DNA of 37,804 nucleotides from Armatimonadota bacterium (GTDB lineage Bacteria; Armatimonadota; Hebobacteria; CAIYQO01). This document shows, piece after piece, positions 1 to 37,804 of the stretch. The notes beneath the pieces were generated by a model. That model was not told where the DNA came from and did no database searches. It was given only the letters and a program-made list of their open reading frames with translations. The stretch lies in NCBI GenBank assembly GCA_020060775.1, contig JAGUZN010000301.1, positions 1-37,804 on the forward strand, given 5' to 3'. Both the position numbers and the translations under genes were made by a program. Within the stretch, counting starts at the first letter, position 1. Each line of letters starts with the position of its first letter.

Positions 1-36
1 CGTCGAGAGATCGGGCATTTGTCAGTTCCATGGCCA

Positions 37-810
37 TTATGGTACCAGCGCGAGATCGATCTCGGCAACCGAAGGCAGCACACGCGTGGGACGATAGGGA
101 TACCGTTCGACATCCGCGTCCCGCGTCAATCCGCTGAGCACAAGGATGGTGTCCATGCCCGCCTCCATGCCGGCAATCACATCGGTATCCATGCGATCCC
201 CCACCATCACGGCATCCTCGGAATGGACGCCCAGATAGTTGAGCGCGCTGCGCATCATCAACGGATTCGGCTTGCCGATGAAATACGGGGCCACGCCGGT
301 CGCTTTCTCGATCAGCGACGCCATCGCGCCGCACGCCGGCACGATGCCCTGCTCGGTGGGGCCTGAGCTATCGGGATTGGTGGCGATGAAGCGCGCCCCC
401 GCCGCCACCAGCCGGATGGCCTCGGTGATGCGTTCGAAGTTGTAGAAGGTCGTCTCGCCCAACACCACGTACTCCGGGTCCACGCTGGTCAGAATATACC
501 CGACTTCGTGCAGTGCTGAAGTTAATCCCGTCTCACCAATCACGAACGCCGTCCCATTCGGTCGCTGGTGGTCGAGAAACTGCGCGGTGGCCATGGCAGA
601 CGTAAAAAGATGTCCGTCCGGTATTTCAAGACCGATCGTCGCCAGACGATGCTGCAGGTCGCGCGGCGTGTACATGGGGTTGTTGGTGAGCACAAGAAAC
701 GGGGTGTTGGTCTCCACCAATCGGGCGAGAAACTGCGGGGCTCCGGGGATCGGCGTGCTCCCGCGCACCAACACGCCATCCATATCGAGCAAGAATGCGT
801 TATTCGGCAT
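37..810 (-). CDS. NagD-like HAD-superfamily (subclass IIA) phosphatase
   Basis: The protein is probably a cytoplasmic phosphatase acting on a small sugar or nucleoside phosphate; the substrate cannot be read from sequence. HAD motif I is at the N-terminus (LLDMDGVLV, nucleophile Asp9 and acid/base Asp11). Motif II follows as VLTNN, the motif III lysine lies in IGKPNPLMM, and motif IV is VGDRMDTD. The space between motifs II and III fits the C2 cap of NagD/PGP-type enzymes, and 257 residues is normal for the family. I chose the ATG at 810 because motif I then starts at residue 9, as in relatives. An upstream TTG at 846 would add 12 unlike residues. The gene lies downstream of fixX on the same strand, separated by a strong hairpin, so it may be transcribed separately. 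The family call is firm and the substrate is open. Confidence 0.88.
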
Positions 811-901
811 ACCCTCATTGTGCCCAAAAACGCCCGCACCGGTCAAGCCACCCTCCCACAGCCGGGATAGCGAGTGATGAAGGGTAGAGCAAATGAGGAG
901 A

Positions 902-935
902 CGGGTCGAGACCTTTACGAAAAGGTCTCGACCCG
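902..935 (-). terminator. Long perfect hairpin after fixX
   Basis: A 15-bp perfect stem (902-916 with 921-935) closes a 4-nt loop, 13 nt past the fixX stop. There is no run of T after the stem on either strand, so it is either a terminator that does not rely on a U-tract or an RNA 3'-end stabiliser. Several hairpins of the same design end other operons in this window. Confidence 0.6.
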
Positions 936-948
936 GTAAGGTGAGGGA

Positions 949-1251
949 TTACCCCATCTTCAGTACCATGCCGAACCCGCCGCGGGGATACCCCCACTCC
1001 AGGTTGTCATGGGGACAGGCAAAGCGACATGACCCACATTCCAGACAACCGCTGTACTGCACGGTGAGTTGACCGCTCTCCCATACGTACACACCTGCCG
1101 GACAGAGATAGGTGCAGGGCTTGTCCTCGCACTTGTTGCAGACTTCCGGATCTTTGACGCGCAGGTGCGACTGGTGCTCATCAACGTTGTACTTGTTGAC
1201 GTACAGCTCTTTCTCGATGCCCGCGCGGATTTTTTCAGTATCGATCGACAT
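949..1251 (-). CDS. fixX: FixX, ferredoxin-like subunit of the FixABCX complex
   Basis: This small iron-sulfur protein passes electrons within or onto the FixABCX electron-bifurcating complex, which couples NADH oxidation to reduction of both quinone and a low-potential ferredoxin or flavodoxin. The 100-residue sequence has eight cysteines in two groups, C38/C41/C46/C50 and C69/C72/C75/C79. The second group has the CxxCxxCxxxCP ferredoxin spacing, so two [4Fe-4S] clusters are possible. The C-terminal part (WGYPRGGFG) is typical of FixX and of the ferredoxin-like domain of ETF-quinone oxidoreductase. The start is one base past the stop of fixC, so the two are translationally coupled. It is the last gene of the fixABCX operon. 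Confidence 0.95.
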   Translation of the reverse strand: MSIDTEKIRAGIEKELYVNKYNVDEHQSHLRVKDPEVCNKCEDKPCTYLCPAGVYVWESGQLTVQYSGCLECGSCRFACPHDNLEWGYPRGGFGMVLKMG

Positions 1252-1252
1252 C

Positions 1253-2560
1253 TTATTTCACCACCTTGAAAAGACCCCAGAGATCGGCCGCGATCTTCAG
1301 TTTATTGCCGGCCATTTTGAAGATCTTCCACTGCTTCTCGCGCTTGGGCACGCTGTCCACGGTGAAGAACTCGGTGGCCATGTTGTTGAGCATGGCCGGG
1401 TAACTGGTGAAGAACTGGCGATTCTTTTCCATATGCTGGGAAGCGCGACGATACTTGCGCAGATCCTTGATGACAAAGGTATCATTGAGCTTCGCCGCAT
1501 ACGCGCTCAGCGTCTTCCCGAAGAAGTCGCCCTTGTTGTGGGCTTCGATCGCTGTTTCACCAGCCAGCTTACCGGAGGTGACCGCCAGGTTCGACCCTTC
1601 CCGATGCAGGCCATTACACAGTTGCGCGGCATCGCCAACCACCATCACGCCGTCGGCAAAGAGCGGCGGAATGGCATCATACCCGCCCTCGGGGATGAGG
1701 TGGGCGGCGTATTCGCGCACTTCGCAACCGGCGAACAGCGGCGCCAGGGCAGGATGCTGCTTGGCGATTTGCAACAGTGCATGCGGGTTTTGCTTGAATT
1801 CAGCGTAATCTGACAGCAACGCGCCCACGCCGAACGACAACGTATCTTTATTCGTGTACAGGAACGCCGTGCCGACCATCCCCTTGGTCAGTGCCCCGTA
1901 CATTTCAATGGTCAGCCCTTCGCCGGGGGCCAGGCCGAAGCGTTCCTCGATGATCTTAGCACGTTCATCGCTCTTCCCCGGCGGGGCGAGGATCTCCTTG
2001 ACGGCGAGCGCGAGCTGATTGGGCTTCCAGCGTGTGTGCAATTCGATCTTCTCCGAGAGCAGGGAAACAGCGCCGTCGGCGAGGATGACGATATTGGCCA
2101 GCAGGTCGCCATCAGGACGATTGGTGCGCACGCCGATGACCCGGCCCCGGCCATCGCGCAGCAGGTCGACCACCGTCGTGCCGGGCACGATGAGCGCCCC
2201 GGCATCCGCCACTTTCTGGCCCAGCCAGGCATCGAACTTGCCGCGCAACACGGTGAACGCGTTATACGGTTCGCGCGCCCATGCTTCCGAGCGGTGCCCG
2301 GCTTTCACGGCCGAGGCGTCCGACAGCAGCCACATATCCTGCTCGATGACGGGACGTTCCACCGGCGCTTCTTTCCAGAACTCCGGAAAGACTTCGGACG
2401 TCGGCTGGCGATAAAGCACGCCCCCCATCACATTCTTGGCGCCGGGATAGTCACCGCGTTCGATGACGATCACGTTCAGGCCTTTATTCACCATGGTGTA
2501 GGCGGCGGAAAGGCCTGACAGGCCGGCGCCGACAACAATGACATCAAATTTTTCTGGCAC
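1253..2560 (-). CDS. fixC: FixC, ETF-quinone oxidoreductase-like flavoprotein
   Basis: This FAD protein is the quinone-facing branch of the FixABCX complex, probably bound to the membrane surface. The N-terminal Rossmann dinucleotide fold is clear: VVGAGLSGLSAA at residues 9-20, followed by the acidic end of beta-2 in VIVIERGD. The second FAD motif is VVGDAAQLCNGLHREG near residue 315. At 435 residues it has the usual FixC length and lacks the C-terminal Fe-S domain found fused in mitochondrial ETF-QO; that function is carried by fixX next door. It follows fixB by 44 nt. The assignment is firm from sequence and operon order. Confidence 0.95.
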   Translation of the reverse strand: MPEKFDVIVVGAGLSGLSAAYTMVNKGLNVIVIERGDYPGAKNVMGGVLYRQPTSEVFPEFWKEAPVERPVIEQDMWLLSDASAVKAGHRSEAWAREPYNAFTVLRGKFDAWLGQKVADAGALIVPGTTVVDLLRDGRGRVIGVRTNRPDGDLLANIVILADGAVSLLSEKIELHTRWKPNQLALAVKEILAPPGKSDERAKIIEERFGLAPGEGLTIEMYGALTKGMVGTAFLYTNKDTLSFGVGALLSDYAEFKQNPHALLQIAKQHPALAPLFAGCEVREYAAHLIPEGGYDAIPPLFADGVMVVGDAAQLCNGLHREGSNLAVTSGKLAGETAIEAHNKGDFFGKTLSAYAAKLNDTFVIKDLRKYRRASQHMEKNRQFFTSYPAMLNNMATEFFTVDSVPKREKQWKIFKMAGNKLKIAADLWGLFKVVK

Positions 2561-2604
2561 AGTTCATTTCTCCAGTCACTCAACAGTTGCCCTGCGCAAG
2601 TGGA

Positions 2605-3645
2605 TTACACGTTGGCGGCAGCTTGCTCCCGCGCGGCTTTGATCTGTCGCGTCAACTCGGGCACCACCTCAAACAGGTCGCCAACAATCCCGACGGAGGC
2701 CACCGAGAAGATCGGCGCCTCGGGATCGTTGTTAATGGCGATGATGGTGTCAGCATTCTGCATGCCGACGAGATGCTGAATCGCACCGGAAACGCCGACA
2801 GCGATGTAGAGGCGCGGGCGAACAGTTTTGCCGGTTTGCCCGACTTGGTGCGCATAGCTGATCCACCCCAGATCGACGACCGCACGCGAGGCGCCCACGA
2901 CGCCGCCGGTGGCCTGGGCCAATTCCTCAATCATGCGCAAGTTCTCCGCACTGCCTACCCCGCGGCCGGCGGTGACGATAATATCTGCTTCAGCAATGTT
3001 GACGCCTTCGGATTCAGTGGGGAAGAACTTGAGGATTTTGGTGGCGATATCGGCTTCTTTGAGTTCGAGTTCTTCGCGCACGATGCGCCCGAGACGGCCG
3101 GGCTGGCGGGCCGGCATGGGCATCACGCGCGGGCGGACGGTAGCCATTTGCGGACGATGCTGTTCGCACAGAATGGTAGCCATGATATTGCCGCCGAATG
3201 CCGGTCGCGTCATTTCAAACAGGCGCTTTTCGACATCGACGCCGAGCTGCGTGCAGTCGGCAGTCAGGCCGGTGTCGACCTCAATGGCGATGGCCGAGGC
3301 CAGGTCGCGCCCGGTGACCGTAGCGCCGAGCAAAAAAATCTCGGGCTGGTACTTGTTGATCAGATGCACTACGGCGCGCATGTGCGGTTCAGTGCGGTAA
3401 TGCGAAAAGACCGGCCCGTCAATGATATAGGCGATATCAGCACCGTAGGCAAAGGCTTCCGTGGCCAGCCTGGAGCCGCTATCGCCAACGATCATCACCC
3501 CGAGTTCGACGCCCAGCGCATCAGCCATGTGCCGGCCGGGGGTCAACAACTCCCAGGAAACCCCGGTAGCTTTACCGTCGGCGTGCTCGACATACACCCA
3601 CACCCCGCGGAAATCTTTGATACTATCATCAGTCGTTTTTGGCAT
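2605..3645 (-). CDS. fixB: FixB, electron transfer flavoprotein alpha subunit
   Basis: The alpha subunit forms a heterodimer with FixA and carries one FAD in its C-terminal domain. Residues about 1-200 form the N-terminal ETF domain, including LLGATVTGRDLASAIA. The C-terminal FAD-binding domain is strongly conserved: GRGVGSAENL, TGGVVGASRAVVD, SYAHQVGQTGKTV, IAVGVSGAIQH and IINNDPEAPIF-like strings in order. The length (346) suits FixB. It starts 9 nt after fixA ends. The first residues (KTTDDSIKDFRGVWVYVEH) are typical of FixB rather than of housekeeping EtfA. The call is firm; the bifurcating role is inferred from the complete fixABCX set. Confidence 0.95.
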   Translation of the reverse strand: MPKTTDDSIKDFRGVWVYVEHADGKATGVSWELLTPGRHMADALGVELGVMIVGDSGSRLATEAFAYGADIAYIIDGPVFSHYRTEPHMRAVVHLINKYQPEIFLLGATVTGRDLASAIAIEVDTGLTADCTQLGVDVEKRLFEMTRPAFGGNIMATILCEQHRPQMATVRPRVMPMPARQPGRLGRIVREELELKEADIATKILKFFPTESEGVNIAEADIIVTAGRGVGSAENLRMIEELAQATGGVVGASRAVVDLGWISYAHQVGQTGKTVRPRLYIAVGVSGAIQHLVGMQNADTIIAINNDPEAPIFSVASVGIVGDLFEVVPELTRQIKAAREQAAANV

Positions 3646-3654
3646 CGAATCCCC

Positions 3655-4464
3655 CTAGAGCACACCCTGAGTGTGCAGCACATCCACCGCCGATTTCACG
3701 GCATCAACCAACCCGGCTTTCTCCACGGAGACGACTTCGCCACCCGAACGCTGCGGGGGGGCGAAGATACGCTTGACTTTCGTGGGCGAGCCTTTGAGCC
3801 CCAGGTTGGCGAGCTCGACATCGACCTGCTGCACCGACCAGGTTTCCGGTGTGTAGCGCAGTGAGGTGATGATGCCCGGCAGACTGGCGTAGCGGATCTC
3901 CGGAGCGTCTTCCACGACGGTCACCACGACCGGCAGGGTGGTGCGGACAATTTCTTTGCCGCGTTCCAACTTGCGCTCTGCAGTGATGGTGCGCGCATCC
4001 GGGTCCACGTGCTCGACGCCGGTTGAGTAGGTCACCTGCTGCCACCCCAGGTGACGCGCGATGCCCGGACCGGTCTGCGCGGTGTCGCCGTCGATCGTCT
4101 GCTTGCCGCAGATGACAATATCGACAGGCTCGTCTTGCGAGAGACGGCGCACGGCGGCCGAGAGGGCGTAACTGGTGGCCCAGGTGTCGGAGCCGGCGAA
4201 CGCACGGTCAGTCAACAACACGGCGCGGTCGGCGCCATACGCCAGGCACTTCTTCAGAGACTTCACGGCATCCGGCGGCCCCATGCTGATCAGGGTGACG
4301 GTTGCACCAAAGCGTGCTTTGATGGAGAGGGCACACTCCAGCGCGTAATAATCAAAGGGGTTGACCACGGTGGGGATGCCTTCGCGGATCAGTGTGTTCG
4401 TGACGGGGTCGACACGCACTTGCGTGGTATCGGGCACCTGCTTCACACAGACAACAACATGCAT
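3655..4464 (-). CDS. fixA: FixA, electron transfer flavoprotein beta subunit
   Basis: The beta subunit of the Fix-type ETF; in bifurcating ETFs this subunit holds the FAD that splits the electron pair from NADH. The mature-looking N-terminus MHVVVCVKQVPDTTQVRVD is the standard start of the family and places the gene start at the ATG at 4464, just after a strong Shine-Dalgarno (GGAAAGGAAAG). The upstream open extension to 4563 has no family resemblance. Inside, NPFDYYALECAL, MGPPDAVKSLKKCLAYGADRA and ICGKQTIDGDTAQTGPGIA are the canonical ETF-beta signature segments. It is the first gene of fixABCX. No nif gene is visible, so nothing here points to nitrogen fixation; quinone-linked ferredoxin reduction is the safer reading. 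Confidence 0.94.
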   Translation of the reverse strand: MHVVVCVKQVPDTTQVRVDPVTNTLIREGIPTVVNPFDYYALECALSIKARFGATVTLISMGPPDAVKSLKKCLAYGADRAVLLTDRAFAGSDTWATSYALSAAVRRLSQDEPVDIVICGKQTIDGDTAQTGPGIARHLGWQQVTYSTGVEHVDPDARTITAERKLERGKEIVRTTLPVVVTVVEDAPEIRYASLPGIITSLRYTPETWSVQQVDVELANLGLKGSPTKVKRIFAPPQRSGGEVVSVEKAGLVDAVKSAVDVLHTQGVL

Positions 4465-4525
4465 GCGCTCTTTCCTTTCCAGACCCAATGCGGGATCAGG
4501 GAACTTGCAGCTGTTGGACGTGGGA

Positions 4526-4553
4526 ATGATACGGTGCGTGTGGGCAGAGTCAT
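4526..4553 (-). promoter_or_regulatory. Candidate sigma-70-type promoter for fixABCX
   Basis: On the minus strand ATGACT (4548-4553) and TATCAT (4526-4531) are separated by 16 bp. They match the -35 and -10 consensus at 4/6 and 5/6 positions. Transcription would start near 4519 and give a leader of about 55 nt to the fixA ATG. The call rests on pattern only. Confidence 0.4.
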
Positions 4554-4584
4554 CAGAGCCCACCCCGTATCGGCCGGCCTTGTC

Positions 4585-4700
4585 AAGAGCCTATCCGAAC
4601 AGCACTGCGTATGCGCTGACATGATGGTGTCACCAGATGCTGCGCCCGTGGCTGATCGAATGGTGCGATTAGCGAACCACTACTGTTCAGATAGGCTCTT
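4585..4700. repeat. 116-bp element with 18-bp inverted ends (MITE-like)
   Basis: The left end AAGAGCCTATCCGAACAG (4585-4602) and the reverse complement of the right end (4683-4700) agree at 17 of 18 positions. The 80-bp interior shows no coding signal. Size and ends resemble a small non-autonomous insertion element. No clear target-site duplication flanks it (left tc, right ag), so an old insertion or a large regulatory stem is also possible. It lies in the 456-bp gap between fixA and the membrane-protein gene. I could not place the ends in a specific IS family. Confidence 0.5.
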
Positions 4701-4920
4701 AGCGGATCAATAGCCACTTCAACCTAACGTCCTATAAGTACTTCGTCCTACGCGTGCGATTATCCTTCTTCGTCTGCGGCACGCTAAAACGATAAATATT
4801 GTGAACTTCTACCCGACAGGTATATATACCCAGGACGCGCATAACCACACACGCGTTCGTCGCCACAACGTCTCGTTTACAGAAGCGTATCGTGAGGCTC
4901 TGCAGTGTCCGGGGTATCCG
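4701..4920. other. Intergenic stretch without a recognisable gene
   Basis: This is the downstream flank of the membrane-protein gene. I see no credible coding region or intrinsic terminator. The only structure I note is a perfect 12-bp palindrome GGTATATATACC at 4819-4830, locally much richer in A+T than its surroundings. Confidence 0.5.
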
Positions 4921-6504
4921 TTACGGGTAGGTCCATTCGTTGAGGAGTGGCATCGTTTTCGTCGCACCGAATAGCTTGGCGTTGCCGGAGCGCAGTTCAA
5001 GTAGGCAGGTCTGCGGTGCGTCAGGACGATCCGTCAGATGTTGTTGGGCGGTGGCCAGTTGGGCAAAGGCCGTCATTGGCAGCGGCTCGACCGCCCGTAA
5101 GGCGGTAAGGCGGTCGCCGAGCAGTACGACATCGGCAGTCACGATGCCCAGGAAGTCATCGGGCGGCGGTGAGGTGGCGAGCTGGGTGATGCGCCACTCC
5201 GCATGCGGCTGCGTAACCTGTTTTCCAATAAGCACCATTGCACGCGTGGCATCCACACGCAGAGGCGTCGGGCGGGCAATGGCGAAGATGCGCCACTGCA
5301 CCGCACGGTATCCGCCGTCATTCTTGCGATACAGCACCTGGGCAAAGACGGGTTCAGCGGGTACCGATTGCGGCTGCGTCCCAGCGGACAGCTGTTCCAC
5401 ACTGCGTACCAGGGCATCAGCCGCAGTGGAATCAGGCAGCGTGAATTCGGACTCCTGCCAATCAATCTGCTGCTCCTGCATGGCCTGTCGTTCGGCGAGG
5501 TGTTGTTGGTGATCCCGGTAGATGGAGACACCGATCAATCCGGCGAGCAACACGACCACCACGCCGGTCATCGCCCATTCCTGTCGCTGCAATTGCCAAC
5601 TACGCCAGTTGGCCACCAGGACGCCCCCGCAGATGAAGACCAGTCCGGGAAGATAATCGATCACAATGGTATGACCGAACAGCGTCTGACCTTCCAACGC
5701 GATGATCAGCGTGGCCAACAACAGGCCGGCGAAAATGCCCCACATGGTACGTGCGACGGAAAAGCCGAGCCGATACGCGCAGGTGAGAAAGAAGGCAAGG
5801 AAGACGAAATCGCCGATGCCGATGGAGTCGGGCGGGGCAATGCTGGCGACGAACTGCATTGACTGCGGCAGCGTCGCCTTGATTTCTTCTGACATGGTGA
5901 CGGCGGCGGTGGATGCTGACGCCATATAGCTGACCGCTGCCGGCGCGCTCTCGCTCATTTTATTGACGAATCCCCAGTACACGCCCCAGAAATCGATCAT
6001 GCCGGAGACGACGGCCACCGGCAAGAGGATCGCGCGTTCGCGCACGATCCGCGCCAGCAGTTGTCCGGCATACACGCCGGCGAGAATGAGAAAGAAGGGA
6101 ACGATGACATCGAGCAACGGATACCCCTGCATCGGGGTGAGCGCCTGCAGGACGCTGGTAAGCGATGGACCTTTTCGCAGGGCGCGCACCACCTGCCAGA
6201 CGATCGGATTCAGCCCGAGGAAGAGCAACAGGGAACCGAGCATCAACCAGGTCTGCACGCGCGCAGGCAACGCGACGGCGCACAGGAGGCGGATGGCGTA
6301 GACGAGGATGACCAGATACGATACGGTCGAAAGGACCGCCACGATGAGCAGCAACTGCACCGGCAAATGCAGCGATTGCGCATTGAACAGCGTGATACAC
6401 GCGAAGTAGATCAGGTAGAGCGCCGCACCGCCTAATGCCCGCTGCGCATCACGTGACAGGGTTGACTGTGGCTGTGCTGCCATCGGCTCATGCTGGTCGA
6501 TCAT
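4921..6504 (-). CDS. Putative presenilin/SPP-like GxGD membrane aspartyl protease with C-terminal soluble domain
   Basis: Residues 1-330 are polytopic, with about nine hydrophobic segments (near 22-42, 49-73, 84-104, 130-152, 158-180, 228-250, 254-270, 280-298 and 311-328). Three motifs fall where presenilin-family proteases have theirs: Asp171 in a membrane segment (GMIDFWGVYWGF), G229-I-G231-D232 (IGIGDFVFLAFF), and P286-G-L288 in YLPGLVF, which corresponds to the family's PAL motif with Ala replaced by Gly. The spacings of 61 residues Asp to Asp and 54 Asp to Pro are close to those of archaeal presenilin homologues as I recall them. Residues about 340-527 form a soluble domain I do not recognise. 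The ATG at 6504 has a G-rich Shine-Dalgarno and overlaps the end of the mreB-like gene by 17 nt, so the two are translationally coupled. An ATG at 6483 is an alternative start. The family call is inference from motifs; protease activity is unproven. Confidence 0.6.
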   Translation of the reverse strand: MIDQHEPMAAQPQSTLSRDAQRALGGAALYLIYFACITLFNAQSLHLPVQLLLIVAVLSTVSYLVILVYAIRLLCAVALPARVQTWLMLGSLLLFLGLNPIVWQVVRALRKGPSLTSVLQALTPMQGYPLLDVIVPFFLILAGVYAGQLLARIVRERAILLPVAVVSGMIDFWGVYWGFVNKMSESAPAAVSYMASASTAAVTMSEEIKATLPQSMQFVASIAPPDSIGIGDFVFLAFFLTCAYRLGFSVARTMWGIFAGLLLATLIIALEGQTLFGHTIVIDYLPGLVFICGGVLVANWRSWQLQRQEWAMTGVVVVLLAGLIGVSIYRDHQQHLAERQAMQEQQIDWQESEFTLPDSTAADALVRSVEQLSAGTQPQSVPAEPVFAQVLYRKNDGGYRAVQWRIFAIARPTPLRVDATRAMVLIGKQVTQPHAEWRITQLATSPPPDDFLGIVTADVVLLGDRLTALRAVEPLPMTAFAQLATAQQHLTDRPDAPQTCLLELRSGNAKLFGATKTMPLLNEWTYP

Positions 6505-7558
6505 AGAACCCCCCGGTCACTGTCGCGGCAGTTGGCTCCCAGACGCCGTCCTGACGACGCATGGATTCGAGATACGTGCCCGTGCCCAGCGCCACACAGC
6601 ACAGCGGATCATCGGCGACGCGCGCGGGAATCCCCACGCGACGGGCGAGATAGCCCTCAATGCGGCGCAACAACGCGCCGCCACCCGTAAGCACCATGCC
6701 GCGCTCCATGATGTCGGCGGCCAATTCCGGCGGCGTCTGCTCAAGCACCTGGCAAATTTTCTCGGCAATCGCGGCAAGGGGGTCTGCCAGCGTTTCGCGA
6801 ATTTCCTCGGAGCACAACCGCACGGTGCGGGGGAGGCCATCCATGAGGTCGCGTCCGCGCACTTCCATGGTGAGCTCGTGCTCCAGACGCTCTGCAGAAC
6901 CGATTTGCATTTTCACTTCTTCGGCCATATGCTCGCCGACGACGAGGTTGTACTCACGGCGAAGGTAACGCACGATGACGTCGTCGCACTGTTGTCCACC
7001 GACGCGCACCGCCCCGCCGGTCACCTGCCCTCCAAGAGAGATGATGCCGATATCGGTGGTGCCGCCGCCGATATCCACAACCAGGTTGCCCTGGGGCGCG
7101 GTGACGGCCACACCGGCGCCAATAGCAGCAGCAACCGGCGTGAGCAGGGGATACGCGCGACGAGCGCCTGCATCATGCGCGACGTCAAGGACGGCGCGCC
7201 GTTCAACGCCGGTGGCGCCGCAGGGGATGCTCATGGCCACGTCCGGGTTGACCACCCTGCCCCAGCCACACACCCGCGTGATGAGGTGGCGCAGCATGGC
7301 AGAGGCCACGCTATAGTTGGCAATCACGCCGGCTTTGAGCGGACTGACGGCATGGATATTGCCGGGGGTGCGCCCGAGCATTTGCCGGGCCTCTTCACCG
7401 ATGGCCACCAATTTGCCATCGGCACGCGCGACCGCGACGACTGCCGGCTCGCGCAACACGATGCCACGCCCCTGCTGGTAAACAAGGACGTTCGACGTGC
7501 CGAGATCAATCCCCAGTGCGGTATGTAAGCTGAACCACCGTATCGCCATAACTGTCAT
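6488..7558 (-). CDS. mreB: MreB-like actin-family cytoskeletal protein
   Basis: This protein belongs to the MreB/Mbl family, ATP-binding actin homologues that form membrane-associated filaments and direct wall growth in rod-shaped cells. Phosphate-1 is GIDLGTSNVLVY (Asp18), phosphate-2 is VVDIGGGTTDIG (Asp162, Asp169), and the adenosine loop is VLTGGGALLRRIEGYL. GEHMAEEVKMQIGSA is the typical MreB nucleotide-side helix. The length (356) is near normal, with about 20 extra C-terminal residues after the conserved end. Two ATGs (7558 and 7549) are possible and neither has a strong Shine-Dalgarno. The gene lies 17 nt after hisF and overlaps the downstream membrane-protein gene. No mreC, mreD, rodA or pbp2 is nearby, so it may be a paralogue rather than the main MreB. 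Confidence 0.9.
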   Translation of the reverse strand: MTVMAIRWFSLHTALGIDLGTSNVLVYQQGRGIVLREPAVVAVARADGKLVAIGEEARQMLGRTPGNIHAVSPLKAGVIANYSVASAMLRHLITRVCGWGRVVNPDVAMSIPCGATGVERRAVLDVAHDAGARRAYPLLTPVAAAIGAGVAVTAPQGNLVVDIGGGTTDIGIISLGGQVTGGAVRVGGQQCDDVIVRYLRREYNLVVGEHMAEEVKMQIGSAERLEHELTMEVRGRDLMDGLPRTVRLCSEEIRETLADPLAAIAEKICQVLEQTPPELAADIMERGMVLTGGGALLRRIEGYLARRVGIPARVADDPLCCVALGTGTYLESMRRQDGVWEPTAATVTGGFYDRPA

Positions 7559-7575
7559 CGCGTGATTGCCGGTGC

Positions 7576-8331
7576 TCAGCGTACCTGGACGCCGCGTTCA
7601 CGCAAATAGCTTTTCAATTGTCCGATGGTGTATTCCCCGTAGTGGGTGATGCTGGCGATGAGCGCGGCATCCGCTTTGGCCTCGGTCAACGCCTGGAAGA
7701 GATGTTCGGGCGCGCCAGCGCCGCCGGAGGCGATGACCGGGATGGAGACCGCTTCGGCGACGGCGCGCGTTTGCGGAATATCGAAGCCGGCTTTGGTGCC
7801 GTCAGCGTCCATGCTGGTGAGGAGAATTTCTCCCGCACCGCGCCGTTGCGCATCAACCGCCCACTCGACCACATTGATGCCGGTGGGCGTGCGCCCACCA
7901 TGCAGATAGACTTCCCACCATCCGTCAGGGTGGCGCTTGCCGTCAATGGCGACGACGACGCACTGACTGCCAAACCGCTCAGCCGCCTCGGAAATCAGCT
8001 CGGGGTTGAGCACGGCAGCCGTATTGATGGAGATTTTATCCGCCCCGGCTTTCAATAACTCGCGAAAGTCGTCGACCGCTTTGATGCCACCACCCACGCA
8101 GTAGGGGATGAAGACCTCTTCCGAGGTACGCGCCGCGATATCGAGGATCGTCGCACGACGTTCATGCGAGGCGGTAATATCGAGAAACACCAATTCATCA
8201 GCGCCTTCACGATCATAGAAGGCTGCGAGTTCCACCGGGTCTCCGGCGTCACGCAATTCGAGGAAGCGTGTACCTTTCACGACGCGGCCGTCTTTGACGT
8301 CCAGACAAGGGATGACACGTTTTGCCAGCAT
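7576..8331 (-). CDS. hisF: HisF, imidazole glycerol phosphate synthase cyclase subunit
   Basis: HisF uses ammonia delivered by the HisH glutaminase to convert PRFAR into imidazole glycerol phosphate and AICAR in histidine synthesis. This is a cytoplasmic (beta/alpha)8 barrel. Catalytic Asp11 ([14 protein letters not shown]) and Asp130 ([13 protein letters not shown]) are at exactly the classical positions. Phosphate-binding loops are visible in [10 protein letters not shown] and in [13 protein letters not shown]. The 251-residue length is standard. hisH and hisA are not in view, so the his genes are scattered or only this one sits here. It is first in a minus-strand run with the mreB-like and GxGD genes. 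The ribosome-binding site is weak. Confidence 0.97.
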
Positions 8332-8433
8332 GCCACAAGCGTAAAAGGTTTATCCCGACGCGTCAAGAGGCATGGCCGTAATGCCGTCTATCCCGAGAGA
8401 ATGCGGTTATGCATACCCTCGCATGCTGTTACC

Positions 8434-8462
8434 TCGACAGCGCGCCCGAATCGGGCTAGAAT
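8434..8462 (+). promoter_or_regulatory. Promoter of lemA-htpX, with a palindrome in the spacer
   Basis: TCGACA (8434-8439) and TAGAAT (8457-8462) are 17 bp apart, each one mismatch from the sigma-70 consensus. The start of transcription would be near 8469, giving a leader of about 77 nt. The spacer contains the inverted repeat GCCCGA-A-TCGGGC (8444-8456) ending against the -10 box, which could be a repressor operator. Confidence 0.6.
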
Positions 8463-8545
8463 GTGGTCACCAGAGGCTGCTCGCAGCAGATGGTCCATGC
8501 AATATCCGCCGTATGCGTCACACGTTGACCGGAAAGGGGAAAGCT

Positions 8546-9109
8546 ATGGAGACGCTGGTTCTGCTTATTGGCGCGGTCATCATCCTGGTGATCGTCTTCG
8601 TCGTCTGGGTCGCCGTATATAACCGCCTGGTGGCGTTGCGCGAACGGCTGCGCAATGCCTGGAGTCAGATTGACGTCCAGTTGAAACGCCGCCATGATCT
8701 GATCCCAAACCTGGTGGAGACGGTCAAAGGCTATGCCGCGCATGAGCGTCAAACGCTGGAGGCGGTGACGAAAGCGCGGCAGATGGCGGTGGACGCACAG
8801 GGCATCCAGGCGGCGCAAGCGGCAGAGAATATGCTGACGAGCACCCTCCGCTCACTCTTCGCCGTTGCCGAAGCGTACCCTGATTTGAAAGCCAACCAGA
8901 ACTTTCTGATGCTGCAAGAAGAACTCGCCGGCACGGAAAGTAAAATCGCGTTTGCCCGACAGTACTACAATGATACCGTGAATGCCTATAACGCCACGAT
9001 CAAGTCATTCCCGGCGGTCATTATTGCCAATTCGGCGGGATTCACCGAAGAACCGTACTTCGAGATCGAGACGCCGGCTGAGCGCGAAGTGCCGGACGTC
9101 AAGTTTTAG
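8546..9109 (+). CDS. lemA: LemA family membrane-anchored coiled-coil protein
   Basis: LemA proteins have one N-terminal membrane helix and a long helical domain outside the membrane. Their function is poorly known, but they are very often paired with HtpX-type proteases. Here residues 4-26 form the membrane helix, followed by the family signature RNAWSQIDVQLKRRHDLIPN and VETVKGYAAHE. A second signature is NFLMLQEELAGTESKIAFAR and QYYNDTVNAYN. The start at 8546 follows a good Shine-Dalgarno (GGAAAGGGGA); the upstream open extension has no family match. The length is 187 residues. It is the first gene of a two-gene operon with htpX. Confidence 0.95.
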   Translation: METLVLLIGAVIILVIVFVVWVAVYNRLVALRERLRNAWSQIDVQLKRRHDLIPNLVETVKGYAAHERQTLEAVTKARQMAVDAQGIQAAQAAENMLTSTLRSLFAVAEAYPDLKANQNFLMLQEELAGTESKIAFARQYYNDTVNAYNATIKSFPAVIIANSAGFTEEPYFEIETPAEREVPDVKF

Positions 9110-9140
9110 TGCGCATTCCGGGGTTGAGGGTGCCGGCAGC

Positions 9141-10133
9141 ATGTCGCATTTTGCGTTCAATCAGGATCCACCTCCCTCACAATCCGCGCGTGTGATTGAT
9201 GAGGAGCACTACACGCCGCCGCCACCGCAGCGCTGGCTGTTTGACGATCAGATTCGAGCGAACGTGCGCGGCACGGTGTTGTTAATGATCGTGTTTGCGC
9301 TGGTGCTCACCGGAATCGTGTGGGCCGTGGGCGAGCTGTTCGCCCCGGGTTATGCGTACATCATGGCGATTGTCGCGGCCATCGTCGCCTTCGTCACCAG
9401 CTACTACAGCTTCTACCATTCCGATGAGATCGTGCTGCGACTCTCGCGCGCGCGTCCGGCAACAAAAGATGAGTTCCCCTACCTGATCAACACGCTTGAG
9501 GGGCTAACGCTGGCGGCCGGGCTGCCGCAGCCCCCCAAAGCGTACATCATTGACGACAGCGCCCCCAACGCATTTGCCACCGGGCGCGACCCCGATCATG
9601 CCGCGATCGCGGTGACGACCGGCCTGCTGGGTAAATTGAACCGTTACCAGTTGGAAGGGGTGTTGGCCCACGAGATGAGCCATGTCGCCAATCGCGACGT
9701 GTTGCTCTCCACGGTGGCCGCCGTGCTGGTCGGGATGATCGTGCTGTTGAGCGACTGGACGTTGCGGACACTCTTCTACAGTGGTGGGGGGCGCCGGTCG
9801 CGGTCGCGCAGCGGCGGCGGCCCGTTGGTGTTGGTCGCATTGCTGGCGGTCATCCTGGCGCCGATCATCGCGCAACTGCTTCGCCTGGCCGTGTCGCGCA
9901 ATCGCGAATATCTGGCCGATGCCCATGCGGTGAAGCTGACGCGTTATCCCGACGGGTTGGCGGGGGCGTTGGAGGTCATCGCACACGATCACGAACCCCT
10001 GGAAGTCGCCAATAAAGCGACCGCCCACCTGTACATCGCCAACCCGCTAAAAGAGCACGGCGGTCTCATGAATGCCCTCTTCAGCACCCACCCGCCCATC
10101 GAGAAGCGCCTCGGACGCCTGCGAGCGATGTAA
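9141..10133 (+). CDS. htpX: HtpX-like M48 family membrane zinc metalloprotease
   Basis: This is an integral membrane protease predicted to degrade misfolded membrane proteins. The active site is H177-E-M-S-H181 (LAHEMSHVANRD), with the third zinc ligand Glu256 in NREYLADAHAV. Two membrane helices lie at about 45-63 and 71-92 and two more at about 189-205 and 229-250, as in HtpX. STHPPIEKRLGRL closes the protein as usual. A polar N-terminal tail of about 40 residues precedes the first helix. I place the start at the ATG at 9141 (GAGGG about 11 nt upstream), giving 330 residues. It is 31 nt after lemA and converges on yjbQ with only 6 nt between the stop codons. Confidence 0.94.
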   Translation: MSHFAFNQDPPPSQSARVIDEEHYTPPPPQRWLFDDQIRANVRGTVLLMIVFALVLTGIVWAVGELFAPGYAYIMAIVAAIVAFVTSYYSFYHSDEIVLRLSRARPATKDEFPYLINTLEGLTLAAGLPQPPKAYIIDDSAPNAFATGRDPDHAAIAVTTGLLGKLNRYQLEGVLAHEMSHVANRDVLLSTVAAVLVGMIVLLSDWTLRTLFYSGGGRRSRSRSGGGPLVLVALLAVILAPIIAQLLRLAVSRNREYLADAHAVKLTRYPDGLAGALEVIAHDHEPLEVANKATAHLYIANPLKEHGGLMNALFSTHPPIEKRLGRLRAM

Positions 10134-10139
10134 CGGGAG

Positions 10140-10553
10140 TTATTCCCCCAGCACTTTGACGATGATGCGCTTGCGCCGCTGCCCATCAAATTCGGCGTAG
10201 AAGATTTCCTGCCAGGGGCCAAGGTCAAGCTGGCCAGCGGTAATCGGCACAATGACCTCGTGATGCACGAGCAGGCTTTTCAGGTGGGCATCCCCGTTGT
10301 CTTCCCCGGTGCGGTGGTGGCGGTAGTTCGGACGGGCCGGGGCCAGCTCTTCCAACCAGTCATCGATATCCTGAATCAGGCCTTGTTCGTTATCGTTCAC
10401 ATACACGCCGGCTGTGATGTGCATGGCGGAGACCAGCACCATGCCCTCCTGCACGCCGGAACGGCGCACCACCTGGGCGACTTCATCGGTGATCCGCACG
10501 TACTCCCTGCGCCGGGCGGTATTCATCCAAAGATATTCCGTGGCAGTGTTCAT
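10140..10553 (-). CDS. yjbQ: YjbQ/UPF0047 family protein
   Basis: This belongs to the small, widespread YjbQ family, whose E. coli member was reported to have weak thiamine-phosphate synthase activity; the physiological role is uncertain. Family signatures present are [17 protein letters not shown], the metal/phosphate site GDAHLKSLL, and [21 protein letters not shown] near the C-terminus. From the ATG at 10553 the protein is 137 residues, the normal length. AGAGGAGA lies about 10 nt upstream of this ATG and directly abuts the alternative ATG at 10562, so I prefer 10553. It lies 49 nt downstream of the histidine kinase on the same strand and may be cotranscribed with it. Confidence 0.9.
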
Positions 10554-10602
10554 TACACGCATTCTCCTCTGATCTGGCATACCGTGTGTTGCCTATGATC
10601 CA

Positions 10603-13600
10603 CTATGGGGCTCCCTGCGGGGTGCCTTGCGTCACGCGTCGCATAACTTCGGCCAACTCCCCTAATTTATACGGCTTGGCAATGACGGTGACGAAGCCGT
10701 ACTCCTCATGCGCTGACATCACGCGGTCGTTGGCATACCCGCTGGATGCGATGGCACGAACCCGTGGATCGATCGTTTTCAAGATCTCAACGGTTTCGGC
10801 CCCGCCCATGCCGCCAGGCACGGTCAGATCGGTAATGATGGCATCGAAGGGCTCTCCTGCCTCCATGGCATGCTGATAACGCGCGATGGCTTCCTCGCCA
10901 TCCGCGGTGCTTTCAACGGTGTAGCCGAGCAATGTCAACATGCGAGTCACAACATCGCGAACACTCTCTTCATCATCCATGACCAGAATACGGCCATGGC
11001 AGGTCTCGGCCAGAGGGTCAGCGGTCGATTCCGCAAGCGCCAGATCGAGCATGGCGGGCAGCAGAATCGAGAAGGTTGATCCGCCACCCGGTTCTGATTG
11101 CACCAGGATGGTCCCTTCATGTCGTTTGACGATTGCATAGGCATTGGTCAAGCCCAAGCCGGTTCCGTATTCTTTCGTTGAAAAATACGGGTCAAAGATT
11201 TTAGACAACAACATGGGCGGTATGCCGATGCCGTTGTCAGCAATATCCAGGCGGACATACTGTCCGTGCGGCAGGGTTGAGATCTCATCAGTTTCGAATG
11301 TTGTGTTGGCGACCGATACCCGGATCGTTCCCCCGTTCGGCATGGCCTGCACGGCATTCAACACGATGTTCTGTACGGCCTGGGCGATTTGCCCATAATC
11401 AATGCCTACCGGCCACACGTCATCGGGGATCTCGATATGCCGCTTCACATTCACTCCGCGCAATACCAGGGCTAACGATTCGTTCACCACCTCAGCAATG
11501 GAGGCGGTACGTTTTACCGGAGTGCCCCCGCGCGAAAAATTCAACAGCTGTTTGGTTAGATCACGGGCACGTAAGGTAGCCTTTTCCGCCTCGACCAATC
11601 GGCCGAGCAGATGTGTCGTTTCCTCGGGACACAGTGCTTTCGCCAGGGAAATATTCCCCAGTACCGCCGTAAGGATGTTGTTGAAATCGTGGGCGATGCC
11701 GCTGGCCAGGACGCCTAGCGATTCCATCTTTTCCGCATTTTGCATCTCATGTTCGAGTATGCGTCGTTCCGTCACGTCCCGGAAGACCAGGACGGCGCCG
11801 ATCACCTGTTGCTGCAGATCGGTAATGGGCGCAGCGGTGGCGGTGATCAACAACTCTTGTTCATCTCGCGCGATCAGCGCGACCGGTTTAAAGATCTCCA
11901 CCACCCGTCCTTGTTGCAGGGTACGCATTACGGGGTCATCACAGTGCTCGCGCGAAGTCTCCTGCAAGAGGACGATGAGCGACGACAACGTGTTGCCGAT
12001 CGCCTCGTGACTCTGCCAACCGGTCAGCCGTTCAGCCACCGCGTTCATCATGACCACACGGCCCTCGGGGTCCGTGGCAATGACGCCATCGCCAATGCTG
12101 CAGAGTGTAACGGCAAGGCGTTCCTTTTCCGCCACTAGCGCCTGCTCGGCTTCGCGCTGTTTCACAATACGCCACATCCCATCCATCAACAGCGTGAGCT
12201 GGCGTTCGTCAGCGCGATTATACGCATTTCTCTTATTGGCCACCCCGGCGACGCCAATGACGCGCTCGCCGTCGAGAATCGGCACCGTCAGCAGGCGATG
12301 CATGGGGACATGCCCAACCGGCAAGCCGCGTTTGAACATGTTGGGCGCATGGTAATCGTTAATGATCATCGCTTTGCGCTGGCGGACCGATTCGCCCCAG
12401 AGCCCCACGCTTTCCATGGTGTAGACCAGCGGTTTCTCTACCAGTTGACACATCTCCATCGCATTGCGAGACCAGGAATGCATGGTGAGTATCGAAGCAT
12501 CTGCATTGGCAAAGGCCAGAAAGCCGATCGTGCTGCCAGTGAGATTGACACCCTGCTCGAGGGCAAAATCAGCCAGTACCTGTTGGGATTCCCCGGTCAT
12601 TTGACTCAACGAGAGCAGGGCCTCCAGCCGTGCCTCCTCCAGTTGACGCAGTTCTCCCGCGCGCTTACGCTCTGAAACATCACGAGCAAAGGCACAGTTA
12701 ATGGCGTTTCCGCCGTAGTCCAGGTAGTTTACCGATACTTCGACCGGAATACGCCGACCGTTCTTGGCACTGTGCTCGGATTCTATAGTGATGTGGCGTC
12801 GTTGCTGAAGTTCACGCCAGTGCTCCGGCCAGTCATCCGGGGTAAATACGGTATCGATGTCAAAGACCGACATAGCCAGCAGTTCTTCCCTGCTGTAGCC
12901 CAGCATCCGGGCTGTCGCTTCATTGACATAGAGGATCTGCCCTGCCTCACTGATCCAGAACACGGCATCCGCTGCCCGATCGATTGATTGCTGGGTAAGG
13001 CGCAAGGCTTGTTCGACCCGCGTGCGTTCGGTGATATCCGCCAACACGGAGATCACGCCGATGACCTTGCCGTGGGTATCATGCAGGGGGGCCGTGGCCA
13101 CGCTCAGATCAACGGGGGTTCCATCCTTGCGCCGACGTCGCAACTCAAGATTCGTGAATGCCTGCCCGGACAGTGCCGCCTGAAAAATCGCCTGGAATTC
13201 ACCCACCTTCTCCGGCTCGACAAAGGGAAGCGGGTGGCCAATGGCCTCGTCACTTGTCCAGCCAAACATGCCCTCCGCCGCCGAGTTCCATCGGGTGACA
13301 CAGCCGTCCGCATCCATGGTCACAATCGCCAATGGGGATGCCTGGATCAACGCGTGCAAGGTATCGTTCGAGCGGCAAAGCGCTTCTTCCGCCTGTTTGT
13401 GTGCCGTGATATCGGTGAGCACGCCTTCGATACGATTGCCATCCATGCTGAGACGCATAGCGATGTGCAGCCAGCAGGACTCGCCATCAGGACGTTGCCA
13501 TGCGCACTCACCATCGAGTTCGCGCATACGAGCCAGCCGTATCGTGATCGACTCACGGCCTTCCTGGCGCGCTAACAGGGGGGCGGCGATGCGCCCGGTC

Positions 13601-13971
13601 ACTTTTGTTTTGTCGGCGTGGCCGAGCAGTTGGGCGCAACGCCGGTTGCATTCAGTGATGATCCCATCGACCACACGAGCGCTGAACACCCCCACCGGGG
13701 CGGTCTCGTAGTCCAACAGCCTGCGATCCTCATCACCACGCCATGCACCCCGGGGTTGGCGCAGATACGTACGCACTGCGAGTGCCCAGCCGATGACGAC
13801 CGCTGCGAACGCTATCAACAGGTAGGCGGTCACCGTGCGGGAGACATCAGCAACCAGAGTGGCGATGCCGATTACAAGCAGAACGCTCCCCAGCCCCAAA
13901 CCAGAAAGCCAGATACGGCGGGGAATGGTAACACGCTGTTGCTGATCTACGGATTGCGTGCGATGCGTCAT
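10603..13971 (-). CDS. Hybrid sensor histidine kinase with PAS x4, GAF and receiver domains
   Basis: This membrane-anchored multi-sensor kinase presumably passes phosphate from its own histidine to a receiver aspartate. Domains in order from the ATG at 13971 (GAGG 6 nt upstream): two membrane helices (21-41, 48-68), PAS (about 85-195), PAS (205-325), PAS (330-445), GAF (450-610), PAS (615-740), HisKA with H-box GIAHDFNNILTAVLGN (phospho-acceptor His761), and HATPase with N-box IVLNAVQAM and the G-boxes DNGIGIPP and GTGLGLTNA. The C-terminal receiver has acidic pair DD in VMDDEESV, phospho-acceptor Asp1048 in IITDLTVPG and the KPYK lysine. There is almost no extracytoplasmic loop between the helices, so sensing is probably cytoplasmic. 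No output DNA-binding regulator is adjacent. The ligand is unknown. Confidence 0.93.
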   Translation of the reverse strand: MTHRTQSVDQQQRVTIPRRIWLSGLGLGSVLLVIGIATLVADVSRTVTAYLLIAFAAVVIGWALAVRTYLRQPRGAWRGDEDRRLLDYETAPVGVFSARVVDGIITECNRRCAQLLGHADKTKVTGRIAAPLLARQEGRESITIRLARMRELDGECAWQRPDGESCWLHIAMRLSMDGNRIEGVLTDITAHKQAEEALCRSNDTLHALIQASPLAIVTMDADGCVTRWNSAAEGMFGWTSDEAIGHPLPFVEPEKVGEFQAIFQAALSGQAFTNLELRRRRKDGTPVDLSVATAPLHDTHGKVIGVISVLADITERTRVEQALRLTQQSIDRAADAVFWISEAGQILYVNEATARMLGYSREELLAMSVFDIDTVFTPDDWPEHWRELQQRRHITIESEHSAKNGRRIPVEVSVNYLDYGGNAINCAFARDVSERKRAGELRQLEEARLEALLSLSQMTGESQQVLADFALEQGVNLTGSTIGFLAFANADASILTMHSWSRNAMEMCQLVEKPLVYTMESVGLWGESVRQRKAMIINDYHAPNMFKRGLPVGHVPMHRLLTVPILDGERVIGVAGVANKRNAYNRADERQLTLLMDGMWRIVKQREAEQALVAEKERLAVTLCSIGDGVIATDPEGRVVMMNAVAERLTGWQSHEAIGNTLSSLIVLLQETSREHCDDPVMRTLQQGRVVEIFKPVALIARDEQELLITATAAPITDLQQQVIGAVLVFRDVTERRILEHEMQNAEKMESLGVLASGIAHDFNNILTAVLGNISLAKALCPEETTHLLGRLVEAEKATLRARDLTKQLLNFSRGGTPVKRTASIAEVVNESLALVLRGVNVKRHIEIPDDVWPVGIDYGQIAQAVQNIVLNAVQAMPNGGTIRVSVANTTFETDEISTLPHGQYVRLDIADNGIGIPPMLLSKIFDPYFSTKEYGTGLGLTNAYAIVKRHEGTILVQSEPGGGSTFSILLPAMLDLALAESTADPLAETCHGRILVMDDEESVRDVVTRMLTLLGYTVESTADGEEAIARYQHAMEAGEPFDAIITDLTVPGGMGGAETVEILKTIDPRVRAIASSGYANDRVMSAHEEYGFVTVIAKPYKLGELAEVMRRVTQGTPQGAP

Positions 13972-14076
13972 CGTGTACCTCACGGGTGTGCCCGGGTACC
14001 GTCTCCACTGCAGGCGAAAGGATCATCTCGACATCCGTGTTATTACCCAGTATCGGCAGTGCCTGAGTTGTGATTT

Positions 14077-14105
14077 ACGGTAGCACGGAAGACGGGATAA
14101 GGCAA
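14077..14105 (-). promoter_or_regulatory. Weak promoter candidate for the histidine kinase gene
   Basis: On the minus strand TTGCCT (14100-14105) and TACCGT (14077-14082) are 17 bp apart. The -35 box is a fair match and the -10 box a poor one. It lies about 105 bp upstream of the kinase ATG and beyond the glnN hairpin. Low certainty. Confidence 0.3.
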
Positions 14106-14139
14106 GTATTTACATACGGGTGCCCCCCTGTCGGGATGG

Positions 14140-14177
14140 CAAACACCCATGCCGGATGCATCCGTCATGGGTGTTTG
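14140..14177 (-). terminator. Extended hairpin after glnN
   Basis: A 12-bp perfect stem (14140-14151 with 14166-14177) encloses a second palindrome (14153-14164), so almost the whole 38-nt unit can fold as one stem with a single mismatch. It starts 22 nt past the glnN stop. No T-run follows, as with the hairpin after fixX. Confidence 0.6.
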
Positions 14178-14199
14178 GCTACGAGGTGATGACGCGAGA

Positions 14200-16431
14200 T
14201 TAGTAGATGAACAACATCTCGCGGTACTTGGGCAACGGCCAGAGTTCATCATCCACGATCGTTTCCAGCGCGTCGGCATACTGGCGGACGGCATTCATGG
14301 CCGGAATGACTTTATCGCGGAAGTACACGGCGTGATCGATCAATTCGCCTTCGGCCTCATGCGCTTCGGCATGGACGGCAGCCAGCGTATCGACCGCGCT
14401 CTTCAGCCCATTGATGCTGCCAGTGATGTCCTGCAGCAAGGCTTCCTGCGGCGTGAAGTCAACCGCACCACTGCCGGCGCCGGCAGGCACGGCAGCCAGG
14501 ACGCCGAGGGCCTGCTTGGTATTCACCAGCGCGGTGGCCACCTGCTGCTGATACTTGATCGCTGCCGGCAACACCATCGTGCTCGCCATCGTGACGGTCA
14601 ACTGCGCCTCGATATTGATGGCCTTCACGTAGTTCTCGACCATGATGGCGTAGCGCGATTCCAATTCGCGCTCGTTGAACACGCCATAGGTGGAGAACAA
14701 CTTGCGGGCTTTGGCGGATACCAGACACGGCAGGGCATCCACGGCGCTCTTCAGATTGGGCAGGCCGCGACGCGCGGCTTCTTCCACCCATTCATCGCAG
14801 TAGTTGTCGCCGCTGAAAAGAACGGCTTGGCTCTCGGCAAGCACATCCTGCAGCAGGGACTGCAACGCGCTGTTGAAGTCTTTGCCGGCCTGCAAGGCGC
14901 CTTCGAGTTTCGTCGCCATATAGTCGATGGCCTCGGCTACGATGGTATTGAGCACAATCTGTGCGCCGGCGATGGATTGCGAGGAGCCGACCGCGCGGAA
15001 CTCGAACTTGTTGCCGGTGAAGGCGAAGGGGGAGGTGCGGTTGCGGTCGGTGGTATCCTTGGGCAGTTGCGGCAAGGTGTTGACACCGATTTCCATGCAG
15101 CCGCCATGATCGCCCGCTTCACACTTGCCCTCGATGAGGTTGGTGACGATTTCATTCAACTGCTCACCGAGGAAGATGGAGATGATCGCCGGCGGGGCTT
15201 CGTTGGCGCCCAGGCGATGATCGTTGCCGGGTACGGCGACTGACGCACGCAGCAAGTCGGCATGCTGGTAGACGGCACGAATGACCGCCGTGAGGAAAAA
15301 GATGAACTGGGCATTCTCATGCGGTGTGGTGCCGGGTTCCAACAGATTGTTGCCATCGGAGTCGGCCATCGACCAGTTGTTATGCTTGCCGCTGCCGTTG
15401 ACGCCCATGAAGGGCTTTTCGTGCAGCAGGCAGGCGAAGCCGTAGTTATCGGCAACCTTTTTCAGCACTTCCATGATGAGCATGGAGTGGTCGTTCATGA
15501 TATTGGATGGCTCGAAGACCGGCGCGATCTCGAACTGTGCGGGCGAGACTTCATTGTGGCGCGTCTTCACCGGGATGCCGAGCTTGTACAGTTCCATCTC
15601 GGTCTCCATCATGAACGCCAGTACGCGCTGACGAATAGCCCCGAAGTAGTGATCTTCCAGTTCCTGCCCCTTGGGAGGGCGCGCGCCGAAGAGAGTGCGG
15701 CCCGCATTGATCAGGTCAGGGCGCTGCAGGAAGAACCCCTTATCGATCAGGAAGTATTCCTGTTCGGGGCCCACGGTGGTGAAGACCTTGCGCGCAGGGC
15801 TGCCGAAGAGGCGCAGGGCGCGGAGGGCCTGCCTGGCCAGCGCTTCAGATGAGCGCAGCAGCGGGACTTTCTTGTCCAGCACTTCGCCGGTGTAGGAGAC
15901 GAATGCCGTAGGAATGCACAGCGTCTTGCCATTCACGCCATCGACGAGGAAAGCCGGCGAGGTCGGATCCCAGGCGGTGTAGCCGCGCGCTTCAAAGGTG
16001 CTGCGGATGCCGCCGGAGGGGAAGGAGGACGCATCGGGCTCGCCCTTGATCAGTTCCTTACCGGAGAATTCCAGGACCGCACGGCCATCGACTGTGGGCA
16101 TGATGAAGGAATCATGCTTTTCAGCAGTGAGCCCGGTCATGGGTTGGAACCAGTGAGTGAAGTGCGTAGCACCCTGCTCAATAGCCCAATCCTTCATGGC
16201 GTTGGCGACGACATCGGCCACGGAGGGATCCAGCGGCTGGCCCTCATCGATAGTCTGTTTCAACGCCTTGTAGGTGGCCTTGGGCAGACGCGCGCGCATC
16301 ACGGTGTCACTGAACACGTTCGCCCCGAAGACCTCGGTCACCGGGTGCTGGACGTAATCCACGATCGGCTCGGGCGCTTTGGCGGCCGCGATCGTGGCAA
16401 TAGTTTCGGTGCGTGGGTTACGCGTACTCAT
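14200..16431 (-). CDS. glnN: Type III glutamine synthetase (GSIII)
   Basis: GSIII condenses ammonia with glutamate, using ATP, to make glutamine; it is the large form found in cyanobacteria, Bacteroidetes and some deep-branching phyla. The length (743) matches GSIII and is far above the roughly 450-470 residues of GSI. Diagnostic segments are [17 protein letters not shown] near the N-terminus, G221-P-E-Q-E-Y-F with catalytic-region glutamates, the ATP/glutamate loop N345-GSGKHNNWS, and [17 protein letters not shown]. The C-terminal 200 residues are the helical extension specific to GSIII. The ATG at 16431 has AGGAG 13 nt upstream, a slightly long spacing. The gene stands alone, with a hairpin behind it. 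No PII gene or GlnR-type site was recognised near it. Confidence 0.96.
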
Positions 16432-16712
16432 GTCAGAGATGACGCTCCTTTCGGCCTGGTTGCGTTGCGAGGGTCAACTTCCCGGATGTGCATGCGTCGG
16501 CGCCACGGTCGTCGATGAGTCCCGCCTTGCACGCGCATACACGCCCACCAGGTGGACTTTTCTCCCTCATCGATTGCAGTATGGCGACGAATTGTTACGG
16601 ATGTATTAACGCCGTGAAATAATTTTTGACACAGCAAAGGTAAAGAATTTTCATGTCTTCACTCACTGAACAAACGTATCCATGCCGGGGAACACTCCCC
16701 GATGTCGGCGGT

Positions 16713-16737
16713 GCTTCGCTACCCATGCGAAGCTTTT
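16713..16737 (+). terminator. Intrinsic-terminator-like hairpin with U-tract
   Basis: GCTTCGC (16713-16719) pairs with GCGAAGC (16727-16733) around a 7-nt loop and is followed by TTTT (16734-16737). There is no plus-strand gene upstream of it, so it would end a small RNA or an upstream antisense transcript. Confidence 0.45.
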
Positions 16738-16748
16738 CGTGATACAAT
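16720..16748 (+). promoter_or_regulatory. Possible promoter of the glycosidase-like gene
   Basis: TACAAT (16743-16748) is one mismatch from the -10 consensus. The hexamer 17 bp upstream, TACCCA (16720-16725), is a poor -35. The start would be near 16755, about 89 nt before the ATG at 16844. It overlaps the upstream terminator-like hairpin. Confidence 0.35.
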
Positions 16749-16843
16749 GCAGCGGTCGTCCGGTGGATTGCCCCGCCTCGGATGACGTCCATGCGTTTCC
16801 TCCCCCACCCGCATGGCGTCACCACACCATGTGAAGGATGTCG

Positions 16844-18031
16844 ATGAGTCTGCACGCACATAATCAGTTGCCTCGCGCGCGCCACAGCCTGGCGGCGATG
16901 CTGCTATTGTGGCTATGCGCTGCCTCTGCCTGGGGGGCGGCAGAGAGCGTTTCGCTGCACTACGCGGTGATCAATAACTTTCCGGTGAAATATGTCATCG
17001 TCGACATGAATGACCCGGAAGTGGTCGTCACCACGGCATTGGCCAGGCCCTTCCCCACCGGTTTGGAGAGTTGGGGCAGCCTGATTGGCCGGTTGCGTCC
17101 TGACGCCGCAATCAATGGCACGTACTTTTGCCTGCGCACGAACATGCCGGTAGGCGATGTCGCCGTCAACGGTTCGCTGCTGTACCGCGGCGTGGTCGGC
17201 ACCGCGCTGTGCATCACCCCCGATAACCAGGTGACTTTGTTGCCCGGTCCGCAACAGCGCAAACCCAACTGGGAAGGGTTTCGCAGCGTCCTCTGCGCCG
17301 GGCCGCGTTTGCTCACCGCCGGCAAGGTGACGGTGCATGCGCGGGCAGAAGGGTTTCGCGACCCTCATGTGCTGGGCTCGGCGCCGCGCAGTGCGGTAGC
17401 CTATCGTCCTGACGGCAAGCTGATCCTGCTGACCATTGCCAAGTCGTTGTCATTGCAGAACCTGGCCTACGTGTGCATCCATCTGGGTGCGACAGAGGCG
17501 ATGGCGCTGGACGGCGGCACCTCTTCAGCGCTGTATGCCGACGGCCGCACGGTGACGCGACCGGGCCGCAGCCTGTCAACTGTATTGGCCGTCTATGCGA
17601 CGCCGGCTAAGTATTATGCCGCGGTTGACGAATTCGTCCCCGGGGCATTGCCGGTGCTGGCCAGCCTGTTGCCCACGGTGCCATCCACTGCGGTCGCCAC
17701 GACGCCGGCCCCGATGCCCGCTGTCACTCCGCGCGACCCCGGCCTGGTGCGCATTGTGCATCCTGCACCGACGCAAGCCGTCACCGGCCTGGTGCCGATC
17801 ACCGTGCAGGTGAGCAACGACCGCCGGTTGTGCTGGGCCTCACTGCGTATCAACGGGCAACTGCGCGCGATGAGCAATGTCTGGCCGCTGGAATATCACT
17901 GGGACAGCAACAAAGAGCGCGAAGGGATCTATACCCTGGAGGCCATTGTCTGGTCGCAGGACCGGACGCTGCTGGCGCACGATGTGATGACGGTGACGGT
18001 ACAGCACCCCCAACGCGTAGCCGAACGCTGA
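16844..18031 (+). CDS. Secreted phosphodiester-glycosidase (NAGPA-like) domain protein with C-terminal Ig-like domain
   Basis: The catalytic-type domain (about residues 35-250) resembles the family of mammalian N-acetylglucosamine-1-phosphodiester glycosidase, which in bacteria occurs in exported proteins acting on cell-surface or matrix glycans. Typical segments are AAINGTYF, VNGSLLYRG, APRSAVAYRPDGKLILLTI and the hallmark MALDGGTSSALY. An export signal is clear: basic ARHS then LAAMLLLWLCAASAWGA, with likely cleavage before AES. A Pro/Thr/Ala-rich linker (about 280-300) leads to an 85-residue beta-rich Ig-like module ending in VMTVTVQH. I favour the ATG at 16844 because GAAGG then sits 6 nt upstream; for the ATG at 16838 it would abut. 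The natural substrate is unknown. A strong terminator follows, so the gene is monocistronic. Confidence 0.82.
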   Translation: MSLHAHNQLPRARHSLAAMLLLWLCAASAWGAAESVSLHYAVINNFPVKYVIVDMNDPEVVVTTALARPFPTGLESWGSLIGRLRPDAAINGTYFCLRTNMPVGDVAVNGSLLYRGVVGTALCITPDNQVTLLPGPQQRKPNWEGFRSVLCAGPRLLTAGKVTVHARAEGFRDPHVLGSAPRSAVAYRPDGKLILLTIAKSLSLQNLAYVCIHLGATEAMALDGGTSSALYADGRTVTRPGRSLSTVLAVYATPAKYYAAVDEFVPGALPVLASLLPTVPSTAVATTPAPMPAVTPRDPGLVRIVHPAPTQAVTGLVPITVQVSNDRRLCWASLRINGQLRAMSNVWPLEYHWDSNKEREGIYTLEAIVWSQDRTLLAHDVMTVTVQHPQRVAER

Positions 18032-18035
18032 CAGC

Positions 18036-18069
18036 CCGCGGCTTTTCCTGACCGAAGCCGCGGATTTTT
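18036..18069 (+). terminator. Intrinsic terminator of the glycosidase-like gene
   Basis: CCGCGGCTT (18036-18044) pairs with AAGCCGCGG (18055-18063) around a 10-nt loop and is followed by A then TTTTT (18065-18069). It begins 5 nt after the stop codon and is one of the few hairpins here with a proper U-tract. Confidence 0.85.
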
Positions 18070-18136
18070 CGCAGGACATTAACCCATGATCGCGTACAAT
18101 GGCAACAGGGAGGTTTCACGTCCTACGTGATGCATA

Positions 18137-18895
18137 ATGGTTACTCCATCCAGCACCCCGATCCTGTATAGCGCCCGACACCTGCACGGCATGCTCTTTA
18201 CTCCGGCATCCGCGCCGTCTGCCTGCGTGGTCATCGTCCCACCGTTGTTCGAGGAAAAACGGTGCGCCCATCGCGCCCTGACGATGTGTGCGCGCGCGCT
18301 GGCGGAGGCCGGCGCAGTCGTGCTGCACCCCGATCTGACGGCCACAGGCAACAGCCAGGGACGCCTGGCGGATATTACCCTCGATGATTGGATCGACGAT
18401 ATTGTGGAGGCGGTGACGGTGGTGACTGATCGCGCGAGCGCACCGGTGCGCATCACGGGCTGCCGCGCGGGGGCGCTGCTTGCGGCGCATGCCGTTGCGC
18501 GCGGGCTGACGGTCGACCGGTTATTACTCTGGCAACCGATCGCTTCGGGTCGTGGATATCTGCAGCAAACCCGCACGCGACGCATGATCCAGCAGCATGT
18601 CGTCGGCAAGTCCACCGCGGAGGATGATCCGTATGAGGTGGAAGGACAACAACTGTCGTCCGACCTGTATACCGTATTGGAATCGCTCACATATCCCACC
18701 GCACGTTCGCTGAACGATTTGCGCTTGTTACAGTGCGGCGCCACCGACCGCCTGCTCAACGAATATCAGCGCCTGGGCGCACAACTCCCGTTCTCCTCGA
18801 TGCGCTGTGTGGTCTGCCCTCCCTTCTGGCTGCCGCACACGCCGGCCTCGTACACCGCGGTGACCGAGGCCGTGTGCCAGGAGGTGTTGGCATGA
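18137..18895 (+). CDS. Alpha/beta hydrolase of the exosortase A-associated type 2 group
   Basis: The 252-residue protein has the alpha/beta-hydrolase layout but an altered nucleophile. The elbow reads G108-C-R110-A-G112, with Arg where Ser or Cys is expected, as I recall for the type 2 hydrolases that accompany exosortase/PEP-CTERM polysaccharide loci. The other mark of that group, PPLFEEKR at 35-42, is present, as is DLTATGNSQG around 66-75. It may be non-catalytic, for example a partner of the next gene. The downstream gene overlaps it by 4 nt (ATGA), so the pair is coupled. The start at 18137 is uncertain: a GGGAGG lies about 23 nt away, too far for a standard site. Membership is inferred from motifs and from the pairing. 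Confidence 0.7.
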   Translation: MVTPSSTPILYSARHLHGMLFTPASAPSACVVIVPPLFEEKRCAHRALTMCARALAEAGAVVLHPDLTATGNSQGRLADITLDDWIDDIVEAVTVVTDRASAPVRITGCRAGALLAAHAVARGLTVDRLLLWQPIASGRGYLQQTRTRRMIQQHVVGKSTAEDDPYEVEGQQLSSDLYTVLESLTYPTARSLNDLRLLQCGATDRLLNEYQRLGAQLPFSSMRCVVCPPFWLPHTPASYTAVTEAVCQEVLA

Positions 18896-19722
18896 GCGAG
18901 GTTCCGGTGACCATTCCGGTAGCGGATACCGTGCTCATTGGTGATGTGCAACGCCATGGGCCGGAGGGCGTCCTGTTGTTGCCCGGTTGGGGCGGCACGC
19001 GCTATGGGCCGCAACGCATTCTGGTGGATACGGCATCCTCGCTGGGTGACGCGGGGTTCACGACGCTGCGCATCGACTACCGCGGGCGGGGCGATTCGCC
19101 GGGCGACAGTGCCACGGTAACGCTGGACAGCATGATCGACGATGCCGCCGCGGCTGCGCACTGGCTGCGCGCGTCGGGGATTACGCACCTACACCTTGTG
19201 GGCATCTGCTCCGGGGGGAATGTCGCATTGGGCGCTGCCAGCATCGTGCCCGATGTCCACCAGGTCATTTGCTGGTCGTTGCTGCCATTCATGGAACACA
19301 AATCACTCGTCACACCCGCCGGGCGCGACGGCGACCGCCTGCGCACCCTGGTGCGTAAAGCACTGCAGCCGGCGACGTGGACGAAGCTGCTGCGCGGGGA
19401 GGCGAACGTTCGAGGCGCGCTGCACGCGACGGCCAAAGACCCGGAGGGTGATGACGACGAACGTCGTCGAAAAACCTCATCGCGCGATCTGCTGCGCGGG
19501 TTGGAAGGGTTTAGTGGTCGCCTGCACCTGCTGTACGGCAGTGGTGATCCCCAGGCCGCAGGATCGCGCACCTTCTTTGAAGCCTGGTGTCGCCGCCATC
19601 GCATCCCGGTAGAGACGCATATCATTGACGGTGCGCCGCATAACTTTGTGACCGCCGAGTGGACGCGTCAGGTTGTGGAACGCACCGTCGACTGGATCGC
19701 CGGGGTCAGCGCAGTATCGTGA
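18892..19722 (+). CDS. Alpha/beta hydrolase of the exosortase A-associated type 1 group
   Basis: A predicted cytoplasmic serine/cysteine hydrolase of 276 residues. Visible elements are LLLPGWGGTRYGPQR (oxyanion region), the strand and turn IDYRGRGDSPGD typical of the group, the nucleophile elbow G104-I-C106-S-G108 with Cys in the nucleophile place, a late acid in YGSGDPQ and the histidine in APHNFVT. The order type 2 then type 1, with an ATGA overlap and GGAGG just upstream, matches the pair seen beside exosortase loci. No exosortase, PEP-CTERM protein or polysaccharide gene lies in this window. A region of about 80 residues between the elbow and the acid is rich in charged residues (DDDERRRKTSS). 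The substrate is unknown. Confidence 0.72.
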   Translation: MSEVPVTIPVADTVLIGDVQRHGPEGVLLLPGWGGTRYGPQRILVDTASSLGDAGFTTLRIDYRGRGDSPGDSATVTLDSMIDDAAAAAHWLRASGITHLHLVGICSGGNVALGAASIVPDVHQVICWSLLPFMEHKSLVTPAGRDGDRLRTLVRKALQPATWTKLLRGEANVRGALHATAKDPEGDDDERRRKTSSRDLLRGLEGFSGRLHLLYGSGDPQAAGSRTFFEAWCRRHRIPVETHIIDGAPHNFVTAEWTRQVVERTVDWIAGVSAVS

Positions 19723-19748
19723 ACGGCACGGGGTTTCCCGTGCCGTTC
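19721..19748. terminator. Shared hairpin between convergent genes
   Basis: A 12-bp perfect stem (19721-19732 with 19737-19748) and a 4-nt loop overlap the stop codon of the plus-strand hydrolase and lie 28 nt past the stop of the minus-strand UroD-like gene. It can serve both directions. No T-run follows on either side. Confidence 0.6.
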
Positions 19749-19776
19749 TCATGGTCTTGTTACTGCACGCAGACAT

Positions 19777-20874
19777 TCACTCGTAGCGCCCGTACTTTTC
19801 GCCGGCGTCAAAGTAGGCGAAATAGTTCTGCTCGGTCTTCGGCGAGAGCGGAATATTGATGGGCGCCGCGGTGGGCATGAGCACGAATCCCCCACCCTCC
19901 TTGGCTTCGTCCATCATCACTTTCACGCGGGCGTCGATCTCCGCGGGCGTCTCGTGCTCGAGAAATTTCAGCTCCATGTTCCCGAACAGAATCAAGTCTT
20001 TACCGTAGTGCTTTTTCACCTCGGCGAGGGTGATGTCGCCATCGGGCGGCGGCTCGAGGGGATCGATGGCGTCAGCGCCGGTTTCCACGATCAGGTCCAA
20101 TACCTGGGCGACATGCCCATGAGAGTGGATGCGCGCATAGCAGCCGTACTGGTGAATCAACTCCACCATGTCCGTCACATAGGGGACGACGAATTCCTTG
20201 AATCCGGCGGGGGGCAGGTAGGGCGGCGTACAGTACTCCGGTCCCCAGATGCGGTAAAGCGGACCGCAGCCGGCCTCCAACATGCCACGCAGGTTATGCA
20301 TGATGCGCGCGTGGGCCTGATCGCACAGGGCACGGATCAGATGGGGCTCGGTCATCGCCCAGATGGTGAACTCGCCGAACTCAAAGAGAGGCGCGACGTA
20401 GCCGATGGCATCGCCCGTATCGCAGAGCACCAGGCCATGGTCGCCGATCTTCTGCTCCAGGCGGGTGAAATCCGAGGTGTCCACCGGCATTGGGTTAAAC
20501 GGAATGGAGAGGTACCGTTCGATATCCTCCTCGGTTTTGCAGTAATGTTCCACTGTCCAGACGGTCTTCACCGAAGGCGTCTCTTTCTGTAACGTGGTCA
20601 AATCGCCTTTCGGGGTGTGCATGGTCGTGCGCCAGACTTTGTATTCATCCTCCTGCCAGATTTCGGTATCAACGGTAATGCCCTCGGGGTCCTGGGCGGT
20701 GAAGGCCCCGCAGAGCGGCAGGAGATCGACGCGCGCCCAGAGTTCATCCATCAAGCGTCGATAGGAAGGCTCTTCCTCCATCCAGCCATCGGGATAGAGT
20801 TCATACGTGGAAATCGGCACACGGTCTACCGGCTCGCGGCGCAGCGTTGCCAGCAATCGTTCTCGTCCAGTCAT
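19777..20874 (-). CDS. Uroporphyrinogen decarboxylase-family protein (methyltransferase-like)
   Basis: The fold family includes HemE and the zinc-dependent methylcobamide:CoM-type methyltransferases. This 365-residue member opens with the family start TGRERLLATLRREPVDRVP. It carries H250-S-H252-G-H254 in the second half, where methyltransferases of this family keep metal ligands, followed by GADAIDPLEPP and LILFGNMEL. It lacks the arginine-rich N-terminal substrate motif of true HemE, so a role in methyl transfer or demethylation is more likely, with unknown substrate. The start at 20874 is set by AAGGAG 6 nt upstream. It stands alone: no corrinoid protein or activator lies beside it. Confidence 0.8.
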   Translation of the reverse strand: MTGRERLLATLRREPVDRVPISTYELYPDGWMEEEPSYRRLMDELWARVDLLPLCGAFTAQDPEGITVDTEIWQEDEYKVWRTTMHTPKGDLTTLQKETPSVKTVWTVEHYCKTEEDIERYLSIPFNPMPVDTSDFTRLEQKIGDHGLVLCDTGDAIGYVAPLFEFGEFTIWAMTEPHLIRALCDQAHARIMHNLRGMLEAGCGPLYRIWGPEYCTPPYLPPAGFKEFVVPYVTDMVELIHQYGCYARIHSHGHVAQVLDLIVETGADAIDPLEPPPDGDITLAEVKKHYGKDLILFGNMELKFLEHETPAEIDARVKVMMDEAKEGGGFVLMPTAAPINIPLSPKTEQNYFAYFDAGEKYGRYE

Positions 20875-21029
20875 GTTGCGCTCCTTGTGCGAGATCAAGT
20901 CGGGGAGTCTCATGATTTATAATCTTCTTCACCCTGGCTGATTATCCTTGCGACCGGTTGCATAAGTTACCGGCACTCGCCACTATTCGTCGCAGATGGC
21001 AGGGATGATGAAATCTGCCGCGAAGGGGA

Positions 21030-21045
21030 GGAATTTCACAATTCC
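21030..21045. promoter_or_regulatory. Short palindrome in divergent promoter region
   Basis: GGAATT-TCAC-AATTCC is a perfect 6-4-6 inverted repeat in the 247-bp gap between the divergent UroD-like and DUF5107 genes. It is operator-like in size and position. I could not identify firm promoter boxes around it or a cognate regulator. Confidence 0.3.
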
Positions 21046-21121
21046 CGCTACCGAAGCTTCATAGTATTGCCGCAACGCACTATACCCCTGTGCGCCGGAC
21101 AATGCCTGTTTCGAGTTTTGG

Positions 21122-22591
21122 ATGTGTAGTATGCCGTTCACACCCTCACCCACGAGCCCGCAGAAAGCGCTTGGCGTGCGTCATGCCTCGATGCTTCTCG
21201 TACTACTTGTGCTGGTGTTGTCGTGTACAGCAGGTACCTGCCGTACCCGTTCACCTCATGGCGCGACACGCATCACGACGGGGACGGTGACCATTCCCAC
21301 CTACCCGTATGAGGATGCCCTTGTGCCCCCGCAGCCCTGGCGTATCGGGTTTGCTGACTTCTACCCGATGTGGCGCCTGCGCGAGGGGGTCGTGGGCAAA
21401 ACGCCGGTGCCGCGCGACTACGAAACGGTGGTCATGGAAAATCGTTGGTTGCGGGTGATCATTTTGCCGGAGCATGCGGGACGCATTTACCGCGTCATCG
21501 ATAAGGGGACGGGGAAAGACCTCTTCTACGTGAACCCGGTGTTCAAGCCAGTCACCTACGGCCCCCGCTTCTTCTGGTTTGTCACCGGCGGCATTGAGTT
21601 CAACGCCCATGGCAACGAAGCATGGAGCGCCCGGTGGGAGATCAGGGATGGTACGGGCGTCGTGCACCTGACCGGCATCGAGCGCGACGGAGCGGCCCGT
21701 ATGTCTGTTGACGTGTTATTGCCGCCGGATGCCGGAGCGTTGTCCATCACCACGCGACTGTTGAATCCCTATCCCTACCCCATCAACAACACCTACATGA
21801 TGAACTATATGTTCGCCACCACGCCACGTACCGAAATGATCCTCCCCTGCACCCAGGTGATCAGTCACGGGGGCACAGCAACTTTCAGCTTCGGGGGCAC
21901 GTGGCCCGATCGGGGGCAACGCTTTGCCTGGCCACGGCTGCGCGGGAAGGATGTACGATTTTACGAAAACTGGCCCGATACCTGCGGCGTGTACCAGGAT
22001 GATATGACGGAAAACTTTTCGGGACTGTACCATCACGAGACCGGAGTGGGATTCGCGCGAGTGTTTTCACTGCAGGCAATGCCCGGCGTCGAATACTTCA
22101 CCTTCGGGAATCACGCGCGCGAAAAGCTCTACCAGCCCGACAATTACACCACTGACGGCTCAGTATACGGCGAAATCATGTGTCACCTGGAAAAGTTTCC
22201 CGATTACAGGCACTATCCTCAGTTGGCCCCCTACGCCAGCATGGAATTTACCGACATCGTGTATCCGATCAGTGGACTGGGCGGGTTGCGCTATGCCGAT
22301 GCGCGCTTGGCCTACCACGTCCACATCACAGCTGACGATGGAACAGCCACACAGGCAGAACTTCGCATCAAGGGTGTGCGCCGGCAGGAAAAGGTGAAGC
22401 TACAGCTGGTTGACGCCAGGCAACGCATTCTGTCAGAACACACCATGACGCTGGATCCCACCAGGCCGGTGGTCATTCCCTTCAGCGCCGCGGATGACGT
22501 AAATCCACTGCGCGTACACATCAGGCAAGGGGATGAACTGCTCGTTGACCGCCCCATTGATCTCGTTCTAGTAAAGGAAGGCCGCTGGTGA
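21122..22591 (+). CDS. DUF5107-type lipoprotein
   Basis: The 489-residue protein resembles the DUF5107 family, a carbohydrate-mutarotase-like beta-sandwich domain usually joined to TPR repeats. Segments supporting this are VVMENRWLRVIILPEHAGRI, YRVIDKGTGKDLFYVNPVFK, the GGIEFNAHGNEAWS region, and NPYPYPINNTYMMNY. The N-terminus has a hydrophobic stretch ending in a lipobox, VLSC, with Cys35, so the mature protein is probably a lipoprotein. The C-terminal 90 residues form a beta-rich tail. The first ATG (21122) lacks a good Shine-Dalgarno and the ATG at 21131 is equally possible. The stop overlaps the GTG start of the TPR gene, so the two are coupled. The domain call is moderately sure. No enzymatic role should be assumed. 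Confidence 0.75.
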   Translation: MCSMPFTPSPTSPQKALGVRHASMLLVLLVLVLSCTAGTCRTRSPHGATRITTGTVTIPTYPYEDALVPPQPWRIGFADFYPMWRLREGVVGKTPVPRDYETVVMENRWLRVIILPEHAGRIYRVIDKGTGKDLFYVNPVFKPVTYGPRFFWFVTGGIEFNAHGNEAWSARWEIRDGTGVVHLTGIERDGAARMSVDVLLPPDAGALSITTRLLNPYPYPINNTYMMNYMFATTPRTEMILPCTQVISHGGTATFSFGGTWPDRGQRFAWPRLRGKDVRFYENWPDTCGVYQDDMTENFSGLYHHETGVGFARVFSLQAMPGVEYFTFGNHAREKLYQPDNYTTDGSVYGEIMCHLEKFPDYRHYPQLAPYASMEFTDIVYPISGLGGLRYADARLAYHVHITADDGTATQAELRIKGVRRQEKVKLQLVDARQRILSEHTMTLDPTRPVVIPFSAADDVNPLRVHIRQGDELLVDRPIDLVLVKEGRW

Positions 22592-24378
22592 AACGCCACA
22601 TCATGTTCCTGTTTGCCATGACGATACTGTCTATGCTGCTGACGGCGCCGGTGCAGGCGCAAAGCGCCGGCGAGGGCTGGCGTTACCTGCACCAGGGCAA
22701 TATTGACGGGGCACGCGGCGCCTTCGAGACCATGCTGCAAGAGGGCAACCAGGACGGCGCGTTCGGCCTGTTACTGTGCGCGGCGCGCACCCTGCAATGG
22801 CGCGAGGTAATTGACCGGGCGCAGGCGTTATCCAACACGCCGACCGCTGTGCAATTCCCGGTCGCCTACTGGCATGCCCGCGCCCTGATCGGCCGCGGCA
22901 GACTTGACGAAGCATTGCAGCGCCTGCTGGTCATTCCGGTGCAGCAACTGGACTACCGCACGGCGGCACTCGGCGCACTGCTGTGCATGGTATTGGAGGA
23001 ACCGCACGAGCTTCCGCTCTTCCGCCGGCAGTTCGCCCGGTATATGCCCGGATCACTTTTGGGCTACGTGCTCGAGCACCCGGCCTCGCCGATGCCTGGC
23101 ACACCGCGGGCGCCGTGGGTGGAGGGGTGGATGGTCACACCGACGCTGGACAGCGACATGGTGTACTTCGCCGCAGGGCAGGATCTGTTCAACAGCGGCC
23201 TGGTGTGGTACTCACCGCAGTTGCGCGCGCGCGCTGATGAGGCATTCGCGGAAGCCATTCGACGGCAACCGGATAACGCCATGGCTTATGTGTACCGCTT
23301 CCTGCTGGCGCGCATGTCCGGCGATCTGCCGGGGGCGGATGCCGCGCTCCAGCAACTCGCCGCACAACCTGACGAGCGTTTACTGGTGTTCGGCGATGAG
23401 GTGCAACCCGCACTCACCCAGGCCCTGCTCCTGGCCCCGGAGCAGGCAGCGTTCCCGCATCTGCTGGGCGCCTGGCACCTTGATCACAATTTCTATACCG
23501 GCGCAACCGCGATGCTGCAGCGCGCGCTGGAACTCGATGGGCAGCGCGCGATGACCTTGTACTATATCAGTGAGGCGCTGCAGCGTCTGGGCAAACTGGA
23601 TGAGGCGGCCAAGGCAATCGATCGCGCACTGGACATTTCCGGACCGAATGCGGCCCTGCTATTGCAGAAAGTGCATGTGCTGCGCCGGTATCCCAAGCCC
23701 ACTCGCGAACAACAAGCGCAATACGCGCAGTTGTACGAAGAAGTGATCCGCTTGGAACCGGACCGTTTTGACGCCATGGCCGAGTTGGGCTATATATACC
23801 TTGCCCTGGAGCGTCCTGATGACGCTGAACGCTGCTTCCGCGCCATGGATGGTTCGCGGTATACCACGGATGGCCCGCTCGGTGATGTCGTCAATGTGCG
23901 TGTACGGCTCATGGAAAAAGCCGGTGATCTCGACGGTGCATTGAGGGTGTATCGCCAACTGGCGGACGAATACGTTTCCGTAATCCCCGTACAGTCGCAG
24001 ATGGCGCGGATGTATGAGCGGGCCGGCAAGCACGACGACGCGCTGGTGATCTGGCGGCGTATGTCAGAGACATACCGGGAGTTTGGCCCGGCGTGGTTCG
24101 GCGACAACCCCTGGAATGTACGCGATCTCTTTGAAGCGTGTGAACGCGTGGGTGACGCCGAACTCCTGCGGGGCGTGAGCCTGCACTTGATTGCCACATT
24201 CGCACCGCGGGTTGGCCAGAACCGCTGGATTGATATCCGTCTGCAGATGGCGCGCGCTTATCGTTACCTGAGTCAGCGAGAGCTTGCGCTGGAACAACTC
24301 AATATGATTCTGGGGTTTGATAAGCATCATGCCGGCGCCAGGGCGATGCTGGAGGAATTGACTGCACCACAACAGTAA
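22588..24378 (+). CDS. Secreted tetratricopeptide-repeat protein
   Basis: The 596-residue protein starts with a signal peptide (KRHIMFLFAMTILSMLL, cleavage near VQA/QS) and then consists almost entirely of helical repeats. TPR-like units are plain in IDGARGAFETMLQEGNQDGA, in ATAMLQRALELDGQRAM followed by YYISEALQRLGKLDEAAKA, in MAELGYIYLALERPDDAERC, and in QLADEYVSVIPVQSQMARMY. Such repeats bind proteins or glycans. The GTG start at 22588 overlaps the stop of the upstream gene (GTGA), with AAAGGAAGG upstream, so the ratio to the DUF5107 lipoprotein is probably fixed by coupling. The two domains are commonly one fused protein elsewhere, which suggests they work together outside the cytoplasm. 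Confidence 0.82.
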   Translation: MKRHIMFLFAMTILSMLLTAPVQAQSAGEGWRYLHQGNIDGARGAFETMLQEGNQDGAFGLLLCAARTLQWREVIDRAQALSNTPTAVQFPVAYWHARALIGRGRLDEALQRLLVIPVQQLDYRTAALGALLCMVLEEPHELPLFRRQFARYMPGSLLGYVLEHPASPMPGTPRAPWVEGWMVTPTLDSDMVYFAAGQDLFNSGLVWYSPQLRARADEAFAEAIRRQPDNAMAYVYRFLLARMSGDLPGADAALQQLAAQPDERLLVFGDEVQPALTQALLLAPEQAAFPHLLGAWHLDHNFYTGATAMLQRALELDGQRAMTLYYISEALQRLGKLDEAAKAIDRALDISGPNAALLLQKVHVLRRYPKPTREQQAQYAQLYEEVIRLEPDRFDAMAELGYIYLALERPDDAERCFRAMDGSRYTTDGPLGDVVNVRVRLMEKAGDLDGALRVYRQLADEYVSVIPVQSQMARMYERAGKHDDALVIWRRMSETYREFGPAWFGDNPWNVRDLFEACERVGDAELLRGVSLHLIATFAPRVGQNRWIDIRLQMARAYRYLSQRELALEQLNMILGFDKHHAGARAMLEELTAPQQ

Positions 24379-24397
24379 TCGATGACGATCACGCGGA

Positions 24398-24414
24398 GCC
24401 GGTCGAGCACCGGC
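24398..24414. terminator. Small hairpin between convergent genes
   Basis: GCCGGT (24398-24403) pairs with ACCGGC (24409-24414) around 5 nt, between the TPR gene (+) and the cupin gene (-). It is short and has no T-run, so it is only a weak terminator candidate. Confidence 0.3.
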
Positions 24415-24425
24415 CCCATGTACAC

Positions 24426-24899
24426 TCAGATCACGCCATCGTTCCCAATCTGCTTATCCGCGAAGAAGTTATCCTGTGTAATCGACGGCATGGATACTTC
24501 CAGCACGAGCGCGGGGCCGATGCCGGTGAAGGAATGCCCGGTGCCGGGCGGCATGGCCACCAAATCGCCTTCGCGCATGATGCGCTCATCCTCCCCCATC
24601 TTCATGCGGATGCTGCCCTTCAGGACGAAGAAGGTCTCATGCTTCATCGTATGGTAATGGAAAGGGCAGGTTTGCCCGTCGAAGACAAAGAGGAATTTTC
24701 CACAGTAGCCAAGCGTCTTCTCGTTGGCAATCCAGAACTCTGTTTCGCCCACCTCCCGGAAACGATGAAGGCCGAAATGCAGCGGCAGCGGGGGCACGGA
24801 CGGCATCGTCAACCCCCAGGCGGCTATTTGTCGGGCGATCGCGTCCAACGCCTCTTCCCGCTCCTGACCCAGCAGTTCGACATCGAGGTACGCTGACAT
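24426..24899 (-). CDS. Single-domain cupin, possibly sugar-related
   Basis: This is a 157-residue RmlC-like cupin. The first cupin motif is complete: H81-Y-H83, then E88 and G95 (HYHTMKHETFFVLKG), which together with H122 of the second motif (GDLVAMPPGTGH) would bind one divalent metal. The C-terminal phrase LEVSMPSITQDNFFADKQIG resembles cupins acting on or sensing sugars, for example the D-lyxose isomerase and sialate-pathway groups, but I cannot fix the substrate. AAGGAG 6 nt upstream sets the ATG at 24899. It follows the superoxide dismutase gene by 170 nt with a hairpin between, so cotranscription is uncertain. Confidence 0.8.
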   Translation of the reverse strand: MSAYLDVELLGQEREEALDAIARQIAAWGLTMPSVPPLPLHFGLHRFREVGETEFWIANEKTLGYCGKFLFVFDGQTCPFHYHTMKHETFFVLKGSIRMKMGEDERIMREGDLVAMPPGTGHSFTGIGPALVLEVSMPSITQDNFFADKQIGNDGVI

Positions 24900-25013
24900 C
24901 GTCACTCCTTAGAAGCTGTGTTCGACAGATATGTGTCGCGGATCGCGCCGTAGATGTTCGCGGCGGTTTCCCAGTTACAGAGTGACGAGGGCTTCCTCGT
25001 GTGAATTTTTCGT

Positions 25014-25049
25014 GCGCACGCCACGCGCCCCCAAGCCCGTGGCGTGCGC
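25014..25049 (-). terminator. Hairpin after the superoxide dismutase gene
   Basis: A 12-bp perfect stem (25014-25025 with 25038-25049) with a 12-nt loop lies 20 nt past the superoxide dismutase stop. On the minus strand it is followed by ACGAAAAATTC, not by T, so it matches the U-tract-less hairpins elsewhere in the window. Confidence 0.5.
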
Positions 25050-25069
25050 TGTGCATGGCTGCATGACGG

Positions 25070-25684
25070 CTATGCCGCTTTGCGGCGGTCGCGGATCTCC
25101 GGGTTATTCTCAAAGCGCCGGATGACTTCATCCCAGTCGAGGTTGGCGAAGATGGCCTCGATATACCCCGGGCGTCCCGTCTGATAGTCCAGGTAGTAGG
25201 CATGTTCCCAGGCATCGACGACCAGCAACGGCGGCAATCCTGCGAGGACATTAGTCTGGTGCAGTTCAATCCACGCATTCAGCAGACGATCCCACTTGTG
25301 ATCGTAAAGTAGCACCGCCCACCCGATGCCGCGCATGGCCAGCGTGCCGAGAAAATCGTTCTTCCAATGGTCGTAACTGCCAAAGTCCTCGACGATTTTC
25401 TTGTACAGGTCGCTCTGTGGATCGAGCTGCCCGTTGCCTTTCAGATTATCGAAGTAATACTCGTGCAGGCGCATCCCATCGAATTCGAAACCGAAGCGCC
25501 GTCGCATTTCGGCAAATTCCGGCGATTTGTGTTGTTGCGCTTCGACGAGGCGCGCGGTCTCCTCCAGCAGTGTGTTCGTGTTACTCACATACCCCTGGTA
25601 TAATGTAAAGTGATTCTTCAGCGTCTCGTCGCTAATGCCTTCCATCCCCAGGATATGCGAATAATCCTTCGCCGTGTAGGCCAT
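25070..25684 (-). CDS. Divergent iron/manganese superoxide dismutase
   Basis: The enzyme would convert superoxide to hydrogen peroxide and oxygen in the cytoplasm. Likely metal ligands are H25 (KNHFTLYQGYV), H74 (GMRLHEYYFDNL), and D157 and H161 (VDAWEHAYYLDY). The last motif is the standard SOD signature. Gly70 before the second ligand together with Gln143 (LHQTN) resembles the manganese type. Two features differ from classical enzymes: the adjacent pair of histidines near the active-site tyrosine is replaced by L28-Y29, and H25 to Y32 is 7 residues rather than 8. The ATG at 25684 has GGGGAG 9 nt upstream and starts the family-like sequence MAYTAKDYSHIL; the extension to 25771 is not conserved. 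The length is 204 residues. The family is sure, the activity and metal less so. Confidence 0.82.
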   Translation of the reverse strand: MAYTAKDYSHILGMEGISDETLKNHFTLYQGYVSNTNTLLEETARLVEAQQHKSPEFAEMRRRFGFEFDGMRLHEYYFDNLKGNGQLDPQSDLYKKIVEDFGSYDHWKNDFLGTLAMRGIGWAVLLYDHKWDRLLNAWIELHQTNVLAGLPPLLVVDAWEHAYYLDYQTGRPGYIEAIFANLDWDEVIRRFENNPEIRDRRKAA

Positions 25685-25821
25685 GCCCGTTTCTCCCCTC
25701 TTGGTGTATGTCGTGCACGTCATCGCCAAGACGACGGCATCCTTCTTCAGTTCTACACTGAAACGATGCATGACAGGGCATATTCCTGTGACTTCTCACG
25801 GGCTTTGACCGGCGAATCCAC

Positions 25822-25858
25822 CAAAGAAACCACCCCGAGCTTGGAGGCTCGGGGTGGT
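25822..25858 (-). terminator. Intrinsic terminator of rpoBC
   Basis: ACCACCCCGAGC (25829-25840) pairs over 12 bp with GCTCGGGGTGGT (25847-25858) around a 6-nt loop. On the minus strand the stem is followed by TTTCTTT. It begins 27 nt after the rpoC stop. Confidence 0.8.
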
Positions 25859-25885
25859 GCGGGGTAACAACTCCGTCAACGGGGA

Positions 25886-31111
<5,226 letters not shown>

Positions 31112-31154
31112 TGTGCACCTCGCTTCTTCTGTTCAATCCAACGTATCTTCCAGG

Positions 31155-31180
31155 TGCGAGCCCGGCTCTCCGGGCTCGCA
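31155..31180 (-). other. Hairpin in the rpoB-rpoC gap
   Basis: TGCGAGCCCGG (31155-31165) pairs perfectly over 11 bp with CCGGGCTCGCA (31170-31180), with loop CTCT. It lies in the 80-nt space between rpoB and rpoC. No T-run follows. It may be an RNA processing or stability element rather than a terminator, since rpoC must be read through. Confidence 0.5.
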
Positions 31181-31191
31181 CAACGACCGTG

Positions 31192-34100
31192 TTATCGGCG
31201 CGCCGTCTCTTCCTCTTCGAGTTCGAGGTCGATGCGCTCTGCTTCGGCGTTCTCGACCTGCACCTGCAACCCGAGGGATTGCAGTTCCTTGATGAGGATT
31301 TTAAACGACTCGGGGATGCCCGGTTCGTTGATATTGGCGCCTTTGACAATCGACTCGTAGGTCTTCACGCGTCCCATCACGTCGTCAGACTTGATGGTCA
31401 GGATTTCCTGCAGCGTGTGCGCCGCGCCATAGGCTTCCAACGCCCAGACTTCCATTTCTCCAAAGCGCTGTCCGCCGAACTGCGCCTTCCCGCCCAACGG
31501 TTGCTGGGTGACCAGGCTGTACGGTCCGGTGGAGCGTGCATGGATTTTATCATCGACCAGGTGAACGAGCTTCATCATATGGGCATAGCCCACGGTGATC
31601 GGCTGATTGAAGCGGTCGCCGGTGCGTCCATCGTAGAGGATGCACTTCCCCGTCTTCTCGTTAAAGCCGAGCCGCGAGTCAACGCGCTCGCGCAGCTCCT
31701 GCGCCAGCCATTCGACCTGCTGGTCAGCACTGGCGTCACTCCACTGCTCGACGGATACCCCACGTATGGTCACCTGCGCAAAGGGCTCATCGCCCTGCAC
31801 TTGCGGCAGCAACAGCTGGGCCGCATCGCGCAGGATCCGATCGTATTCGGTCTGCAGGTCATGATTCAACCGTTCGACCTTTTCGAGACCGAGCTGGCGG
31901 ATCTCCGCGACCAGCCGTTCAGCTGAAAGCGCCGCGGCATAGTCGGGCACGTCGAGCTTCAGATCTTCCGACAGGTAACTGTAGAGCACTTGTCGGCGTC
32001 GGCGCTGCATGGTGAGGGCGAGATAGCTCAGGATCTCTTCCTCCATCGCCCCCTCGAAAATGGGGTTGGCGAAGCTACAGCCCAGTTCGTGCGCCACCAT
32101 GCCCAGGTGGGTTTCCATGATCTGCCCGATGTTCATGCGCGAGGGCACGCCCAACGGGTTGAGGATCATGTCCACCGGCGTGCCGTCCGGCAGGTGCGGC
32201 ATATCCTCGATGGGGAGGATTTTCGCGACCACACCCTTGTTGCCGTGACGTCCGGCCATTTTGTCGCCTTCCATCACCTTGCGGCGCTGGGCCACGAAGA
32301 CGCGCACGAGTTGGTTGACGCCGGGCGAGAGTTCATCGCCGGGAATGCGATGGACCTCACCGCCGCAGCGATCGCAGTAATTGCGCGTTTCGGCTTTGCC
32401 GAGTTGGTACTCGGTGGCGCAACGGTCACAGACTGACTTGACGCGCGAGAAGCGCTTCACGTCGACGACCTTGCCCTTTTCGCCGTGCGGGACACGCAAG
32501 GAAGTGTCGCGCATTTCCGCAGCTTTCTCGCCGAAGATGGCGCGCACCAGCTTTTCCTCCGAGGTCAGCTCTTCCTGCCCCTTGGGCGCAACTTTGCCGA
32601 CCAGGATGTCTTCGGCGCGCACCTCGGCGCCGATGCGAATCACGCCGTCTTCATCGAGATCTTTCAGCGCATCCTCGCCGACATTAGGAATGTCGCGGGT
32701 GATTTCTTCCGGCCCGACTTTGGTTTCGCGAGCTTCGATCTCGTACTTTTCGATATGGATCGACGAGTAGACGTCATCGCGCACCATCCGCTGGCTGAGG
32801 ATGATGGCGTCCTCGTAATTGAATCCTTCCCAGGGCATGAAGGCAATCAGGATATTGCGCCCGAGCGCAAGGTGGCCTTCATTCGTACACGGCCCGTCAG
32901 ACAGCGGATCGCCCCGGCGCACAAACTGACCCCAGCGCACCAGCGGTTTCTGGTTGATGCAGGTGGCCTGATTTGAGCGCATGAAGTTGATCAGCGGATA
33001 CTGATCGACATGCCCATCCGGCCGGGTGACCTCGATGAGGCTGGCATCGACATGGGTGACGATGCCCGCCGCTTTGGCCGGGAGTACCGCACCGGAGTCC
33101 ATGGCGGCGCGATCTTCAAGGCCGGTCATCACATACGCCGCTTCGGTGTTTACCAGCGGCACCGACTGGCGCTGCATGTTGGAGCCCATGAGGGCGCGGT
33201 TGGCGTCGTCGTTTTCCAGGAAGGGAATCAGACAAGTTGCTACCGACACCGTTTGCTTGGGCGATTGGTCCATATAGTCGATCTCTTCCGGCTTGACGCG
33301 CGGATAGGACGACCGGAACCGGCAAATCACTCGCCCATCTTTATCAGGCACGATGTTGCCGTTGTCATCGACGACGGTGGTCGCCGGGACAATGCGATGC
33401 CCCTCTTCCTCGTCTGCGGTGAGGTAGGCGACTTCATCCGTCGCGCGGCCATTGACCACGTGGCGGTACGGCGTTTCCAGGAAACCGTACTCGTTCATGC
33501 GCCCGTAGACGGCCATGGAGCCGATCAGACCGATGTTCGGACCTTCAGGGGTTTCGATCGGGCAAATGCGGCCGTAGTGGGAGTGGTGCACGTCGCGCAC
33601 TTCCAGCTTGGCGCTCTGCCGGCTCAACCCGCCGGGGCCGAGCGCGGACAGTCGCCGCTTGTGCGTGAGTTCGGCCAGCGGGTTCGTCTGGTCCATGAAC
33701 TGCGAGAGCTGCGACGAGCCGAAGAACGATTTAATCGCCGCAGAGATCGGCTTGGTGCTGATCACGGCCTGCGGGGTCACGCTCTCAGGGTCCAGGCTGG
33801 TCATGCGCTCACGGATGATGCGTTCCATGCGCAGAAAGCCGAGGCGGAACTGGTTTTGCAACAATTCGCCGACGCTGCGCACGCGCTTGTTCATCAAGTG
33901 GTCAATCTCGTCCACCGTGGTCGACGGATCGTTCTCATCCAGCCGCACCAGATAGCGCATAATGGCAATCAGGTCGTCTTTGGTGAGCGTGGTCACCGAG
34001 CCGGGCACGCTCAGGCCAAGCTTTTTATTGAGCATGTAGCGCCCAACACGCGCGAGATCGTAGCGGCGCGGGTCGGCGAAGATGCCGGCCAACCGCTGGC

Positions 34101-35040
34101 GGGCGAGTTCGGGCGTCACCGGATCGCCGGGACGGTCGCGGCGGTAGATATCGACCAACGCCTGGTCTTCATTATGGGTCGGGTCGCGTTCCAGCGTGGC
34201 CTCGATGAGCGGGCTGAGGATCGCCAACTCGACGTTCGGCAGCGCCAGTGCGCCGACGCGGCGAGCGACGGTCACGTCAATGCGATGACCGCGTTCGACG
34301 ATGACCTCGCCCGTCTCGGTATCGACAATGTCAGCCCAGGCGAAGCGACCCGCCAGCTGTTCACTGGTCGGCGCCTCGATCGTTTCCGGCTGGCCGAAGA
34401 GGACGACAAGATCGCTATCCAGACTGGTAGGCTCCACTACCTCGCCGGCCTGGCCGATGCTCTGCATGGCGCGCAGCAGCGTGGTGGCCGGGAAGCGGTG
34501 GGTCTGACCGATTTTCACGGAAATGACGCCATTCGCGTCCGTATCGAAGTCCAACCACGCCCCTTCGCTGGGAATGACTTGCGCGCTGTACAAGATGCGC
34601 CCGGAATAGTCGATATTATCTTTGAAGTAGACACCGGGGGAACGGGCGAGCTGACTGACGACAGCGCGCTCCGCCCCGTTGATCACGAAGGTGCCGGTGT
34701 CGGTCATAATCGGCAAGTCGCCCAGATACACCTCGGACTCTTTCAGTTCACCCGTGGTGGTGTTCAGGAGCTGTACCTGCACTTTGAGCGGCACTTCGTA
34801 CGTGGCGTCACGGTCGCGACACTCGCGAATAGAGTATTTGGGTTCACCCAGCGAGTACTCCCCGAAGGTCAGGCGCAAGGTACCGGTGAAGTCTTCGATG
34901 GGCGAGAAGTTGTCAAAGAGTTCTCGCAGTCCTTCGTTAACGAACCACTGGTACGAGTTGAGCTGAATCTCGATGAGGTTCGGAATCTGCTCGGGGCGTT
35001 GATGCCGGGTGCGTCCCTTGACGCGGATGACAGGTCTCAT
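31192..35040 (-). CDS. rpoB: RNA polymerase beta subunit with zinc-ribbon insertion
   Basis: This core RNA polymerase subunit has 1282 residues. The rifampicin pocket [17 protein letters not shown] and [16 protein letters not shown] is of the sensitive type. Catalytic-face motifs [27 protein letters not shown] and [20 protein letters not shown] are all present. Unusually, between KRFSR and [10 protein letters not shown] it carries a small four-cysteine ribbon, C871/C874 and C889/C892 (CDRC and CDRC), at the place where E. coli carries its large beta insertion. The ATG at 35040 has GGAGG 5 nt upstream. The gene heads the rpoB-rpoC operon. No ribosomal protein genes (rplK, A, J, L) precede it; an AAA ATPase gene does. 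Confidence 0.98.
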
Positions 35041-35109
35041 TGATACCTCCGCAATGGACTGGCGCAGTACACTGGATCATAGCGGTGCCACTGTGGCTCT
35101 GTAGACGCG

Positions 35110-35162
35110 CAAAAGTGAAGCAAGAACCCACCCATCCCTATGGGTGGAAGGCTTGCTTCACT
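35110..35162 (-). terminator. Intrinsic terminator inside the rpoB leader (possible attenuator)
   Basis: On the minus strand AGTGAAGCAAG pairs with CTTGCTTCACT (35114-35124 with 35152-35162), an 11-bp perfect stem. It encloses an inner hairpin CCACCCA/TGGGTGG (35128-35134 with 35141-35147) and is followed by TTTT (35110-35113). It lies 70 nt before the rpoB start and downstream of the strong promoter at 35250-35278. It could therefore control read-through into rpoBC, besides ending transcripts from the AAA ATPase gene. Confidence 0.7.
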
Positions 35163-35249
35163 GGAGACTGGGTTACACTGGTTGGTTATCCGTCGCCGTC
35201 AATCGTTCTACAGGAAACCGCGATCCTGGGAATCTTTGCACGAATTGTC

Positions 35250-35278
35250 AGATTATCACCGGCACCGTCCAGTGTCAA
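35250..35278 (-). promoter_or_regulatory. Strong sigma-70-type promoter of rpoBC
   Basis: On the minus strand a perfect TTGACA (35273-35278) and TAATCT (35250-35255) are 17 bp apart, with a TG one base before the -10 (extended -10). The predicted start near 35243 gives a leader of about 200 nt to the rpoB ATG. This is the best promoter in the window. Confidence 0.8.
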
Positions 35279-35366
35279 GGGGTTTACGATTGATATTTAT
35301 CCTTTTCTTGAACAAATTTCATCCGCGGTGAACCAGGAGGCATTCTCCCCTGCACGACACAGCTGC

Positions 35367-36989
35367 TCAGTCCTGATCGGCGATAGCGGCTTCGTCATCG
35401 ACATCACGACCGGCAAAGGCGCGCAGCAGGGCGTGCTGCTGCTGTTCGCGTTCCTGCATGAATGCTTCCATGCGCGCGCGCTGGCGGGCGCTGGCGGGAC
35501 GCGCACGCAAGGCCGACCAAACGCGCAACGCAGAGATCGATTCTTCGGCGGTGCGAGAGATCGGCACGGTTTCCTCGACGGCGAGCAGGATATCCTGCGC
35601 CTGCAGGTCGCGCTCCTGCGAGAAGGCGTGAAAGAGCGCGGCAATAATGGCCTGTTCCAGTTCGGCGCCGCTGAACCCCTCGGTCTTGTCCACGATGACG
35701 GGGGTAATGAGGGGTTCCGGGTCACGCCCCCGGCGGCGGAGATGAATGCGGAGGATCTCGGTACGTTCTTCAGCATCGGGAAGATCCACAAAGAAGATCT
35801 CGTCAAAACGCCCTTTGCGCAACAACTCGGGGGGCAGCGTGGTGATGTCGTTGGCGGTGGCCACCACAAAGACGGCGGCCGTTTTTTCCTGCATCCAGGT
35901 GAGCAGGGTGCTGAAGACGCGCGCGGTGGTGCCGCCGTCCACCGAGTCCGAACTACGCATGCCGGACATGCCTTTCTCAATCTCATCGATCCACAGCACC
36001 ACCGGGGCAATGGACTCGGCGATCTTAATGGCTCTGCGCACGTTATCTTCCGAGGAGCCGATATACCCGGAAAAGAGGCGTCCGACATCGAGGCGCAGCA
36101 GCGGCATGCGCCAGAGATTCGCCACGGTTTTGGCTGCCAGCGATTTGCCGCAGCCCTGCACGCCGGTGAGCAGTAGTCCGCGCGGAGCGGGCAACCCGAA
36201 CAGGCGCGCTTTCTGACTGAAAGCGTGCACGCGCTGCTGCAACCATGCCTTCAGCAGATCCAACCCGCCGATATCGCCCATGCCCACCGAGCTATGGTAG
36301 TACTCGAGCAAGCCGGATTTGCGGATGAGCTGCTCTTTCTCCGAGACGATGAGGTTGACATCGAATTTCTGCAGGAGCACCACACATTTGGCAAAGACGT
36401 TATCCGCCTCGTTCAGCGTGAGGCCGAGCGCAGCCTTCAGGATCATCTCCCGCTCATGCGCTGATGGCGTGAGGTCGATCTTTGCCGCCTTCTTCACATT
36501 CTCGACCACCTGGTCGAACAAGCGGTCCAAATCCTCCAGCGTGGGCAGCGGATAGTCGACAACCGTCGCATCTTTCTCCAGTTCAGTGGGCAATTCCAGC
36601 GTCGGGCTGACCATGATGATGGTTTTATAACTGGTATGGAGCAGGCCGATCAGATCGCGTAACTTGCGTACGGCACTGGAACGATGGGCGTACTGTTGCG
36701 CGAGGTAGGGATGAAAGTCTTGCAGGATGAAGATCGCGGATTCGTTCGAGGTGCGGATGATTTCCAGGGCGTGGAAGGGATCGCGCGATTGTTTATCGGG
36801 CTGCAGGGTGCGCTGGTCGGCGTTGGCGGGCTGCAGCCCCATTGTTTCGGTCCACAAGTAGCACTGGCGTTGCGCGCGACGACAGATGCCCCGCAATGCC
36901 TCCACCACCCGGTGCTCTTCGTACGAGAGGACGTAGATCAGCGGGTATCGGGCACGGATCAGTACTTCGATTTCCTGGGCGATGGTCAT
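35367..36989 (-). CDS. Ycf46-like AAA family ATPase
   Basis: The 540-residue protein has a helical/degenerate AAA-like N-terminal domain (about 1-230; starts [22 protein letters not shown]) and one intact AAA+ module. Walker A is G276-VQGCGKS, Walker B is VVLWIDE with D335-E336, sensor-1 is in VATAND, and the arginine-finger region is RKGRFDE near 391-397. The pore-loop region [14 protein letters not shown] and the C-terminal lid [16 protein letters not shown] are FtsH/Ycf46-like. There is no protease domain, so it acts on protein or nucleic-acid complexes by remodelling. Ycf46-type ATPases are linked to photosynthesis regulation in cyanobacteria, but the role here is unknown. The charged C-terminal tail (REQQQHALL) is probably coiled. 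It lies 69 nt after the PTS EIIB gene and upstream of rpoB. Confidence 0.85.
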
Positions 36990-37058
36990 GCTCGGTCATC
37001 CTGCTCGCGAGAGGTCATTTCCCTCTGATTCAACACGAGCGGACAGATTCCTGCGCGA

Positions 37059-37409
37059 TCATTGTGGATGGTAGTCGTGTCCGGCCTCTTTGTGGAACGC
37101 TTGATTCTGCACCAGAGTATAGGCCTGCTCCAGCACGTGCTGGCCGTTGGCCATGGCGTAATCCTGCGGGGGGATCGCCTCCACGGGCACATGATAGCGC
37201 GCGGCCTGCTCGGCGATCGTGGGCAATTGATGGCGCATCTGCGGGCCAACGAGCACAACATCGGTATTCAGCCACTGCGCTTCATCCAACGCGCTGGTGC
37301 TCATCGCTTCGACGGTGACCTCGAGGCCACGCTCATCGGCGACACGTTTCATATTATTCGCCAGCAGACTGGTGGACATGCCGGCCGCACAGGCGAGAAT
37401 GATGCGCAT
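37059..37409 (-). CDS. PTS EIIB component, lactose/cellobiose family
   Basis: This cytoplasmic protein belongs to the EIIB Lac/Cel group, which takes phosphate from EIIA on a cysteine and gives it to a sugar bound by the EIIC permease. The phospho-cysteine is Cys7 in the loop LACAAGMSTSLL, and the remaining segments (VEAMSTSALDEA, DVVLVGPQMRHQLP) match the family. The length (116) is slightly above the usual 100-105 because of a polar C-terminal tail containing HKEAGHDYHP. GGAGG 6 nt upstream sets the ATG at 37409. No EIIA, EIIC or glycosidase gene is nearby, so it is an orphan and may be regulatory. It is probably cotranscribed with the AAA ATPase. Confidence 0.88.
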   Translation of the reverse strand: MRIILACAAGMSTSLLANNMKRVADERGLEVTVEAMSTSALDEAQWLNTDVVLVGPQMRHQLPTIAEQAARYHVPVEAIPPQDYAMANGQHVLEQAYTLVQNQAFHKEAGHDYHPQ

Positions 37410-37531
37410 GACAGACCTCCCCGGGACGATGGTACCTGATGCCCTTCATGGTAGCGGATGCCCCGGCGCATGGCAAGGGAGAATGTGCGACAGTTGGATC
37501 TCCCCTGCCGAATAGCCGCGCCGCCCTGCCC

Positions 37532-37560
37532 TTGACAGCGGCAGGCGAAGTGCGGACACT
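37532..37560 (+). promoter_or_regulatory. Possible promoter of riboflavin synthase, leaderless layout
   Basis: A perfect TTGACA (37532-37537) lies 17 bp from GACACT (37555-37560), a 3/6 match to the -10 box. The transcription start would fall almost on the ATG at 37567, so the mRNA may be leaderless; no Shine-Dalgarno stands at a proper distance. The -10 match is weak. Confidence 0.35.
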
Positions 37561-37566
37561 AAGGTT

Positions 37567-37804
37567 ATGTTCACTGGCATCGTGGAAGAATTGGGCACGG
37601 TCATCAGCCTGCGCCAGGAGGGCGCCGTGGCGCGATTGGCGCTGAAGGCCGAACGCGTGCGCGAGGATCTCAACATCGGCGACAGCCTGGCCACCAATGG
37701 CGTTTGCCTGACGGTGGAGCGGATCGAGCCCGCCCGGTTGTGGCTGTCGATGATGCCGGAAACGTTGCGCCGCACCACCCTCGGCGGCGTGCGCACAGGC
37801 GATC
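37567..37804 (+). CDS. ribE: Riboflavin synthase alpha chain, N-terminal part (cut by window edge)
   Basis: Riboflavin synthase dismutates two 6,7-dimethyl-8-ribityllumazine molecules to riboflavin. The visible 79 residues are the first lumazine-binding domain: MFTGIVEELG at the start, GDSLATNGVCLTVE in the middle, and MMPETLRRTTLGG at the end, all in their usual places. The coding region runs off the right edge in frame, so about 120 further residues are expected. It is divergent from the PTS EIIB gene, with 157 bp between. No FMN riboswitch is visible upstream. AAGG is only 2 nt from the ATG, too close to be a normal ribosome-binding site. Confidence 0.93.
   Translation, partial: MFTGIVEELGTVISLRQEGAVARLALKAERVREDLNIGDSLATNGVCLTVERIEPARLWLSMMPETLRRTTLGGVRTGD

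Follow-up and report, generated by a model that had tools for sequence, protein, structure and literature searches.

The window analysed here is the whole stretch of 37,804 nucleotides from an Armatimonadota bacterium (contig JAGUZN010000301.1). On its minus strand lies a gene for a membrane protein with a GxGD motif, and the features of this gene, together with the two genes upstream of it, are as follows.

4921..6504, minus strand: gene for the GxGD-type membrane protein, 527 aa plus stop, ATG start.
5515..6504, minus strand: nine-helix membrane domain, residues 1-330, the core of the family (from the AlphaFold2 model and homologue identity).
5992..5994, minus strand: D171, candidate first catalytic aspartate, in helix 5 (157-176).
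5809..5820, minus strand: G229-I-G-D232, motif of the putative second catalytic aspartate, at the N-terminal end of helix 6 (230-246); aligns with the GxGD of SPPL2A and PS1.
5641..5649, minus strand: P286-G-L288, a PAL-type motif where helix 8 (287-298) begins.
4924..5514, minus strand: C-terminal soluble domain, residues 331-527, predicted to be extracytoplasmic, lineage-specific, with coding-type codon GC.
6488..7558, minus strand: mreB/mbl, directly upstream of the GxGD gene (PF06723, E 2.9e-126).
7576..8331, minus strand: hisF, the next gene upstream of mreB/mbl (PF00977, E 3.6e-83).

The start of the GxGD gene overlaps the 3' end of mreB/mbl by 17 bp, and the two further genomes of the window genome's family likewise have mreB immediately upstream of it. 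GC content by codon position is coding-like both in the membrane part of the ORF (0.60/0.42/0.78) and in its C-terminal part (0.72/0.46/0.68). Elsewhere in the window, positions 25889-31111 encode RNA polymerase beta' (1741 aa) and positions 31195-35040 encode beta (1282 aa). The Rpb1 domain 5 match in beta' was stretched across about 730 residues, which suggests a large insertion.

AlphaFold2 gave a confident model of residues 1-348 (mean pLDDT 91, pTM 0.89). We counted nine membrane helices in this model, at residues 13-46, 49-75, 81-98, 131-151, 157-176, 230-246, 250-269, 287-298 and 307-330; helical stretches at 100-121 were not taken as membrane-spanning and were left out of the count. 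This agrees with a sequence-only reading of the DNA, which had described a nine-helix protein with D171 in one membrane segment, G229-x-G-D232 in a later one and P286-G-L288 in the next but one, and in the model these motifs fall on helices 5, 6 and 8. A single helix (250-269) lies between the GxGD helix and the P-x-L motif, and the final helix begins at residue 307. The two aspartates are 61 residues apart and the second lies 54 residues before the proline, while the family medians for these spacings are 51 and 46.

Relatives of the protein were sought in 201 Armatimonadota genomes. The window protein as a single query gave matches in 146 of the 201, and a profile built from 57 relatives (A2) gave matches in 187 (about 93%), among them 133 of the 140 high-quality genomes, mostly with one copy per genome. 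Among the high-quality genomes without a profile match are the three that make up f17, as well as two of 1.5 Mb. In one genome (G062, locus L164) the GxGD gene is present as two tandem copies. Most members are about 280-360 aa long (median 323, n=124), and the window protein is 52-53% identical to the two other members from its own family of genomes. A scan of genome contigs with the window protein alone returned no match. Distribution outside Armatimonadota was judged from a strict pattern scan based on a tighter alignment, which found 20 loci; those with informative titles were Armatimonadetes, Armatimonadota, WS1 or Zipacnadia. No Pfam or NCBIfam model captures the family, and the gene is one member of what is apparently an uncatalogued, Armatimonadota-wide family of membrane proteins.

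Presenilin and SPP represent the enzyme class behind the gamma-secretase of Alzheimer's disease and have been described from eukaryotes and archaea. The first members from outside the eukaryotes were reported in 2010 (PMC2947513), and in the literature that we searched presenilin was not mentioned together with Armatimonadetes or Armatimonadota. The sequence-only reading had called such proteins sparse in bacteria. That statement has to be qualified, since the family is near-universal in this phylum and the window protein is not an isolated oddity.

Conservation was assessed in an alignment of 126 frames, which includes one spurious out-of-frame ORF (L076_4802) and one sequence truncated at a contig end (L146), leaving 124 complete sequences. 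We found that the D171 column holds aspartate in 125 of the 126 frames, the exception being the spurious ORF, and that the D232 column holds aspartate in 124, the exceptions being the truncation and the spurious ORF. G229 is glycine in 125 frames, P286 is proline in 124 and L288 is leucine in 118. The catalytic positions are unchanged among members that share 20-50% identity. Thus the two aspartates, whose loss among homologues had been named in advance as grounds for abandoning the presenilin/SPP interpretation, are invariant outside one truncated and one spurious frame. Because D171 and D232 are conserved across the 126 homologous frames, the motifs are not due to chance.

Other positions vary. 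The middle residue of the P-x-L motif is A in 62 frames, G in 33 and L in 26, and a literal PAL is present in 56 of the 124 complete sequences. The window protein does have PGL, as had been noted, but PAL itself is the commonest form in the family, so that a change from PAL to PGL describes this protein and not its relatives at large. At the third position of GxGD, 72 of the 124 complete sequences have G and 52 (42%) have A, the latter made up of 38 GPAD, 13 GFAD and 1 GMAD; these GxAD members mostly carry a literal PAL as well. The alanine (G231 column) stands at the position of G384 of presenilin-1, and this glycine is reportedly required for presenilin-1 function, to judge by the title of a paper from 2000. 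The tyrosine of the YD motif at the first aspartate is absent from the window protein, which has ID, and was found before the aspartate in 3 of the 126 frames.

Searched alone against Pfam, NCBIfam and the PDB, the window protein gave weak, unrelated matches (EmrE, TPR_21) at E 0.026 or worse, and it matched no presenilin or SPP model. Kinship with EmrE was dropped, as this match was gone when the family profile was searched against the PDB. Among 177,635 PDB sequences the A2 HMM gave two matches at E up to 10, namely SPPL2A (E 0.009) and presenilin-1 (E 0.012), both aligned in register from GxGD to PAL. As a yardstick, a human SPP fragment, itself not found in the PDB, reached PS1 at E 0.056. 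A search of the PDB with the archaeal PSH returned PSH itself and one spurious match, and neither SPPL2A nor PS1; the sequences of PSH and PS1 were verified against the PDB. The Pfam model Peptidase_A22B matched one family member above its cut-off (L079 in G155, 24.7 versus 23.3 bits), and two of its other, weak matches in the phylum were also family members. In the 201 genomes no family member matched PF06550 above cut-off.

Profile-profile comparison was done with hhalign against a four-sequence alignment of PSH, PS1, SPP and SPPL2A. The score was 44.0 for A2 and 40.9 for A4, an alignment led by the window protein, and in the latter D171, GxGD and PGL were all in register with the motifs of the target. 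By comparison, 200 column shuffles gave a mean of 11.3 (SD 2.2) and a maximum of 24.5, the reversed alignment gave 12, and the highest score against 34 unrelated polytopic proteins was 23.7. Against single sequences the scores were 33.1 for PS1, 29.3 for SPP, 25.6 for SPPL2A and 15.3 for PSH, the last being at the level of the null. The motif order and the in-register profile alignments bear out the claim that the order and spacing match those of presenilin-type proteases. Together, the invariant aspartates, the SPPL2A and PS1 profile matches and the motif-aligned hhalign scores support a presenilin/SPP-type GxGD interpretation. Short motifs can arise by chance in hydrophobic proteins, and the window protein had no significant single-protein database match, so the likeness might have arisen by chance or by convergence in a polytopic membrane protein of other descent. 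The invariance of the motifs throughout the phylum already rules out simple chance, and profile-profile scores so far above both the shuffled and the unrelated-membrane-protein controls make any such resemblance scarcely credible.

We also compared the fold of the model with known structures. In a Foldseek search with residues 1-348, PSEN1 chains ranked 1, 2 and 6 among 350,542 PDB chains, and with the full-length model they ranked 1, 2 and 4. Despite the top rank, the superposition on PSEN1 was poor, with a TM-score of about 0.2-0.3, an RMSD of about 20 Å and E above 0.1. The ranking is thus suggestive of presenilin, but the superposition does not establish that fold. PSH was not among the Foldseek matches listed, and a fold search of a viral structure library gave no match.

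Loop charges point to the orientation of the protein in the membrane. In 72 sequences, loops 4, 6 and 8 carry 2.2-2.6 K+R per 10 residues, compared with 0.6 in loop 5 and 0.3 in loop 7. By the positive-inside pattern the loop between D171 and D232 is therefore predicted to lie outside the cytoplasm, an orientation like that of SPP and opposite to that of presenilin, and helix parity then places the C terminus outside. The opposite topology of SPP and presenilin is stated in the title of Friedmann 2004, as cited in PMC7366577. Some members carry further domains. In one family, f16, a C-terminal PDZ domain follows the last membrane helix in L128, L130, L132, L134, L135, L136, L138, L140 and L141, and it scored above a Pfam cut-off in six of these (L130, L134, L136, L138, L140 and L141). 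Two others, L137 (1486-2805) and L139 (1-3816), carry at the N terminus a CarboxypepD_reg Ig-like domain together with what, judged by eye, is a likely signal peptide. L139 also runs into a C-terminal region that by eye has a hydrolase-like appearance. The positions of the PDZ domains and ectodomains are consistent with a C terminus outside the cytoplasm.

The window protein has a tail of a different kind. We found no Pfam match and no PDB match for residues ~331-527, as expected from the earlier description of an unrecognised soluble domain of about 190 residues, and most of this region was modelled with low pLDDT. The tail shows no detectable similarity to that of the nearest relative and was not found elsewhere in the class. 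Most members are only about 280-360 aa long, and the long tail is a lineage feature.

The family might descend from the GxGD protease fold and yet act here as a scaffold, channel or sensor, with the aspartates used for, for example, proton or ion handling. The helix count, the YD position and the 42% of members with GxAD depart from canonical enzymes, and the poor superposition of the fold would fit such a change of function. Set against this, both aspartates, G229 and the P and L of P-x-L are kept while identity drops to 20-25%, and the fusions to PDZ domains and ectodomains resemble known intramembrane protease architectures. We consider a non-protease role unlikely.

Comparison with known enzymes helps to place the family. 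Like SPP and SPP-like proteins (MEROPS A22B, PF04258), its members have the aspartates in adjacent helices, a GxGD motif and a P-x-L motif two helices later; most also have R-F after the GxGD helix, and the catalytic loop is predicted to be outside. Unlike SPP, they lack a tyrosine before the first aspartate, have GxAD in 42% of cases, end in a PDZ domain in some cases and are bacterial. SPPL2 proteins carry an N-terminal ectodomain. The resemblance to presenilin (A22A, PF01080) is in the GxGDFxF and PAL context (GLGDFIF versus GIGDFVF) and in the HMM match to PS1, whereas the predicted orientation is opposite, the large cytosolic loop between the aspartates is missing and the TM-score is low. 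In canonical A22 proteins the two aspartates lie in TM6 and TM7 and PAL in TM9, but in the window protein the corresponding positions are TM5, TM6 and TM8, with an extra TM9. Archaeal PSH (PF06550; 4HYC) shares the three motifs and similar spacing, with 58 residues between the aspartates (61 here) and 56 from aspartate to proline (54 here), although no match to PF06550 was found above cut-off and pairwise similarity was at the null level. The extracytoplasmic PDZ domain of the f16 members recalls site-2 proteases such as RseP (M50). Site-2 proteases use HExxH metalloprotease chemistry and are unrelated in sequence to the GxGD family.

Type IV prepilin peptidases (A24, PF01478) are also GxGD-type di-aspartyl membrane proteases and are widespread in bacteria, so the family could be their kin and process pilin-like signal peptides. 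This seems very improbable, because none of 57 members matched PF01478, the window genome has a separate A24 enzyme on another contig, and the only PDB profile matches were SPPL2A and PS1. Moreover, the order of first aspartate, 61 aa, GxGD, one helix and P-x-L is that of A22. The family would work in the manner of A22 enzymes. Because the YD tyrosine and the canonical helix numbering are absent and the fold comparison is no more than suggestive, we place it outside A22A and A22B, and it is best read as a new, divergent bacterial GxGD family.

The gene neighbourhood was surveyed at 61 loci and revealed no single functional partner. The gene leuS lies directly downstream of the GxGD gene in about 21 of the 61 (L033, L034, L038, L041, L047, L050, L068 and others), and a divergent GAF histidine kinase precedes it in about 14 (L051, L056, L057, L073 and others). 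In about a quarter of loci a divergent ANTAR regulator lies near the gene together with this kinase, and mreB adjoins the gene only in the window genome's own family. Directly upstream of the GxGD gene, L053 (5164-5505) and some 9 further loci encode a conserved small protein of ~114 aa that has no Pfam match. SppA (S49) was found in 107 of the 201 genomes and was not found in the window genome, which is about 92% complete. Since no SppA was found there, a role for the family in clearing signal peptides is possible. The members with PDZ domains or ectodomains speak just as strongly for regulated intramembrane proteolysis.

The window protein is thus most likely a GxGD-type intramembrane aspartyl protease and a distant bacterial relative of SPP and presenilin. 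In such an enzyme D171 and D232 would come together from neighbouring helices as a di-aspartyl active site within the membrane, and P-x-L would shape that site as PAL does. As in SPP, the loop between the two aspartates would lie outside the cytoplasm, as would the segment leading to P-x-L, and given this orientation the protein would most likely cut type II membrane segments. Candidate substrates are remnant signal peptides or single-pass regulators. In relatives the PDZ or Ig-like domains beyond the membrane, and in the window protein the unrecognised tail, may select or sense substrates. We lean towards a broader proposal, in which the family represents a third, bacterial branch of presenilin/SPP that was ancestral in Armatimonadota, clears signal peptides or carries out regulated intramembrane proteolysis, was diversified by extracytoplasmic PDZ, Ig-like and new domains, and includes, in about 40% of its members, a naturally occurring GxAD form of the active site.

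A bacterial family that carries the presenilin/SPP active-site signature and is near-universal in its phylum would extend the range of this enzyme class and bear on its origin. It would also supply many small natural variants, GxAD included, for work on structure and mechanism, and with the PDZ fusions a link to regulated intramembrane proteolysis can be put to a direct test in bacteria.
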